Positions 1 through 64,000 of a DNA stretch of 64,000 bases are shown here, piece after piece. The notes under the pieces were generated by a model, which was not told the DNA's origin, made no database searches, and saw only the letters and a program-made list of their open reading frames with translations. The DNA comes from Candidatus Gastranaerophilales bacterium (GTDB lineage: Bacteria; Cyanobacteriota; Vampirovibrionia; Gastranaerophilales; Gastranaerophilaceae). Numbering within the stretch: the first letter of the stretch is position 1; each line of letters starts with the position of its first letter. Location: contig CALUTO010000004.1 in NCBI GenBank assembly GCA_944323735.1, positions 1 through 64,000 on the forward strand, written 5' to 3'. The position numbers were made by a program, and so were the translations under genes.

Positions 1-19
1 CATATTGTATTTATTTTTC

Positions 20-128
20 AACGGTTGGCAGAGCAAGCTCTACCACAATCTAAAAGGTTTCCGGCTTCGCCTGCAACCAGGCTAACGTACACCTTGATAA
101 CAACAGAGCATCGTCTCCGTACGCTCAA
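20..128 (-). other. Possible structured RNA or short orphan reading frame at the left edge
   Basis: No long gene lies in the first 272 bases. Read on the minus strand, this stretch can fold into three successive small hairpins: one at about 110-126, one at 56-78 (GGTT/AACC outer stem, GGC/GCC inner stem with a GAA loop) and one at 27-44 whose 7-bp stem is closed by a CTTG tetraloop. The last stem contains a G-U pair only on the minus strand, which favours that orientation. The same strand also carries a reading frame of about 36 codons with no ATG. I recognise neither a known riboswitch, SRP, 6S or tmRNA signature nor a protein family. Confidence 0.25.
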
Positions 129-215
129 CTTGCATATATAAAATTAACATCAAAATAAGGCATGGTCAAGCAAAAATTTTAATTCAGGCGTATTATAGAA
201 ATAACTGTTATGCAA

Positions 216-244
216 TTGACTTTTTAGCAGATTTAGTCTATAAA
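216..244 (+). promoter_or_regulatory. Housekeeping promoter of trxA
   Basis: TTGACT (216-221), a 17-base spacer and TATAAA (239-244) form a near-consensus sigma-70 promoter. Transcription should start near 251, giving a 22-base leader that contains the strong AAGGAGGAG ribosome site at 257-265. This argues against a start at the upstream in-frame ATG at 252. Confidence 0.8.
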
Positions 245-272
245 ATAATAGATGATAAGGAGGAGTGTAAAT

Positions 273-599
273 ATGTCGAATGCGATTGATATCAATGACA
301 ATTCATTTAAAGAAGAGGTCATTGATTCTGACAGGCTAACAATTGTTGATTTCTGGGCACCGTGGTGCGGCCCGTGCAGAAAACTCGGCCCTGTTCTTGA
401 TGAAGTTGTTTCCGAATATTCAGAGAAAATAAAGGTTGTAAAACTCAACACAGATGAAAATCTGAAAACAGCAAAAGAGTTTTCAATCAGCGGTCTGCCG
501 ACACTTTTGATATTTAAAAACGGACAGCCGGTAGAACGTCTTGTCGGATTGCTTCCAAAGTCGTCTATTATTTCTAATATTGAAAAACATATAGGATAA
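273..599 (+). CDS. trxA: Thioredoxin
   Basis: A 108-residue thioredoxin, a cytoplasmic dithiol-disulfide reductant for enzymes such as ribonucleotide reductase. The redox motif WCGPC lies at residues 31-35 within the usual DFWAPWCGPC context, and the cis-proline loop GLPT follows near residue 76. Length and architecture match single-domain thioredoxins. The start at 273 is chosen because AAGGAGGAG lies 7 bases upstream, whereas the in-frame ATG at 252 would fall at the predicted transcription start. The gene is monocistronic, with its own promoter and a hairpin terminator at 611-642. No thioredoxin reductase gene is in the window. Confidence 0.97.
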   Translation: MSNAIDINDNSFKEEVIDSDRLTIVDFWAPWCGPCRKLGPVLDEVVSEYSEKIKVVKLNTDENLKTAKEFSISGLPTLLIFKNGQPVERLVGLLPKSSIISNIEKHIG

Positions 600-610
600 T
601 TATTTATAAT

Positions 611-642
611 ATAACAGGGCAGTGTTCGGGCTGCCCTGTTAT
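611..642. terminator. Terminator hairpin between convergent genes
   Basis: Twelve-base perfect arms (611-622 and 631-642) enclose an 8-base loop between trxA and the convergent small gene. The flanks are A/T-rich on both sides but not strongly U-tracted, so it may work in both directions with modest efficiency. Confidence 0.7.
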
Positions 643-655
643 AAAATTTGTGTCA

Positions 656-1057
656 TTATGATTTATTTCCGCTATTCATGTATTCCTGAACATCCTTGAC
701 GTACTTGTTAACAAGATAGCGATAATTACTAAAAAATCCGAACTTTGGTGCTTTAGCGTGCGCCGCTTTATTTCCGTCAATTATTCTTGAACGTGCCGCT
801 GCTTTTAAAAAGTCTTTTGTGTTGGGTTTATTACTGTATTTTTCAGCATCTTCTTTCACAGTATCTTCTGAAAAATAGTCATCATATTCCGGTATCCACA
901 CGGTTTTTGTGTATGTAACAACTTCATAGTCAGTATAGTGATAGTCCGGATTATCCGGATAACGATCATATTCTATTTTTTCCGTATACTCACGATCGAC
1001 CCATTTTTTGAAACTTAAGTTTCTGGTATTCTGGCTAAAATGCGGCTGTATTAGCAT
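656..1057 (-). CDS. Small hypothetical protein with early NLSFK and terminal GNKS motifs
   Basis: A 133-residue protein of unrecognised family. The N-terminal third is rich in Tyr and Asp, the C-terminal half is basic and helical, and there is no signal peptide or membrane segment. NLSFK sits at residues 13-17 and the protein ends in GNKS; the gene immediately upstream (1075-3822) has NLSFK at residues 43-47 and the same last four residues. The start is supported by AGAGGTG 5 bases upstream. Only 17 bases separate it from the upstream gene, so they are probably co-transcribed and may work together. No function can be assigned. Confidence 0.7.
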   Translation of the reverse strand: MLIQPHFSQNTRNLSFKKWVDREYTEKIEYDRYPDNPDYHYTDYEVVTYTKTVWIPEYDDYFSEDTVKEDAEKYSNKPNTKDFLKAAARSRIIDGNKAAHAKAPKFGFFSNYRYLVNKYVKDVQEYMNSGNKS

Positions 1058-1074
1058 TGATTACACCTCTGTTG

Positions 1075-3822
1075 TTATGATTTGTTACCTCTTTGTGTAA
1101 GTACCTGTTTGCCTGTCAATCTTGACATAAATCTATAGAATTTTCCCTTTATACCGGAATCTTCATAGTGTGCACGCTCTTTTTCCAAAATCTCTTCCTG
1201 AGAATGTTCTTTAATTGGCATGCCTATTGCAGCCCTGGCTGTGTATTCTCCGGCGACCGTACATGCCGCAGTAACAGCGGACATACCGAGCAGGCTGGCA
1301 TGATATGCTTTTCTGAACGTACTGTTAAACAGGTCAATAAATATTGTTGCATAGAATATTCTTGAAAGTTCCTGCACAAAACGTTCTTTTGCTTTTTGTT
1401 TTGCTTTGGGTTTGTCATCACCGTTTGATTTCAGCATAACCATGTTGTAATTATCGGCAATCAGGAACCATATTGTAGCGACTTTTGATGTAAATCTTGT
1501 AAGATTTGAAAGTTCTGCATTAGACACACCGGACATTGACAATGAATTGAAAGAGCTTTTGAGCTTTTTGGAGAATTCACGCTTAAATATTTCGTCATCA
1601 ACATCAACTTTAGGCAAAAGTTTATTTACGCAGTTCGACAATGCAGCTATACCGTTATCGTATTTTGGAAGTTTTGGTTTTTCAAATAATTTTCCGACAA
1701 GTCTTGTGACATAATAGGGGAATTTTATTGTATTCCACATAAATATAAAGGGTTCTTTCAGAAAATCAACGCCCTGCTTTATTAAATATTTATCTTTGTT
1801 TGCCAGTTTTATATTTTCAGACGCAGCGGCATGGCTTAAGGCATCGGTCATATTTTTACCAAGTTCCTTTAAGGCAGGTATGTTGGTTGAAACTAATTTC
1901 TGAGCGAGCTCCCTGTAGCCTGATTCAAAATAATACGCATCATTTAGTGTAAATACATTGTTAAACCTTCTTGTGTAACCGGGGCAGTTCTTTTTAACAA
2001 AGCTTCCGATTTCTGTGTAAAGTTTTAATATTTCTTCTTTATTATCGATACCGTCAGCAAAATTACTGCCCTTATAGAACATAGTCCTCAATTCATCTGC
2101 AAGTTCGGTTGAAAATTCGGAACCGACAGCTTCGGCAAAACTCTCAAAGCGCACCTTATACGCACTAAATCTGTCGTATTTTACAATTCTGCGCATATCA
2201 TCCTCAAGACCGGCATTAACGAGTTTTCTGGCAAGTGCTGATTTTGCTTTGTCCTGAAGTTTAACATCTTCGACCAGATTGTTGATAAAGTTATATTTTG
2301 TATAGTCATCAGCAATATTTTTGTAAGTGTCTGCAAGCTGCGAGAAACCGTTGCGTTTTAATTTATCCAGAAGCATTTCAAAACGTTTTCTGGGAACAAT
2401 AAATTCTTTTTCGGTAATCTTTTCATATATGCTGTTGCATTTTGCTTTTATCGGTTTTAAATAGTCCTCATAGAGCTTCAAGTCTTTTGTCGGATGTTTT
2501 ACTTTTGCTTTTCCTGCGCGCCGGATTGAATAACCGGCTGTGATAATAAGTGCACTTGCAGCCAGTATTGTATTAAAGTTCAAAAGCGGTTTAAGCTCTT
2601 TCTTTTCAGCAATTGCCGGTTTAATATTATTCGCAGCATTAGAAATAGATTGTTCGAAACTTTTGAAGGTTTCAGTGTGCTGCATCGGAAAACCTGCAGC
2701 GTTCAAGACAGACGCAGAGTTAACTATAGAAACAGGTTTTAGCTCAGAAACTTCAGGCTTTGTTACATCAGCCTTAACAGGTGCAGAATTTTTCTTCTTA
2801 TGCATTTTTTCGGCAGCTTTTTTCTTATGGAGCTCGTTTTGTTTTTTAGCATTTTCAGAGGAAATAAAAGTTATATTCTTACCGCTGCTAAGTCTGGAGA
2901 ACATTTCGGTAAAGAGCACTGTAGCCCCGAGTGTGCCGACAATCCATGCCTTGCTTTTCTGGATATATTTTTGCAGCGCACCAAGTGTAATTAGCTGGAT
3001 ATATGCATTTATTGTAACTCTTTTAATTTCCTGATTAAAACGAATATTCTTTTCTTTTCTTGCAGCCTTCGGATCATTGTCACAGAGACTGGATAGATTA
3101 TAGGCATCATTCGCAAGAAAAAATGCAGGAATATACCCTGAAACAATTCTGTTAAGCGAACGTTCATGTACGCTGTTATAATTACCTGTTTTCGGGCTGT
3201 ACATTTTAGCCTGTCTGTTAAAAAGACCCAGATTTTTCAAATAACTGTCATCAAATCTGTGTTTGTCTGCAGTCTCTAGCAGCCCCTGCAATTCATGCAG
3301 ACTGAGCTTTTTATTTTTTTTGTCTCTGTTTTTAGTGATAAATTTAGAATTAAGAATTTTATTTAAGAGCCTGCTGTTTTTAAAGATCTTTATTTTTTGC
3401 AGGTTTGTAATACCCCATTCTAAAATATTTGCCGGCATTTCCGTGAAAGGAAATTTTAAACCGTCCAGAATAAGTTTAACGGGAGTTTCTTCCTTAAACT
3501 GCACTAATTTTGCACCCGTTTCAGGGTTATTTGACAGTTGAATGTGTGATGAAATCCACGGGTCTTTTAAAAGACTTTTAAGGTGCGGAGTCTCTGAAGT
3601 GCCGAGTGTCGAGGTGATAACTTCCTGCACAGCTTTTAAATCAATTTTTTTCTTTGCAATTTTATACATAGAAAAAACGCCTTTAAAGGATAGATTATCT
3701 GACTTTCTCTCTAAAGGCGTTTTTTGAATATTTTGTGACGGGTATATTGTGTTCACACGTTTCTTTTTCTTAGTGAACTCTGACATCTCCTGTTGAATTG
3801 TTCCAAGATGGCTTAGTTTCAT
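1075..3822 (-). CDS. Large protein with an internal repeat, hydrophobic segments and early NLSFKG motif
   Basis: A 915-residue protein I cannot place in a known family. It starts with a Lys/Ser-rich tail carrying NLSFKG at 43-48, without a signal peptide. Two segments, at about residues 234-318 and 783-868, look like diverged copies: both contain FL followed by YN, then a D..KA..K pattern, RF.QE..R and a hydrophobic stretch. Further hydrophobic stretches near 285-305 and 415-435 suggest membrane association. The rest is charged and probably helical. It ends in GNKS like its downstream neighbour. A 14-bp inverted repeat lies within the first 150 coding bases. Possible role in the envelope or in secretion, unproven. 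Confidence 0.7.
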   Translation of the reverse strand: MKLSHLGTIQQEMSEFTKKKKRVNTIYPSQNIQKTPLERKSDNLSFKGVFSMYKIAKKKIDLKAVQEVITSTLGTSETPHLKSLLKDPWISSHIQLSNNPETGAKLVQFKEETPVKLILDGLKFPFTEMPANILEWGITNLQKIKIFKNSRLLNKILNSKFITKNRDKKNKKLSLHELQGLLETADKHRFDDSYLKNLGLFNRQAKMYSPKTGNYNSVHERSLNRIVSGYIPAFFLANDAYNLSSLCDNDPKAARKEKNIRFNQEIKRVTINAYIQLITLGALQKYIQKSKAWIVGTLGATVLFTEMFSRLSSGKNITFISSENAKKQNELHKKKAAEKMHKKKNSAPVKADVTKPEVSELKPVSIVNSASVLNAAGFPMQHTETFKSFEQSISNAANNIKPAIAEKKELKPLLNFNTILAASALIITAGYSIRRAGKAKVKHPTKDLKLYEDYLKPIKAKCNSIYEKITEKEFIVPRKRFEMLLDKLKRNGFSQLADTYKNIADDYTKYNFINNLVEDVKLQDKAKSALARKLVNAGLEDDMRRIVKYDRFSAYKVRFESFAEAVGSEFSTELADELRTMFYKGSNFADGIDNKEEILKLYTEIGSFVKKNCPGYTRRFNNVFTLNDAYYFESGYRELAQKLVSTNIPALKELGKNMTDALSHAAASENIKLANKDKYLIKQGVDFLKEPFIFMWNTIKFPYYVTRLVGKLFEKPKLPKYDNGIAALSNCVNKLLPKVDVDDEIFKREFSKKLKSSFNSLSMSGVSNAELSNLTRFTSKVATIWFLIADNYNMVMLKSNGDDKPKAKQKAKERFVQELSRIFYATIFIDLFNSTFRKAYHASLLGMSAVTAACTVAGEYTARAAIGMPIKEHSQEEILEKERAHYEDSGIKGKFYRFMSRLTGKQVLTQRGNKS
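3672..3725 (-). repeat. Terminator-like inverted repeat inside the start of the 915-residue gene
   Basis: Perfect 14-base arms (3672-3685 and 3712-3725) flank a 26-base loop. In the direction of transcription the distal arm ends in TTTTTT, as in an intrinsic terminator. One arm encodes the SFKGVF segment and the other the KTPLE segment. It could attenuate transcription about 100-150 bases into the gene. The long loop and modest GC content make that uncertain. Confidence 0.5.
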
Positions 3823-3993
3823 AGATACCCTAAATTCTCTATAGTATTTTTCTCACACACGACAAAAAATTTCAATCGTTTCTGACCAAAAATTTTACTT
3901 TATTTAATAAAAGTATATTGTCATAAACATTAAGTCTGAAAAAAAACTCTTTTGCTATTTTAAAGTATATTATGAACAATTATTAAGAGAATG

Positions 3994-4494
3994 TTACCTG
4001 TAATTCTGGAACTGAAGCGGTATATTGTAGCTGTCCTCTTTATCTTTGAGAAGCCTGATAGCAGCCTGCAAATCATCTTTACTTTTTCCGGAAACCCTGA
4101 CCTGCTCACCCTGAATAGATGCCTGTATTTTCATTTTTGAGGCTTTTATATCAGCGACGATTTTTTTTGCAAGCTCCTGAGTTAAACCTTTTTTCAGCTT
4201 AAACATCTGTCGTACATTTCCACCGAGAGCGTTTTCCATTGGCTGCGGGTCTAAGATTTTCAGACTCAAATTTCTTTTTGACATTTTTGTATGTAAAATA
4301 TCAAGTATATTTCGAAGCTTCATATCGTCAGTTGTGGTTATTGTAATAGACCTGTCAGCATCCAGCTCCACCTGCGAATTCGTATTTTTTAAATCAAACC
4401 TGCTGTTTAATTCTCTTTGCACCTGATCAACAGCATTTAAAAGCTCCTGCCTGTCAAATTCTGAAACAACATCGAAACTAAAATCTTTAGACAT
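3994..4494 (-). CDS. yajQ: YajQ-family nucleotide-binding protein
   Basis: A 166-residue member of the YajQ (DUF520) family, small cytoplasmic proteins with two RNA-recognition-like folds that bind nucleotides; some homologues bind cyclic di-GMP. The N-terminus MSKDFSFDVVSEFDRQELLN and the C-terminal segment with QASIQGEQVRVSGKSKDDLQ are typical, and the length is the family norm. AGGAGG lies 6 bases before the start. It stands alone between the 915-residue gene and rarA, on the same strand as both. Its role in this organism cannot be deduced from context. Confidence 0.93.
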   Translation of the reverse strand: MSKDFSFDVVSEFDRQELLNAVDQVQRELNSRFDLKNTNSQVELDADRSITITTTDDMKLRNILDILHTKMSKRNLSLKILDPQPMENALGGNVRQMFKLKKGLTQELAKKIVADIKASKMKIQASIQGEQVRVSGKSKDDLQAAIRLLKDKEDSYNIPLQFQNYR

Positions 4495-4567
4495 AATAAC
4501 CCTCCTGTAAATTTATTTGTGTATTATAACAAATAGAAAAAAAGTTATCCACAGGAACACAGAATTT

Positions 4568-5797
4568 TTAGTTAAAATATTTTTTGTCTTTTAATTCATC
4601 AGGCATAAACTGCTGATATGCCTGCGGATTACTGTGTGTATAAATATATCCTTTGCCGAAACCGTACTTTTGAGCATCTTTGTAGTGAGAATCTCTAAGG
4701 TGCATGGGAGGAGGATAATCAAGCCCGCTCATAATATCGGCAAGAGCCGCATCAACAGCCATTATAGCCCTGTTGGATTTCGGAGCGTCAGCCACATATT
4801 CTACTGCCTGCGCAAGAGGAATTCTTCCTTCAGGCATGCCGACAAGCTCGACAGCACGGAATGCATTCATTGCGACCACTAAAGCCATTGGGTCAGCGTT
4901 ACCGACATCCTCTGCCGCACAAACTATCAACCTTCTGGCGATAAATCTCGGATCCTCACCTCCTGAAATCATTTTTGCAAGCCAGTAAATTGCGCCGTTT
5001 TTGTCACTGCCTCTAAGACTCTTTTGAAAAGCCGAGGCACAGTCATAGTGCTCCTGCCTTGCATAACCTGTGCGCTTTTCCTGAGCAAGGCTTTCCAGTA
5101 TTTCCATTGTAAGTATGCGTTTCTTTCCGTCAAATGCAGATGCAAAAAAAGCATTTTCTACTATGTTCAGCGCAAGTCGGGCATCTCCGTTTGCATATTT
5201 GACAATAAAATCAAGTATCTCGTGCTTCATATCAATTGCGCCGTATTTTGAGGAAAGATATATGAAACCTTTTGTGACAATATTTTTTATACTTTCATCA
5301 TCTATAGGCTTGAGCATAACGACCTGCGCACGGGAGAGAAGTGCAGGCACAACCTGGAAAGAGGGATTTTCTGTAGTAGAGCCGATTAAAAAGAAAGTTC
5401 CGTTTTCAAGATAAGGAAGCAGTGCGTCCTGCTGGGTTTTACTGTATCTGTGTATTTCATCAATAAACAGTATTGTTTTTTTTGAATAACGAAGATTTTC
5501 TTTTGCACGCTCTACGCATTCTTTAATATCTTTTACACCCGAAGATACAGCACTCAATTCAATAAAATCAGAGCTTGTTTTCGTGGCAATAAGCCTTGCG
5601 AGCGTAGTTTTTCCGCAGCCCGGGGGACCCCAGAAAATACAGGAAAACAGTCTCCCTGACTTTAATAAATTTAAAAATGCAGCATTTTCACCCACAACCT
5701 GCGTCTGCCCGAGATATTCTTCAAGCGTTTTCGGACGCAGCAGCTCTGCAAGCGGCACCTGTTTATTGGCATTTTCCATTGCTTCAAATAAATCCAT
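4568..5797 (-). CDS. rarA: Replication-associated recombination protein A (AAA+ ATPase)
   Basis: A 409-residue RarA/MgsA protein, a clamp-loader-like AAA+ ATPase acting at stalled replication forks. The LLRPKTLEEYLGQ opening, the Walker A loop GPPGCGKTT (57-65), Walker B LFIDEIHR near 110, the sensor-1 segment GSTTENPSF and the C-terminal tetramerisation region are all present at normal length. There is no Shine-Dalgarno; instead a -10 box ends 6 bases before the ATG, so the mRNA is predicted to be leaderless. Its promoter overlaps the divergent promoter of the gene at 5861. Confidence 0.95.
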   Translation of the reverse strand: MDLFEAMENANKQVPLAELLRPKTLEEYLGQTQVVGENAAFLNLLKSGRLFSCIFWGPPGCGKTTLARLIATKTSSDFIELSAVSSGVKDIKECVERAKENLRYSKKTILFIDEIHRYSKTQQDALLPYLENGTFFLIGSTTENPSFQVVPALLSRAQVVMLKPIDDESIKNIVTKGFIYLSSKYGAIDMKHEILDFIVKYANGDARLALNIVENAFFASAFDGKKRILTMEILESLAQEKRTGYARQEHYDCASAFQKSLRGSDKNGAIYWLAKMISGGEDPRFIARRLIVCAAEDVGNADPMALVVAMNAFRAVELVGMPEGRIPLAQAVEYVADAPKSNRAIMAVDAALADIMSGLDYPPPMHLRDSHYKDAQKYGFGKGYIYTHSNPQAYQQFMPDELKDKKYFN

Positions 5798-5803
5798 AAA
5801 AAC

Positions 5804-5832
5804 ATAATAATCTCTGCAAAATAATATGACAA
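5804..5832 (-). promoter_or_regulatory. Leaderless promoter of rarA
   Basis: On the minus strand: TTGTCA (5832-5827), 17-base spacer, TATTAT (5809-5804), then six bases to the ATG. Transcription would start at or next to the start codon. The -35 box occupies the same base pairs as the -35 of the opposite promoter at 5826-5853. Confidence 0.7.
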
Positions 5833-5853
5833 GATATAAAATTACGTTATAAT
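5826..5853 (+). promoter_or_regulatory. Leaderless promoter of the small exported protein gene
   Basis: ATGACA (5826-5831), 16-base spacer, TATAAT (5848-5853), then seven bases to the ATG at 5861, with no ribosome site between. The -35 elements of this and the rarA promoter overlap base for base, so polymerase cannot occupy both at once. Confidence 0.7.
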
Positions 5854-5860
5854 AATAAGC

Positions 5861-6469
5861 ATGAAAAAGACTTATAAAACACTCTTATGCATATTTTTAT
5901 CATCCCTCATCTGCAGCGGTGCTGGTTATAAAGGGAAACTCCCTGATATAAAAAGCGAATTTCAATTTATAACAAACGAAGCAAAAACATCCCGCCCTTT
6001 GTTTAATCATAATCATCAGGAAATCAAGGATTTGAAACTAGCTCCTGCTCCTGCGGATAATAAAACATACATTGATATAATTCTCAAAAAAGAGCCTGAC
6101 AGCCCTTATCTGGACGATGTCCACGACGTAATTAAAATACTTGAAAAAATGCAGGACTGCATTGCCACTGATAACGGGGTACAGAGATTCAACGCTCTCG
6201 CCAGCTCGCTGATTGACAATGCCGACTTTATGCAGGCGAGATACAAGGACAAACCTGAGGAGCACTATGTCTCTTTCAAACGTATACTGCAGATTTCATC
6301 TCTGGCCCGCTCACTGGCCACATTGAGATGTGAAGCGCAGATATATGTAAAGTACCTGCCGTATCAAAATGAAGGTCAGGCTTACAGTAAAGAAAGCATA
6401 CAAAACCAGATTGATTATTTTTCAAAAGAGCTGGAAGATGCGCTGAAAGTTCTCAGAACAGCGAGCTGA
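5861..6469 (+). CDS. Exported hypothetical protein
   Basis: A 202-residue protein with a basic N-terminus and a hydrophobic core at residues 7-20, fitting a Sec signal peptide. A Cys at residue 18 sits in a poor lipobox context, so lipoprotein status is doubtful. The mature part is charged and mainly helical, with paired Cys residues in the middle, and I recognise no family. It is probably periplasmic. It is expressed divergently from rarA from a predicted leaderless promoter and ends convergently with the response regulator gene. Confidence 0.7.
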   Translation: MKKTYKTLLCIFLSSLICSGAGYKGKLPDIKSEFQFITNEAKTSRPLFNHNHQEIKDLKLAPAPADNKTYIDIILKKEPDSPYLDDVHDVIKILEKMQDCIATDNGVQRFNALASSLIDNADFMQARYKDKPEEHYVSFKRILQISSLARSLATLRCEAQIYVKYLPYQNEGQAYSKESIQNQIDYFSKELEDALKVLRTAS

Positions 6470-6496
6470 ATGTTTGAGGCTTACGTAATTTATGAA

Positions 6497-7177
6497 CTAC
6501 ACAAGCCCCTCTTTTATAGCCTTAACAGCTGCCTGTGTTCTGTCATCCACAACAAGTTTTTGTATAATATTGCACACATGAGCTTTTGCTGTGTGTTCGC
6601 TAATGGTTAATATACCGGCAATTTCAGAATTTGATTTTCCATCGACAACAAGTTTCAAAACCTCGTATTCACGCTCGGTAAGATTTGCATGCTGCGCCCT
6701 GAAGGAAGCACGGGAGTTCTGCTTCTGGGGAATAAAGCACGATGACTGCGTCCTGATAAGCGGAACAATTTGCGGATCCAGCCATATTGCACCGTCTTTT
6801 ACGGATTTTATAATCATAACAAGAAGTTCGGTATTTATATCTTTTAGCACATAGGCGAATGCACCTGCGCTGAGAGCGTCCATGACTTCTTTTTCCGTAC
6901 AGTGCGAGGTCAGCATAATAACCTTCTGATCAACGTTATTATTAAGTATTCTTTTGCAAGCCTCAATTCCATTTATATCAGGAAGCCCGACATCCATAAG
7001 AATAATATCCGGTCTTATCAGTTTTGCTTTTTCCACTGCTTCTTTGCCGTTCTCGGCCTCGGCAATAACTTTTATGTCTGTCATGTCCTCAAACAATGAC
7101 TTCAAGCCCACTCTCAAAAGTTTATGATCTTCAACCATAAGGACTGAAATTGATTTTTTGTTAGCAATATTTTCCAT
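6497..7177 (-). CDS. Orphan NarL/LuxR-type response regulator
   Basis: A 226-residue two-domain response regulator. The receiver domain has the acidic pair E16/D17, the phospho-acceptor D62 in LMDVGLPD, the switch residue in LTSH and a conserved Lys in VLKD. A LuxR-type helix-turn-helix occupies about residues 163-222 (LTEREYEVLKLV, GKSNSEIA, SEHTAKAHV). AAGGA precedes the ATG. No histidine kinase is encoded nearby, so its partner is elsewhere. A 16-bp motif found upstream (7310-7325) recurs in the spacer serving the adjacent 730-residue gene, suggesting but not proving self-regulation and control of that neighbour. Confidence 0.93.
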   Translation of the reverse strand: MENIANKKSISVLMVEDHKLLRVGLKSLFEDMTDIKVIAEAENGKEAVEKAKLIRPDIILMDVGLPDINGIEACKRILNNNVDQKVIMLTSHCTEKEVMDALSAGAFAYVLKDINTELLVMIIKSVKDGAIWLDPQIVPLIRTQSSCFIPQKQNSRASFRAQHANLTEREYEVLKLVVDGKSNSEIAGILTISEHTAKAHVCNIIQKLVVDDRTQAAVKAIKEGLV

Positions 7178-7309
7178 GAACCATTCCTTTTCTCACTTTT
7201 ACTGTATTAGCAATATAAAATAAGCGTCGTAAATACACATTACCGATTGATTGAAAAATAGCGCAATAAATTTTTGTTTTAAAAAGATAAGTTTAATTTA
7301 TTACTATGC

Positions 7310-7325
7310 GATATATAACGATAAT
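7310..7325 (+). repeat. 16-bp motif copy 1 (GATATATAACGATAAT)
   Basis: Lies in the spacer upstream of the response regulator gene. It differs at one base from the copy at 9735-9750 and at one base from the minus-strand copy at 9816-9831. Possible operator. Confidence 0.5.
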
Positions 7326-7341
7326 TTTTAACAGAAAAAAT

Positions 7342-7365
7342 AAAAAAAATGCCCTGTAAAGGGCA
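7342..7365 (-). terminator. Intrinsic terminator of the 730-residue gene
   Basis: On the minus strand a TGCCCT/AGGGCA stem (7365-7350) with a 4-base loop is followed by a run of eight T. It lies about 45 bases past the stop codon at 7410. Confidence 0.85.
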
Positions 7366-7409
7366 CTTTATTTATGGAGTATTACGTTATGAACATCTGT
7401 TTTTCTGTT

Positions 7410-9602
7410 TTAGACTACTTCTATTTTGTCTTTATCTGTCTCTGTGTTAATTGAATCATTACCGAGTCCGCTCTGTACGTAATTCAGGAAATCACTCAGC
7501 ATAACGCCGACATCATAAGTGAAATAGCCGTTTGTTGATGAATTTCTGTCGAACATCAGAGTGTGCTCTCCCACAGCAGCTTTATTGGAATCATCGTCAT
7601 CAGCACTTGTCGGAACGGTTTCTGTAAACTTTTCAATAACTGCATTTTTTGCGGCTTCTATTATTTTATTTACATTAGAGGCATCATAACTGTCTTTGAG
7701 TTTTTCCTGCAGGTTAGATTTAATTGATGCGCCCAGCGTATCCATGTGCTGCGTTGCCCGTTCAGTAAAATTCTTTTTTGCTGTTTCCAATCCGTCAGCC
7801 TTTGTACCGGCGGTTTGTGTTGCAAACTCGACAATGTCACCCTGAAAATAGAATACCATATCTGCATCAGTTATAATATCATTCACATCAAAAGCATTTA
7901 CATAGTCCTCATGAGTTGCTTTATCAGTTGTATCAGGAGTTACATCAGGATTTTCAGAGGGCAGCGAGGGGGTAGAAGGTGTTGAAGGCTCAACAGTATC
8001 TGCAGTTTCATTGCCCTGTTTTTTGTCAACAATGACTTTTGCAGCATCTTTCATTTTTTCAGCTGTGTCGGCAGTCTTTTGAAGCGAGTCTACCAGATTC
8101 TGGGCAGCTGCATATGCATTTGCAGCAGATTGTGCAATTTGCTTCTGAGAGTCAGTAGCACCATCCTTTGCAGCAACAGCCTCAGCACGCTCCATTATTT
8201 TTTCGAGCCTGTTCATTCTGGCTTCTGCTTCTGCAAGCTGTGTCTTAACCTGATTATAAACATTAAGTGCACGCTCGTAAGCTGCCTGAGCTTCTTCAAG
8301 TGTTTCAGCACTTACCACATCATTGAAGATACTGCCTATTTCCTGAACATAGGCACCCATATCAGCAGGAAGCTTTTTAAGTGCTTCAATATTTTCTTTT
8401 ATATTCTCCATAGTAGGTTCTGTTTCAGGGTCATCAGATTCTTCTGTTTTGTCTTCATTTTTGTCATTAATAACTTCGCTGATTTTATCAAAGAGGGTTT
8501 TAATGATATTTTGAAGCTGTTCAACTTTGTTTGTTAATTCTTCTATTACTTTTTCGTATTCATTTTTTTCTTCTTCTGTAATATTTCCGCCGGGGTTCGG
8601 AGCTGGTTTTTGCGGAGTAGTATCAGGAGTTTCTGTTGTATCATCTTCAACCGGAATATCGCTTTCTCCGGCATACATAACTGCTGCATTAAGATCACTG
8701 ATGCCGGTTTTTGAAACCATTTTAGCTATTGCATCATATGCTTTGCCGTAAGATTTTTCAGCATTAACAAAGTCACCGGCCTTTTCATAGCGTTCAGCCT
8801 CTTTTATGTATTTCTGTGCATTTGTGTAATTTACATTTACCGCATATTTGGGGTCAATAGTTTTTACCAGCGGAATTTCCTCTGCACCGTTCATCATTTG
8901 TGCAAGAATATAGTCAGTTACGGCTTCACGTGCAGTTTTCGCTTCCTGCTGTGTCATATAGCCGTTTTCCGTAACAGACGCAAATATTTCTTTTAAGTCT
9001 GTCAGATTATTGGAGTCAATATCTTTTAATGTGTCTATATTTTGCTTACTGACCTGCATTTGCTCGGCATATTCATTTATTTTTTTCTCAGCAAATTTAA
9101 TGAAGTCTTTTGTTACTTCTGCCATGATAAGAACATCCCTGTCTTTGTTAGTCTCTACGTATTTTTTACTGAAATCATTGATAGAGCCTGTAAGAAGGTT
9201 GAGCAATCTTGACATTTTGTTGCTGTCAAGGGGTATTCCGTCCTCCTGATAGTCCAAATTACAGATATATTCCATATACTGGTCAACAACAATGTTCATC
9301 TGCTTATTCAATTCGCTTCTGTTGTTGGATATAGCCTCTTCCATACCGGCATTTACGGCACTCTGATAGACTTTGTTCTCCTCATCTGTTATCTCGACGT
9401 AAACATAATCGTCATATTCAGCATCATTGCTCCTGTTTGCATAGCTCAATGCAGCACTATCAGCATTTGGACGTATAGCTGAATATGTGGATGCTGGTTG
9501 TATTACTGTAACTGCACTAAGGTCAACAACTTTCGTACTCTCTTTTTTTGTTGTCGGGTTTAACAGTGCCTCCATTTTTTTGTAAAATTCAACCATGTTC
9601 AT
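7410..9602 (-). CDS. Large acidic coiled-coil protein without signal peptide
   Basis: A 730-residue, strongly acidic protein nearly free of Cys and of unrecognised family. Helical, Ala/Glu/Lys-rich segments predicted as coiled coil alternate with Pro/Thr/Asp-rich linkers near residues 320-350 and 540-570. A TPR-like pair of helices (AERYEKAGDFVNAEKSYGKA) lies near residue 280. There is no Sec signal or membrane segment. The start at 9602 is preferred to the in-frame ATG at 9647 because AAGGAG lies 8 bases upstream of it. The composition resembles surface or secreted scaffold proteins; export by a non-Sec route is speculation. It has its own terminator and a motif-rich upstream region. Confidence 0.75.
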   Translation of the reverse strand: MNMVEFYKKMEALLNPTTKKESTKVVDLSAVTVIQPASTYSAIRPNADSAALSYANRSNDAEYDDYVYVEITDEENKVYQSAVNAGMEEAISNNRSELNKQMNIVVDQYMEYICNLDYQEDGIPLDSNKMSRLLNLLTGSINDFSKKYVETNKDRDVLIMAEVTKDFIKFAEKKINEYAEQMQVSKQNIDTLKDIDSNNLTDLKEIFASVTENGYMTQQEAKTAREAVTDYILAQMMNGAEEIPLVKTIDPKYAVNVNYTNAQKYIKEAERYEKAGDFVNAEKSYGKAYDAIAKMVSKTGISDLNAAVMYAGESDIPVEDDTTETPDTTPQKPAPNPGGNITEEEKNEYEKVIEELTNKVEQLQNIIKTLFDKISEVINDKNEDKTEESDDPETEPTMENIKENIEALKKLPADMGAYVQEIGSIFNDVVSAETLEEAQAAYERALNVYNQVKTQLAEAEARMNRLEKIMERAEAVAAKDGATDSQKQIAQSAANAYAAAQNLVDSLQKTADTAEKMKDAAKVIVDKKQGNETADTVEPSTPSTPSLPSENPDVTPDTTDKATHEDYVNAFDVNDIITDADMVFYFQGDIVEFATQTAGTKADGLETAKKNFTERATQHMDTLGASIKSNLQEKLKDSYDASNVNKIIEAAKNAVIEKFTETVPTSADDDDSNKAAVGEHTLMFDRNSSTNGYFTYDVGVMLSDFLNYVQSGLGNDSINTETDKDKIEVV

Positions 9603-9734
9603 ACGCAATATCTCCTTATACTTTTTATTTATTAAATTTATCGGCATTTTTTTTATTTTCTTTAGAAAATCAGCATCAAAAATTTACAAAATTTAATATT
9701 TAAAAATATTGCATTATTAATATAATATCGATTA

Positions 9735-9750
9735 GATATATTACGATAAT
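9735..9750 (+). repeat. 16-bp motif copy 2 (GATATATTACGATAAT)
   Basis: Fifteen of 16 bases match the copy upstream of the response regulator at 7310. Lies in the control region of the 730-residue gene. Confidence 0.5.
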
Positions 9751-9780
9751 ATTTTCAAAAAACAGATTTTATATCTAGTA

Positions 9781-9831
9781 GAAATATAACGATAAGATAA
9801 TGATGCCTTCATTGCATTATCATTATATATC
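9781..9831. repeat. Inverted pair of 16-bp motif copies
   Basis: A diverged plus-strand copy (9781-9796, 14 of 16 matching copy 1) faces a minus-strand copy (9831-9816, 15 of 16). An additional GATAATG/CATTATC pairing lies inside. The arrangement resembles a dimeric operator about 45-95 bases upstream of the methyltransferase promoter. Confidence 0.45.
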
Positions 9832-9872
9832 GTCACGAACATGAAACCTGATTATAAATTAGTATGAACAGT

Positions 9873-9900
9873 TTGCCTGTTTATCTGTAATAATTATAAT
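9873..9900 (+). promoter_or_regulatory. Leaderless promoter of the MnmC-type methyltransferase gene
   Basis: TTGCCT (9873-9878), 16-base spacer, TATAAT (9895-9900), then six bases to the ATG at 9907. No ribosome site precedes the ATG. Confidence 0.65.
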
Positions 9901-9906
9901 TATGTT

Positions 9907-10974
9907 ATGGACAATATTGAGTTTAGCATAACTGGTGACGGAACAACCGGTCTGTACAACAGCGCAGTAGGTGATGTGTATCACTCTGTATTCGGCGCAA
10001 AAACTGAAGCACTGGAAAAGTTTATAAGACCGCTTTTTTTAAGAAAAAATTTTTCAGAAAGAAAACAAATCAGGGTGCTTGATATTTGCTATGGCATCGG
10101 ATATAACACAAAAGCACTTCTGAGCGAAATAATTAACCTGAATATTGATTTAAAAGTCAGTATTGAGATATTAGAAACAGACAAAATGCTGGTTTTACTT
10201 TCGCCTTTCATAAAAGACGGTTTTAATTTGCCGGTTGTTTCAAATGTTCTGTTAAAAAACCTGAAAAATTTGTATGAACCTGAATTTATGAATGTAATTC
10301 TGTCAGAACAAAACTATAAATTTTTTAGCCCGCTTATACGCCCTGTTTTAAAAAAATATCAAAACACTTGCTATGGTAATAACCATTCGAATTATATAAG
10401 CGGCTTTTTACATAATATATATTATCAAAACATATCGAACAGCAATAAAATTCACTCAAAATACGCTAAAGACGCATATTTTAAAATCACACCGTATATT
10501 GATGATGCAAGAAAAACTGTCGGGGCATTGAGTCCATGTTACGATATTATATTTTTAGATGCATTTACGCCCAAAAAACTTCCTACATTATGGACAGTGG
10601 ATTTTTTCAAAAGACTGTATTATCTCATGAGTAGCTGCGGAATTCTTTTGACCTATTCAAATTCAGCCGCAGTAAGACACGCTTTTTGTGATGCAGGGTT
10701 TTATACGGGCAAACTATACGATAGACACCGCAGACACTGCGGTACTGTTGCTTCTAAAAATCAGGATTTAATACAGACCCCTCTGGGGGAATTTGACCTT
10801 GGTTTAATGCAAACGGGTGCCGGAGTATACTACAAGGACGTAAATCTTGACGCTGATGCATCAGAAATCATTGCAGATTGGGAATGCCGGAAAAAAATGC
10901 AAGGGCTGCAGTCAACTAGCAGTTATCTAAAACAATATAAAAACAAAAGGGAGGCAACATGTATGACATTGTAA
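9907..10974 (+). CDS. mnmD: MnmC-type tRNA (5-methylaminomethyl-2-thiouridine) methyltransferase
   Basis: A 355-residue SAM-dependent methyltransferase of the DUF752/MnmC N-domain family, which methylates the wobble uridine of certain tRNAs. Evidence: an opening TGLYNSAVGDVYHS segment like the family's GDVYFS, the SAM loop VLDICYGIGYN (57-67), and IFLDAFTPKKLPTLWT near residue 215, which matches the family's catalytic-loop signature. A segment of roughly 90 residues between these motifs makes it longer than other stand-alone versions. The next gene overlaps it by 16 bases and encodes a FAD oxidoreductase; MnmC of enterobacteria fuses such activities. Predicted leaderless start. Confidence 0.8.
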   Translation: MDNIEFSITGDGTTGLYNSAVGDVYHSVFGAKTEALEKFIRPLFLRKNFSERKQIRVLDICYGIGYNTKALLSEIINLNIDLKVSIEILETDKMLVLLSPFIKDGFNLPVVSNVLLKNLKNLYEPEFMNVILSEQNYKFFSPLIRPVLKKYQNTCYGNNHSNYISGFLHNIYYQNISNSNKIHSKYAKDAYFKITPYIDDARKTVGALSPCYDIIFLDAFTPKKLPTLWTVDFFKRLYYLMSSCGILLTYSNSAAVRHAFCDAGFYTGKLYDRHRRHCGTVASKNQDLIQTPLGEFDLGLMQTGAGVYYKDVNLDADASEIIADWECRKKMQGLQSTSSYLKQYKNKREATCMTL

Positions 10975-12221
10975 TATGCGGAGGAGGAACAGCAGGCTGC
11001 GCATGCGGATATGCGGCTGCAAAACTCGGGCTGAAAACGCTTATTATTGAGAAAAACATACACCTTGGCGGTTCAATCACCTCTGCTCTCGTTATTCCCT
11101 GTATGAAATCCGAAAAAAAAGATATAAACTGTGATTTCTATAACAATTTTGTGAAAAAAATGTCAGCATACAACGGCAATATCACCTATTGTGACGGAAA
11201 CGACGGCTGGTTCAACCCGGAAATTGCAAAAATTGTGCTAGATGAAATGCTGACAGGTGCCGGATGCGATATTTTGTTTGATACAAATGTAGCAGATGTT
11301 TTTTGTGAAGAAAAATTAATAAAATCAATAAGAGTTTCTTCAAAAATGTTATCATTGTATATCGACTCGAAATATTATGTAGACTCAACAGGCGACGGAA
11401 ATTTTTCTTTTCTTGCAAAAAATAAAATTCTTGAAAATTTTAAAAATTTTCAGCCTATGACATTAAGATTTCATGTATCAGGAGTAGACAGCGAAAAATT
11501 TTCAAACTGGATAACAGAATTTGACAAAAATCGTGACGTAACCACGGCCTGTACAGTAAATAACGAAATACATTTTTCAACGGCCTGTACATGGGATAGC
11601 AACAAAGACTGGGCATTACGGTGTATATTTGAAGAAGCAGCCGCTAAGGGAGACCTTAAAGAGGAGGATACTGCATATTTTCAGATGTTTACAGTGCCCG
11701 GAATGCCGGGAACAGTGTCTTTGAACTGTCCGAGGATTATTTGCAGCAAAGAGCCCGACCCTCTGAAGCCGGAAGATGTCTCAACAGCACTAATAACGGG
11801 AAGAAAGCAAATATGGCGGCTGTACAATTTTATGAAAAAGTATTTTCCCGGATTTGAAAACTCATTTATTTCAAATATAGCAGATATGCCGGGGATAAGA
11901 GTGTCCAGACGGGTACAGGGAAAAATTGTCTATACAAAAAAAGATATTTTATCAGGGAAATCTTATGAAAATCCTGTGCTCTGTGCGGATTACCCCATTG
12001 ATATACATTCATATAAAAAAGACACCTCCGTGCTTGAGAAAGCAATGCAGCCGTACGAGCTGCCTATAGAAGCTCTTTGTGCAAGCGATTACAGCAATCT
12101 TTTTATTGCAGGAAGAAATTTATCTGCGGATTTTGAAGCACAGGCTGCGCTGAGAATACAAACCTCGTGCTTTTCTATGGGCGAAGCAGTGGCTAAGCAT
12201 ATTGCAAAACTAATGCAATAA
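10959..12221 (+). CDS. FAD-dependent oxidoreductase coupled to the tRNA methyltransferase gene
   Basis: A 420-residue flavoprotein of the FAD_oxidored type (PF12831-like). The N-terminal Rossmann loop GGGTAGC (8-14) is followed by IIEKNIHLGGS, and the C-terminal FAD-closing motif NLFIAGRNLSA precedes a helical end, as usual in the family. AAAGGGAGG lies 5 bases before the ATG, inside the preceding gene. The 16-base overlap implies translational coupling with the methyltransferase. By analogy with MnmC it might remove the carboxymethyl group before methylation, but it is not of the DAO family used by MnmC, so the substrate is open. Confidence 0.75.
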   Translation: MYDIVICGGGTAGCACGYAAAKLGLKTLIIEKNIHLGGSITSALVIPCMKSEKKDINCDFYNNFVKKMSAYNGNITYCDGNDGWFNPEIAKIVLDEMLTGAGCDILFDTNVADVFCEEKLIKSIRVSSKMLSLYIDSKYYVDSTGDGNFSFLAKNKILENFKNFQPMTLRFHVSGVDSEKFSNWITEFDKNRDVTTACTVNNEIHFSTACTWDSNKDWALRCIFEEAAAKGDLKEEDTAYFQMFTVPGMPGTVSLNCPRIICSKEPDPLKPEDVSTALITGRKQIWRLYNFMKKYFPGFENSFISNIADMPGIRVSRRVQGKIVYTKKDILSGKSYENPVLCADYPIDIHSYKKDTSVLEKAMQPYELPIEALCASDYSNLFIAGRNLSADFEAQAALRIQTSCFSMGEAVAKHIAKLMQ

Positions 12222-12254
12222 TCCGTTTCCGGACATGCAGCATGATTATTTTTG

Positions 12255-12263
12255 TGTTACATT
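12255..12263 (+). promoter_or_regulatory. Extended -10 leaderless promoter of ribE
   Basis: TGT followed by TACATT (12258-12263) forms an extended -10 element, with six bases to the ATG at 12270. No convincing -35 or Shine-Dalgarno is visible. Confidence 0.45.
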
Positions 12264-12269
12264 GTTAAT

Positions 12270-12911
12270 ATGTTCACCGGAATTATTGAAGAAACAGGTA
12301 AAATCACTGCCGTAATAAAAGAAAACACTGCCGCATTACTTAAAATCAAGGCAGAAGTAGTTCTTTGTGAAACAAAAACAGGTGACAGTATTTCAGTAAA
12401 CGGAGTTTGTCTTACTGTCACAGATATTTATGACACAGAATTTTGCGCATTTGTTTCGTACGAGACGCTTAAACATACAACATTAGGCAGCTTAAAAACA
12501 GGTGATGAAGTTAATCTTGAACGTGCACTCAGACTTTCCGACAGGCTCGGAGGTCATATAGTCAGCGGTCATGTTGATGCTGTTGCTGTATTTTGCGGGG
12601 AAAAAATAATTGGTGACGCTGCAGAATTGACATTTAGAGCACCGGAAGAGCAAATGCGCCAGATAGCGAAAAAGGGTTCTGTTGCTATTGACGGAGTTAG
12701 TCTTACTGTTGCAGATGTTTCTCAAGATTGTTTCAAAATCGCTGTAATCCCGCACACACTTGAAAATACCATTTTAAAAAACCTAAAAGCAGGCTGCTGT
12801 GTTAATCTTGAAACGGATATAATAAGCAAATATGTTGAAAAATATTTATCACCAGACCATAATAAAAGCAGGCTTGATATGAATTTTTTAAGAGAAAACG
12901 GATTTATATAA
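12270..12911 (+). CDS. ribE: Riboflavin synthase, alpha subunit
   Basis: A 213-residue riboflavin synthase that dismutates two 6,7-dimethyl-8-ribityllumazines to riboflavin. The sequence starts with the canonical MFTGIIEETG and shows the two-fold lumazine-binding repeat, each half containing a SVNGVCLTV or AIDGVSLTV motif, plus GGHIVSGHVD. The ATG at 12270 is chosen over an in-frame TTG at 12252 because it gives the canonical N-terminus. ribBA follows after two bases, forming a riboflavin operon. ribD and ribH are not in the window. Confidence 0.95.
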   Translation: MFTGIIEETGKITAVIKENTAALLKIKAEVVLCETKTGDSISVNGVCLTVTDIYDTEFCAFVSYETLKHTTLGSLKTGDEVNLERALRLSDRLGGHIVSGHVDAVAVFCGEKIIGDAAELTFRAPEEQMRQIAKKGSVAIDGVSLTVADVSQDCFKIAVIPHTLENTILKNLKAGCCVNLETDIISKYVEKYLSPDHNKSRLDMNFLRENGFI

Positions 12912-12913
12912 AA

Positions 12914-14164
12914 ATGCTGAATACGAATATGGAAAATAAAAAAACAGACTTTGATACGATAGAAAGTGCCGTCGAAACAATAAAAAAAGGCGGAATGGTT
13001 ATAGTTGCCGATGATGAAGGACGTGAAAACGAGGGCGACTTAATTTGTGCCGCAGAAAAAACCACTCCGGAGATGATAAACTTCATGATGAAAGAGGCAC
13101 GGGGAATACTGTGCGTGCCGCTTACTCCTGATTGTGCAATGCAGCTCGGGCTTGATGAAATGGTAAAGCATAATACGGATATCAAAGGCACCGCCTTTAC
13201 CCAGAGCGTTGATGCGGATCCAAAATTCGGGGTAACAACCGGCGTTTCAGCTTTTGACCGTGCAAAAACAATAGAAGTCATGGTTTCTGAGGGTGCCAAA
13301 CCGTCAGACCTGCGCCGCCCCGGGCATGTGTTTCCTTTGATTGCGAAAACGGGCGGAGTACTCGAAAGAGTCGGTCACACAGAGGCTACTGTTGATTTGT
13401 GCAGACTTGCCGGTCTGAAAGAAATCGGAATATGCTGCGAGATAGTTAACGCTGACGGATCTATGGCCCGCAGAGATGACCTGAGAAAGTTTGCTGATAA
13501 ATATAACATAAAATTTATTACGGTTGCTGATTTAATAGCATACCGTCTCAGAAATGAACGTCTCATGAAAAGAGAGGCAGAGGTCGATTTACCGACAGCA
13601 TTCGGAGATTTCAGACTGATAGGTTACAGACATGTACTAAACGGACAGGAGCACGTTGCGCTGCTAAAAGACGACGGAAGCGATAAAATTCCGCTTGTGA
13701 GAATGCACAGTATATGTCTGACCGGAGACACGTTCCACAGTCTCAGATGTGATTGCAACAGCCAGCTTCAAAATTCAATGAAAATGATTAATGAATACGG
13801 CAAAGGTGCTGTTGTTTACCTTATGAATCAAGAGGGCAGGGGGATTGGAATTGTAAACAAAATAAAAGCTTACGCCCTGCAGGATAAGGGACAGGACACG
13901 GTTGAAGCCAATTTGTCCCTCGGATTTGCCTCAGATTTGCGTGATTACGGCGACGGGGCGCAAATACTGCTGGATTTGGGATTTAAAAGATTTAAACTGA
14001 TTACAAATAACCCTAAAAAAATAGTCGGGCTCGAAGGATACGGGCTTGAAATAGCTGAGAGGATACAGGTGGAATCAGAGTTTACAAAATATAATAAACG
14101 TTATCTCTGTACAAAAGTCAATAAGATGCACCACCTTTTAAATACAGCCGGTATGGAGCAATAG
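12914..14164 (+). CDS. ribBA: Bifunctional 3,4-dihydroxy-2-butanone 4-phosphate synthase / GTP cyclohydrolase II
   Basis: A 416-residue fusion that feeds both branches of riboflavin synthesis. Residues 1-210 are the RibB domain, with DDEGRENEGDL and the HTEATVDLCRLAG segment. Residues 211-416 are GTP cyclohydrolase II, with the zinc ligands in GDTFHSLRCDC, the NQEGRGIGIVNKIKAYALQD catalytic segment and the LITNNPKK motif. Length is typical. The start lies two bases after ribE; a second Met five codons on is also possible. The GNAT gene follows immediately. Confidence 0.96.
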   Translation: MLNTNMENKKTDFDTIESAVETIKKGGMVIVADDEGRENEGDLICAAEKTTPEMINFMMKEARGILCVPLTPDCAMQLGLDEMVKHNTDIKGTAFTQSVDADPKFGVTTGVSAFDRAKTIEVMVSEGAKPSDLRRPGHVFPLIAKTGGVLERVGHTEATVDLCRLAGLKEIGICCEIVNADGSMARRDDLRKFADKYNIKFITVADLIAYRLRNERLMKREAEVDLPTAFGDFRLIGYRHVLNGQEHVALLKDDGSDKIPLVRMHSICLTGDTFHSLRCDCNSQLQNSMKMINEYGKGAVVYLMNQEGRGIGIVNKIKAYALQDKGQDTVEANLSLGFASDLRDYGDGAQILLDLGFKRFKLITNNPKKIVGLEGYGLEIAERIQVESEFTKYNKRYLCTKVNKMHHLLNTAGMEQ

Positions 14165-14165
14165 G

Positions 14166-15155
14166 ATGGCGAATATACTATTATATAAAGTGTGCGAATA
14201 CACAGAGGAATATAAAAAGGTCTTTAGAGGCGTATATGAGGACTTTCGAAGCAAATCATTTACGGATTACAAATTTGAGCTTGAGCCTCTGCAATATGAT
14301 GATTTTATAAGCTCACTGGATGAAGGGCTTATAAAATGCCTTATACTGCTCGAAGATGAAGTCCCGACAGCTTTTATGGTTTATACTACAGAAATCAGCG
14401 AGGCACTTGAACTCAATTTGATTCACTGTCTTGGTGATGAGGAAATAAACCTGAAAAGAAAGCTACTCATGGAGAAATATTTAGAGCTTAATAAAGACCT
14501 GCTTTCTGAAAAAGTGACTATCTATCCGATGCTTGGAAGTCAGGCAGGTTTTGTTGAAGAAATCACAAATTACGGATTTAAGCTCGTCGGTCTGGCTGTT
14601 GTCCGTTTTCTCTTTTCAAATAACTCATCAAAAAACATATTCAGAGCTTATACTCCGAAAGCACTGCCTTCAGGTTATAAAATCACAAAATGGAAAGATT
14701 CATACAAAAACAGCAGCATTAATATAATCAATGATGCCTTTAAACACGAATCAGACGCTCTTTTTGACACAAGATTTTTATCAAAAGAAGGCTGCAAGGA
14801 TATTATTGACAAAATTACAGCAGGTATATACGGGGAATTTTTGCCTGATTGTACAAGTGTACTGCTTTATAAAAATGAACCGGCAGGAATATGCTTTGCA
14901 AATATTACAGGGGGTAAAATAGGCAATATTCCGCTTATCGGCATTTTACACAAGCACAGATATAAAGGTTTTGGCGAACTATTGCTGCACAACACACTAA
15001 AAAATGCTCTCGACAATTATTCCGAAACACTTACAGAGCTAAATGCAAGCACCGAAACTGACAATTATACTGCTATAAAAATGTACAGACGGCTTGGTTT
15101 TAAAGAAGATTATTGCTATCCTCAGGCATACAGACCTGTTGAACAAAAGGACTAG
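14166..15155 (+). CDS. GNAT-family N-acetyltransferase
   Basis: A 329-residue protein with a C-terminal GNAT fold: the acetyl-CoA loop HKHRYKGFGELLL near residue 260, followed by the N-A-x-N-Y-A-x-x-Y-x-x-x-G-F-like segment TDNYTAIKMYRRLGFK. The N-terminal half may be a second, degenerate acyltransferase domain. The start is one base past the ribBA stop, with GGAG just upstream, so it belongs to the rib operon by position. The acyl acceptor is unknown, and a link to flavins is not shown by the sequence. Confidence 0.8.
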   Translation: MANILLYKVCEYTEEYKKVFRGVYEDFRSKSFTDYKFELEPLQYDDFISSLDEGLIKCLILLEDEVPTAFMVYTTEISEALELNLIHCLGDEEINLKRKLLMEKYLELNKDLLSEKVTIYPMLGSQAGFVEEITNYGFKLVGLAVVRFLFSNNSSKNIFRAYTPKALPSGYKITKWKDSYKNSSINIINDAFKHESDALFDTRFLSKEGCKDIIDKITAGIYGEFLPDCTSVLLYKNEPAGICFANITGGKIGNIPLIGILHKHRYKGFGELLLHNTLKNALDNYSETLTELNASTETDNYTAIKMYRRLGFKEDYCYPQAYRPVEQKD

Positions 15156-15156
15156 T

Positions 15157-15951
15157 CTATTCGCAGGTCGCAAAGTATTTGCCGTCGCTACGACTTATTT
15201 TTATATTTGCATTAAAAACTCTTGATAGATTACCTGAAGTAAGCACTTCGTCTATTTTTCCCGAAGAATAGATTGTACCGTTCAACATTAATGCTGCATG
15301 CGAAATTTCAGGGATTATTTCTGAAACGTCATGCGTTATTAATATAATTGATTTTGTTTTTGAAATCTTTTGTATTGTTTTAATAAAATCGGTTCGTGCT
15401 TTGATATCCAGTCCGCTCGTAGGCTCATCCAGAACAAAAATATGCGGGTTATGAATAAGACTTCTGCCCGCTATACAGCGTCTTAGCTGTCCGGTACTCA
15501 TTTCACAGACTTTTTTGTTTTTTATTTGCAGTATATTTAAAAATTCCATAGTCTGATATGCAGCTTTTATTTCTTCGCCGCTAAATGAATGATGTTTAAA
15601 TATACCGAGCGAACTGTGATATCCGCTTAGAACAACATCCAGTGCCGTTGCCAGGGGGCTTCTTTGCTCAAATTTGTTTTGCAGGTCATTAGTCACAATG
15701 CCGAGCAGTTTTTTAAGCTCAAAAATATCCCACCGCTCCTTTCCGAAAATTTTCTTCTGAAAAGTATAAGAAGCGTTCGGATAAAGGTCATTTGAAAAAA
15801 GTTTCAGCAGCGTTGACTTCCCGCTGCCGTTTGCACCCAGTATAACCCAGTTTTCACCAGGAAAAATTTTAAGATTGATACCATGCAGAGCAGTATACTG
15901 CCCGTATGAGACATATATATTTTCAAAATCTATGATTGGCTCCATGTCCAC
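15157..15951 (-). CDS. ABC transporter ATP-binding protein without a visible partner
   Basis: A 264-residue ABC ATPase. It shows Walker A GANGSGKST (39-47), a Q-loop segment, a degenerate signature STGQLRR in place of LSGGQ, Walker B FVLDEPTSGLD and the switch His in ITHD. It resembles the stand-alone ModF/YlmA-like group more than import systems with a neighbouring permease. The start is a GTG with AAAGG 8 bases upstream; an ATG two codons on is an alternative. No permease or binding protein is nearby, so the transported substrate, if any, is unknown. Confidence 0.85.
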   Translation of the reverse strand: MDMEPIIDFENIYVSYGQYTALHGINLKIFPGENWVILGANGSGKSTLLKLFSNDLYPNASYTFQKKIFGKERWDIFELKKLLGIVTNDLQNKFEQRSPLATALDVVLSGYHSSLGIFKHHSFSGEEIKAAYQTMEFLNILQIKNKKVCEMSTGQLRRCIAGRSLIHNPHIFVLDEPTSGLDIKARTDFIKTIQKISKTKSIILITHDVSEIIPEISHAALMLNGTIYSSGKIDEVLTSGNLSRVFNANIKISRSDGKYFATCE

Positions 15952-15996
15952 AATAAAAACCTTTTCAATACATCACAATATTGACAGCATCAACGG

Positions 15997-16572
15997 CTAT
16001 TTAAACATTTCTTTTTCTGCAATTGCACAGATAATATGCCCGAGCATAATATGAGATTCCTGAATTTTAGGCGTCTCTTCAGACGGTACTTTAATACACA
16101 AATCAGATTTTTGTGCACCATGTGAATCTTTTGCGCCTGTTAGCAAAATTGTTTTAATTTTCAATTTTTTAGCAGCTTCCAGTGCCTTTATTATATTAGG
16201 AGAATTTCCTGAAGTGGATATCGCAAGGAAAATATCCTCCTCACACCCTAAAGCTTCAATTTGTCTTGAAAAAATGTTTAAAAAACCGTAATCATTGCCA
16301 GTTGCGGTCAATACCGAAGTATCCACGCTCAGCGCAACAGCAGGAAGAGCCGGTCTGTCAAAATAGAATCTGCATACAAACTCTGCTGCAATATGCTGTG
16401 CATCAGCAGCACTGCCGCCGTTTCCTGCAATAAGTAGTTTATGACCGGATTTCAGTGCACCGGCAATCATTTCAGCTGCAGTGAAGATTTTTTCAATGAG
16501 CGCATCATTGTTCATGATGCGCTCTTTAGTTTCTATTGAATCAGAAATATATTCTTTAATAAAATGCTTCAT
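15997..16572 (-). CDS. gmhA: Phosphoheptose isomerase
   Basis: A 191-residue SIS-domain protein matching GmhA, which converts sedoheptulose 7-phosphate to D-glycero-manno-heptose 7-phosphate for LPS core or S-layer glycans. AGNGGSAADAQHIAAEF, the STSGNSPN phosphate loop and a C-terminal E.HIMLGHIICA segment are typical. It starts 3 bases after the OmpH/Skp stop and is probably translationally coupled to it. Other heptose genes are not in the window. A related SIS protein such as DiaA cannot be excluded, but the envelope context favours GmhA. Confidence 0.85.
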   Translation of the reverse strand: MKHFIKEYISDSIETKERIMNNDALIEKIFTAAEMIAGALKSGHKLLIAGNGGSAADAQHIAAEFVCRFYFDRPALPAVALSVDTSVLTATGNDYGFLNIFSRQIEALGCEEDIFLAISTSGNSPNIIKALEAAKKLKIKTILLTGAKDSHGAQKSDLCIKVPSEETPKIQESHIMLGHIICAIAEKEMFK

Positions 16573-16575
16573 TTG

Positions 16576-17016
16576 TTATTTTTTCGTATTGAGAACTTTA
16601 ATTACCTGATCTGATATGTCAGTCGCTCCATAGAATGCAGCTGTGCTGGGCATAATAAGGTCATAGTTTCCTGATTTGCCGACTGTTTGAATTGCTGCTT
16701 TTACGTCGACTTCAAGTCCTTTAAGTGCTTCAAGTTTAGCTTTCTGGATAGTTTCCATTTTTGTCTGCAGTTCTTTTCCGTATTTATCTTCCAGTGCTTT
16801 TCTCTCAGCATCTGTTTTTGCAGAAACAACTTTTTTCTGCGCATCCAGCATATAGACACGAATATCAGCTTCCTGCTTCTGGAAATTAGCATTCAGTGTT
16901 TTTGTTTTGCTGTAACCGTTAAGTATTTTGTCAACATCAACGGATGCGTATTTTCCTGCAGCAAATGCGGGAGCAGTAATAAGCATCATAGCCAGTAAAA
17001 GTACAAATTTTTTCAT
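16576..17016 (-). CDS. OmpH/Skp-family periplasmic chaperone
   Basis: A 146-residue exported protein with a clear signal peptide (MKKFVLLLAMMLITAPAFA, cleavage before AGKYA) and a long helical coiled-coil middle, the tentacle-like fold of Skp/OmpH that holds unfolded outer-membrane proteins. The start at 17016 is chosen over an in-frame upstream codon at 17088 because it begins the signal peptide and follows the promoter at 17049-17077. It is operonic with gmhA and supports a diderm envelope. Confidence 0.88.
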   Translation of the reverse strand: MKKFVLLLAMMLITAPAFAAGKYASVDVDKILNGYSKTKTLNANFQKQEADIRVYMLDAQKKVVSAKTDAERKALEDKYGKELQTKMETIQKAKLEALKGLEVDVKAAIQTVGKSGNYDLIMPSTAAFYGATDISDQVIKVLNTKK

Positions 17017-17048
17017 GTAAATACTCTCTTTCTTATTATGTCTCGAAT

Positions 17049-17077
17049 AGAATAGCATATTTGATATGATTAGTAAA
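17049..17077 (-). promoter_or_regulatory. Promoter of the ompH-gmhA operon
   Basis: On the minus strand TTTACT (17077-17072), 17-base spacer and TATTCT (17054-17049). Transcription would begin near 17042, leaving a leader of about 26 bases before the ATG at 17016. Confidence 0.55.
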
Positions 17078-17158
17078 TATTTTAACATTTTTCAACCGGT
17101 TACGCACTGAAATAAGAAGAAAAAGAAATATAACTAAACAAAATTTGCGTATAAAAAT

Positions 17159-17818
17159 TTAATATGAATAATTGAATATGTCATGCTGTATATTAAATTC
17201 GGGCTTTTTAGGAGTAAATTTATATGAGTTGCCACGATGAACAGCTTTTTGCAATTTATCTTTTACTGGAACGTAAAATTGATAGCTGCCCGCTGCAAGA
17301 AAAAGCATTAGACCGGCAAGAATTGCTACTTTGTATATCCCGGGATGAATATATACATGTGTTTTTTTCTGCAGTTCAGCGGCTATGGATTTTGAAAAAT
17401 CTTTTTTAAGTTTCTTTTTTGCTTTATTGAACGAATCTTTCATTTCTCTTTGAATAAAATATGTATTTCTCAACTCTTTGCGCGCAATTTTTGATTTCAT
17501 AAGATATTTTCTAAATTCGTAACTCTCCGGCTGCTGAAGTTCATTATCAATGTAAGGAGAGAGGTTTTCAAGAAATTTTTCATGCTCACGAATGCTGAAT
17601 GTTTCATTTTTCTGGCGTGACACAGCCATCTCCATTACTTTTCTGTAAGAATCTTTCAGGCTGTATATGAGCTGTTTTAGATACATATATTTCTGATAAC
17701 ATTCGGGGCAAAAAGCAAGATGCTCTTCCACAAACATCCTCTCATGATATGTTACTTTATTGTCTACATAAAGAGAGAGAAGTGATATAACTTTTTTGCA
17801 TTCCGGGTTTGTTTCCAT
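17159..17818 (-). CDS. Membrane anti-sigma factor with a duplicated zinc-finger-like module
   Basis: A 219-residue probable anti-sigma factor. The N-terminal module carries C7, H33, C37 and C40 (H-x3-C-x2-C), typical of zinc-dependent anti-sigma (ZAS) domains. A second stretch (82-130) repeats its pattern, LS.Y.DN followed by helices ending KDS(Y/F), but lacks the metal ligands. One membrane helix lies at about 163-182, leaving a short periplasmic tail. AAGGAG precedes the ATG. It follows the ECF sigma gene by 20 bases, the usual arrangement for a sigma/anti-sigma pair. Confidence 0.85.
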   Translation of the reverse strand: METNPECKKVISLLSLYVDNKVTYHERMFVEEHLAFCPECYQKYMYLKQLIYSLKDSYRKVMEMAVSRQKNETFSIREHEKFLENLSPYIDNELQQPESYEFRKYLMKSKIARKELRNTYFIQREMKDSFNKAKKKLKKDFSKSIAAELQKKTHVYIHPGIYKVAILAGLMLFLAAGSYQFYVPVKDKLQKAVHRGNSYKFTPKKPEFNIQHDIFNYSY

Positions 17819-17838
17819 AAATTACTCCTTGTAATATA

Positions 17839-18447
17839 CTATGCAATATATGATTTTAAATCCTCCTGCAGCTTGCTTCTTGCACGGGCAATGCGGGATT
17901 TTACAGTTCCAACATTTGTCTTTGTAATTTCTGCAATCTCTTCATAGCTCAATCCCTGAAACTCTCTCAAGACAATTGCCAGTCTGAATGCAGAGGGAAG
18001 CTTGTGAATAGAGCTTTCGATTACATCGCTGAGTTCATCACCGAGTGTATTTTCCTCAGGATTTTTTGATTTGCATGGCAGGTCAATTATTTTCGGGCAG
18101 GAGTCAATTTTTTCATCGTCACTTTTGTCTATAGGTATTGTCTGCGGCGCTCTGTTGCTTTTCCTTATATAATCGTAAAATACGTTTGTTACAATCTGAT
18201 TCAGCCAGCTTTTAAATTTTTTTGGCTCTTTCAGGGATTTGATATTTCTGGCCATTTTAAGAAGAGCCTCCTGAGTCAAATCAAGTATGTCCTGACACTC
18301 ACTGCTTAAATAGTAAAATGACGCATATACTGCACTCTGATTTCTTTTTATCAGTTCTTCCAGTGCCTCCGTATTGTCTTTTTGAGCAAGCTCTACCAGC
18401 TCCTCCGTTGCACATTTCTTGTACTGTTTTTTACTGAATAAATACAC
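17839..18447 (-). CDS. ECF-type RNA polymerase sigma factor
   Basis: A 202-residue sigma-70 family protein of the extracytoplasmic-function group. Region 2 (about 20-90) includes DILDLTQEALLKMARNI and FKSWLNQIVTNVFYDYIRK. Region 4 (about 140-200) has LPSAFRLAIVLREFQGLSYEEIAEIT and VGTVKSRIARARSKL. The linker is longer than in many ECF factors. It starts with GTG, preceded by GAGGTG. The downstream zinc-finger anti-sigma gene implies envelope-stress control. The regulon is not evident here. Confidence 0.93.
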   Translation of the reverse strand: MYLFSKKQYKKCATEELVELAQKDNTEALEELIKRNQSAVYASFYYLSSECQDILDLTQEALLKMARNIKSLKEPKKFKSWLNQIVTNVFYDYIRKSNRAPQTIPIDKSDDEKIDSCPKIIDLPCKSKNPEENTLGDELSDVIESSIHKLPSAFRLAIVLREFQGLSYEEIAEITKTNVGTVKSRIARARSKLQEDLKSYIA

Positions 18448-18582
18448 GTTTCACCTCTGTCATGAATTTGTGTCTGACTGAAAAGCAGTCTGCAAATCCT
18501 AATACAAAAGTAGAATAGGCATATAAAATTTAATATGCCCTGACATACGGATACAGGTGTCTAATAAATTGAAAGCATAAGT

Positions 18583-19578
18583 CTAATTTAAATGCAGCGG
18601 TGAAATGTTCATTGCCTGTATCAAAACACCGGCAAAAATGCTTATGGACAACAGTATCAGTATAATTTTTAATGTATCCTTCAGAGATGAATTTTTTTTC
18701 ACAAGAACAAGAAGCCCCAGACCGGCTCCCGAACATAATCCGGCAATTGCCGAACCGAAGCTTATCGCACCTTTTACATACATAAGAGTGATTGCAATTG
18801 AAACAGCACAGTTCGGAATAAGCCCGACAATGGCAGCTGCAACAGGCTGCAATACACTATCAGCAAGGAAGAGCCTGCCTAAATTTTCTTCACCGCCGCA
18901 TAGCATAATATAATAGTTGATTGCAAGAGTAACAAGCAAAATAAAAACAAATATGTTAGCACTGTGCTTCAACGGATGAATAATCAATTCTTTTTTGCTG
19001 TGTCCTGAAACATGGTGGTGGCAGCATCCTGTTTCTTCGACTTCGTTTTCTGACTCCATTTTTATCTGCTCGTCCGGATTTTCTGTATACTTATGCCTGC
19101 AGTCAATGATAAAGTCAATAAAATACCCGGCAGATATTGCAATAGTTATTTTAATAATGAGTACCGGCACAACAAGATAGATATAGGAAGGGTCAGAAAG
19201 CAGAACGGGCAAAGCTTCGTCAGATGTAGACAGGAATACAGCAATAAGCGTGCCTTTGGTTATTAATTTTTTTGTATAAAGAGTCGAAGCTATTACAGAA
19301 AAACCGCACTGCGGAAAAGAAGCGAGCAGACTGCCCGCTAACGGGCCCGCCTTTCCTGAATATTTTGCAATTGATTGCATTTTATCTGAATAATAAAATT
19401 CGATAAACTCAATTAAAAAGAAAATTACGATAAGAAACGGCAGCATGTGCACACTGTCGATTATTGCATCAAGAGTCCAGTCAGGCAGCGACAGCTTCCG
19501 GATTAAACTATCCGCAATAAAAAAGAATTTATCGTTAAGATTAACCATAAATTTGATTATATCAACAAGCATGCTCAT
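18583..19578 (-). CDS. Multi-pass heavy-metal exporter-like permease
   Basis: A 331-residue membrane protein with about ten hydrophobic helices, split by a cytoplasmic loop bearing a CCHHH cluster, a likely metal-binding site. The two halves each carry a conserved small-residue/polar motif (SFPQCGFSV and LIPNCAVSI), as in the ArsP_2 (PF11449) family of predicted manganese or heavy-metal exporters. Its start overlaps the wecB end by 17 bases, so it is translated from the same mRNA, though the two have no obvious shared role. Confidence 0.8.
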   Translation of the reverse strand: MSMLVDIIKFMVNLNDKFFFIADSLIRKLSLPDWTLDAIIDSVHMLPFLIVIFFLIEFIEFYYSDKMQSIAKYSGKAGPLAGSLLASFPQCGFSVIASTLYTKKLITKGTLIAVFLSTSDEALPVLLSDPSYIYLVVPVLIIKITIAISAGYFIDFIIDCRHKYTENPDEQIKMESENEVEETGCCHHHVSGHSKKELIIHPLKHSANIFVFILLVTLAINYYIMLCGGEENLGRLFLADSVLQPVAAAIVGLIPNCAVSIAITLMYVKGAISFGSAIAGLCSGAGLGLLVLVKKNSSLKDTLKIILILLSISIFAGVLIQAMNISPLHLN

Positions 19579-20698
19579 TCTCCGTATGCATCAGATTTTT
19601 ATACAAAAGCTCCACTATACGTTTGCTGGCAAGTCCGTCTCCGTATGGATTTATAGCTTCTGACATTTTTTTGTATTCGTCAGGGTTATGCAAAAGGTTT
19701 TCTGCTTCTCTTACAATCGTGTCCCTGTCTGTGCCGACAAGCTTAACAGTACCGTATTCAACAGCCTCCGGACGCTCTGTTGTCGTCCTGAGCACGAGAA
19801 CCGGTTTGCCAAGCGATGGAGCTTCCTCCTGCACTCCGCCGGAGTCAGACATTATAATATATGATTTTTTCATCATTGCAGCAAACGGAGCATATTCCAT
19901 AGGCGATGTGAGATGTATTCTTTCTTTTCCACCAAGGAGTTCATAGACAGGTTTTTGAACATTCGGATTTAAGTGTACCGGATAAACAACCTGTATATCC
20001 CTGTTTCTTTCAACCAGCTCCAGAACAGCCCTGCAAATGTTTCTAATCGGCTCACCGAAGTTTTCACGTCTGTGTGATGTCAAAAGTATGGTGCGCAAAC
20101 TGCTGTCAAGGTTAATATCCGGAATTTCGCCGGAATGATTTTCAACTGTGTATAAAAGAGCATCTATTACTGTGTTGCCCGTTTTGTATATATGTTTTTC
20201 GGAAATTGCAGATTTTCTTAAGTTTTCGCACGACGTGTCAGTCGGAGCAAAATGATAAGTACAAACAGCATCTGCATAAACTCTGTTGATTTCCTCGGGG
20301 AATGGATAATACCTGTCAAAAGTCCTCAATCCCGCCTCAACATGCCCGACAGGAATTTTTGCATAAAATGCAGAGAGTGCCGCAGCCATAGAAGTAGTTG
20401 TATCACCGTGAACAAGTACTACATCAGGCTTTGCGCTATCGTATACATCTTTCATTTTCAAAAGGACATCGGCTGTAAGCGACCAGAGGTTCTGATTTTC
20501 TTTCATGATATCCAAATCAAAATCAGGATGTATATCAAACAATTGCAAAACCTGATCGAGCATCTGCCGGTGTTGTGCGGTAACACACACTATACTCTCA
20601 AATCTATCTGAATGTTTTTCCAGTTCTTTTACAAGCGGAGCCATTTTTATAGCCTCGGGTCTTGTTCCGAAAACAGTTAACACTCTGATTTTTGACAT
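19562..20698 (-). CDS. wecB: UDP-N-acetylglucosamine 2-epimerase (non-hydrolysing)
   Basis: A 378-residue enzyme interconverting UDP-GlcNAc and UDP-ManNAc for surface polysaccharides. The VFGTRPEAIKMAPLV opening, HGDTTTSMA, GHVEAGLRT, TSHRRENFG and SDSGGVQEEAPSLGKPVLVLR segments are all conserved at family length. AAAGGA precedes the start. It lies 25 bases downstream of alaS on the same strand and overlaps the metal permease gene. Confidence 0.96.
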   Translation of the reverse strand: MSKIRVLTVFGTRPEAIKMAPLVKELEKHSDRFESIVCVTAQHRQMLDQVLQLFDIHPDFDLDIMKENQNLWSLTADVLLKMKDVYDSAKPDVVLVHGDTTTSMAAALSAFYAKIPVGHVEAGLRTFDRYYPFPEEINRVYADAVCTYHFAPTDTSCENLRKSAISEKHIYKTGNTVIDALLYTVENHSGEIPDINLDSSLRTILLTSHRRENFGEPIRNICRAVLELVERNRDIQVVYPVHLNPNVQKPVYELLGGKERIHLTSPMEYAPFAAMMKKSYIIMSDSGGVQEEAPSLGKPVLVLRTTTERPEAVEYGTVKLVGTDRDTIVREAENLLHNPDEYKKMSEAINPYGDGLASKRIVELLYKNLMHTENEHAC

Positions 20699-20723
20699 AA
20701 TCTATCCTTTAATTATTATTTAC

Positions 20724-23396
20724 TTATGAAAGTTGTGACTTTATTTCAGCGTCAATTTTTTTCAATACACTGTCAATATTCGATGCATCTTTTGCTGCAC
20801 CCTGCGCAAAATTAGGTCTGCCGCCGCCTTTTCCTCCGCAGGCTGCTGCAATTTCAGCTACAATTTTGCCCGCATTTATACCTTTTTGGACAAAATTTTC
20901 AGAAATTTTTACCATTACAAACAATCCGTCTTTTTTGACTGAGACAAGAATAATGACAGAGTCCCCGAGCTTATCTGACAGCATTTCAACAGCAGATTTT
21001 ACCATAGCAGGCTCAAAATCCTCTATTTTTGATATAAAGAATTTTCCGCCGTTAATGTCTTCTGCCTTAGTGATAAATGAGGCATATTTTGCCTTTGCAG
21101 CAAGCTCTTGCAGTTCGGAAATTTTCTTAGTCAATGCCCTGTTTTCTTCAACAAGTTTTTCAACACGTTCTTCGACCTCTGAAGGTTTTGATTTAAATCT
21201 GTGTGCAAGATTGTCAATTTCTCCGGCTTTTTGATTTAAATAGTTGAAGGCAGCATCCGAACAAACCGATTCAATTCTCCTTGAACCGGCAGAAATAGCG
21301 GATTCTGAAATGATTTTTGTGAGCCTGATTTCTGATGTATTATTCACATGAGTGCCGCCGCAGAGCTCTTTTGATACATCGCCGACTGATACAACACGCA
21401 CTTTATCTCCGTATTTTTCACCGAATAATGCCATTGCACCGGTTTTTTGAGCTTCTTCAATTTCCATGACTTCGGTCTCTCTTTTAAGCCCATCGGAAAT
21501 CCATTTATTCATGATTTCCTCAACCTGAGATATCTCTGATTTTGTCATGGCTCTGTTGAAAGAAAAGTCAAAGCGGGTTTTGTCCGGTTCAACCTGTGAG
21601 CCGGCCTGTTTTACTTCATTACCAAGAACTTTAATAAGTGCAGCCTGCAGCAGGTGTGCATTTGTATGGTGAGCAGTCACCTGTTTTCTGCGCCCTGCAT
21701 CAATTGACGCTGTAACCGTTTCACCTGTTTTTACGAAGCCCTCGAGAATTTTTACCCTGTGTGCCCAGAGTTTATCGACTTTAAAGGTGTTCAAAACTTC
21801 TGCCCTGAAGTTTTCATTGTATATAACACCGGTGTCTCCTACCTGACCGCCGGCTTCTGCATAAAACGGAGTTTTATCAAGCACTATGTCCACCGTTTCA
21901 CCCTCATCTGCACTGTCTGCTATTTTTGCATCAGAAACAAGTGCAACGATTTTTGAGTTACTTTCATTATCGGTATATCCGGTAAAAACAGTTTCTCCGT
22001 GTTCCTTTTCAATGTCAATATATACAAGGTCGTCTGTTAAAATAATCTTTTGCGCAGCAGCTTTTGCCCGTTCTTTTTGCTCTTTCATCTGCAGCGTAAA
22101 ACCATCTTTGTCAACAGAAAGACCGTTTTCTTCTGCTATTTCGACAGTAAGCTCAAGCGGAAATCCATATGTGTCGTACAATTTAAATGCATCTTCACCG
22201 GAGATTATTGTGCCGGCAGATTTTGCATTCCGGATTATGTCCTCAAGCAGCTTTTGCCCTCTATCCAGAGTTTGTTTAAATTTTTCTTCTTCTTTTTTTA
22301 TAATATCTATAATTTTCTTACGGTTTGCTTCAAGCTCGGGATAGGCCTCTTTGTAATTATCAACAACCACATCCACAAGTTTATAGAGAAAAGGAAGCTC
22401 AAGTCCCAGCATTTTTCCGTGTCTGAGCGCACGCCTTAATATCATTCGCAAAACATAGTTTCTGCCTTCATTACCAGGAACAATACCGTCTGATATCATA
22501 AATGTAACACAGCGGGCATGGTCTGTGATTATTCTCAAAGAAATGTCTGTTTTTTCATTTTCTTTATACTTTTTACCTGACATTTCGCAGACCTGATTTA
22601 ATATAGGCGTCAATAAGTCCGTTTCAAAGGTGGAGGTTTTGCCCTGTACAACCATTGTTATACGCTCCAGTCCCATGCCTGTATCAACATTTTTCTTTTC
22701 AAGAGGAGTGTAATTTCCTTCTTTGTCTTTAAAAAGTTCCGTGAAAACGAGATTCCATATCTCAACCCATCTGTCGCACTCACATGTCGCAACAGAGCAG
22801 TTATCCGAACATTTCAGCTCTTCACCGAGATCATAATGAATTTCGGAACAAGGACCGCAAGAGCCTACATCAGAAACAGGGCCCCAGAAATTATCTTTTT
22901 TACCTTTTCTAAATATACGTTCTGGAGGAACGCCGACATCTTTTGTCCATATATCAAATGCCTCGTCATCTGTTTCGTAAATCGTAACATACAATCTGTT
23001 TTTATCCAGTTTCAGATAATTTGTAACAAAATCCCATGCCCAGGGGATTACATCTTTTTTGTAATAGTCGCCAAAGCTGAAATTTCCCAGCATTTCAAAA
23101 AATGTATGGTGCCTTGGAGTTCTGCCGACATTTTCAATATCTGAATCTTTTCCGCCGGCTCTGGCGCATTTCTGGCAGGTTGTAATTCTTTTGGGTTCAT
23201 AAGGGCATTCCTCATATCCGAGAAAATAAGGAACAAACTGGAGCATGCCGGCAGTTGTGAGCAAAACTGTCGGATTGTCAGGCACGAGACTGGAGCTTGC
23301 AACTCTGGTTGACTGATGTTTTTCCTCAAAAAATTTCAGAAATGCTTCTCTTATTTGAGCACCTGTTAGTATATTATTTTTAACTGTTTCAGACAT
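20724..23396 (-). CDS. alaS: Alanyl-tRNA synthetase
   Basis: An 890-residue class II synthetase charging tRNA-Ala. The catalytic core is N-terminal (FLKFFEEKHQ, VGRTPRHHTFFEMLGNFSFGDY). The editing domain carries its zinc ligands in HHTNAHLL and CGGTHV, and the C-terminal domain ends in the conserved GGKGGGRPNFAQG motif. Length is normal and all domains appear intact. AGAGGAA precedes the ATG and a TATTAT/TATAAA-like box lies further upstream, so this gene has a conventional leader. wecB and the permease gene may be read through from it. Confidence 0.98.
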   Translation of the reverse strand: MSETVKNNILTGAQIREAFLKFFEEKHQSTRVASSSLVPDNPTVLLTTAGMLQFVPYFLGYEECPYEPKRITTCQKCARAGGKDSDIENVGRTPRHHTFFEMLGNFSFGDYYKKDVIPWAWDFVTNYLKLDKNRLYVTIYETDDEAFDIWTKDVGVPPERIFRKGKKDNFWGPVSDVGSCGPCSEIHYDLGEELKCSDNCSVATCECDRWVEIWNLVFTELFKDKEGNYTPLEKKNVDTGMGLERITMVVQGKTSTFETDLLTPILNQVCEMSGKKYKENEKTDISLRIITDHARCVTFMISDGIVPGNEGRNYVLRMILRRALRHGKMLGLELPFLYKLVDVVVDNYKEAYPELEANRKKIIDIIKKEEEKFKQTLDRGQKLLEDIIRNAKSAGTIISGEDAFKLYDTYGFPLELTVEIAEENGLSVDKDGFTLQMKEQKERAKAAAQKIILTDDLVYIDIEKEHGETVFTGYTDNESNSKIVALVSDAKIADSADEGETVDIVLDKTPFYAEAGGQVGDTGVIYNENFRAEVLNTFKVDKLWAHRVKILEGFVKTGETVTASIDAGRRKQVTAHHTNAHLLQAALIKVLGNEVKQAGSQVEPDKTRFDFSFNRAMTKSEISQVEEIMNKWISDGLKRETEVMEIEEAQKTGAMALFGEKYGDKVRVVSVGDVSKELCGGTHVNNTSEIRLTKIISESAISAGSRRIESVCSDAAFNYLNQKAGEIDNLAHRFKSKPSEVEERVEKLVEENRALTKKISELQELAAKAKYASFITKAEDINGGKFFISKIEDFEPAMVKSAVEMLSDKLGDSVIILVSVKKDGLFVMVKISENFVQKGINAGKIVAEIAAACGGKGGGRPNFAQGAAKDASNIDSVLKKIDAEIKSQLS

Positions 23397-23481
23397 ATTT
23401 AATTCCTCTAAGACTGTTTATAATAAAATTTTACTACAAAAAATTTGAATGTTTTGAATGTTTGACTGCCAAAACGCAAAA

Positions 23482-24144
23482 TTATTTTAAAGTTTTCGGC
23501 ATGGTAACCGGCGGTGCCTGTAAATACAGCGGTTTAAGCTTAGCCCAGCTGCAGTCGGAGATTTTAATTTTTTTATATGCGATATTATTTAATATAATGC
23601 CTAAATCATCACTAAAACCGGTATATAATTCAGAGCCGATATTTCTTTCTTTAAGGTATTTATGTACAGCTTCATCCGAGATAATACGGCAGTCTTTAAA
23701 GTTTTCCGCTTCTTCAGAATTAATAAGAGCCGGAGCTGTTAACTCATTGCCGTTTCTGTCATAAACAGCAAGATAGAACTGATTTTTTCTTGCATCAAGC
23801 ATTACCGCCGTGTTTTTTTCCGGATGTCTAACAAGTTTTGAAAGTATTTCAAGCGATGAAACACCGGCAAGCGGGCAATCAAGCTGCTGTGCGATTACTC
23901 TGGCAACAGTAACACATGCTCTTATTCCGGTAAAGCTTCCGGGACCAGTATTTGTACCCAGAGCATCAATATCCTGCATTTTTAAACCGTATTTTTTAAG
24001 TATTTCGGCAATTGTAGAAATCAAAAACGCAGAGTGGTATTTTTCATCTCTGTTTTCAATAGTTCTTGATTCAAGTATTTTTCCGTCATCTGAGAGCGTT
24101 ACATATGTTTTATTCAGACATGTATCAAATGTAAGGAGTTTCAC
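23482..24144 (-). CDS. tsaB: tRNA threonylcarbamoyladenosine biosynthesis protein TsaB
   Basis: A 220-residue TsaB, the partner of TsaD and TsaE in forming t6A37 on ANN-decoding tRNAs. The opening LLTFDTCLNKTYVTL and the NTGPGSFTGIRACVTVARVIA segment are characteristic of the ASKHA-like fold. It overlaps the end of tsaE by 4 bases, so the two are translationally coupled. tsaD is not in the window. Confidence 0.93.
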   Translation of the reverse strand: MKLLTFDTCLNKTYVTLSDDGKILESRTIENRDEKYHSAFLISTIAEILKKYGLKMQDIDALGTNTGPGSFTGIRACVTVARVIAQQLDCPLAGVSSLEILSKLVRHPEKNTAVMLDARKNQFYLAVYDRNGNELTAPALINSEEAENFKDCRIISDEAVHKYLKERNIGSELYTGFSDDLGIILNNIAYKKIKISDCSWAKLKPLYLQAPPVTMPKTLK

Positions 24145-24614
24145 TGTTTAAGCCCTTCTAAAATATCTATGTATTTTTCACTGTTTGTTGAAAATTCAAA
24201 ACTACGTGTGTTGTCATCAATATAGTCTATTTTTATTTCAATTCGCCCGAACGGCAACTCAACGTCAGAAAACTGCGCCCATTCAACAAGCGTCAGCACA
24301 CCGTCTTTTGAGTATTCAGTCAGTTCATCGGCAATTGTTTTCACACCCTCATTTTCCAGCCTGTACAAATCGAAATGATATACGGGAATGTCCCCTGAAT
24401 GATATTCATTTATAATCACAAAACTGGGACTTGTGACCTTTTCTTTTACATTCATATATTTTGCACAAAATCTTGAAAAAGCAGTTTTACCAGCACCAAT
24501 ATCACCGTAAAGGCAAACAAATGCACCGTTTTTTCGCACAAGCCGGGCAAAATTTTTCGCAAGTTTTTCTGTTTCATCAAGATTGTGGACTGTTGTTTTA
24601 AAAATCTTTTTCAT
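24141..24614 (-). CDS. tsaE: tRNA threonylcarbamoyladenosine biosynthesis ATPase TsaE
   Basis: A 157-residue P-loop ATPase of the t6A pathway. Walker A GDIGAGKT spans 37-44, and the SPSFVIINEY and HFDLYRLE segments are family hallmarks. The start at 24614 gives the usual N-terminus; the reading frame extends 11 codons upstream but has no ribosome site there. A TGT-TATTCT extended -10 box ends six bases before this ATG, implying a leaderless transcript for tsaE-tsaB. Confidence 0.93.
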   Translation of the reverse strand: MKKIFKTTVHNLDETEKLAKNFARLVRKNGAFVCLYGDIGAGKTAFSRFCAKYMNVKEKVTSPSFVIINEYHSGDIPVYHFDLYRLENEGVKTIADELTEYSKDGVLTLVEWAQFSDVELPFGRIEIKIDYIDDNTRSFEFSTNSEKYIDILEGLKQ

Positions 24615-24620
24615 AAGAAA

Positions 24621-24629
24621 AGAATAACA
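24621..24629 (-). promoter_or_regulatory. Extended -10 leaderless promoter of tsaE-tsaB
   Basis: On the minus strand TGT plus TATTCT (24629-24621), six bases before the ATG at 24614. Any -35 element is weak. Confidence 0.5.
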
Positions 24630-24659
24630 CAAACAATAATTACACAAATATTAGATATT

Positions 24660-25472
24660 TTACTCAGAAAGCATGGTCTGTTTCATGCTGACACCAAGCA
24701 GAAGCCCTGATATAAGATAAGTCATCCATGCAAAGAAATAGTTTTTCTTCAGAGGCGCAAGATTAATTTTATTGCCGTAAACCTGCTTTGCAGCTTTTGC
24801 AGCATTTATTCCACGTATGGAGGCAATCCCTTCTTCAATAATCGTCGGCAAAAACGCAGCAAAACCGATTTTTCCGGCATGCCGCTCAATAAATGTTTTT
24901 CCATCCTCCTGACTTTTTGGAAGCAGTCCGTTTGTTAAAAGCAGAGCTGTGGGCAGGCTTGCAAGTTTATATCTGGAGTTTTGAAGAAAGCGCATAAATT
25001 TGCCTTTGCTCGCATTTACTCCGTGTCCGATTTCATGGAGTATCAAATAGGGTTTTGATTTCGGGGCTACAGCAAGGTTTAAATTACTGCTGAAAAATGC
25101 ATTTGCACCTTTTGCTACCTGATTAAATGCATTAGGCGCATTATACCGGCTTTCAAAAATATGTTTGTTTGCCTCATCTACATAACCAAGCGTGATTTTC
25201 AGATTATTTTTTTCTGCCATGTCACGGGCGATATTTCTTACTATATTATTATCAGCAAATGATTTGCCCTGCATTAGTTTAGCAGAACACCACTGTGAAA
25301 GCGTCTGCAGAGACATTGCAATAATCTGCAGCAGTGCTGCACTGCCGAGAGTTTTTGCAGCACTGTCCACAGCAGAAGGAGCAGCGTAACCGCCGCCGTA
25401 GTAGGGATTATTTTTGAACGCCGGCGTATAAGTGCTGCAATTTAAATTATAATTTGTTCCTAAACCAATCAT
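24660..25472 (-). CDS. Membrane-associated HEIGH zinc-metalloprotease-like protein
   Basis: A 270-residue protein containing HEIGH (146-150), a zinc-binding HExxH motif in a LILHEIGHGV context, and a downstream EEGIAS (213-218) that could supply the third zinc ligand as in gluzincins. Hydrophobic segments near 40-60, 170-185 and the C-terminus (245-262) suggest membrane attachment. The N-terminus has no Sec signal but carries PAFK at 17-20, resembling the SFK motif of the proteins at 656-3822. I cannot match it firmly to a peptidase family; substrate unknown. It is monocistronic by position. Confidence 0.7.
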   Translation of the reverse strand: MIGLGTNYNLNCSTYTPAFKNNPYYGGGYAAPSAVDSAAKTLGSAALLQIIAMSLQTLSQWCSAKLMQGKSFADNNIVRNIARDMAEKNNLKITLGYVDEANKHIFESRYNAPNAFNQVAKGANAFFSSNLNLAVAPKSKPYLILHEIGHGVNASKGKFMRFLQNSRYKLASLPTALLLTNGLLPKSQEDGKTFIERHAGKIGFAAFLPTIIEEGIASIRGINAAKAAKQVYGNKINLAPLKKNYFFAWMTYLISGLLLGVSMKQTMLSE

Positions 25473-25591
25473 GTTCTATTTTTTACTTCAATCCGCTTTT
25501 ACACATGTATAATAAACCTGTTTATCAACAAAATTTGCTTTTTTTATATAATTTTATAACAAATTGTATAAAAAGTTTAAATTAGAAAAAC

Positions 25592-25621
25592 TTACAATAA
25601 CCTGTACGGTATTTTTATGCT
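25592..25621 (+). promoter_or_regulatory. Probable promoter of the lptB operon
   Basis: TTACAA (25592-25597), 18-base spacer, TATGCT (25616-25621). Transcription would start near 25628, giving a leader of about 36 bases. The TATAAT-like bases overlapping the start codon at 25664 cannot act as a promoter for this start. Confidence 0.45.
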
Positions 25622-25663
25622 AAACTTTTGTGAGTGGATAACTAAATATTTTGGAATTATATA

Positions 25664-26389
25664 ATGAAAATATCAGCAAAAAATCTTGTAAAGATATACG
25701 GAGACAGGACTGTAGTAAATGACATCAGCTTTGAGGTAAACAAAGGAGAAGTTGTCGGTTTGCTCGGCCCTAACGGCGCAGGAAAAACAACAACTTTCTA
25801 TATGGTAGTCGGACTGGTAAAGCCTAATGGCGGACAGGTTTTTCTCGGTGACAAAGACCTCACAAATGTACCCATGAATGTTCGTGCAAAAGAAGGAATA
25901 GGCTATCTGCCGCAGGAAGCATCTATTTTCAGAAAACTATCCGTTGAAGATAACATAAAACTTGTTCTCGAAATGAATGACAAGTTAAATCCGGAGGAAA
26001 AGAAACAAAAACTGGAGGATTTACTTAATGAATTCGGCATGACACGGCACAGAAAATCCAGTGCAGTTTCTTTGTCCGGCGGAGAAAGAAGAAGAGTAGA
26101 GCTTGCACGTGCGCTTGCTGCAAGTCCGGAATTTATATTACTGGATGAGCCCTTTACCGGTATTGACCCGATTGCAATCGGAGAAATTAAAGATAACATC
26201 AGAAAACTTTCAGAGGAAAAAGGTCTGGGGGTTCTGATTACCGATCACAACCCGAAAGCAACGCTTTCTATCACGGACAGAGCGTATGTTATATTTGACG
26301 GAAAAATAAAAATTCAGGGAAGAAGTGAGGATGTTGCTGTTGATCCTACGGCAAAAGAATTTTATTTAGGAAAGGATTTCACTCTGTAA
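25664..26389 (+). CDS. lptB: LPS export ABC transporter ATPase LptB
   Basis: A 241-residue ABC ATPase matching LptB, the motor that extracts LPS from the inner membrane for the Lpt bridge. Walker A GPNGAGKT (35-42), the Q-loop GYLPQEASIF, signature LSGGERRRVE, Walker B FILLDEPFTGIDPI and the switch ITDHN are all LptB-like. The stop overlaps the lptF start by one base (TAATG), so they are coupled. lptA, lptC and lptD are not in the window. Confidence 0.95.
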   Translation: MKISAKNLVKIYGDRTVVNDISFEVNKGEVVGLLGPNGAGKTTTFYMVVGLVKPNGGQVFLGDKDLTNVPMNVRAKEGIGYLPQEASIFRKLSVEDNIKLVLEMNDKLNPEEKKQKLEDLLNEFGMTRHRKSSAVSLSGGERRRVELARALAASPEFILLDEPFTGIDPIAIGEIKDNIRKLSEEKGLGVLITDHNPKATLSITDRAYVIFDGKIKIQGRSEDVAVDPTAKEFYLGKDFTL

Positions 26390-27501
26390 TGAGCTTTGGG
26401 GTAAAGATTTTTGACAGATATATTACAAAACAGGTTTTTGCAGCAACACTTGTTTGTATAGTGCTATTTGTTGTAATTTGGATTGCTCCTGAAACTCTGT
26501 TAAAGGTGATTAAAAGAACACTCGCAGGGATATACACTCCGTGGGTCGGAATTCAGCTTTTAATCAATGAAATCCCGAAAATTGTAGGAAAAGCATTGCC
26601 TGTCGGATTACTGCTCGGTACTTTATTTACATTCGATAAACTGAGTAAAGACTTTGAACTGACTATATTGAGGGGCATAGGGCTTACCTTCTGGAGAATA
26701 GTGACTCCTATTATTGCACTGAGCGTCATTTTTACCGTCATTTGCTTTTCATTGTATAACACGCTTATTCCCCAGAGCGAGAAGAAAATACTTGCTCTTA
26801 AAAATGAATCATATCAAACTCATTTTGTTTTTACGATAAAAAACAAAAAAAATGACCGAATGGAACGGATACTCGTTGTCCCGAGATATCACAACAATCA
26901 AATAAGCAACCCCATAGTACTAAACTTTAACGAAAACCAGTACACAGATACAAGCGTACTGAACAACGTGCTTATGGCAGATTATGCTGTATACAAAAAC
27001 AATCAGTGGTGGGTATATAACGTAAAAAAATATCAGCTCACGGAAGATGGTGTTTTTAAAAGCATAAGCAATTATCATACACAAAGGGTTCTGGACGGAG
27101 AAAAAGCTGATACTGCATACAAACTTATGAAGTATTCAGTCAAACGTGACAGAGAAATGAATAATTCTGAAATTACAGAATACATAAGGCTTTTAAAACA
27201 GGAAGGTCTCAAAGACGAGTACCGTTTTATGCTGAATAAATATCTTCAAAGATACTTCCACTCTATTATCTGCATACTGTTTGCCGTGCTGGGCTGCCTT
27301 CTCGGGTTTAGCCAGCCTAGAGAACAGAGACTCGTCGGATTTACTATTGGATTATCAATAGTGTTCGGATATTATATTACTCTGCCGTTCTTTGATATGT
27401 GTGCAGAAAAAGGACTGCTGAGCCCGTATATTACATCAACAATCCAGCCTGTAGTGATTATAATTGCCATATTAGTATTTAAGAGAATAAAGGATCTTTG
27501 A
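26389..27501 (+). CDS. LptF/LptG-family LPS export permease
   Basis: A 370-residue inner-membrane protein of the YjgP/YjgQ family, with three N-terminal helices, a large periplasmic beta-jellyroll domain (about 130-270) and three C-terminal helices. The opening FDRYITKQVFAATLVCIVLF and the LLGTLFTFDKLSKDFELTILRG segment are typical. It is coupled to lptB and followed after one base by the phosphodiester glycosidase gene. Only one permease gene is present here, so a second copy would be elsewhere or the complex is a homodimer. Confidence 0.92.
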   Translation: MSFGVKIFDRYITKQVFAATLVCIVLFVVIWIAPETLLKVIKRTLAGIYTPWVGIQLLINEIPKIVGKALPVGLLLGTLFTFDKLSKDFELTILRGIGLTFWRIVTPIIALSVIFTVICFSLYNTLIPQSEKKILALKNESYQTHFVFTIKNKKNDRMERILVVPRYHNNQISNPIVLNFNENQYTDTSVLNNVLMADYAVYKNNQWWVYNVKKYQLTEDGVFKSISNYHTQRVLDGEKADTAYKLMKYSVKRDREMNNSEITEYIRLLKQEGLKDEYRFMLNKYLQRYFHSIICILFAVLGCLLGFSQPREQRLVGFTIGLSIVFGYYITLPFFDMCAEKGLLSPYITSTIQPVVIIIAILVFKRIKDL

Positions 27502-27502
27502 T

Positions 27503-28420
27503 ATGTTTACAAAACGAACAGTTTCGATATTGCTTCTTCTGGCAATGTCGGTTGGTTCTTCATATGCTGTTTCTTCTGCAACCATTGAAGAACAGCAGCA
27601 ATATTTCGGAATACCGGAACCTGCCTTCGAGGTGGTAAAAAAACCTCCGACTGCGCCGAGAAGAATTGAAATTGAAAATAAAAACGGTCTGTATATTATA
27701 AGAATACCGTATGAAAAAATAAATCTAATCAGACCACACGTAACAAAACTTCTGACATTTAATAAAAGCGTGTACGATGCACTGAATGTTGAGCTTGTTG
27801 TAAACGGAGGATACTTCGATGCCAACAATAAGCGCACGGTATCATATGTTGTTATTGACGGCGAAACCGTACTTGACCCCACAAAAAATCAGTCTCTTAT
27901 GAACAGTCCGTCTCTTGCTGCGCATCTTGATGAAATTTTGGACAGAACAGAATTCAGAGTACTGGATTGCGGCGGAGAGATGAAATTCGATATCCAGAAA
28001 CATTCGGCACCGGCAAGCAAAAAACGGTTTGACAGGTGCAAAATTGTCCACTCAATTCAAGCCGGCCCCGAGCTTTATCCTAACCTGCGAATGGAGGAGG
28101 AGTATTTTGTGGCTAAAGACGGGGATAAAGTTGTGCGAGATTCAATAACTGCACTGAAAAAATGTGCAAGAACCGCAATCGGAATTAAAGGAAAAGATTT
28201 GTATCTGATAATTGCCACGGTAAAACACAAAGTGACACTGCCGGAACTTTCGAAAATCTGTGCTGATTTGAATTTGGATAAAGCTATGAACTTCGACGGA
28301 GGCGGCTCTACTTCCCTAAATTTTAAAGGCACGGATAATATGGCTTATAAAAATTTTGAAATTATTTCAGATAAGAAAAAAAGTGCAAGAAAACTCAAAT
28401 CCTTTCTAATAATAAACTAG
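27503..28420 (+). CDS. Exported phosphodiester glycosidase (NAGPA-like) family protein
   Basis: A 305-residue protein with a signal peptide (hydrophobic residues 7-20, cleavage near SYA) and an NAGPA domain (PF09992), the family of mannose-6-phosphate uncovering enzyme and bacterial exopolysaccharide or cell-wall phosphodiester glycosidases. The conserved NGGYFD near residue 97 and the C-terminal NFDGGGSTSL are present. It lies one base after lptF in an LPS export operon, suggesting a periplasmic role in envelope glycans; this is inference from position. Confidence 0.85.
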   Translation: MFTKRTVSILLLLAMSVGSSYAVSSATIEEQQQYFGIPEPAFEVVKKPPTAPRRIEIENKNGLYIIRIPYEKINLIRPHVTKLLTFNKSVYDALNVELVVNGGYFDANNKRTVSYVVIDGETVLDPTKNQSLMNSPSLAAHLDEILDRTEFRVLDCGGEMKFDIQKHSAPASKKRFDRCKIVHSIQAGPELYPNLRMEEEYFVAKDGDKVVRDSITALKKCARTAIGIKGKDLYLIIATVKHKVTLPELSKICADLNLDKAMNFDGGGSTSLNFKGTDNMAYKNFEIISDKKKSARKLKSFLIIN

Positions 28421-28434
28421 TTCAATTTAAAACA

Positions 28435-28473
28435 AAAAAGAAACGGTACATTTTTTAAGTACCGTTTCTTTTT
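28435..28473. terminator. Bidirectional terminator between the lpt operon and rpsG
   Basis: AAAGAAACGGTAC and its complement flank a 9-base loop, with an A-run before and a T-run after, giving a good intrinsic terminator in both directions for these convergent genes. Confidence 0.9.
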
Positions 28474-28495
28474 ATAAAATTTTACAAATAATTTA

Positions 28496-28966
28496 TTAAT
28501 AACGATAATGTGCAAAAGCCTTGTTAGCTTCAGCCATTTTGTGAGTGTCTTCACGCTTTTTGCAGGCAGCACCGTTACCGTTTGAAGCATCAATGATTTC
28601 AGCAGAAAGTTTTTCTTCCATGCATTTTCCGTGTCTTTTCTTTGCTGCATCAATCATCCATATAGCACCAAGACCTCTGCCTCTGTCAGGTTTAACTTCA
28701 ACAGGAACCTGATAAGTAGAACCGCCGATTCTTCTTGCTTTAACTTCAAGAAGCGGTGTCGTATTGGTCATTGCTTTGTTATATACTTCAATAGGATCCT
28801 GATTTGTTTTTTCCTGAATGAGCTTCATAGTGTCATAAAAAATTCTTTCTGCAATAGATTTTTTACCACGTCTCATGAGTCTGTTGATAAATTTTGCTAT
28901 ATCCACGCTGTTATATACTGCATCAGGCGCAGGTATTCTTTTTGGCGGTTTATTTCTTCTAGACAT
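28496..28966 (-). CDS. rpsG: 30S ribosomal protein S7
   Basis: A 156-residue S7, the primary assembly protein of the 30S head domain. It begins MSRRNKPPKR and has the FINRLMRRGKKSIAERIFY, RRIGGSTYQVPVEV and C-terminal KMAEANKAFAHYRY segments, at normal length. It follows rpsL by about 110 bases and is followed by a terminator, so the usual str-operon partners fusA and tuf do not come next. Confidence 0.98.
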   Translation of the reverse strand: MSRRNKPPKRIPAPDAVYNSVDIAKFINRLMRRGKKSIAERIFYDTMKLIQEKTNQDPIEVYNKAMTNTTPLLEVKARRIGGSTYQVPVEVKPDRGRGLGAIWMIDAAKKRHGKCMEEKLSAEIIDASNGNGAACKKREDTHKMAEANKAFAHYRY

Positions 28967-29079
28967 TATTATATTTCCTTTACAATTTTCTAAACATATT
29001 TATATTTACTGAATGTTAAAATAAAAACCTTTACAACCACGTGTAAAATAATACTTTAAACAGATATCAGTTTATTAGT

Positions 29080-29457
29080 TTATTTTTTCTTAGCTTTTTT
29101 AGCACCGTATTTTGAACGGGCCTGTGCTCTGTTAGCAACACCTGCTGTATCAAGAGTACCTCTGATAATGTGATATCTGACACCGGGAAGATCTTTTACC
29201 CTGCCGCCTCTGATAAGCACAACAGAGTGTTCCTGAAGGTTATGACCGATACCGGGTATGTAAGCTGAAACTTCATACTGGTTAGTGAGTCTGACCCTTG
29301 CAACCTTTCTCAATGCAGAGTTAGGTTTTTTAGGTGTAGTTGTGTAAACTCTGGTACATACACCTCTTCTCTGCGGACACTCGGTCAAAGCCGGTGATTT
29401 TGTTTTATATGTAAGTTTTTTTCTTTCTTTTCTTACCAATTGTGCAATAGTTGGCAT
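29080..29457 (-). CDS. rpsL: 30S ribosomal protein S12
   Basis: A 125-residue S12 of the decoding centre. [14 protein letters not shown], the [17 protein letters not shown] segment with the Lys implicated in streptomycin sensitivity (as K42/K43 of E. coli), and [17 protein letters not shown] are conserved. The start at 29457 follows AAGGAG by 6 bases; the reading frame extends 16 codons upstream without support. A leader of about 118 bases separates it from the promoter at 29582-29610. Confidence 0.98.
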
Positions 29458-29581
29458 GTTATCTCCTTTGTAAATTATATAATAAATTTGCGGAAGACGT
29501 GGCAACGGGCTCTCCGCCGGCCATACAAACAGCTAAAAGGATGTTCAGCACACATCGTATTTAACCGCATGTACAATAATA

Positions 29582-29610
29582 ATAAAACTACAAGCAAAAC
29601 CGGCTGTCAA
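29582..29610 (-). promoter_or_regulatory. Promoter of rpsL-rpsG with a long leader
   Basis: On the minus strand TTGACA (29610-29605), 17-base spacer, TTTTAT (29587-29582). The transcript would start near 29575 and carry about 118 bases before rpsL, including a GC-rich patch at about 29490-29525 unlike the surrounding sequence. It could be a site for ribosomal-protein feedback, but I see no clear fold. Confidence 0.5.
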
Positions 29611-29742
29611 TGTATTATTAATAATTTTTAATTGTATATTTTTCATGTTATTATGTAAAAACCCGGGAAAAGAAATTGAACAATTTTTTTTTAATTACGT
29701 TATAATACATGTACAGTGAAGTTATCGGAGGTAAGAGAATTG

Positions 29743-30429
29743 ATGAAAAAGCTAGTATTTTCAGCTGTTTTAGGATTATCCATAATGTTTTTATCGGCAG
29801 GCATGGAAAGCAATTCATTTAGTGCTTGTGCTGCCTCTCAGCCTCTTCAGGGCAAAGTGGTAATGGTTCCGTCAGGAACTTCAATTCCTGCTATGACAAC
29901 CATTCAGCTTTCATCCTCGCAGCTGTCGCTCGGACAGGGCGTTTCCTTTTCAATACCGCAAAATTTCTATTACAACAATACATTGATAGCACCGTCAGGA
30001 AGTACGGTAAACGGTACTGTTATTCAGGTTAAAAAAGCAGGAAGAGCAGGTATTAACGGCCAGCTAATGTTAAAATTCACTAACATACTGACTCCTTTCG
30101 GACAGATGATACCGATTTCCGGTAAAATACAAACAGAAGACGGCACAGGACTCCTTGTCGGCGGTACAAAAATGGATACAGCTAAAGAATATGCAAAAGA
30201 TATTGCAGTAGGAACTGCTGTAGGCGCAGTGGGAGGAACAGTAATGGGGCCGCTTTCCGGAGGGAAGGTCGGCAAGGGAGCCGCTTTTGGTACTGCAGTC
30301 GGTGCAGTTGCAGGTCTTGGCAAATCACTGTGGGATAAGGGCGAAGATGTAGAAATCACACCCGGAACACAAATAAATATTGTTATTGACCAGCCTGCGA
30401 CCGTTACCCCCGTGCAGAACAGCTATTAA
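29743..30429 (+). CDS. Exported glycine-zipper protein
   Basis: A 228-residue exported protein with a signal peptide (cleavage near CAA-SQ). After it comes a beta-rich part with VPSGTSIPAMTTIQLSS, then GSTVNGTVIQVKKAGRAG and LTPFGQMIPISGK. A glycine-zipper membrane-like segment follows (AVGAVGGTVMG and further G-x3-G repeats), then KGEDVEITPGTQI. The same order appears in the partial gene at the right edge of the window. The start at 29743 (GGAGG upstream) is preferred to a GTG at 29716. The layout resembles cell-envelope proteins of unknown function with a VirB10/TrbI-like beta region; role unknown. Confidence 0.75.
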   Translation: MKKLVFSAVLGLSIMFLSAGMESNSFSACAASQPLQGKVVMVPSGTSIPAMTTIQLSSSQLSLGQGVSFSIPQNFYYNNTLIAPSGSTVNGTVIQVKKAGRAGINGQLMLKFTNILTPFGQMIPISGKIQTEDGTGLLVGGTKMDTAKEYAKDIAVGTAVGAVGGTVMGPLSGGKVGKGAAFGTAVGAVAGLGKSLWDKGEDVEITPGTQINIVIDQPATVTPVQNSY

Positions 30430-30443
30430 AATTAATACCGGTA

Positions 30444-30472
30444 CCGGCTGTCAAGTTTGGGATGACGGCCGG
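30444..30472. other. GC-rich stem-loop between the glycine-zipper gene and the tonB operon
   Basis: CCGGCTGTCA (30444-30453) pairs with TGACGGCCGG (30463-30472) apart from one mismatch. It is flanked by ACCGGT palindromes. There is no U-tract, so it is a poor intrinsic terminator; it may stabilise the upstream mRNA end or bind a protein. Confidence 0.45.
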
Positions 30473-30514
30473 ACTAATACCGGTTATGAACAACAAATAA
30501 GCCAATCAGCTAAT

Positions 30515-30543
30515 TTGTTTTAAAGCCGGCTTTCTGCTAGACT
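30515..30543 (+). promoter_or_regulatory. Probable promoter of the tonB-exb operon
   Basis: TTGTTT (30515-30520), 17-base spacer, TAGACT (30538-30543). Transcription would start near 30550, inside the longest reading frame, which supports the downstream ATG at 30571 as the true start. Confidence 0.5.
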
Positions 30544-30570
30544 ATGACCAAAATAAGATTTGGGGAAAAA

Positions 30571-31821
30571 ATGACTATATTAGGAAATAACCCGTTTTTA
30601 GAACAGGAAACAGAAGAAGAAAACAACAGCAAACGTTTTACGCATGCTCTTTACAAAAAAGAACCGGATGAAATACCGTTAAAAACTTGTGTTTTTATAT
30701 CCGCAATGCTGCATCCGGTTACAATAGGCGTAATCTGGCTTATTATATTTATACTCGCACTTCTGGGTGTGAATTTTGCCCTTTTCCATAAGCCTGAGCC
30801 CAAACCCAAAGATATTGAATTTGTACTTGTGCAGAATACAGCAGAGCCAATAAACAAGAATACAAAATACAGGGCTGACAGAAATTCCAGAGCCGGCGGC
30901 ATTCATGATCCGAAACGTCCGGTTTCTCTGCCTGTATCGTCCCCTTCACCGGCACCGAAAGCTGCATCGTCCACTCAGGGCAAACCGGCACAGAAAAAAA
31001 GAGTGCAGCAGAGAACTCAACCGCAAAAAACCGTGCAAACGCCGAAAAAGCAGCAGCAAAAACCTGCACAAAAGGCACCTACTCCATCTAAAAAACAGGT
31101 GACCATGCCATGGGAAGCACCAAAAATTGAAAAACCCGTCCCTAAACCGCAGCCTCAAAAACAACAGGGAACAACACAATCAACTGTCACACAGCCTGCA
31201 CCCAGACCGGCTCTAAAACCTGCTGCACCCAAAACAGTTCAAAGACCCAAAGGTTCATTTAACATGCCCGTACCTAAAACAACAGCTCCGAAAGTAACAG
31301 GCCCGACAGGCGGCCCTGTTACCGGCTCACCCTCCGGCGGCCGTGCTTCGGGCACTGCTGGCGGCGGAAGGTTTTCACCCTCTCCGAGCTTTTCACCGGC
31401 AGGTTCAGGAAGCTCTGCAGGTGCTAAACGTTCCGGAACAGGAAGAGGCGGTGCTGGCGGCGGCAGTATAGGAAACCCCGGCCCCGGCAACCCTAAAGGA
31501 GCACCAGGCATTGATGCGCTAAAAGAACCTGATTTTGGCCCGTACATGCGTGAACTCCAGAGAAGAATAAAAATGAACTGGGATCCGCCGAAGGGAAATG
31601 AAAGCAAACGTGTCGTACTGATGTTTAAAATCGCAAGAGACGGCAGATTGTTATCAAACAGAGTCATAAAATCATCGGGACTGCCGGCAGCAGACAGTGC
31701 TGCAAAGCATGCAGTAGAACTCACGGCACCGTTTAAACCGCTGCCTCCGGAATACAGAGGCGACAGCGTGGATATACAGTTTACATTTGACTACAATGTA
31801 TTCGGTGCTTCAATGTACTAA
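30571..31821 (+). CDS. TonB/TolA-like energy-transducing protein
   Basis: A 416-residue protein with a cytoplasmic tail, one membrane helix near 55-75, a long Pro/Lys/Gln-rich then Gly/Ser-rich periplasmic linker, and a C-terminal TonB-type domain of about 90 residues (MRELQRRIKMNWDPPKG, VLMFKIARDGRLLSNRVIKSSG, FKPLPPEYRG). TonB and TolA use such proteins to pass proton-motive energy to the outer membrane. The ATG at 30571, with GGGGA upstream, is chosen over one at 30544 that lies before the predicted transcript start. ExbB and two ExbD genes follow. The W-N-P motif suits either TonB or TolA, so the partner receptor is undecided. Confidence 0.85.
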   Translation: MTILGNNPFLEQETEEENNSKRFTHALYKKEPDEIPLKTCVFISAMLHPVTIGVIWLIIFILALLGVNFALFHKPEPKPKDIEFVLVQNTAEPINKNTKYRADRNSRAGGIHDPKRPVSLPVSSPSPAPKAASSTQGKPAQKKRVQQRTQPQKTVQTPKKQQQKPAQKAPTPSKKQVTMPWEAPKIEKPVPKPQPQKQQGTTQSTVTQPAPRPALKPAAPKTVQRPKGSFNMPVPKTTAPKVTGPTGGPVTGSPSGGRASGTAGGGRFSPSPSFSPAGSGSSAGAKRSGTGRGGAGGGSIGNPGPGNPKGAPGIDALKEPDFGPYMRELQRRIKMNWDPPKGNESKRVVLMFKIARDGRLLSNRVIKSSGLPAADSAAKHAVELTAPFKPLPPEYRGDSVDIQFTFDYNVFGASMY

Positions 31822-31886
31822 ATACCGGCAGACAAAAATTCACAAGCAAAGACAAAACAATCAAAATAAAGAGAAAGAGGAAAACT

Positions 31887-32534
31887 ATGGAACTACTTTT
31901 GAACGCAATGATAGAGGATATTTGGATTATCGCACCTATCCTGATATGTTCATTTTTAACAATCGGAGTTGCAATAAACCGCTTCAATTACTACGGCAAC
32001 AATAAAAGAGATGTAGTACAATTCATTCCGAAAATTCAAAAAGAACTTGCACGCAATAATCTTGACGGCGCACAGAACTTAAGCGTTCAACTGGGCGGAA
32101 TTATCGGAGAAGTGACAGAAGAGGCCGTAAGAATTTTTTCAGAACAAAGGAGCGGATTTTCCCGTTCGTTTGACATTGCAGCAAGCCTTGCAACAAGAAA
32201 ACTGGAAAGTCATTTGACTATTCTCGGTACAATAGGCGGTGTGTGCCCGTTCCTCGGTTTGTTCGGCACAGTAGTCAGAATTCTGTACACATTTCAGGAT
32301 TTGGCCGTTCAGGGAAACCAGTCGGCTGCAGTTGCATCAGGTATTGCTTCTGCACTTATCGCTACAGCTCTCGGTCTTGGTGTAGCAATTGTTGCAGTAA
32401 TTTTCTACAATTATTTCCAGTCAACTGTTAAAAGATTTGAAGATGATTTCCAGCTCATAAAACTTCTTTTCTTAAGCTTTGTCGACAGTGAAGATGACGT
32501 TACGCTGCAGCAGCAGACAAATATTGCCCTGTAA
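31887..32534 (+). CDS. ExbB/TolQ-family proton channel subunit
   Basis: A 215-residue inner-membrane protein with an N-terminal helix (IWIIAPILICSFLTIGVAI), a cytoplasmic loop and two further helices (GGVCPFLGLFGTVVRILY and ASALIATALGLGVAIVAVIFY), the MotA/TolQ/ExbB architecture. The GLFGTV and A-L-x-x-T-A-x-G motifs that line the channel are present. GAGGAAAA precedes the ATG. It sits between the TonB-like gene and two ExbD genes, so it should form the stator with them. Confidence 0.92.
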   Translation: MELLLNAMIEDIWIIAPILICSFLTIGVAINRFNYYGNNKRDVVQFIPKIQKELARNNLDGAQNLSVQLGGIIGEVTEEAVRIFSEQRSGFSRSFDIAASLATRKLESHLTILGTIGGVCPFLGLFGTVVRILYTFQDLAVQGNQSAAVASGIASALIATALGLGVAIVAVIFYNYFQSTVKRFEDDFQLIKLLFLSFVDSEDDVTLQQQTNIAL

Positions 32535-32568
32535 GTATCAGCGTCCGTAAAATCATAAGGATTAAATC

Positions 32569-33042
32569 ATGGCTTTCAAAACATCTAAAGGAAAAGAAGC
32601 ACTTTTTACTGAAATAAACATAACACCGCTGACAGATATATTTCTTGTGCTGCTTATAATTATGATGGTCATTGCACCGACATTTCAGTCAATTGACAAC
32701 AATATAAAAGTTCCGGAAATCAACAGCGGACTGTCTGTTGAGGAAAAAGACGCAGTTGTTTCTCTCACGAAAGACGGTTCTCTGTTTGTAAACGGAAAGA
32801 AGATTTCGGAGGAACAGCTTGTGCCTGAGCTTCTCGCACTGAAGCCCTCGCTTGAAAAAAAAGAGATAGTCGTAAAGGCCGATGAAAGTGCAAAGAGCAA
32901 AGAAATCATGAAAATAATGCAGGCTGCGCAAACAGCTGAATATGAAAAATTAATAGTCGCAGGGGAGCCTCTTTCAAAAAAAGAACAAAAAGATCTTGCG
33001 AGCCAACAGACACAACAGCCTGAATTACCTGATGAGGAATAA
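32569..33042 (+). CDS. ExbD/TolR-family protein (first copy)
   Basis: A 157-residue protein with one membrane helix and a periplasmic domain. The helix carries the proton-relaying Asp in ITPLTDIFLVLLIIMM. AAGGA precedes the start. Compared with the next gene, the helix region is identical over 23 residues while the periplasmic parts differ strongly and this copy has a longer, charged C-terminal tail. The two copies could form a mixed ExbD pair inside the ExbB pentamer. Confidence 0.9.
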   Translation: MAFKTSKGKEALFTEINITPLTDIFLVLLIIMMVIAPTFQSIDNNIKVPEINSGLSVEEKDAVVSLTKDGSLFVNGKKISEEQLVPELLALKPSLEKKEIVVKADESAKSKEIMKIMQAAQTAEYEKLIVAGEPLSKKEQKDLASQQTQQPELPDEE

Positions 33043-33046
33043 AACG

Positions 33047-33433
33047 ATGTCAAGAGAAAGAAATACATTTAATGAAATAAATATAACACCGCTTACAGAC
33101 ATATTTCTTGTACTTCTTATAATCATGATGGTCATTGCTCCGCTTCTTGACCAGCAGGGGCTGAATCTGTCTGTTCCGAATAATGTTGAAGCAGAAGAAA
33201 TAAAAGACAGCAAGCTGTTAAATATTACGGTAACAAACGATGACCGGTTTTTCCTCGGAGAAAATGAAATCCGGCCAGAAAAACTTGAAGCACTGATAAA
33301 AGACAGTGCAAAAGATTTTCCGGACGGTCTTCTTATACTTGCACAGCCGGAATCTTCACACGGGGCTGTTGTTAAAGTAATGGATTCTGCCAGAAATGCC
33401 GGAATAACAAATGTTTCAATCACTGAGTCATAA
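33047..33433 (+). CDS. ExbD/TolR-family protein (second copy)
   Basis: A 128-residue paralogue of the preceding gene, with the same membrane helix including the conserved Asp and a shorter periplasmic domain. The start at 33047 is supported by GAGGAAT overlapping the end of the first copy; the reading frame extends 17 codons upstream into that gene without support. Four bases separate the genes, so expression is coupled. Confidence 0.9.
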   Translation: MSRERNTFNEINITPLTDIFLVLLIIMMVIAPLLDQQGLNLSVPNNVEAEEIKDSKLLNITVTNDDRFFLGENEIRPEKLEALIKDSAKDFPDGLLILAQPESSHGAVVKVMDSARNAGITNVSITES

Positions 33434-33448
33434 ATTATAAAATACAAC

Positions 33449-33477
33449 TTGACCGCAATGCAAAATTTTACTACTCT
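33449..33477 (+). promoter_or_regulatory. Leaderless promoter of mutL
   Basis: TTGACC (33449-33454), 17-base spacer, TACTCT (33472-33477), then six bases to the ATG. No Shine-Dalgarno precedes mutL. Confidence 0.65.
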
Positions 33478-33483
33478 ATTTAT

Positions 33484-35328
33484 ATGAAAAGAATACATCA
33501 ACTATCCCGCCAGCTTATAAACCAGATAGCTGCAGGCGAAGTTATTGAACGTCCTGCATCAGTAGTAAAAGAGCTTGTCGAAAATGCACTGGATGCAAAA
33601 GCTTCAAAAATTGAAATAGAGATTTCAAATGACTGTCGAAATATCCGTGTTGCCGATAATGGTTCGGGTATTCATCCTGATGACATAGAGCTCGCATTTA
33701 CAAAACATGCAACAAGCAAAATTGAAACACAGGACGACCTTTTTAAAATAAGCTCACTCGGCTTCAGGGGAGAAGCACTTGCGAGTATAATTTCCATAGC
33801 AAAAGTTACCTGTACAACAAGAACAAAAAATCTCGAGACAGGCACAAAGGTGGAATGTGAAGAGTCACGGGTAAAAAGAGCACCTTGCGGCTGTTCACAG
33901 GGCACAACGATGGAAGTAAAAGACCTGTTTTACAATGTTCCTGTGCGGCAGAAATTTCTCAAATCGGAAAGGGTAGAGCTGTCGTATATAACAGAAGTTG
34001 TGCAAAGTACGGCTATCGCAAACCCGTCTGTCTCTTTTACCCTAAAAAACGGAAACAGCATTCCTGTGCAAACATCAGGAAGCGGCGATTTGTTGTGCAC
34101 ACTCACAGAGATTTACTCAAACACAATTGCAGGGGAACTTAAAAAAATTGAAAAAACAGATGAAACAGAACATATAGAAATTTCCGGTTACTCATCTACT
34201 CCGGATTTTACACGCTCGTCCAAAAAATCAATATACATTTTTGTAAATAACCGTGTGGTAAAGTGTCCTGTCATCCTAAAAGCAATAGACACCGCATACA
34301 AAAATATGCTGCCCCAGGGCAAGTATCCGTTTGCGTGCATAAATTTATCAATACCGGCCGCTGATGTGGATGTTAATGTACACCCGACAAAGCGTGAAGT
34401 AAGATATAAAAATCCTAATCTGATATTTAACTTTGTTTACAGTGCACTAATTTCAGCACTGGACGTTTTTCAGCAGCCTGACATTTCTAAGCTGTACAAT
34501 GCAGAATTACCGCAATATAAGCCACTTGAAAAAAAAATCTTTTCAGATTATACTGAAAAAGCAAAGACGTCCGACGTCATATTGCAAAAAGGTGTACTGC
34601 CACGTACATTCTATAACAACGTTAATAATAACAGTAGTTATAGCAACTCTGAAAAACAGTCACAGCTATTATGCAGTACACCTGCTTTCTTTAAAAAAAC
34701 AAATTCGATAAAAAACGCTGATACAATACATGAAGGTTCAAATGAAGTTTCTGATTTTACCATTCTCGGTCAGTATTTGAATACATATATTATTTTCGAA
34801 GAAAACAGAACTCTAAATATTGTAGACCAGCATATCGCTGATGAACGCTACATTTTTGAACAATTAAAGCAGCAGCTTGAAATAGAAAATGTTCCCTCAC
34901 AACTATTAATAGTTTCTGATGTAATAAAACTTGAGCCCAATGATGCGGCAATTCTCGTCGAAAACAAAGAAAAGCTGGAAAAATACGGCTATGGCATTGA
35001 ACAAATTTCTGACACAGAAATCACTTTTAGAAAAGTGCCGCAGGTTATATCTCATTTTAAGCCGCAGGAAATCATTTCCGACCTGATAGAAAATTTACAC
35101 GGCAGCTTAAACAATCTTGAAGAAAAAATGCTTGTCACAATGTCGTGCAAAGCAGCGATTAAAGCAGGACAGGAATTAAATTTATGGCAGATGGAAGAGC
35201 TTATAAAGAAATGGAAAACAACAAAAAATCCGTATACCTGCCCGCACGGACGCCCTATACTCCACACAATGAATGAATCGGAAATTGCTTCATTTTTCCA
35301 CAGAACACCTGCTGCACAGAATGCATAA
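33484..35328 (+). CDS. mutL: DNA mismatch repair protein MutL
   Basis: A 614-residue MutL. The N-terminal GHKL ATPase has NQIAAGEVIERPASVVKELVENALDA, DNGSGI and GFRGEALASI. The C-terminal domain carries the endonuclease motif DQHIADERYIFE (fitting DQHx2-x-Ex4E, with Ile in place of the usual Ala), the SCKAAIKAG segment and CPHGRP. It should therefore nick DNA itself, as in bacteria lacking MutH. The middle linker is long and low in conservation. It is expressed from its own predicted leaderless promoter. mutS is not in the window. Confidence 0.96.
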   Translation: MKRIHQLSRQLINQIAAGEVIERPASVVKELVENALDAKASKIEIEISNDCRNIRVADNGSGIHPDDIELAFTKHATSKIETQDDLFKISSLGFRGEALASIISIAKVTCTTRTKNLETGTKVECEESRVKRAPCGCSQGTTMEVKDLFYNVPVRQKFLKSERVELSYITEVVQSTAIANPSVSFTLKNGNSIPVQTSGSGDLLCTLTEIYSNTIAGELKKIEKTDETEHIEISGYSSTPDFTRSSKKSIYIFVNNRVVKCPVILKAIDTAYKNMLPQGKYPFACINLSIPAADVDVNVHPTKREVRYKNPNLIFNFVYSALISALDVFQQPDISKLYNAELPQYKPLEKKIFSDYTEKAKTSDVILQKGVLPRTFYNNVNNNSSYSNSEKQSQLLCSTPAFFKKTNSIKNADTIHEGSNEVSDFTILGQYLNTYIIFEENRTLNIVDQHIADERYIFEQLKQQLEIENVPSQLLIVSDVIKLEPNDAAILVENKEKLEKYGYGIEQISDTEITFRKVPQVISHFKPQEIISDLIENLHGSLNNLEEKMLVTMSCKAAIKAGQELNLWQMEELIKKWKTTKNPYTCPHGRPILHTMNESEIASFFHRTPAAQNA

Positions 35329-35338
35329 AAGAATAAAT

Positions 35339-35995
35339 TTAGTTTTTACACAGTTCATCATAATTTTCCCGTGCATAACTGTACAGTTCAGCCAGAGCCG
35401 TTTCAAGTTTTTTTCTGTACACCTCGAGCTCTTCTTTCGAACAGTCAGCCGGAACATATATCGGCTCTCCGTAAACAGCTATTGTTTTAACAGCGAAAAG
35501 CGGAAATCTGAATTCATCCCATGTATTAAACTTCAAGAGCAATTTTGACGGAGAATACCATGTCATTGGAATTATAGGTGCCTGTGTAAGTTTTGCAATA
35601 TTTATAACACCGTCTTTTACAACACCTTTCGGACCTCTGGGGCCGTCAATTGTGATTGCTGCACACTCACCCTGTTCCAGTTTCTCAATAAGTTCCAGAG
35701 TTGCACCGGCTCCTCTTCTGTGACTGGAGCCTCTGACTACTTTTATTCCAACATACTCGCTTGCAACAGCTATTATATCCCCGTCATTTGACTTACTGAT
35801 GAGTGCATTGACCTGTCCTCTGTCGGGTATTGCATAAAGCCCGCACTGATGGGCATGCCAGAGTGCAAAAATAGCAGGCTTTTCTTTCGGGTAATTTATA
35901 TTTTTTGCATTATAAAAATAGCTCTCAAATTTGAACAATTTTTTCACAATCCAGCATAAAACCGGAATATATAACTTTTTATCCACCTTAATCAT
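35339..35995 (-). CDS. DUF374 lysophospholipid/LPS acyltransferase-like protein
   Basis: A 218-residue protein of the DUF374 group related to LPS late acyltransferases and glycerolipid acyltransferases. It has the ALWHAHQ opening, SKSNDGDIIA with GIKVVRGSSHRRGA, and TIDGPRGP.GVVKDG, characteristic of the family. An N-terminal hydrophobic part may anchor it to the inner membrane. The acyl acceptor is not known; a lipid A or phospholipid role is likely by family. It has a predicted leaderless promoter and no ribosome site. It converges with mutL. Confidence 0.88.
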   Translation of the reverse strand: MIKVDKKLYIPVLCWIVKKLFKFESYFYNAKNINYPKEKPAIFALWHAHQCGLYAIPDRGQVNALISKSNDGDIIAVASEYVGIKVVRGSSHRRGAGATLELIEKLEQGECAAITIDGPRGPKGVVKDGVINIAKLTQAPIIPMTWYSPSKLLLKFNTWDEFRFPLFAVKTIAVYGEPIYVPADCSKEELEVYRKKLETALAELYSYARENYDELCKN

Positions 35996-36002
35996 AATAT
36001 TT

Positions 36003-36031
36003 ATAATATTATAAAAACTTTTTGTTTACAA
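36003..36031 (-). promoter_or_regulatory. Leaderless promoter of the DUF374 gene
   Basis: On the minus strand TTGTAA (36031-36026), 17-base spacer, TATTAT (36008-36003), then seven bases to the ATG at 35995. A second TATAAT lies five bases further upstream. Confidence 0.6.
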
Positions 36032-36056
36032 ATGTTGTGAAAAATTAAGCAGACAC

Positions 36057-36085
36057 TTGATATAAAAATATGTTTTTTATAAAAT
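36057..36085 (+). promoter_or_regulatory. Promoter of rplS
   Basis: TTGATA (36057-36062), 17-base spacer, TAAAAT (36080-36085). The start of transcription would fall near 36092, inside the motif copy at 36084-36096, leaving a leader of about 26 bases with AAGGAAAT before the ATG. Confidence 0.6.
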
Positions 36086-36096
36086 CGTAATATATC
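36084..36096 (-). repeat. Partial copy of the 16-bp motif over the rplS start site
   Basis: GATATATTACGAT on the minus strand equals the first 13 bases of the copy at 9735-9750. It overlaps the predicted rplS transcription start, an operator-like position, but in such AT-rich DNA a chance match is possible. Confidence 0.3.
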
Positions 36097-36117
36097 GTAA
36101 ATTAATAGTAAGGAAAT

Positions 36118-36477
36118 ATGACAATGAACCCATTAGTAAAAGAATTAGGAACACAATACCTCAGGGATAATCTTCCGGAACTCAACCCCGGAGACACTGT
36201 TAAAGTTTTCGTAAGAATATCTGAAGGCGGAAAAGAAAGAACACAGGCTTTTGAAGGCATCATCATCAAAAAAAGAGGTTCCGGTGTCGGCAAAACAATT
36301 ACAGTCAGAAAAACGTTTCAGGGCGTTGGTGTTGAACGTGTTTTCCCTGTTAACTCACCCCGTATTGAAAAAATCAATGTTTTAAGAAGAGGTGACGTTA
36401 GAAGAGCCAAGCTCTATTACCTCAGAGAACGTTCAGGTAAAGCTACACGTATTAAAGAAAAAATTGAAAAAAGATAG
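36118..36477 (+). CDS. rplS: 50S ribosomal protein L19
   Basis: A 119-residue L19, located at the 30S-50S interface. [31 protein letters not shown] and [18 protein letters not shown] are canonical. AAGGAAAT precedes two candidate starts (36118 and 36124); the first is kept. In many bacteria rplS follows rpsP-rimM-trmD; here it stands alone with its own promoter and terminator. Confidence 0.97.
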
Positions 36478-36505
36478 TTCTTTTTATTCAAAACAAAATT
36501 TGTAA

Positions 36506-36545
36506 ATAAAGCGGTCAATTTCCTTAAAATGCCGCTTTATTTTTT
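36506..36545 (+). terminator. Intrinsic terminator of rplS
   Basis: Nine-base perfect arms ATAAAGCGG/CCGCTTTAT (36506-36514 and 36532-36540) are followed by TTTTT. The rbgA ribosome site GGAAGG begins just after, so readthrough would express rbgA. Confidence 0.8.
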
Positions 36546-36558
36546 AGGAAGGTTTATT

Positions 36559-37401
36559 ATGAAGCACATTCACTGGTTCCCCGGACACATTGCAAAAGCC
36601 CAAAAACAGTTAAAGGATATGCTGGGTCTTGTAGATGTTGTAATAGAGGTAATAGATGCAAGAATCCCGCTAAGCTCAGGCTATCCTGAAATAGAAAAAC
36701 TTCTGGGTAAAAAGCCAAGACTCATTCTTCTTAACAAATCAGATCTTGCAGACGAAAAAAAGCTTGATTACTGGAAAAACAGATTTGAAAAATCAACAGG
36801 CTATCCTGTTTTAAAGACATGTGCCGCCAAAAATACGGATATCAGTGCTATTGAAAACAAAATTGCCGAGCTGGGTAAAGAAAAAATAGAAGCACTTGTC
36901 AGAAAAGGACTTCAACCCAGACCCGTGCGTGTTGTTGTGGTAGGAATGCCTAATGTTGGAAAATCAAGCATTATAAATAAGCTAATCAAAAAAGCAAAAA
37001 CAAAAGTCGGGGCAAAAGCCGGTGTAACGAAAACACAACAATGGGTTAGAGTTAATCCGAAAATTGATTTGCTTGACACACCCGGAATCATTCCGATGAA
37101 ACAGGAAAACCAGCAAACAGCAATAAAACTTGCCATGGTAAATTCCGTCAGTGAAAATGCCTATGAAAACGAAGATGCGGCAAGAGAACTGTTAAAAATT
37201 CTTGAGAAAAAATATAAACAAAATATAACAGATTACTATAATCTTGAGGAAAACACGGAAATCTCACTGGAAAATATTGCACTAAAACGCAACTGGCTCG
37301 CAAAAGAGGGAAAACCTGATGTTACAAAGGCCGCAGTGATGGTGCTCACAGATTTCAGAACAGGAAAGACAGGAAGATTTACACTCGATGACGAAGAATA
37401 G
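36559..37401 (+). CDS. rbgA: Ribosome biogenesis GTPase RbgA (YlqF)
   Basis: A 280-residue circularly permuted GTPase needed for late 50S assembly. The motif order is permuted as expected: G4 LNKSDL near residue 66, then G1 GMPNVGKSS near 132 and G3 DTPGI near 176. The start at 36559 (HIHWFPGHIAKAQ) follows GGAAGG; the frame extends 10 codons upstream without support. It overlaps rnhB by 14 bases, the same pairing seen in many bacteria. Confidence 0.95.
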   Translation: MKHIHWFPGHIAKAQKQLKDMLGLVDVVIEVIDARIPLSSGYPEIEKLLGKKPRLILLNKSDLADEKKLDYWKNRFEKSTGYPVLKTCAAKNTDISAIENKIAELGKEKIEALVRKGLQPRPVRVVVVGMPNVGKSSIINKLIKKAKTKVGAKAGVTKTQQWVRVNPKIDLLDTPGIIPMKQENQQTAIKLAMVNSVSENAYENEDAARELLKILEKKYKQNITDYYNLEENTEISLENIALKRNWLAKEGKPDVTKAAVMVLTDFRTGKTGRFTLDDEE

Positions 37402-38041
37402 CAGCTTGTTTGACTTTGATAAACAGTACGGTGAATATATAACAGGAACTGATGAAGCGGGAAGAGGCCCCGGAGCAGGGCCGGTTTACGCTGCTGCCGT
37501 TTGTTTTAGGGAAATCAATGAATCTGTTTTAAAAAAACTTGAATTGTTAAATGACTCCAAAAAGCTTTCTGAAAAATGCAGAGAAGAACTGTTTGAAATT
37601 ATAACAAACTGTTCTGTCTACTCAATACAGTATTCAAGCGTGGAGGATATCGAGAAAAAAAATATCCTAAATGCATCTTTAGATGCAATGAAAAGAGCCT
37701 GCGAGGAGGTTTCTCAAAAAACCGGCAAAAAGAGTAATATAATACTTGTAGACGGCAATAAAAAAATAAAAAACTATACTGCACAACAGATTACCGTGAT
37801 AAAAGGAGACTCAAAATCCGCTGCAATTGCGGCAGCCAGTATTCTTGCAAAGGTATCAAGAGACAGGTTTATGTATGAATTGGACAAAAAATTTCCCCAG
37901 TATAACTGGGCAAAAAACAAAGGTTATCTCACTGCAGAACACATTGAAGCAATAAAAAACAACGGTATTACAGTCTGGCACAGAAAAAAATTTCTGAGGA
38001 ATATATTGCAAGAAGAGCAAAAACAGCTTAGTCTCCTGTAG
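37388..38041 (+). CDS. rnhB: Ribonuclease HII
   Basis: A 217-residue RNase HII that removes ribonucleotides from DNA and RNA primers. The active-site acids lie in GTDEAGRGPGAGPV (D22, E23) and LVDGN; LNDSKKLSEK.RE and KGDSKSAAIAAASILAKVSRD are conserved. Length is normal. It overlaps the end of rbgA, implying translational coupling, and converges with rqcH after four bases. Confidence 0.96.
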   Translation: MTKNSSLFDFDKQYGEYITGTDEAGRGPGAGPVYAAAVCFREINESVLKKLELLNDSKKLSEKCREELFEIITNCSVYSIQYSSVEDIEKKNILNASLDAMKRACEEVSQKTGKKSNIILVDGNKKIKNYTAQQITVIKGDSKSAAIAAASILAKVSRDRFMYELDKKFPQYNWAKNKGYLTAEHIEAIKNNGITVWHRKKFLRNILQEEQKQLSLL

Positions 38042-38045
38042 CTTT

Positions 38046-39716
38046 TTATTCCACAACTATTTCCTGTTCGTTTTTATACACAACAAACCCGCTTTTTGTT
38101 TTCAACGGACGCTTTATATACTTCCTTTGTGTATAAATTACAGATGTTTTTGAAGAATTTTTTGCACTCGAATATTTTTTTGCAAGCATGGCAGCTTTCA
38201 AAAGAGTATCATTATCAGGCAGTTTTTTATCTGTTTTCATTAAAACATGGCTGCCCGGGGCATTAAGAACATGAAACCACAAATCAGCAGGTGCAGAAAG
38301 TTTTGAATAAATATAATCATTCTGTTTGTTATTTTTTCCGACATATACCCTGTAGCCGTTAATCTCTTCAGAGTAAATTTTAACATCGCTGTTATGATTA
38401 ATTTTTTTTGAAAATGATTCATCAGGCATGATTTCCTGTTTTATATCAACCAAATCCTGATAGGACTGCGCATCTTCAATACTATATAAAAGTTCATAAT
38501 AGTATTCAAGATTTGTCTTTGTTTCTGTAATAAATTTTTCGGCAATTTCACACGTTTTTTTAGCCTTGTTGTAGAGTTTATAGTAATCAGCAGCATTTTC
38601 TGCCGCAGTTTTTGAGTCATCCATTTCTATCTCAATATCTCTGCCTGTATTATAATCCGTTAAAACAACAGGGCTTTTAAAATTTTTAAGTTTATAAATA
38701 TTTGCGGTTATAATATCAGCTTTTCTTCTCAAATCCACAGACTTTTTCGATTTTTCAATCTGCTGCATCCGGATTTTAAGTGCAGTTTCTAATCTGTCTG
38801 TTTCTTTTTTAACACGGTTTTTTAGTTCATTTGAGAGATTTTTAAAATTTTCAATTTCTGCCGCATTCGCATAGTAGTCATCGATTAGACTATTTACACA
38901 TTTATACACGGTGTCCAATCGAATAACGGGCGAATAATGCAATTTATCAGCAGACATAGTGTAGACAGGAGCCCTGTTCTCAAGAAATCCGTGCAGTGCG
39001 ATGTATAATTTTTGCAGACTCAGTTGAGATGTGTCATTAATGCCCTCATTTTTGCAAATTTCTTCAACAATAATCTGCGGAAGCGCAAGAAAATTTTCAT
39101 TTATAATATTTTTCAATGATTTTTTGTCTAAATTCTGTTTAATTATTTTTTCAAATTTTGCATATTTCGTTAACAATAAATTATTTTTATTTTGCTTAGG
39201 CGGATAAATATAAGGAAGCCCGCCCGAGAGTTCACGTTCTTTGCTTTTTTCCGAACCAATATTATGTGCACAGCCGATAATGATATTGTTATCCGTATTA
39301 TAAAGTACAATATTACTGTGCTTGCCCATAAGCTCTACCGCAAGACATTCATCAATAATGTCGCCAATTTCATTATAGTTCTCAAAATAAATCTCAATTA
39401 TACGCTCATTTTCAGGTTTATTAACCCGTATAATTCTGGCACCCTCCATGTGTTTTCTTAAGAGCATACAAAACATCGGCGGGTGATGTGGCTGCTGAAG
39501 CCGTCTTTTCTCTTCATTTTCTTTACTCATCAAACAAATATGTGCAAAATTAGGATTTATATTTATATACAATTTTGCACTTTCACTGTTTTTGCGAAGA
39601 ATAAGAACTATCTCCTTTCTGGTAGGCTGCCGGATTTTTTGCACCCTGCAGCCGGTCAGAAATTCTGCATTTTCATTCACGAAAGCATCTAAAATTTTTG
39701 AGTCAACATTAATCAT
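38046..39716 (-). CDS. rqcH: NFACT-family ribosome quality control protein RqcH
   Basis: A 556-residue RqcH (FbpA/NFACT) protein, which adds C-terminal Ala tails to nascent chains on stalled 50S subunits. The N-terminal NFACT-N domain begins MINVDSKILDAFV and includes the RLQQPHHPPMFCMLLRKHMEG segment; a coiled-coil middle (about 290-440) and the NFACT-R domain with DLWFHVLNAPGSHVLMK follow. The start at 39716 is fixed by a near-perfect promoter ending six bases upstream; the ATG at 39734 lies inside that promoter. The gene is predicted leaderless. Confidence 0.92.
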   Translation of the reverse strand: MINVDSKILDAFVNENAEFLTGCRVQKIRQPTRKEIVLILRKNSESAKLYININPNFAHICLMSKENEEKRRLQQPHHPPMFCMLLRKHMEGARIIRVNKPENERIIEIYFENYNEIGDIIDECLAVELMGKHSNIVLYNTDNNIIIGCAHNIGSEKSKERELSGGLPYIYPPKQNKNNLLLTKYAKFEKIIKQNLDKKSLKNIINENFLALPQIIVEEICKNEGINDTSQLSLQKLYIALHGFLENRAPVYTMSADKLHYSPVIRLDTVYKCVNSLIDDYYANAAEIENFKNLSNELKNRVKKETDRLETALKIRMQQIEKSKKSVDLRRKADIITANIYKLKNFKSPVVLTDYNTGRDIEIEMDDSKTAAENAADYYKLYNKAKKTCEIAEKFITETKTNLEYYYELLYSIEDAQSYQDLVDIKQEIMPDESFSKKINHNSDVKIYSEEINGYRVYVGKNNKQNDYIYSKLSAPADLWFHVLNAPGSHVLMKTDKKLPDNDTLLKAAMLAKKYSSAKNSSKTSVIYTQRKYIKRPLKTKSGFVVYKNEQEIVVE

Positions 39717-39722
39717 GATTAA

Positions 39723-39751
39723 TTTATAAAACACACACTGTATTTCGTCAA
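39723..39751 (-). promoter_or_regulatory. Leaderless promoter of rqcH
   Basis: On the minus strand TTGACG (39751-39746), 17-base spacer, TATAAA (39728-39723), then six bases to the ATG at 39716. This is the clearest example of the arrangement in the window and excludes the upstream ATG at 39734 as start. Confidence 0.75.
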
Positions 39752-39766
39752 CAAAAACAGTCGTAA

Positions 39767-41860
39767 CTAATCAGCATTATTTGAATTGCGTTTTAGCTCA
39801 TAAATTTTTATCTTTTCATCAGAATTCTTTAGCCTGATAACACCGGCATATTCAGTTTCAGGAGGGACATCAAGGTCATCAAGCGCAAATTCTGTAATAA
39901 CAACGTTTTTATCAAATTCCGAGCAAATGCTCTCCAGTCTCTCAACAATATCGACTGTTTCACCCAGAAGAGTGAAATCAGACAATGATTTTGAGCCGAT
40001 TTGACCGATGATTGCGTTTCCGGTATTTATTGAAATCTTAACTTTTACATATAAATCCGTATTTTCGCTGTCTTCTTCCTCTGTCATTTTTTCCCGCAAA
40101 CCGTCAGAGAATTTTTTTATTTCATCCTCAATCTCAACTGCGGCTTTTATAGCATTCTCTGTATCTTTTCGGGAGTGTATAGGATAGCCCCAGTATACAA
40201 GCACAGAATTTCCGACAAATCTGTTTATTGTTCCGTTGTATTTAAATATAACGGATTCGATTATATTAAACGCCTTATTGATGATATTAACATAGTTTTC
40301 CGGTGATATTGTATCCGTAACCTGCACATTGTTAAAAATACTGCACGACATCACGGTAACTTTCTGAACAGAAGATTTTAAGTTAAGCCGGTGCGGCTTG
40401 TTCATAATCTGCTTCAGCACCCGTTCCGATACAAGATTTCCGAAGATTTTTTCAATTTTTTTCCTCTTTTTTAACTCATGATGAACCTTCAAATAATAAG
40501 TCAAAACAAACGAAACAAGAAGGCAATACAAAGGCACCGCCATGTATATAAGGAGATGAAATCGGGGATGGCAGAACAAAAGTATGCCTAAACCGCAGTA
40601 TATCAGAATAATAAACAGCCCGTTTGTGAAGGCAAGCAGCAGGTTTGTTGAAATAATTATGGAAAACACAATTGCTGCACAAAAAACTGCGGTCAATATT
40701 ATACTTTTCGGCATTGATAAATATTTTGCAAATTTTCTTTTATGTATTTTTGAAATATTAGAATCATTTATATAGTTGTCAATTATAGTCGCCTTTATTT
40801 CAGCGTCCGTCATATCCTTGTCAACAGGAGTATTGTGTGTTTCTGTGCTCATTTGAGTCTGGGCAATCAAAACTATTTTATCTTTGAACATTGAAAGAGG
40901 ATATCTTTCACCGCCATAAACAAAATAATTATCGCCACGTGCCATGCTGAGCATAAGAGAATTTATCGGTATATCAGGATAGGTGCCGTTTTGTCCATGC
41001 CAGTTAATAAGGGCATGTCCCTGATTATCCAGAAGAATTCTGTGATTTCCGGCCTTTAAAACATTATTTTCAATAACAACTTCATCCAGCGGCCCTATTT
41101 GCTTTAATAAAACTGCAAAAGCCAGAGAGGGAATGTAATATTCTTTGTTACCCTTTAAAAGCTTATATACAGGCTGTGAATAACGTATATTATCAGTTTT
41201 TTTACTCAACGGCAGATTCGTCACAGCCATCGTAGTATTTTGTGTATAAATATCAGGTATGGGCGTGTGTGAAAAATAAGAAATATTGTTAGCAAGGTTC
41301 GGGTCATCAATATGAACAGCAAGCGATTCTTTTACAGGAGAAAAAGGATTGTCAAAATTGTCCAGAATACTGGCAGGCACGACATTATTTGCAGAAACAT
41401 ACGGCGTTCTTAATGCTGTAGCCAGAATAATGTTGTCATATGAAGAAAGTGTTTTTGAAAGCTTCATATCAGGAGAATACCGGCTAAGAGCAATATCTTC
41501 ATAGTTTGAAAAATTAATATCAACAATAACAGTTTCCGGCTCCTGTTTTTCAATAAAATCGATAAACTCCGCCCAAACAGCCCTTGACCACGGCCAGTTT
41601 AAAAGATTCAACTCTGAGGAATGGGCAGCACTATATCTGGAAAGATCATTAACTGACACAATAATTATATCATCGCTTGCCTGCGGAAATTTTTCAGAAA
41701 AGAGACCTTTGTCAGTGTTTATTGAACTTCTCAAATCTGTAAGCTGCTGTTCTGCATATGAAAAAATATCATTAAAAACATAAACAAAAAGCGAAGCCAG
41801 CAAGATTAGCAAAATAGTTATTACAATTTTTAATTTATTAATTTTTTTTTCAAACAGCAT
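39767..41860 (-). CDS. CHASE2-domain protein with a degenerate class III nucleotide cyclase domain
   Basis: A 697-residue membrane sensor. An N-terminal helix precedes a CHASE2 periplasmic domain (about 35-365), followed by three membrane helices (about 375-455) and a class III adenylate/guanylate cyclase domain (about 480-690). In the cyclase domain both metal-binding aspartates are replaced: the expected SDI reads CSI near residue 506, and the expected GD reads GN near 549. The expected catalytic Asn in GDAVN is Asp in GETVD near 633, although DFT and RLES remain. It is therefore probably catalytically dead and may act as a nucleotide- or partner-binding sensor. Confidence 0.88.
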   Translation of the reverse strand: MLFEKKINKLKIVITILLILLASLFVYVFNDIFSYAEQQLTDLRSSINTDKGLFSEKFPQASDDIIIVSVNDLSRYSAAHSSELNLLNWPWSRAVWAEFIDFIEKQEPETVIVDINFSNYEDIALSRYSPDMKLSKTLSSYDNIILATALRTPYVSANNVVPASILDNFDNPFSPVKESLAVHIDDPNLANNISYFSHTPIPDIYTQNTTMAVTNLPLSKKTDNIRYSQPVYKLLKGNKEYYIPSLAFAVLLKQIGPLDEVVIENNVLKAGNHRILLDNQGHALINWHGQNGTYPDIPINSLMLSMARGDNYFVYGGERYPLSMFKDKIVLIAQTQMSTETHNTPVDKDMTDAEIKATIIDNYINDSNISKIHKRKFAKYLSMPKSIILTAVFCAAIVFSIIISTNLLLAFTNGLFIILIYCGLGILLFCHPRFHLLIYMAVPLYCLLVSFVLTYYLKVHHELKKRKKIEKIFGNLVSERVLKQIMNKPHRLNLKSSVQKVTVMSCSIFNNVQVTDTISPENYVNIINKAFNIIESVIFKYNGTINRFVGNSVLVYWGYPIHSRKDTENAIKAAVEIEDEIKKFSDGLREKMTEEEDSENTDLYVKVKISINTGNAIIGQIGSKSLSDFTLLGETVDIVERLESICSEFDKNVVITEFALDDLDVPPETEYAGVIRLKNSDEKIKIYELKRNSNNAD

Positions 41861-41897
41861 AATTGTAAACTCTTTAACTCCGTAAACTTATTTGTCT

Positions 41898-41926
41898 ATT
41901 ATAATAGCTATCCTGATTTTTGACAA
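41898..41926 (-). promoter_or_regulatory. Promoter of the CHASE2 gene
   Basis: On the minus strand TTGTCA (41926-41921), 17-base spacer, perfect TATAAT (41903-41898). Transcription would start near 41891, leaving about 30 bases of leader, in contrast to the leaderless genes. Confidence 0.7.
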
Positions 41927-42024
41927 TTTATTAAACAATAAATTGTCAGGCTTTAGTGTTTTTTGAATTACAAAAATTAAGAATAAGTTTATATAATAAA
42001 ATGCGAAAAATTAATAGTTAAAAT

Positions 42025-42408
42025 TCAGGAATTTTTTGTATCAATAGCCGGCTGTGCATTGAATTTAACAAGCAGCGTTCTGTGCTTAATGTCAAAAATC
42101 TGGGAAAGCGAAAGCGCAGAAAGAGCAGCACCGGCTGCAGCACACAACACGGTAGATAGAGCCTGAACTGCACCCGAGGCATTTTTTGAAGCAAGAGCAC
42201 CGAGTATCCCGCCTGCCGCAGTGCCTGAAATCATAGCTGCTTTTGTTTTCTTTTTCCAGCTAATACTTTCTTTTTGTAATTCAGAGCTGAACTCGTCAAA
42301 TTTATCGTTTTCTACTGTATAACTGTGCTTTGACTGCTTTTTCCAAAGTGAATCCTGAACTGTAATAATTTTTAAATTACCGCACGTATTTACGCTCTGA
42401 ACCTGCAT
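42025..42408 (-). CDS. Small hypothetical protein with a glycine/alanine-rich membrane segment
   Basis: A 127-residue protein without a signal peptide. Residues 58-105 form a Gly/Ala/Ser-rich hydrophobic hairpin (SGTAAGGILGALAS, LCAAAGAALSALSL) compatible with membrane insertion; both flanks are polar. I recognise no family. A strong GGAGGAAAGGA site precedes the ATG. It lies between the CHASE2 gene and the AsmA gene on the same strand, but the spacers of 94 and 164 bases suggest independent transcription. Confidence 0.65.
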   Translation of the reverse strand: MQVQSVNTCGNLKIITVQDSLWKKQSKHSYTVENDKFDEFSSELQKESISWKKKTKAAMISGTAAGGILGALASKNASGAVQALSTVLCAAAGAALSALSLSQIFDIKHRTLLVKFNAQPAIDTKNS

Positions 42409-42501
42409 TTCCTTTCCTCCGGTGTTTTTAAATCAAAAAAAACGTGATAAAAAATTTTTGCCGTTATAAAGTGTAAAATTTACAATGTTTAACAAAAAAT
42501 A

Positions 42502-45500
42502 CTACTGAGTCTGAAGTTCTGGCACCTGTCCGGACTGTTCCTGTTTCACAGCTTCCTCTTTTTGTTTTGCATCTTTATACATCTGAAAAATAGAATTGAG
42601 CTGCTGTATAGTCTCATTCTGCTGAATTTTTTGAACAGTTTCAGACTGCTGTATTTGATTTTTGATATCTTCTTTAACAGCTTCTTTTGTTATAACAGGT
42701 TTTTCTTCTCCGGCAGTTTGAGCAGGCTTGAGTGCCTCAAGCAAGGAAGTCTTTCCTGACTGCATATCGTCAGCGGAGTTCAGCCACTGAAAAGATTTCA
42801 CTGCAGCAGGCGGATTCATAAGATTTCCGTTCAAAACAACTTTAAATGACTTTGTACCCTCTTTTGCAGGGGTCAAATCCGGTATTTTCTCCAGTAAAGC
42901 AGCACTGGACTGTATATTATAGTTATTCATGGCACCCGAAATAGCATTACCGAGTTTCGGAATAAGAGAAACAATATTTTCAACAGATAACTCTGCCACA
43001 GGCCCGAGTGCAGCTACAACATCAGGCGACAGTGTACCCAGTATCTCAAACTTTGCATCACTGTTTATAAGATTCATTGTACCTGAAATATTCAAAGCCA
43101 TTTCCTGACCTGAAGACTTGATATAAGAAATATTTGCATTTCCTCCGCTAAAGGTCATATCACCGTTTAAATAAGAAAATTTACCTGTATTGTACGGGCC
43201 GAGTGCTGCTACAAGAGACCCGAGCTGGGTATTTACAAAACTCTGCGACAGAAGATTGTCTGCTCTTAAAAATGTTTCTATTCTTCCCAGACTGCCCATC
43301 TGCCCGTCAGTTATTTTAAAGTCAGCCCTGCCTTTCAGAGTTTTCATCTGCTCATTATATTCAGCACCCTTTAGAGAAACATCTGCATTTAAATCCAGTG
43401 TCCCCATTAGCTGTCCCTTTATGTTCATAAAAGCACTAACAGCAGAATCAGCATCAATACCTTTTCCTTTTACTTTTGCTTTAGCAAGGAGAGTAACTAT
43501 ATCATAGCTGACATCACCTTCAAGTGTACCGTTGTATGCACCGGCCTTAAGTCCGTTCAGGTAGAGTACATCATTTTCCATTGTAAATTTTGAAGAAATA
43601 GAGTTTGCCGCAATAGTACCCATTGTAAATTTGTCAATTGTCCCCTCGCCGCTCAATATTTTTACAGGATACACAGGACGTTTCACCGCAGCGGCGGATG
43701 TTGGTCCCGATTGAGGAAATCTTTCTGCGATTTTAAAGATTTTATCTGCATCAACGTGCGGAGACGTGACAGAAATTTTATTTATCACAAATATGTTTCC
43801 AAAATTCAAAGGCGCATCAGCAGAAATATTAAAAACAGAACCGTTAAGGCTCAACTCCTGAATATCTGCATTCAATTTTCCCTGATTAAAATTCAAATCA
43901 ACTGACTGTACTTTTGTAAGCAAATCAGGGAGCCCGATTGCGGAAATTTTGGCAAAACCGTCAATTTTTGGTGCACATACACAGCCCCCTATATTAAGAT
44001 GACCTCTTGTTTTAAAAGAAGCGGTAGGCATTGATGGAAGCGACATCAATAGCGGATCCGCAATATTTACGGACAATTTAAGTTCGGGTGTTTTGGAAAG
44101 TCCGGAAACTATTCCGTCAATACCGGCCAGTTTTAAAGCCCCGTGCAGATTCTTTTTTACATCTTTTGTGAATGATGAAGCAAGAGCATAAAGCCCTATA
44201 TCAGATATATTAATCACATCATTTGCATAAATCAATGATGCTGAAACCATTGACGGCTTATCAAGGAGTTTTTGAACGGTAACAGGCGCAAAATAATTAG
44301 CAGCATCGGATTTTACCTGTGCATCTATTGATATAGCCTTTAAGTCTCCAGTTACTGCAGCTATGAGAGGCAGTTTGCCTTTTGCTGAAACAAAATTTTT
44401 CATTTCCGCAGGCAGCATGTTTTTTAAATCAGAAGCATTCAGAGTTCCGTCTATGATTATATTAATCAATGCTTTTTCCATATAATTTTTAACATCACCG
44501 GAAATATTTACCGAAGAACCGTCCAAAAGAATATCAAAAGGTCTGATATTTATGTCATTCGGGTCTATTTCTATATTGATTTCTGGAACATTCATTCGCA
44601 TCTGCGGATTGAGCATCGTTGCTTTTGTTCCGGTCAGCGTTACCAGCCCGCTAAAGCTGTCTGATTTTGCTTTTATATCAATATTTGTGTTCTGGTTGCT
44701 TAAAATTATTCCGTTAATTTTGTCTTTTAGTTTTAAATTGTCAAGATTAAGAGCTATTACCGGCTGTATATCCTCAAGTTTACCTTTTATTTCTGCATTT
44801 AATCTTACAGTTCCGCTCTGTAAATCATAAATTTTTTTAATATCAACAGGAGCAAAAACCGTATAAAGACTGTTAAGAGGAATTACTTCTGAATTCAGTG
44901 TTATATCTGCAACAGATTTAGAGTTGACAGTACCCGTTGCATTAAGCAGCGCACCGTTAATTTTCGCAGCAGCTTTTTTGATATTTACATTGTTGTCAGA
45001 AAAGTCTATATCAGCAATTATGTCCTTAATATTCACATTCAATCCGCTATAGGAAAGTGAACCCGACGGAATTTTAAAATAACCGTTTGACTCAAAATTT
45101 TTCAAGTCTGTTTTCAAACTAAAATCTGACTGTATATATCCCTGAGCATTCATTTTTGATAAATCACTCGGAATATTAAAAGACTCAAAAATTGCATTTA
45201 CAAATTTCAAAATATTTGAAAAACTGAGCTTTTCTGTTTTTACGTTTAAATCTACTGCGGTTTTTCTGCCATGAGTAATATTAGCTTTTATATCCGCTTT
45301 TTCATCAGTACTGATGTTGATATCAGATTCTGCAAGTATTTTATTGCCGTCAAAATTCAAATGAAGATAGCTTTGCGGAAGTTTTTCTTTTCCAATATTT
45401 ACACTAAAATCATCAATATTTGCAAAACCGTTCAAACTTAAGGTTTTATCAAGCGCACGCTTGATTTTTAAATCCGCATTCAGATTACCTTTTATATCAT

Positions 45501-46233
45501 ACTTTATAAGTTCATTTACAATATCATACTTTACAGGCTCACTTTTTTGGGCAGACTGTGACTGCCGGATTTCAGGCATTATACTGTCGATTTTAACATT
45601 ATAATTTATATTATCTTTGTCGTTAAAAAGTACTCTCCCGTCAGTCTTTACACGAAAATGTCTGTTTAATACGGTTTTGTCAATAACACACTGCGAGCCG
45701 GAAACTTTTATACTGTTACCCGATTTAGTATCTTTAAGAAGTACATTATAGCCGTCAACGACGATTTTTGGCATTTTTTCGGATATTTTTACAGGCATTG
45801 AAGCCGCTTTTTCATCTGTTTCAGAAGCCGGTATTTCTTTTTCCAGATATTTTATTATATCAAATTCGCCCTCTGTCATACCAATCTCAACTGACGGATT
45901 TTTTAGTGCTACAGCATCCAGTTCGAGTGTTTTAAAGAGAAGCGGCACCAATTTTATTCTGATGAGTACTCCGTCTGCTGACGCAATTTTTTCACCGTCA
46001 GGATAAGCAGCATTTAATCCTGATATTTTTACGCCGGCAGCAAGATTGGGGGTTGTCACAATTTTTATATTTTCTGCATCTATGTTTATTTTTGCTGCAT
46101 CAAAAACAATTTTTTGAATATCCTTTTTGTAATTGTTCAAATTAACAGCATTCGGAAGAACAAAAAGAAATGCAGTATATAAAGCTGCAATTACAAAAAC
46201 AACGGAAATACCCGCAATTATATATTTTTTCAT
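42502..46233 (-). CDS. AsmA-family giant periplasmic protein
   Basis: A 1243-residue protein with an N-terminal membrane helix (residues 4-28) and a very long beta-rich periplasmic body with AsmA-like features: the N-terminal NNYKKDIQKIVFDAAKI motif, repeated short VDLN/GxLN strands, and the C-terminal segment near 940-1100 (GTLEGDVSYDI, FKITDGQMGSLGRIETFL, LGPYNTGKFSYLNGDMTF) typical of the AsmA_2/DUF3971 type. Such proteins are thought to bridge the envelope and move phospholipids. The C-terminus is a Gln-rich coiled tail. GGAG lies 7 bases before the ATG. Confidence 0.88.
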   Translation of the reverse strand: MKKYIIAGISVVFVIAALYTAFLFVLPNAVNLNNYKKDIQKIVFDAAKINIDAENIKIVTTPNLAAGVKISGLNAAYPDGEKIASADGVLIRIKLVPLLFKTLELDAVALKNPSVEIGMTEGEFDIIKYLEKEIPASETDEKAASMPVKISEKMPKIVVDGYNVLLKDTKSGNSIKVSGSQCVIDKTVLNRHFRVKTDGRVLFNDKDNINYNVKIDSIMPEIRQSQSAQKSEPVKYDIVNELIKYDIKGNLNADLKIKRALDKTLSLNGFANIDDFSVNIGKEKLPQSYLHLNFDGNKILAESDINISTDEKADIKANITHGRKTAVDLNVKTEKLSFSNILKFVNAIFESFNIPSDLSKMNAQGYIQSDFSLKTDLKNFESNGYFKIPSGSLSYSGLNVNIKDIIADIDFSDNNVNIKKAAAKINGALLNATGTVNSKSVADITLNSEVIPLNSLYTVFAPVDIKKIYDLQSGTVRLNAEIKGKLEDIQPVIALNLDNLKLKDKINGIILSNQNTNIDIKAKSDSFSGLVTLTGTKATMLNPQMRMNVPEINIEIDPNDINIRPFDILLDGSSVNISGDVKNYMEKALINIIIDGTLNASDLKNMLPAEMKNFVSAKGKLPLIAAVTGDLKAISIDAQVKSDAANYFAPVTVQKLLDKPSMVSASLIYANDVINISDIGLYALASSFTKDVKKNLHGALKLAGIDGIVSGLSKTPELKLSVNIADPLLMSLPSMPTASFKTRGHLNIGGCVCAPKIDGFAKISAIGLPDLLTKVQSVDLNFNQGKLNADIQELSLNGSVFNISADAPLNFGNIFVINKISVTSPHVDADKIFKIAERFPQSGPTSAAAVKRPVYPVKILSGEGTIDKFTMGTIAANSISSKFTMENDVLYLNGLKAGAYNGTLEGDVSYDIVTLLAKAKVKGKGIDADSAVSAFMNIKGQLMGTLDLNADVSLKGAEYNEQMKTLKGRADFKITDGQMGSLGRIETFLRADNLLSQSFVNTQLGSLVAALGPYNTGKFSYLNGDMTFSGGNANISYIKSSGQEMALNISGTMNLINSDAKFEILGTLSPDVVAALGPVAELSVENIVSLIPKLGNAISGAMNNYNIQSSAALLEKIPDLTPAKEGTKSFKVVLNGNLMNPPAAVKSFQWLNSADDMQSGKTSLLEALKPAQTAGEEKPVITKEAVKEDIKNQIQQSETVQKIQQNETIQQLNSIFQMYKDAKQKEEAVKQEQSGQVPELQTQ

Positions 46234-46256
46234 AACCTTCTCCGTATAATTAAGCC

Positions 46257-46273
46257 AGTATAATAATTATACT
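46257..46273. promoter_or_regulatory. Palindrome upstream of the asmA-like gene
   Basis: AGTATAA and TTATACT flank a TAA centre, a perfect 7-bp inverted repeat 24-40 bases before the start codon. It contains possible -10 boxes in both directions, so it could be an operator overlapping the promoter. Confidence 0.4.
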
Positions 46274-46379
46274 TTAGCATTACATTTGAAAAAATCAATA
46301 CTGTAAATTTATACAACAAAATACCCGGAATAAAGCAGATGCAGAAAAGAAGGAATGCAATAAAAAAAGACGGGACTGT

Positions 46380-46407
46380 TTGACAAAATGGCTCAAATCA
46401 TTATCAT
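46380..46407 (+). promoter_or_regulatory. Leaderless promoter of the exported protein gene at 46414
   Basis: Consensus TTGACA (46380-46385), 16-base spacer, TATCAT (46402-46407), then six bases to the ATG. No ribosome site is present. Confidence 0.7.
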
Positions 46408-46413
46408 GAAATC

Positions 46414-46977
46414 ATGATTAGATTTCTTTTTATATTATTACTATTTTTGTTTGCACCAAATTTTGCGTCTGCAGATGATGCAGATTTCTGGGATGAGCCG
46501 GTAAAAATTGATAATGCTGCAAAAACACAGGAAAAAGCCGTTACAGATCAGGAATTTAATAAAGTTTTGAATTTTTTCAAGAAAAAACAAACAAAAAAAG
46601 AAGAAAAGAAAAAGAAAAAAATGGGCGCACCTGCAAATCCTGATATAGAGAACCAGCCGGATATGAAAATTTTAAACAATCTGTATGACAGCTATCCGAC
46701 CCTGATGATTCCGGTTACACTCATTACACGGGACGGACAAATGATTGAACCCGGCTACTACCGTATTATGTCGGTTAAAAAACCCGAACAGTGCTATATA
46801 AACTTTTATCAGGGAAATTCACTGATTGCAAAAGTAAAAGCAAATGAGACAGAAAACGATTACGCACAAAAAACCCTGAATTACGTCAAATTATTAACTA
46901 AAGACAACGAAAAACAGGCAAAAATCATTTATGGGGATCTTGACTGCAATCTCGAAACAACAGTAAATATAAAATAA
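46414..46977 (+). CDS. Exported hypothetical protein with a lysine-rich linker
   Basis: A 187-residue protein with a signal peptide (hydrophobic 2-14, cleavage at ASA-DD). The mature part has an acidic start, a run of Lys/Glu (about 52-70) and a compact C-terminal domain with two Cys that could form a disulfide. I recognise no family. It is predicted periplasmic, transcribed without a leader from a strong promoter, and convergent with the thioesterase gene. Confidence 0.7.
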   Translation: MIRFLFILLLFLFAPNFASADDADFWDEPVKIDNAAKTQEKAVTDQEFNKVLNFFKKKQTKKEEKKKKKMGAPANPDIENQPDMKILNNLYDSYPTLMIPVTLITRDGQMIEPGYYRIMSVKKPEQCYINFYQGNSLIAKVKANETENDYAQKTLNYVKLLTKDNEKQAKIIYGDLDCNLETTVNIK

Positions 46978-46980
46978 TGT

Positions 46981-47400
46981 TTAAACAGCACTAAGAACTT
47001 TATCAAAAGCCTTTGTAAAAATTTCCGGAAGCCTGCGAAACATCTTGTTTTTTTCTGTATCAACCGCAACACAGGTAACTGTCCCGACAATATTTACCAC
47101 ACCCGTGTCTTTGTTTTTTAATGTCTGCTTAAAAACTATAGCACTCGGACGCATTTCTTCAATTTCCGTTTCTAAAATTAGCCTGTCATCCAGTTTTGCA
47201 GACTGCTTGTATTTAATATTAAGCTCAACGAGAGGAAGAAGAATCCCGTTTTCCATAAGTTTTTTTAAATCAATGCCGAGAACTCTGTCTGTATATTCAA
47301 CTCTTGCAGCCTCAAGCCATCTTAAGTATGCACCGTGCCATACAACCCCGTATGAATCCGTGTCTGCATAGTATACTCTGATTTCATTTGTGTACTTCAT
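46981..47400 (-). CDS. YbgC/FadM-type acyl-CoA thioesterase
   Basis: A 139-residue hotdog-fold thioesterase. The YYADTDSYGVVWHGAYLRWLEAARVEY segment carries the catalytic Asp and GVV(W/Y)H motif of the 4-hydroxybenzoyl-CoA/YbgC group. The start at 47400 is supported by AGGTGG upstream and by the typical N-terminus; the frame extends 11 codons further. YbgC usually accompanies Tol-Pal genes, but none adjoin it here. The physiological acyl-CoA is unknown. Confidence 0.88.
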   Translation of the reverse strand: MKYTNEIRVYYADTDSYGVVWHGAYLRWLEAARVEYTDRVLGIDLKKLMENGILLPLVELNIKYKQSAKLDDRLILETEIEEMRPSAIVFKQTLKNKDTGVVNIVGTVTCVAVDTEKNKMFRRLPEIFTKAFDKVLSAV

Positions 47401-47705
47401 ATTCCACCTGCCGGTCAATTTAGTCTGCTTCACTTACTAAGTTTATATTTAATTATAATATAAATAAATAAAAAATTTTGTAATATTCAGAAGTTATATG
47501 GAATTTTTCACCGGATATTAAAAAAAACAGTCATAATGTCACTTTGCGTCTGTTCAAAATCCTGAATTTTACAGCACTGAAACAATCTCTTGCCGGTGAT
47601 TTCCGGTATTTATATTAAAATCCCAATACATATATCCTCTAATTTTTACAATTTGCACAAGAGTTTGTTCGTGCTAAAATATAGTAGCAAAGAGACAATT
47701 ATGGG
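47401..47705. other. Intergenic region before gyrA
   Basis: About 305 AT-rich bases separate the divergent thioesterase and gyrA genes. Apart from the gyrA promoter at 47653-47680 I see no gene, strong hairpin or repeat in it. Confidence 0.6.
47653..47680 (+). promoter_or_regulatory. Promoter of gyrA
   Basis: TTGCAC (47653-47658), 16-base spacer, TAAAAT (47675-47680). The transcript would start near 47687, about 19 bases before the GTG. Confidence 0.55.
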
Positions 47706-50282
47706 GTGGCAGATTTGAGTCAACAGAATTTATTTGAAGATGGAAAGATAGTACCGGTAAATATTAGAGATGAAATGAAACGCTCTTATATTGATTATGC
47801 AATGTCCGTAATCGTTGGACGTGCACTTCCCGATGTAAGAGACGGTCTGAAGCCGGTGCACAGACGTATATTATTTGCAATGAACGAACTGGGCATGACC
47901 CCTGATAAACCGTTCAAAAAAAGTGCGAGAATCGTCGGTGAAGTTCTCGGTAAATATCACCCGCACGGCGATTCGGCAGTATATGAATCACTGGTACGTA
48001 TGGCACAGCCTTTTGCGACAAGGTATCTGACCATTGACGGTCATGGAAACTTCGGTTCGGTAGACGGCGACTCTGCAGCTGCAATGAGGTATACAGAAGC
48101 AAGAATGCACAAAATAACGACCTCTATGCTTGCGGATATTGACTGTGAAACAGTTGATTTTACCCCGAACTTTGACGGTTCGCTTGAAGAACCTTCTGTT
48201 TTGCCGGTCAGACTGCCCATGCTGCTATTAAACGGTGTTTCTGGTATTGCTGTCGGCATGGCAACAAACATCCCTCCGCACAACTTAAGAGAAATTGTGG
48301 ATGGAACAATTGCACTAATTGATAATCCTGATATAACAGTCGAAGGATTGATGCAATATATTAAAGGGCCCGATTTCCCTACAGCAGCAACAATAGTCGG
48401 GCTTCAGGATATTAAACAGGCATACACAACAGGAAGAGGCTCCATAAAGATGCAGGCTGTTGCTGCCTTTGAAGAAATCCCCGGCGGAAACGGCAGACAG
48501 GCGAGAACAGCGATTATCGTTACCGAAATACCCTATCAGGTTAACAAAGCACAGCTTATTGAAAAAATTGCAGAGCTTGTCAGAGACAAAAAAATCGACG
48601 GCATTTCCGATTTGAGAGATGAATCTGACAGAGACGGCATGCGTATTGTAATAGAGCTGAAGCGGGATGCAAAACCGGAAGTCGTAAAAAACAATCTTTT
48701 CAAATTCACCCAGCTGAGAACAACATTCGGAGTGAACATGCTGGCTCTTGTCGGGAAACAGCCAAGATTAATGAACCTTTACGAAGTTCTAAACGAATTT
48801 GTTGAACACAGAGTTGAGATAGTCACAAGAAGAACAATTTTTTTCCTGAAAAAAGCAAAAATCAGAGCACATATTCTGGCAGGTTTGCTCATTGCACTCG
48901 GACATCTTGATGAAGTCATTGAACTCATTAAAAAATCAAAAACTACCGATGAGGCTCGTGTGGGCTTGATGTCCAGATTCGGACTGGACGCTGACCAGGC
49001 TAATGCAATCCTCGAAATGCAATTGAGAAGATTAACCGGATTAGAACAGGATAAAATTAAAGCAGAGTACGAAGAATTACAGAAGAAAATTGCAGAGTAT
49101 GAAGCTATTCTTGCTGACAGACAAAAAGTTCTCAATCTGATTAAAGATGAACTGCGTGAGGACAAAGAAAAATACGGTGATGACAGAAGAACACAAATCG
49201 TGCCCGAAGCTGATGAAATGACAATTGAAGATTTAACTCCGAATGTTCCGATGGCTGTATTCATTACACGTCAGGGCTACCTGAAACGTATTTCTTTAGA
49301 CACATTTGAACGACAGAACCGTGCAACAAGAGGTAAAGGCGGTATAAAAACAAAAGAAGACGATGACGTGGATCAATTCTTTACGGCAATGATGCATGAT
49401 AAAGTGCTCTTCTTCAGCTCAAAAGGTACTGTTTACAGTCTGAATGTCTATGACTTTCCGGAAGGGCAAAGACAGGCAAAAGGTCTGCCTATCATTAATG
49501 TACTCCCGATTGAGCAGGATGAACAAATTACGGCAGTCGTTCCCGTCAGTGACTTCAAGTCAGCAACAAACCTCATTATGCTTACGCAGAAAGGCTATAT
49601 CAAACGCATCAGCCTCGACAATTTCGAAAATATCAGAAGAAGCGGCATAATTGCAATAGGACTGGAGGAAGGCGACAGACTCTGCTGGGTAAAACAGGCT
49701 GCTGACAATGATGAAGTCATTATAGGAACAAGCTGCGGTATGGCAATAAGATTCCCGATAAATGACCTCAGACCGCTCGGAAGAAGTGCAAGAGGAGTAA
49801 ATTCAATGAAGCTCAGAGCACAGGACAGCATAATCGGCTGCGATATCGTTCCGAGAAACTATGATGCAGATTTGCTTGTTGTAACATCTGACGGGTTCGG
49901 AAAACGCTCTAAACTTTCTGAATTCAGACCCCAGAACAGAGGCGGCATCGGACTGATAGCAACAAAATTCAAAACATCAACATCGAGACTTGTCGCACTT
50001 ACAATTGTTGAAGAAAGCGACGAAATCATGGTTGTTACCGCCAACGGAGTTGTCTCCAGAATCAAAGCCGACTGCATCTCACGTCAGGGCAGACCTGCAA
50101 CAGGTGTAAAAATCCAGAATTTATCCGAAGGTGATACAGTATGCACGGTTAACAAAATTGTAAACCCTGATGAAGATGACGATAGTGCTCAGTGCCCGTC
50201 TGAGGAACTGAATACTGATATTCAACAGCAGAGCATACTTGACGTAAACAACAATATAGAAGAAAATAATGATAGCAACTAA
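47706..50282 (+). CDS. gyrA: DNA gyrase subunit A
   Basis: An 858-residue type II topoisomerase subunit that cleaves and reseals DNA with GyrB to introduce negative supercoils. The [15 protein letters not shown] quinolone region, the catalytic Tyr in RYTEARM (near residue 125), the coiled-coil tower and the six-bladed C-terminal pinwheel are present. The GyrA box appears as [10 protein letters not shown], carrying the basic Gly motif with two extra residues, and an acidic tail closes the protein. The start is a GTG at 47706; a TTG at 47715 with GGGGTGG before it is an alternative. gyrB is not in the window. Confidence 0.96.
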
Positions 50283-50305
50283 GGAAAATATAAGAAAGGT
50301 TTATT

Positions 50306-51067
50306 ATGAAAAGAATTAAATTATTTGAAAAACATCTTGCAGAAAAAAGAGCGGTAAAAATCATTGCAGGCATAGACAATTTTGATATCGACAGAGTTAA
50401 AAGCGTGGTTATCGCTGCTGAAAAGGCCGGAGCAAGTGCTGTGGACGTTGCTGCAGATAAAACTATCATAGAAATGGCTAAAGAAAACACTACTCTGCCG
50501 GTTTTTGTTTCATCAATAGTACCTGAAGATTTGGCTGCTGCAGTTAAAGCCGGTGCCGACGCAATTGAAGTCGGAAACTTTGATGCTCTCTACAAAAAAG
50601 GTATGAGAATGTCAGCAATGGAAATATTGGATATTGTAAAAGAGACCCTTGAATTAATCGGAAATGCAAACATATTCAAATGTGTAACAGTTCCCGGACA
50701 TATTGATGTAACAGAGCAGATTGAACTCGCAAAAGCACTTGAAGAAATCGGAATTGACCTTATCCAGACAGAAGGTGCTGCCATTGCAAATGCCAGCAGT
50801 GCCGGCGCAAGAGGTCTGCTTGAAACAGCACAGGTTTCAATAGCAAACACAATTGAACTCGTCAGAAATGTTGATATTCCGGTAATGACAGCTTCAGGAA
50901 TAACCACAACAACTGCAGCAATGGCATTTGCCGCCGGTGCCAGTGCAATCGGCGTTGGCTCCTGCATCAACAAACTCAATTCTGAAATAGAAATGATTGC
51001 AATGGCAAGAGCAATTGTAGAATGTGCACCAAAAACAGCTTCAGAAAAAGTTGAAATCAATGCATAA
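50306..51067 (+). CDS. ycf23: Ycf23 (DUF561) family TIM-barrel protein
   Basis: A 253-residue protein of the Ycf23/DUF561 family, known from cyanobacteria and plastids and of unknown function. The MKRIKLFEKHLAEKRAVKIIAGIDNFD opening (shown here over two motifs: KRAVKIIAGIDNFD and AGASAVDVAADK), FVSSIVPEDLAAAVKAGADA, QTEGAAIA and the PVMTASGITTTTAAMAFAAGASAIGVGS end suggest a phosphate-binding (beta/alpha)8 barrel. AAGAAAGG precedes the ATG, 23 bases after gyrA, so it may be co-transcribed. It is the best lineage marker in the window. Confidence 0.9.
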   Translation: MKRIKLFEKHLAEKRAVKIIAGIDNFDIDRVKSVVIAAEKAGASAVDVAADKTIIEMAKENTTLPVFVSSIVPEDLAAAVKAGADAIEVGNFDALYKKGMRMSAMEILDIVKETLELIGNANIFKCVTVPGHIDVTEQIELAKALEEIGIDLIQTEGAAIANASSAGARGLLETAQVSIANTIELVRNVDIPVMTASGITTTTAAMAFAAGASAIGVGSCINKLNSEIEMIAMARAIVECAPKTASEKVEINA

Positions 51068-51104
51068 AAACATACATCATAATTATAAATAAAAATAAGA
51101 ACTT

Positions 51105-51129
51105 AAAAACGCCCGCATCGGGCGTTTTT
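51105..51129 (+). terminator. Intrinsic terminator of gyrA-ycf23
   Basis: AAAAACGCCC and GGGCGTTTTT flank a 5-base loop, giving a strong terminator on the plus strand and also symmetric on the other. Confidence 0.92.
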
Positions 51130-51150
51130 ATTTATTTACTGTGTACACAC

Positions 51151-51176
51151 AAAAAAAAAGACCGAAAAAACGGTCT
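51151..51176 (-). terminator. Minus-strand terminator with no matching gene
   Basis: On the minus strand AGACCG, a TTTTTT loop and CGGTCT (51176-51159) are followed by a T-run (51158-51151). On the plus strand there is no U-tract after the stem. No minus-strand gene lies just upstream; the nearest is dprA, beyond the oppositely oriented glycosyltransferase gene. It may end an antisense or small RNA from about 51180-51320. Confidence 0.6.
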
Positions 51177-51317
51177 AAATAAATAGTTTACGAGTGAGAG
51201 TGGAATATGCACAGTCTTATATTATTAAAATGTATAAATTTCTTGAACTCTCCACTTGTCTAAAAGTTTTTATCAAATAGGATATAAATAGAGGATGAAA
51301 TTGAGGAGACAGAGGAT

Positions 51318-53477
51318 ATGATGATAATTTTATTTCTTGCATCATTTTTTATGGTATTTTGCTCATCTTTCCTCCTGTGCTCAATATTCGAAAAAAAAAG
51401 TTTTTCAACATGTTTTATTTGTACGCTTCTGGCTGCATTTGCACAGATAGTTGTCACATTTGAAATCCTGTCTGTTTTTAACGCAATATCATTTCAGGGT
51501 GTACTGATTTTTAATATAGTGTTTTTTACAGCAATTCTTACAGCATGGCTGAAAAAAGGCAAAACATTACCAAAACCGCAATTAAAAAGATTTTTTGTTC
51601 GTGTATTTCATGCACTGAAAAAAGACAAATTCTTAATGCTAATGGCAGCAGGCTTTGTGTTTTTTGTCTGTACGGCAATTATACTCTGTATTCTTGTGCC
51701 GGTAAATTCGTATGACGCAATGTCATACCACCTCAACAGAGTTCCCTTCTGGATTTCGCAGGGCAGCCTTAATCACTTTGAAATAGCCGATGATAGAAAC
51801 CTTGTAATGCCGGTTAATTCAGAAATTCTATACATGTGGGTCATGACATTTGTAAAAAATGACTACGGACTCACTTTTGTTTCATTCACAGGCTTCATTG
51901 CTTCTGTGTTTTCTCTTTACAAAATACTTGATTTATTCGGCTTCAGCGAACGTAAAAAGCTATGGAGCGTTTTTATTCTGAGCTCATTTTCTTCTGTAAT
52001 TGCAGAGGCTTCAAGCTATGAAACAGATATTGTAATCGGGGGGCTGGTGCTTTCAGGAATATACCTTTATCTCAACGCTCTGAAGAAAAGAAACAACTCT
52101 CAAATATACTTCTCATCACTGGCTTTTGCTCTCGCCTTCGGAACAAAGACTCCGGCATTAATTGCGTTTCCGGGATGTTTCCTGCTTCTTATATATTTTT
52201 CAATACTAAAATATAAAAAAGAATGGTTCAAACCGATAACAGCATTTTGCCTGCTACTTGTTCTGAATTTCTTAATATTTTCGAGCTATAACTACATTCT
52301 AAACTTTATAAACTACGGAAACTTTTTTGCCACCGATTCTTCCAGAATAATACACAGCTTCTGGGGCGGCCCCAAAGCGTATATTGCCAATTTTATCCGG
52401 TACATATTTATGCTGTTTGACTTTTCCGGCTTCAGATACAGTGAATATATCGGTCAGTATATTAATACGGCAAAATTCTTTATTCTTCATTTTCTAAACA
52501 TTGATCCTAACCTTGGGGTCACCATGTCGGATGGCAATGTAGTAAACAATAAGCTTATGGATCCGGTTGTGGGAGCAGGTATACTTGGATTTTTGCTGTT
52601 TTTACCGTGCGCACTAACATGTATACTTCTTACAATTAAAAAAGAAAAACCGCAAAAGTATAAGCAGCTCATTCCGTTCGGACTGTTATTCTGGATAAAT
52701 CTGCTGGTAATGTCGGGGACTCTCGGATATATGGTGTTCAGTGTAAGATTTATCGGATTTTTCATAATACTCTCCTCTCCGGTACTGGCTTTATCATACA
52801 TAAAAAAAACAAATATTATAAAAGTAATTGTACTGTTTTTCTCACTTTCATATCTGTTTTTAATAAGTACACACCTTGCTGCCCGCTCGCTAAAATCAAC
52901 TGTCAGAGCGTACAAAGAAGCATCAAGTATAACGGAAGCAAGAAACAGGATTTCCTGCTCCATATACAGAGGATACAACGGGAAAATGCCTTTTTGTACG
53001 GTACGGGACTATATGAAAGAAGAATTTCCAAAAGGCTCAAAAATAGGAATATTTCCCTCCAGCGACACACGTACTTACCATATGAAAATGCTCGATTTTC
53101 AAGGATATAAAACTGATTTTCTGCTTTATGAAAATATAGATAAACACAGACTTCAAGATTATGACTACCTTGTACTGACAGATTTATACCAGACAAGTAC
53201 GGTTGTTCTTCATCCACAAAACGCATACAAAGGACTCTATGCCGTTCACAAAACAAATGTCGTATTCAGTCAGGATACACCGGTAAAATGTTTTTATGTA
53301 TCAAATAAACGAACGCCTATTTTCGGGAAGGACAGGAGCATTCCTGTTGAAACAGTCTGCTATGCTTCAGATGATTTTTTTGAAAAAAACGGTTTTAAAA
53401 TCAAAAAAATGCTTATGTTTAAATCAGCACACAACGAAAACCGTAATGTTGTAACAATATACGAAAGAAAAAATTAA
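51318..53477 (+). CDS. GT39-like membrane glycosyltransferase
   Basis: A 719-residue polytopic protein with roughly a dozen hydrophobic helices in its first 520 residues and a C-terminal soluble domain of about 190 residues. The first periplasmic loop holds YDAMSYHLNRVPFWISQG, where an acidic residue and YH/R recall the catalytic loop of lipid-linked-sugar transferases (GT39/ArnT/PMT_2 group). It probably transfers a sugar from a polyprenyl donor to an envelope acceptor in the periplasm; donor and acceptor are unknown. GAGGAGAC and GAGG precede two adjacent Met codons. It is monocistronic. Confidence 0.75.
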   Translation: MMIILFLASFFMVFCSSFLLCSIFEKKSFSTCFICTLLAAFAQIVVTFEILSVFNAISFQGVLIFNIVFFTAILTAWLKKGKTLPKPQLKRFFVRVFHALKKDKFLMLMAAGFVFFVCTAIILCILVPVNSYDAMSYHLNRVPFWISQGSLNHFEIADDRNLVMPVNSEILYMWVMTFVKNDYGLTFVSFTGFIASVFSLYKILDLFGFSERKKLWSVFILSSFSSVIAEASSYETDIVIGGLVLSGIYLYLNALKKRNNSQIYFSSLAFALAFGTKTPALIAFPGCFLLLIYFSILKYKKEWFKPITAFCLLLVLNFLIFSSYNYILNFINYGNFFATDSSRIIHSFWGGPKAYIANFIRYIFMLFDFSGFRYSEYIGQYINTAKFFILHFLNIDPNLGVTMSDGNVVNNKLMDPVVGAGILGFLLFLPCALTCILLTIKKEKPQKYKQLIPFGLLFWINLLVMSGTLGYMVFSVRFIGFFIILSSPVLALSYIKKTNIIKVIVLFFSLSYLFLISTHLAARSLKSTVRAYKEASSITEARNRISCSIYRGYNGKMPFCTVRDYMKEEFPKGSKIGIFPSSDTRTYHMKMLDFQGYKTDFLLYENIDKHRLQDYDYLVLTDLYQTSTVVLHPQNAYKGLYAVHKTNVVFSQDTPVKCFYVSNKRTPIFGKDRSIPVETVCYASDDFFEKNGFKIKKMLMFKSAHNENRNVVTIYERKN

Positions 53478-53485
53478 TAGAGTGT

Positions 53486-54574
53486 TTAAGGACAGACAGT
53501 ATATTTTCCACCGGCAGTCTGCATTATAAGACCGCTTAATTCCATTCCGGTCAAAATAGTAATCAGCTCGGCATATTCGATATTTTTTTTAGAAAGTATG
53601 TCATCCAAATCACAATCTCCTGCAGAAATTATCTCAAATATTTCTTTTTCAATGCCGTCAATCTGAAAGGATTCCTGCTCCTGCTGCTTTTGGAAAGTCC
53701 AGCCCATAGTGTCAAGAATGTCCTGAGTGTCTGTCACCAGAGCCGCACCATTTTTCAAAAGTTTATAAATCCCTTCAGTATTTGGATTGGTAATTTGCCC
53801 GGGCATGCACATAAGCTCTCTGTTTTGCTCAAGACAAAGGTTTGCAGTTATTATCGCACCGCTTTTTAGTGCAGCCTCGGCTACCAGTGTGCCACGTGAC
53901 AAACCGCTCACAATTCTGTTTCTGTGAGGGAAATGCCATGTAATCGGACGCTCAGTCGGCCAGTACTCGGAAAAAATAACACCTGAATGCTCTTCGATTT
54001 TCCTGTACAGGTCTCTGTTAGATGCAGGATAAACAAAATCAAAACCGCTGCCTATCACTCCAATTGTAGACAGATTATTATTTACAGCAGCCTTATGCGC
54101 GCAGGTATCAATTCCGGCAGCAAGTCCTGATACAATACAAACATCAGTATTTTTTAAGCCGGATATTATTTTTGCAAGATTTAATTTTGCACTCTCACTG
54201 GCTTTTCTTGAACCTACAACAGAAAGTGTACGATTAAAATTACATCTGGACAAATCACCTTTATAAAAAAGCGTCATAGGCGGGTTTGGTATTTGTTTAA
54301 GAAGTGCAGGATAGTCTGGGTCAGTGTAATTGATGAATTTAATACCTTTATTCAAAATAAAATCAAGCCGTTCTTCAGGTACAATATTTTTCCGTGCACT
54401 GATAAAATAATCTATCTGCTTTCTGGTAAGATTTTCAATAAGATAGAGCTCATCCGGAGCAGCACACCACGCAGCTTTCGGGGAGCCGAAATAATCGAAC
54501 ACCATTTTTATAAAAACACTTCCTAACTGTTCAATATAAGCAAAAGATAGCCAGTATTCTGCAAGGTTTTCCAT
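53486..54574 (-). CDS. dprA: DNA processing protein DprA
   Basis: A 362-residue DprA/Smf, which protects incoming single-stranded DNA and loads RecA during natural transformation. It has an N-terminal SAM-like helical part, the Rossmann domain with SVVGSRKASESAK, IVSGLAAGIDTCAHKAA, IGVIGSGFDFVYP, HFPHRNRIVSGLS and VAEAALKSGAIITA, and a C-terminal winged-helix. GAGGTAAAG precedes the ATG. It follows the GT2 gene by 11 bases but with unrelated function. No other competence gene is in the window. Confidence 0.95.
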   Translation of the reverse strand: MENLAEYWLSFAYIEQLGSVFIKMVFDYFGSPKAAWCAAPDELYLIENLTRKQIDYFISARKNIVPEERLDFILNKGIKFINYTDPDYPALLKQIPNPPMTLFYKGDLSRCNFNRTLSVVGSRKASESAKLNLAKIISGLKNTDVCIVSGLAAGIDTCAHKAAVNNNLSTIGVIGSGFDFVYPASNRDLYRKIEEHSGVIFSEYWPTERPITWHFPHRNRIVSGLSRGTLVAEAALKSGAIITANLCLEQNRELMCMPGQITNPNTEGIYKLLKNGAALVTDTQDILDTMGWTFQKQQEQESFQIDGIEKEIFEIISAGDCDLDDILSKKNIEYAELITILTGMELSGLIMQTAGGKYTVCP

Positions 54575-54585
54575 CTTTACCTCAA

Positions 54586-56154
54586 TTAAGAATTTTCACG
54601 GAAAGTATTAATGTCAATGACCTTGTTTACTTCTTGCGGAAGATAATACGGACATGCATTCCACAGTATTGTGTCCATGGGTTCTTCTGACATTTTTTGC
54701 ACAACAAGCCTGTTGCAAAAACCTTTTACCATATTTGTCGAACCGTCCAGATTTAGATTAAAGTAACCGCAGGATTGACAAATTTTGAGCCTGAAGCCAT
54801 GTTCATTCAGCTTATCCGATATATCTTTTATTGCATCCAGCATTCTAATATGAGATGCGGATGAATATTTTTTCTTTTTAAATCTGAACACAGCTTTGAC
54901 CAGTCCGTTTTCTGAGACAAGATCAAGTTTGCACTGCAGATTATTTCTGCCGTCAGTAACCTGAACAGGAACTGTGGACATTTCAAACGAGGACTTTTTC
55001 TGTTGTTTTTTTAGAACTTTATTCGTCACAGCACGCATAAGAGGAATGTTTATAAAAAGTATAAACAAAGAATAAAAAGGATAAAGCATAGTATATGCAG
55101 CCGATTTTCTGTTAAATTTTGCAGTAAAGAACGATGCCAGAAAGACCGCTGCCATAATCACACCGCACGCAATTACCACTGAAAAATCAATAATAAAGTA
55201 ATAATTATATGTAAAAATAAACAGAATTGCGTATATTAAAAGCAAAAGCCAGAAATTAGGCGCAAGCATGTTCATAATAAATTCAAGAAATTTTAAATTT
55301 GATTTTGGCAGCAATTTCAGGCAGTGCCAGAAAAGACCGAGTTTGAAAGTAACAGAAGGCTTTTTGTCTTTGTAATTTGAAATTGAAGTAAAGGTTTTTA
55401 CTGTCGGATAATATTTGGGAATAAAATTGTTGCGAACAAGAAGAGTTGTGTATTTTAAATCGCTGTTGTTGTCCTGAAAATCAACGCATTTGATTTTTTC
55501 CAGAACCTCCTGTTTTATAACAAATATATCCGAATCAACAACTGTTGCCAGTCCGAGAAGGGAACGTGCGGTATTGAAAATTCTGCTCATATAATTATGA
55601 TAAGAAGCCTGAATACAATTTTTGATATTTTTTGTTTTTACAGCATATTCAGTAGAACCGACTATTATTTTTTCATCATACAAAGCTGCGTTAACAGACA
55701 GCAGAAAATTTTCATCAACATAACGGTCAGCACTCAAAAACACAAAAGCATCAATATTCTGAAACGAAAGCAGCCTCTCGAGCAGCCACGAAACAGCCTC
55801 ATCTTTCCCGACAGGAGCCTCATCGCCTACTCTCCAGATTTTTGCACCTCCGACAAATTCAAGAATATTTGACGAATTGTCAATACAGTTGTCAAGAATT
55901 ATATGTGTCTGGTAGTTTTCCTTCGGATAATTTTGTTTGTTCAAAGACTCAAGAAGCGGAACAATTGTAGCTTCATCATTTCTTGCATAAATAACAAGAA
56001 CAATATTATTAGGCAGCGACGACTGCTGGAATTTTTGTTTCATAACAAAACGTCTGGACTTGCTGCTCATAAAAACACAAAGCCCGTAATAAACCATAAA
56101 CACTGCCATGTATACAAACAAAAATAAGAGAATATTAATTAATAACTGTATCAT
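54586..56154 (-). CDS. GT2 family glycosyltransferase with a C-terminal Cys cluster
   Basis: A 522-residue membrane glycosyltransferase. An N-terminal helix (about 3-27) is followed by a GT-A domain with IVLVIYARNDEATI, HIILDNCIDNSS and FLSADRYVD (in the place of the DxD motif), then three to four membrane helices (about 285-385). The last 130 residues form a soluble domain with four Cys at 459, 462, 480 and 501 (CQSC, GFC, ACPYY), a likely zinc site not usual in this group. The sugar and acceptor are unknown; processive glycan synthesis is possible. It lies just upstream of dprA. Confidence 0.82.
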   Translation of the reverse strand: MIQLLINILLFLFVYMAVFMVYYGLCVFMSSKSRRFVMKQKFQQSSLPNNIVLVIYARNDEATIVPLLESLNKQNYPKENYQTHIILDNCIDNSSNILEFVGGAKIWRVGDEAPVGKDEAVSWLLERLLSFQNIDAFVFLSADRYVDENFLLSVNAALYDEKIIVGSTEYAVKTKNIKNCIQASYHNYMSRIFNTARSLLGLATVVDSDIFVIKQEVLEKIKCVDFQDNNSDLKYTTLLVRNNFIPKYYPTVKTFTSISNYKDKKPSVTFKLGLFWHCLKLLPKSNLKFLEFIMNMLAPNFWLLLLIYAILFIFTYNYYFIIDFSVVIACGVIMAAVFLASFFTAKFNRKSAAYTMLYPFYSLFILFINIPLMRAVTNKVLKKQQKKSSFEMSTVPVQVTDGRNNLQCKLDLVSENGLVKAVFRFKKKKYSSASHIRMLDAIKDISDKLNEHGFRLKICQSCGYFNLNLDGSTNMVKGFCNRLVVQKMSEEPMDTILWNACPYYLPQEVNKVIDINTFRENS

Positions 56155-56255
56155 TTATCTGCCTCTGATTACAAAATGGGGTATATCTGAATTTTAAAAA
56201 AAACATAATAAAAAATCCAGTCTGTCGAAAAAAGTCATATTTTTAGAGTAAAATA

Positions 56256-57674
56256 TTATATAAATTTTTCGGGTTTTTCCGGAATTTCCTGACCGGAACT
56301 ACGTGAAATACCGGCTACTTTAACCTTCTCTGTCATGATAAATTTAATATTTTCATCATTTATCATCTCACCCGGCAAAATAAGAGGTATCCCCGGCGGA
56401 TAAGGCAGGATTACTTCGCTGCAGATTCTACCGGCCGCTTTTTCTGTATCAATATACTCGGAGGGATGAAAATATGCCTCTCTTGGTGTATAAATCATGG
56501 AAGGAAGTGCTATTGCAGTTTTTTCACACAAGAAATCAGCATCAATATCCATTGCTGACATTTCACGCAGTGCCTGAAGAAGTGCCTCAAATTTTTTCTT
56601 TGAAGTTCCAATACCAGTTAAAAAGAGCAGCGAATTATCGTTAGAAAACTCTTCCTCAATTTTAAAATCCTCATTTAAAATTTTAGCCACAGCGAGCGCA
56701 GGAATACCCGCGACACGGAGCAGTATTTTAGATTTGTCGCAAAATCCCGAATACACTTCAACATTCTCAAGCACAGAAACTTTAGTAATAAAATCCTCTA
56801 CCATATCATACAGTTTACGGATTTCCGCTTTACCATTCCGGGAAAAAAGAAATTCAACCGTAGCTTCTACAGCCGCCATTAAAGGATAAGAAGGAGACGT
56901 TGTTGTGATAAGGTTTAATGCATCCTGAATATCCTGAGGATTAACCTTTGAACTTTTCGCAATATGAAGAAGTGCGCAGGGATTGGGAGCTCCGGCTGTT
57001 TTATGCAGTGAATGAACCGATATGTCGGCACCGGAGACGATAGCAGGCGCATATCCGGTATAGTCTCTTGAAAAATTGCACAAAGCACCATGCGCCTCAT
57101 CTACAATAAGTATTGCACCGTATTTTTTTGTTATCTCCGATATCTGGGGAATACTGGAGAATATTCCCTCATAGGTCGGACTGGTAATAATAACAGCCTT
57201 TATAAGCGGATTGGACTTAAGATGACGCTCTATGATTTCAGGCGAAACAGATTTAAAAATATCCCATTTTTCATCTTTCTCCGGCAAAAACCAAACAGGA
57301 CGGGCACCCGTCAGAACCAGTCCGTTATAAACCGAAACATGGCAGTTTCTTGCTATCAAAACTTCATCATTCTGCTGCAGCACAGCAAGCATAGCTGCAA
57401 CGATTCCCGAAGTCGATCCGTTTGTTAATATAAATGAACTTTTGGAAGTGTAAATTTTTGAGATATTTTGCTGTAATTCTTTTAATACACCGTCCGGCGC
57501 ACGCAAATTGTCAAAGCCTTCTGTTTCTGAATAATCACATTCATAAAACTTTCTGCCGAGAATTTTTTCAGCATCGGGACACACAAAATCACCCTGTGAA
57601 TGACTGGGTGTGGTAAAGTTAAAACACTTTTTGTTAAATTTTTTATTGTAATTAATTTTTCTGATTAAACTCAT
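56256..57674 (-). CDS. Orn/Lys/Arg decarboxylase family PLP enzyme
   Basis: A 472-residue fold-type I PLP enzyme of the group that decarboxylates arginine, lysine or ornithine. FTTPSHSQGD at the N-terminus, ILTNGSTSGIVAAMLAVL, VDEAHGAL and the PLP-lysine motif SVHSLHKTAGAPNP are conserved; the C-terminal PLxPYPPGIPLILPGE-like segment is also present. It belongs to the short version without an N-terminal response-regulator-like domain. The start at 57674 is preferred to one at 57746, which adds a non-conserved leader. Substrate cannot be told from sequence alone. Confidence 0.88.
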   Translation of the reverse strand: MSLIRKINYNKKFNKKCFNFTTPSHSQGDFVCPDAEKILGRKFYECDYSETEGFDNLRAPDGVLKELQQNISKIYTSKSSFILTNGSTSGIVAAMLAVLQQNDEVLIARNCHVSVYNGLVLTGARPVWFLPEKDEKWDIFKSVSPEIIERHLKSNPLIKAVIITSPTYEGIFSSIPQISEITKKYGAILIVDEAHGALCNFSRDYTGYAPAIVSGADISVHSLHKTAGAPNPCALLHIAKSSKVNPQDIQDALNLITTTSPSYPLMAAVEATVEFLFSRNGKAEIRKLYDMVEDFITKVSVLENVEVYSGFCDKSKILLRVAGIPALAVAKILNEDFKIEEEFSNDNSLLFLTGIGTSKKKFEALLQALREMSAMDIDADFLCEKTAIALPSMIYTPREAYFHPSEYIDTEKAAGRICSEVILPYPPGIPLILPGEMINDENIKFIMTEKVKVAGISRSSGQEIPEKPEKFI

Positions 57675-57704
57675 ATTTTTTTGTTGTAAAATATTTTTGA
57701 TTAG

Positions 57705-59722
<2,018 letters not shown>

Positions 59723-59723
<1 letters not shown>

Positions 59724-60145
59724 TGAACAAACGTTTTAATATAATACAGCTTTCAGGACTAAAGGGAATATTTTTTATCGTATTTTTAATCGGCTGCGCA
59801 ATTGCCGGTTTTCTGGTATTCCCGGGATGGGTCTGCATGCTTGTCTGGAACTATGCAATGTCCCATTTCCTCGATATGCCGTCTATGACTATATTGCACG
59901 GAATAATTCTCTGGTGTATAATTGCACTTATTACTTTCCAGCTGAACAAAAAAGATTTCGGAATTTCTTTTAAAAGCGTCTCCGGAGACGAAGAAAGAAT
60001 AAATAATATAATTGAAGAACGCAAAAAAGAAGAAAGACTCAGACGTGCTGCAATTTCTGAACTCCGGAGTATCGACGAAATCACAAAAATCTACGAAAAA
60101 AATAACCAAAAAGAAGATGATATGAAAAACAGGAGCTCAAAATGA
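59723..60145 (+). CDS. Small membrane protein of unknown function
   Basis: A 140-residue protein with two membrane helices (about 14-37 and 55-73) joined by a short loop, and a charged, helical C-terminal tail (95-135) rich in Glu/Arg/Lys that may be coiled coil. I recognise no family. Its ATG overlaps the ligA stop (TAATG) and its end overlaps the SIMPL gene start by four bases, so the three genes form a coupled operon. Confidence 0.75.
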
Positions 60146-60843
60146 AAAAAATTATTCTGTTGTTAACTCTGGCCTTATTATCAATGCCTGTACTTAAATC
60201 AGAAGCGATTACAGTAACAGAGAAAGATCACGGATTTATATCAGTAACAGTCTCCGCAGCAAAAGAAATTGAGCCGGACACGGCATCAGTATCCTTTTCC
60301 GTAGAAACAACAGCTCCTACCGCACAGGCCGCAGTAAATGAAAATAACACAAAAACAGAAAAGCTTATTTCAGCCCTGAAACCTCTCATTTCGCTAGACA
60401 AAAGTGATACAATCTCGACAGCCAGCATAGAAGTAAAACCTGTTTATACAACCGATAAAAAAGGCAACAAAACATTCAAGCATTACAAAATGGAAAACAC
60501 AATTATTGTTAAAATAAAAGACATCAGCAAAGTTTCCAAACTCATCGACTGCGCTGTTGAAAATCACGCAACCAGAGTTGAGGACATCAAATATTACATA
60601 GAAAATGATGACCTTTACTCGGCAGCACTGATAAAAGAAGCAGCACAAAAAGCAGAATCAAATGCTGACATGACAGCAAAATCGCTTGACAAAAAGCTTT
60701 GCGGGGTAAAAAGGATTTTTGTTAACTGCGTGCAAAACAGAGCTTCTGCCGCATACGGTGCAAATCTCGTAAAAAGCACACCGGTGCAACCTCAAAAAGT
60801 CAACATGGAAGTTTATGTTAACGCTGATTTTTACGTTAAATAA
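60142..60843 (+). CDS. Exported SIMPL-domain (DUF541) protein
   Basis: A 233-residue periplasmic protein with a signal peptide (cleavage near SEA-IT) and a SIMPL domain. The segment ISVTVSAAKEIEPDTASVSFSVET begins the domain (SVTVSAAKEIEPDTASVSFS in part) and a conserved AALIKEAAQKAESNADMTAK helix follows. Oligomeric SIMPL proteins are linked to oxidative-stress tolerance and outer-membrane stability, but the precise role is unknown. It overlaps the preceding membrane protein gene and ends before the hairpin at 60857-60886. Confidence 0.87.
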   Translation: MKKIILLLTLALLSMPVLKSEAITVTEKDHGFISVTVSAAKEIEPDTASVSFSVETTAPTAQAAVNENNTKTEKLISALKPLISLDKSDTISTASIEVKPVYTTDKKGNKTFKHYKMENTIIVKIKDISKVSKLIDCAVENHATRVEDIKYYIENDDLYSAALIKEAAQKAESNADMTAKSLDKKLCGVKRIFVNCVQNRASAAYGANLVKSTPVQPQKVNMEVYVNADFYVK

Positions 60844-60856
60844 TATTTAACACAAA

Positions 60857-60886
60857 AGCCGTGCCTGTTAAAAGAACAGCACGGCT
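60857..60886 (+). terminator. Hairpin between the ligA operon and the histidine genes
   Basis: AGCCGTGCCTGTT and AACAGCACGGCT form a 12-bp stem with one bulged C and a 5-base loop. It is followed by GATAAAATA rather than a U-tract, so it may be a weak terminator or an mRNA stability element; it lies 18 bases before the hisC start. Confidence 0.6.
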
Positions 60887-60904
60887 GATAAAATACGCAA
60901 AAAT

Positions 60905-62590
60905 ATGATTGAACCGAAAAGAACACTTAAAAATTTAAAAATTTATGAAACCGACCTGTATCCTGAAGAATGGACAATGAAACTGGACTCGAATGAGAAT
61001 TACATCGGTCCTTCAAAAAAAGTCTTTGAAGCACTGAAAAATCTTTCCGCTGATGACATTTCGCACTATCCATATTACGGAGAAATCATTGAGCAGCTCT
61101 CAAAAAAATATACACTCAGCAATAAGTCGATAGTTCTGACCAACGGTGCAGACGAAGCTATATCTGCTGTAATAGGGACATACGCAGAGCCTTTTGACTC
61201 AATTGTCACTGTTACACCTTCATTTTCAATGCCGGGGATATACGCACAGCAGCACGGCTGCGAATACATTGAAATTGAATATGAGAAAAAATACGTTTTC
61301 CCTTTTGAAAAGCTTGTAAAATCAATACAAAACAATACAAAAATTATCTATCTTACAACCCCGAACAATCCTACCGGAAATATCATTCCGGTTGAACAAA
61401 TAAAATATATACTCGAACATTTCAAAGATAAACTTGTTGCAGTTGATGAAACCTACGGCACATTTGCTGAATACTCCTGCATACCGCTTACAAAAGATTA
61501 CAACAATCTTATAGTTATAAAATCAATGTCAAAAGACTACGGACTCGCAGGACTGAGACTTGGTTTTCTTGTGTCAGCCCCCGAAAATATAGCTAATGTA
61601 AAAAAGATACTCAGCCCCTACAACGTAAATCAGGCTGCAGTAAAAGCAGCAGCTGCTGCACTTTCTGACAACAAGCATTTGGATTACATAAAATCCGAAA
61701 TCAACAAATCAAAAGAATTCTTAACAAAAGAACTGAAAAAAATCGGGGCAGTTGTATATGAATCACACGCAAATTTTATTCTTGCAGAATTTGGTGAAAA
61801 AACAGACTACGTATACTCAACATTGCTCAAAAACAGAATAATCGTAAAAAAAATGGACAGTTTAAAAGCCCTCAGAATCACACTTCCTACACTCGAAGCC
61901 GCAAAAAAAATCACACATCTGATTGTTGCGAAGGACATAATTGTTTTTGACATGGACGGAGTGCTTGTTGACGTTGAAAATTCGTACAGACTTGCAATTG
62001 CAGAGACATATAAATTCTTCACAAAACACAGCATATCTCCGGCAGACATACAGAATGCAAAAAATGAAGGCGGACTGAACAATGACTGGGATTTAACATA
62101 CCATTTGCTAAAAGCGGCAGGCACATGGGTACCTTATGACGATATTGTCGAAAAATTCCAGCAGATGTACTGGAATAACGGAAATGGCTGTATCAACAAT
62201 GAAACACTCCTTGTTGATCCAATGCTTTTGAAAATGCTTTCAGAACGATATATTCTTGCGGTTTTTACCGGCCGCCCCAGAGCAGAAGCGGAGTTTACAC
62301 TGAATAAATTCGATATAATGAAATATTTTTCAAAAGTGATAACAATGAACGACCTCCCGCAAAAACGTCAGAAGCCGGATACACTCGGACTTGAAATGAT
62401 TAAAAACTCTGTTTATGCAGGAAAAATGATGTATGCAGGAGACACAATAGACGACATGAAATGCGCAAAGGATTTCAGGATAACGGGCTTCGGGGTCGCA
62501 AAAACAAAAGAACAGGCAGAGCTGCTGCTGAAAAACGGCGCAAAATATGTTATAAATAGTATAAATCAGCTTGGAGAATTTATCAGATGA
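60905..62590 (+). CDS. hisC: Histidinol-phosphate aminotransferase fused to a HAD phosphatase
   Basis: A 561-residue fusion. Residues 1-340 are HisC, with DSNENYIGPS, LTNGADEAI, TPNNPTGN, VDETYGTF and the PLP lysine in SMSKDYGLAGLRLG. Residues 341-561 are a HAD subfamily IA domain with motif I FDMDGVLVD (D349, D351), motif II FTGRP, a KPDT motif III and motif IV AGDTIDDMKCA, all intact. HisC makes histidinol phosphate, whose dephosphorylation is the next step, so the HAD domain is probably the missing histidinol-phosphatase. hisB follows with a 4-base overlap. The HAD part resembles a small group known from cyanobacteria. Confidence 0.9.
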   Translation: MIEPKRTLKNLKIYETDLYPEEWTMKLDSNENYIGPSKKVFEALKNLSADDISHYPYYGEIIEQLSKKYTLSNKSIVLTNGADEAISAVIGTYAEPFDSIVTVTPSFSMPGIYAQQHGCEYIEIEYEKKYVFPFEKLVKSIQNNTKIIYLTTPNNPTGNIIPVEQIKYILEHFKDKLVAVDETYGTFAEYSCIPLTKDYNNLIVIKSMSKDYGLAGLRLGFLVSAPENIANVKKILSPYNVNQAAVKAAAAALSDNKHLDYIKSEINKSKEFLTKELKKIGAVVYESHANFILAEFGEKTDYVYSTLLKNRIIVKKMDSLKALRITLPTLEAAKKITHLIVAKDIIVFDMDGVLVDVENSYRLAIAETYKFFTKHSISPADIQNAKNEGGLNNDWDLTYHLLKAAGTWVPYDDIVEKFQQMYWNNGNGCINNETLLVDPMLLKMLSERYILAVFTGRPRAEAEFTLNKFDIMKYFSKVITMNDLPQKRQKPDTLGLEMIKNSVYAGKMMYAGDTIDDMKCAKDFRITGFGVAKTKEQAELLLKNGAKYVINSINQLGEFIR

Positions 62591-63165
62591 AGAACAGTGA
62601 AATCAAAAGAAATACAAAAGAAACAGAAATAGAAGTAAAATTATGCCCCGCTGAAAGCCCTGAATACGAAATAAATTGCGACTGCAAATTTTTTAAACAC
62701 ATGCTTGAACAATTTGCATATCACTCCGGCTTTAGCTTAAAGTTAAAGGCAAAATCTCTTGACGGTGATTTACATCATCTGGTTGAAGATACAGCAATTG
62801 CACTTGGCAAAGCTTTTTCAGAAGCACTTTCAGACAAAACGGGCATTACCCGCTACGGACAGTGCATATTGCCGATGGACGATGCGCTTGTACTCTGTGC
62901 AGTGGATATATCCGGCAGGGCATGGTCAGTGACAGAGCTTGATTTAAAAGATGCAAGAGTTTCTGATTTTGAAACAATACTCATACCGCATTTTTTCACC
63001 AGCTTTGCGCAAAACGCAGGCATAACACTGCATATTAAACAGCTTTCAGGAAAAGATACACATCATATTATTGAAGCAGCTTTTAAAGCCTTTGCAAGAG
63101 CCGTAAAACAGGCTGTTGCAAAGACAGAATCACAGACTGTTCCTTCTACTAAAGGCTGCTTATAA
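62587..63165 (+). CDS. hisB: Imidazoleglycerol-phosphate dehydratase
   Basis: A 192-residue monofunctional HisB dehydratase making imidazole-acetol phosphate, the substrate of HisC. Paired metal-binding motifs FKHMLEQFAYH, LHHLVEDTAIALGKAF and THHIIEAAFKAFARA are conserved; the opening RNTKETEI is typical. It lacks the phosphatase domain of enterobacterial HisB, which fits the HAD domain being fused to HisC instead. The ATG overlaps the hisC stop by four bases. Confidence 0.95.
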   Translation: MKNSEIKRNTKETEIEVKLCPAESPEYEINCDCKFFKHMLEQFAYHSGFSLKLKAKSLDGDLHHLVEDTAIALGKAFSEALSDKTGITRYGQCILPMDDALVLCAVDISGRAWSVTELDLKDARVSDFETILIPHFFTSFAQNAGITLHIKQLSGKDTHHIIEAAFKAFARAVKQAVAKTESQTVPSTKGCL

Positions 63166-63194
63166 AAACGACCGGAAATATTAAATTGCACAAC

Positions 63195-64000
63195 TTATAA
63201 ATCATCACTTTTTTTACTGCGTTTTTTCTTCTTTTTGTTGGCAATATCCCGTTTTGCATTGTCAATAGACAGTTTTGCAACAGGTTTCCTTTCCATTCTG
63301 TCGCTAAAAACGAGCCAGTGTTTTCTTTTTACATTATCAACGGCAAAAGATATTTTTCCCGTAACTCTGTCACCGGGATTGATTTTTGAGAACATCAGCC
63401 CCGTATCGCCGAATACAGACGGATAAAACACAGCATTCATATCATTCATCAGTGCAATATCAAAGCCCGTAAAATATTTGTCCGTAAGGTTTGTGATTAC
63501 AAGCGATATTGTTATGGTATTTTCAACACCGAACGGGTCTTTTTCAATTGCAATATTAGTAATTTTTACATTCAGACCGTCGTATTTAATTTCCTCCTGT
63601 CTCAGTGCCTCTTCCGTAAACACCGGAAGCTGTACAGAACTGGAAACTTTTACTCTGATTTCATCCCCCGGAGAGATTAAAACATCTTTCCCTTTACGAT
63701 ACAATGCCATTCCCAGCCCTACGACTCCGCCTACAGCAGCACCTCCGGCAAGCGTAGTGCCGTTACTGGATATTGCAGCGGGAAGCCCGAAAAGGTTCAA
63801 AGCAACAAGCCCGCCTACAACTCCGCCTGCTGCCGTATAACCTATGTTTTGTGCAACAACTTTTCCGGTTCCGAGAACAGGGTTCATCTTTGTGGACATT
63901 TTCCCCTCTATAGGAATCTCCCGTCCGTCAGGCGTCACCAGATAGTCAAAACTCACCTCTATCCAGCCGTCACGTCCAAGCCGCTTAGATGACTGAATTT
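63195..64000 (-). CDS. Glycine-zipper envelope protein, 5' end outside the window
   Basis: The reading frame stays open to the right edge, so the N-terminus is missing; a GTG at 63956 is not the likely start because homologous sequence continues upstream (KRLGRDGWIEVSF). The order of motifs matches the protein at 29743: a K.GR.G segment, VTPDGREIPIEGK, a glycine zipper (GGVVGGLVAL, AAVGGVVGLG) and KGKDVLISPGDEI. It then adds a C-terminal domain of about 140 residues, with a beta-rich part resembling an extracellular Ig-like fold, and a Lys-rich tail. Probably an envelope protein; function unknown. Confidence 0.75.
   Translation of the reverse strand, partial: IQSSKRLGRDGWIEVSFDYLVTPDGREIPIEGKMSTKMNPVLGTGKVVAQNIGYTAAGGVVGGLVALNLFGLPAAISSNGTTLAGGAAVGGVVGLGMALYRKGKDVLISPGDEIRVKVSSSVQLPVFTEEALRQEEIKYDGLNVKITNIAIEKDPFGVENTITISLVITNLTDKYFTGFDIALMNDMNAVFYPSVFGDTGLMFSKINPGDRVTGKISFAVDNVKRKHWLVFSDRMERKPVAKLSIDNAKRDIANKKKKKRSKKSDDL

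Follow-up and report, generated by a model that had tools for sequence, protein, structure and literature searches.

Introduction

In E. coli, the bifunctional HisB protein joins a HAD-type histidinol-phosphate phosphatase (HolPase), HisB-N, to an imidazoleglycerol-phosphate dehydratase (IGPD) domain (PMC5516325). A monofunctional HAD HolPase has been described from Thermococcus onnurineus (Lee 2008, as cited in PMC5516325). The same reaction is catalysed by the PHP enzymes HisJ/HisK and the IMPase-like HisN, which have unrelated folds. Two identical transposon mutants of the HAD hydrolase gene HVO_0431 in Haloferax volcanii were histidine auxotrophs (PMC4300041). HVO_0431 fits the sole remaining gap in the pathway, histidinol-phosphatase, and was proposed as the HolPase in a later survey (PMC8305020). 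HisN is also the commonest low-confidence step in GapMind, affecting 28% of 148 prototrophs, and for Synechococcus elongatus no convincing HisN candidate needed for growth was found (PMC7311316).

The DNA analysed here, referred to as the window, is a stretch of 64,000 nucleotides from a Candidatus Gastranaerophilales bacterium (GenBank assembly GCA_944323735.1, contig CALUTO010000004.1, positions 1 to 64,000). It includes an ATG-start open reading frame of 561 amino acids at 60905-62590 on the forward strand, which consists of HisC (residues 1-339) and a HAD domain (residues 344-561). Its product is most likely bifunctional, catalysing both step 7 and step 8 of histidine biosynthesis, with the HAD half dephosphorylating histidinol phosphate. 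As in E. coli HisB, a HAD HolPase would be carried on a bifunctional protein of the histidine pathway, but in the window it is a C1-capped HAD-IA domain at the C-terminus of HisC, and HisB is monofunctional. Going by its description in PMC5516325, the T. onnurineus HolPase is likewise a HAD outside HisB-N, but the archaeal enzyme is unfused.

Results and discussion

The HisC-HAD fusion gene and hisB

An earlier note on this DNA, made from the sequence alone, had described a HisC-HAD fusion with four intact HAD motifs and a hisB gene overlapping it by four bases, and each of these points was borne out. The features of the locus are as follows.

60905..61921, forward strand: HisC domain, histidinol-phosphate aminotransferase, residues 1-339 (TIGR01141, E=8e-81; conserved PLP-site residues)
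61532..61534, forward strand: codon of the PLP-binding lysine K210 (the same in all ten fusions of alignment A3)
61934..62587, forward strand: C1-capped HAD phosphatase domain, predicted histidinol-phosphate phosphatase, residues 344-561 (TIGR01548, E=1.6e-36; AlphaFold; HAD-IA fold matches)
61946..61963, forward strand: HAD motif I, FDMDGV, with D349 and D351 (sequence, alignment)
62078..62089, forward strand: NNDW subfamily signature in the cap domain, residues 392-395 (alignment A2)
62267..62269, forward strand: threonine T455 of HAD motif II (FTGR; sequence, alignment)
62372..62374, forward strand: lysine K490 of HAD motif III (QKPD; sequence, alignment)
62438..62455, forward strand: HAD motif IV, GDTIDD, with D513, D516 and D517 (sequence, alignment)
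62587..63165, forward strand: hisB, monofunctional imidazoleglycerol-phosphate dehydratase, 192 aa (HisB models down to E=1.7e-68; Pfam IGPD, 2e-56)

The HisC half matches TIGR01141, by far its best-scoring model, over residues 6-336 (E=8e-81) with 271.6 bits, five bits under the curated cut-off of 276.55 bits, and keeps the active-site residues D181, Y184, R218 and R324 in addition to the PLP lysine. The HAD domain starts a few residues past the HisC C-terminus, and the AlphaFold model of the whole fusion is well folded (pLDDT 88.1). The stop codon of the fusion and the start codon of hisB overlap in the sequence ATGA at 62587-62590. Since 67 of the 239 related genomes carry the fusion, 57 of them together with hisB, it is neither a chance event nor an assembly artefact, and hisB adjoins it at every locus read among those 57 genomes.

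The earlier note's proposal that the two genes cover three consecutive steps is supported, the last of these as a prediction. The overlapping hisB would provide step 6, the HisC half would transaminate imidazole-acetol phosphate to L-histidinol phosphate (step 7), and the HAD half would convert this to L-histidinol by the usual HAD aspartyl-phosphate mechanism (step 8). Channelling of histidinol phosphate, or a fixed stoichiometry, might be the benefit of the fusion, though this is speculation.

The gene order ligA, an ORF of ~140 aa, a SIMPL/DUF541 gene, the fusion and hisB (58053-63165 in the window) recurs at L037 and L038, which belong to two other genera; the three upstream genes have no relation to histidine, and their order is nonetheless conserved. 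The SIMPL gene is separated from the fusion by a gap that contains a perfect inverted repeat at 60859-60890 (AGCCGTGC-CTGTT / AACAG-CACGGCT), ~17 bases 5' of the start codon, which may be a terminator or a leader hairpin.

Family and fold of the HAD domain

Scanned alone, the HAD domain matches TIGR01548 (NCBIfam HAD-SF-IA-hyp1) over residues 344-521 (E=1.6e-36) with 127.8 bits, and since the curated cut-off is 140.2 bits, the domain is termed TIGR01548-like and not a curated member. As both halves of the fusion score slightly under their curated cut-offs, automatic annotation would tend to miss naming the second function. With the TIGR01548 family, including (by synteny) HVO_0431, the domain has in common the HAD subfamily and the signatures of the NNDW subfamily (the motif I context, S-Y, NNDW and GDT.DD), whereas the known members of the family are stand-alone proteins and the window's domain is fused to HisC. 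The NNDW signature is invariant among the 32 sequences of alignment A2, all of which, except that of the window, were retrieved by the NNDW motif itself, and it may have a role in substrate choice.

The four catalytic motifs and the helical C1 cap following motif I place the domain in subfamily IA of the HAD superfamily. From general HAD knowledge we take D349 to be the nucleophile and D351 the acid/base, with T455 and K490 handling the phosphate and D513/D517 binding Mg2+. The domain is predicted with a mean pLDDT of 95.6 to have a fold of the beta-phosphoglucomutase/phosphoglycolate-phosphatase kind, and its nearest solved relative by profile is Tt82 from Thermococcus thioreducens (6iah), another Thermococcus HAD besides the T. 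onnurineus HolPase. Membership of HisB-N was ruled out by the family scan and the fold. HisB-N (histidinol-ppas HAD) models are absent from the 17 NCBIfam matches of the domain, HisB being a separate ORF, and the 50 fold matches listed include no HisB-N structure.

Search for another histidinol-phosphatase in the genome

The earlier note had asked for a check that no other histidinol-phosphatase is in the genome. The genome of the window, which is 99.7% complete, was searched family by family. The only TIGR01548 match is the fusion, and IMPase (PF00459; HisN type) gave no match. The PHP proteins are limited to DnaE and two RNase AM-like phosphatases, the best PHP score against the HisJ model TIGR01856 being 26 bits at a cut-off of 90.2. 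HisB-N/GmhB was not found; the Histidinol-ppas model detected only a phosphoglycolate-phosphatase-like HAD and YqeG in this genome. Another HolPase of the PHP, IMPase, HisB-N/GmhB or other HAD kind was therefore rejected after these searches, and plasmid searches yielded nothing, or unrelated HADs only. Further his genes present in the genome are hisD, HisF and a HisA-HisI-HisE fusion.

This triple fusion of 408 aa (L284 397-1623, reverse strand, corresponding to about 12996-14222 of the second contig of the window's genome, G000:C2) is retained by relatives that have lost the pathway, such as G284.

The claim that the HAD domain represents a different solution from known HolPases holds in part: the domain is of neither HisB-N, PHP nor IMPase type, but HAD-type HolPases were already known and a Haloferax member of the family had been proposed. 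Given the E. coli HisB-N and T. onnurineus enzymes (PMC5516325), the novelty is limited to the family and the fusion. As far as the literature searched shows, the HisC-HolPase fusion, the evidence from his operons across phyla and the evidence from decay and replacement are new.

Co-occurrence and decay in related genomes

Among 239 genomes sampled from the family to which the window belongs, the fusion was found in 67 and hisB in 58, with 57 of the 58 hisB-positive genomes carrying the fusion. The exception, G291, was set aside as a counter-example; it has a complete Firmicute-like his operon, hisZ-G-D-C-B-H-A-F-IE, at L122 (G291:C10), probably on a contaminating contig or acquired by transfer. 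IMPase occurs in a single one of the 239 genomes, and HisJ accompanies none of the 57 intact fusions.

Ten genomes have the fusion and no hisB match; in two of these the fusion lies at a contig end, and the other eight also lack hisD and HisF. The HAD catalytic residues are lost in seven of these eight pathway-less fusions, through replacement of the nucleophile D by N, loss of a motif IV D or deletion of motif I. The eighth, G220, keeps them, with NNDW and the HisC lysine lost; K210 is lost in four of the eight. Compared with fusions in pathway-positive genomes, where the HAD motifs are intact in 56 of 57, the decay of the HAD is significant by Fisher's test if kinship is ignored (p=9e-8). 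The HisC tree resolves this into three independent pathway losses, with none in the opposite direction, a number too small for significance in an independent-pairs test. Because HisC also decays in several of the eight, the decay ties the fusion to the pathway and not a given half to its function.

Four genomes of genus g19 (G227, G290, G310 and G329) have hisD and HisF, with hisB and the fusion both absent; either the entire three-step unit is apparently absent, or it falls in an assembly gap.

Related HAD proteins in other phyla and in Haloferax

Public genomes were scanned at the DNA level for a pattern encoding GG[FL]NNDW plus the two bases that follow, which gave at least 80 readable loci, in all of which the motif lies in a HAD-like frame. 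Among the loci listed, hisC and hisB flank the HAD gene in Bathyarchaeota (L162, L231, L233), Sifarchaeum of the Sifarchaeota (L199) and KSB1 (L205). Elsewhere its neighbours are other his genes, as in Odinarchaeia (L175), Blastocatellia (L184), Myxococcales (L206) and Atribacteria (L214), among other groups. HisC-HAD fusions within his clusters are found among the same loci in Halobacteroidaceae (L209, L237) and a gammaproteobacterial MAG (L211), in addition to the Gastranaerophilales, where the HAD domain at L228 is 83% identical to that of the window. Many of the loci listed are haloarchaeal, with the his genes mostly distant, and a group of members from Desulfobacterales/Spirochaetes (about 340 aa) has no his neighbours. 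Stand-alone TIGR01548 proteins also occur in genomes of the phylum-wide sample, as would be expected for cyanobacteria. The HAD solution to this step is far wider in scope than the fusion described in the earlier note.

In each of two other Haloferax species, the one TIGR01548 gene over the cut-off directly precedes an npdG-like gene, and a HisE-like ORF is found nearby; the Haloferax member scores 223.6 bits. As HVO_0433 is npdG, this synteny indicates that HVO_0431 is very probably the Haloferax TIGR01548 member.

The HAD tree unites every Gastranaerophilales fusion with the stand-alone proteins derived from these fusions (97/89), and the deep branches lack resolution. Since a single clade of all fusions was not rejected (AU p=0.34), no claim is made for independent fusion in Halobacteroidaceae and Gammaproteobacteria.

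Function of the HAD domain

HAD-IA enzymes are often promiscuous, and the HAD domain could act on another phosphate, such as phosphoserine, a sugar phosphate or a pathway by-product, with a so far unrecognised general phosphatase hydrolysing histidinol phosphate; the genome does encode other HADs, for example the phosphoglycolate-phosphatase-like protein. In genera g20, g107 and g110, which lack hisB and hisD, stand-alone HADs have kept their motifs intact, so the domain can serve another use. These stand-alone genes nest inside the fusion clade, which disfavours the stand-alone form as ancestral; they likelier arose by fission of the fusion, though a single stand-alone clade was not rejected (AU p=0.39). 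Against another substrate in the window stand the occurrence of the HAD in several phyla either fused to HisC or encoded between hisC and hisB, its decay when the pathway is lost and the histidine-specific auxotrophy of the HVO_0431 mutants (PMC4300041), and we consider this explanation improbable.

The intact stand-alone genes (L041 7612-8358, L118 2329-3027, L121 2300-3010, L113 2253-3158 and L115 1843-2520) are each divergent to a neighbouring gene with a conserved VVYP...STFFVG start.

A non-catalytic HAD domain, serving only the folding, stability or regulation of HisC, would account for the degenerate HADs of pathway-less relatives and of G318, the only pathway-positive genome with a destroyed HAD, in which hisB, hisD, HisF and HisA are kept and the HisC active site is intact. 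The intact motifs of the window and of all other pathway-positive fusions, together with a HAD identity among pathway-positive relatives as high as that of HisC, make this reading highly improbable. G318 is also the only hisB-positive genome with a PHP HisJ over the cut-off (L286 1126-1911), and its sister G284 has the same HisJ locus and the same destroyed HAD. A takeover of the HAD's function by HisJ would leave just this pattern, which concerns only the HAD half; in G318 and G284, one type of HolPase appears to have been replaced by another. The HisJ of G318 may, however, be no HolPase, as HisJ-like genes also occur in 39 genomes that have no hisB.

In all, 40 of the 239 family genomes (G318, L160 and about 38 more) encode a HisJ-type PHP phosphatase, and 39 of these have neither hisB nor hisD.

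Unrelated genes do fuse, and one HAD of the family is joined to WD40 repeats, but a chance joining of HisC and HAD with no meaning for the pathway is already refuted by the conservation of the fusion, its tie to hisB and the HisC-HAD fusions inside the his operons of two other phyla. The WD40 protein is a single ORF of 672 aa in a Spirochaetes MAG (L173 2009-4027, reverse strand), with an NNDW-type HAD followed by a C-terminal beta-propeller.

The earlier prediction that the HAD part is a histidinol-phosphatase is therefore supported. Genetic evidence from Haloferax and the computed genomic evidence, comprising the fusion, its intact motifs and fold, co-occurrence, co-decay and operon context, indicate that the window's HAD domain is very probably a histidinol-phosphate phosphatase (EC 3.1.3.15), as a predicted activity.

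Implications

The TIGR01548-like NNDW HADs would represent a HolPase family of wide distribution, separate from HisB-N, PHP HisJ/HisK and IMPase HisN. Taken as a whole, they are on balance likely to be the HolPases of haloarchaea, photosynthetic cyanobacteria, Bathyarchaeota, Asgard-type archaea and several bacterial phyla, closing much of the HisN gap and having been fused to HisC once or several times. The fusion acts as a Rosetta stone, which, with the operon context and co-decay, gives a specific and quickly testable function to TIGR01548, a family of archaea and bacteria labelled hypothetical. The host is a non-photosynthetic relative of cyanobacteria. Two consecutive steps of histidine biosynthesis are combined there in a single protein, whose HAD half would supply the step most often missing in annotations.
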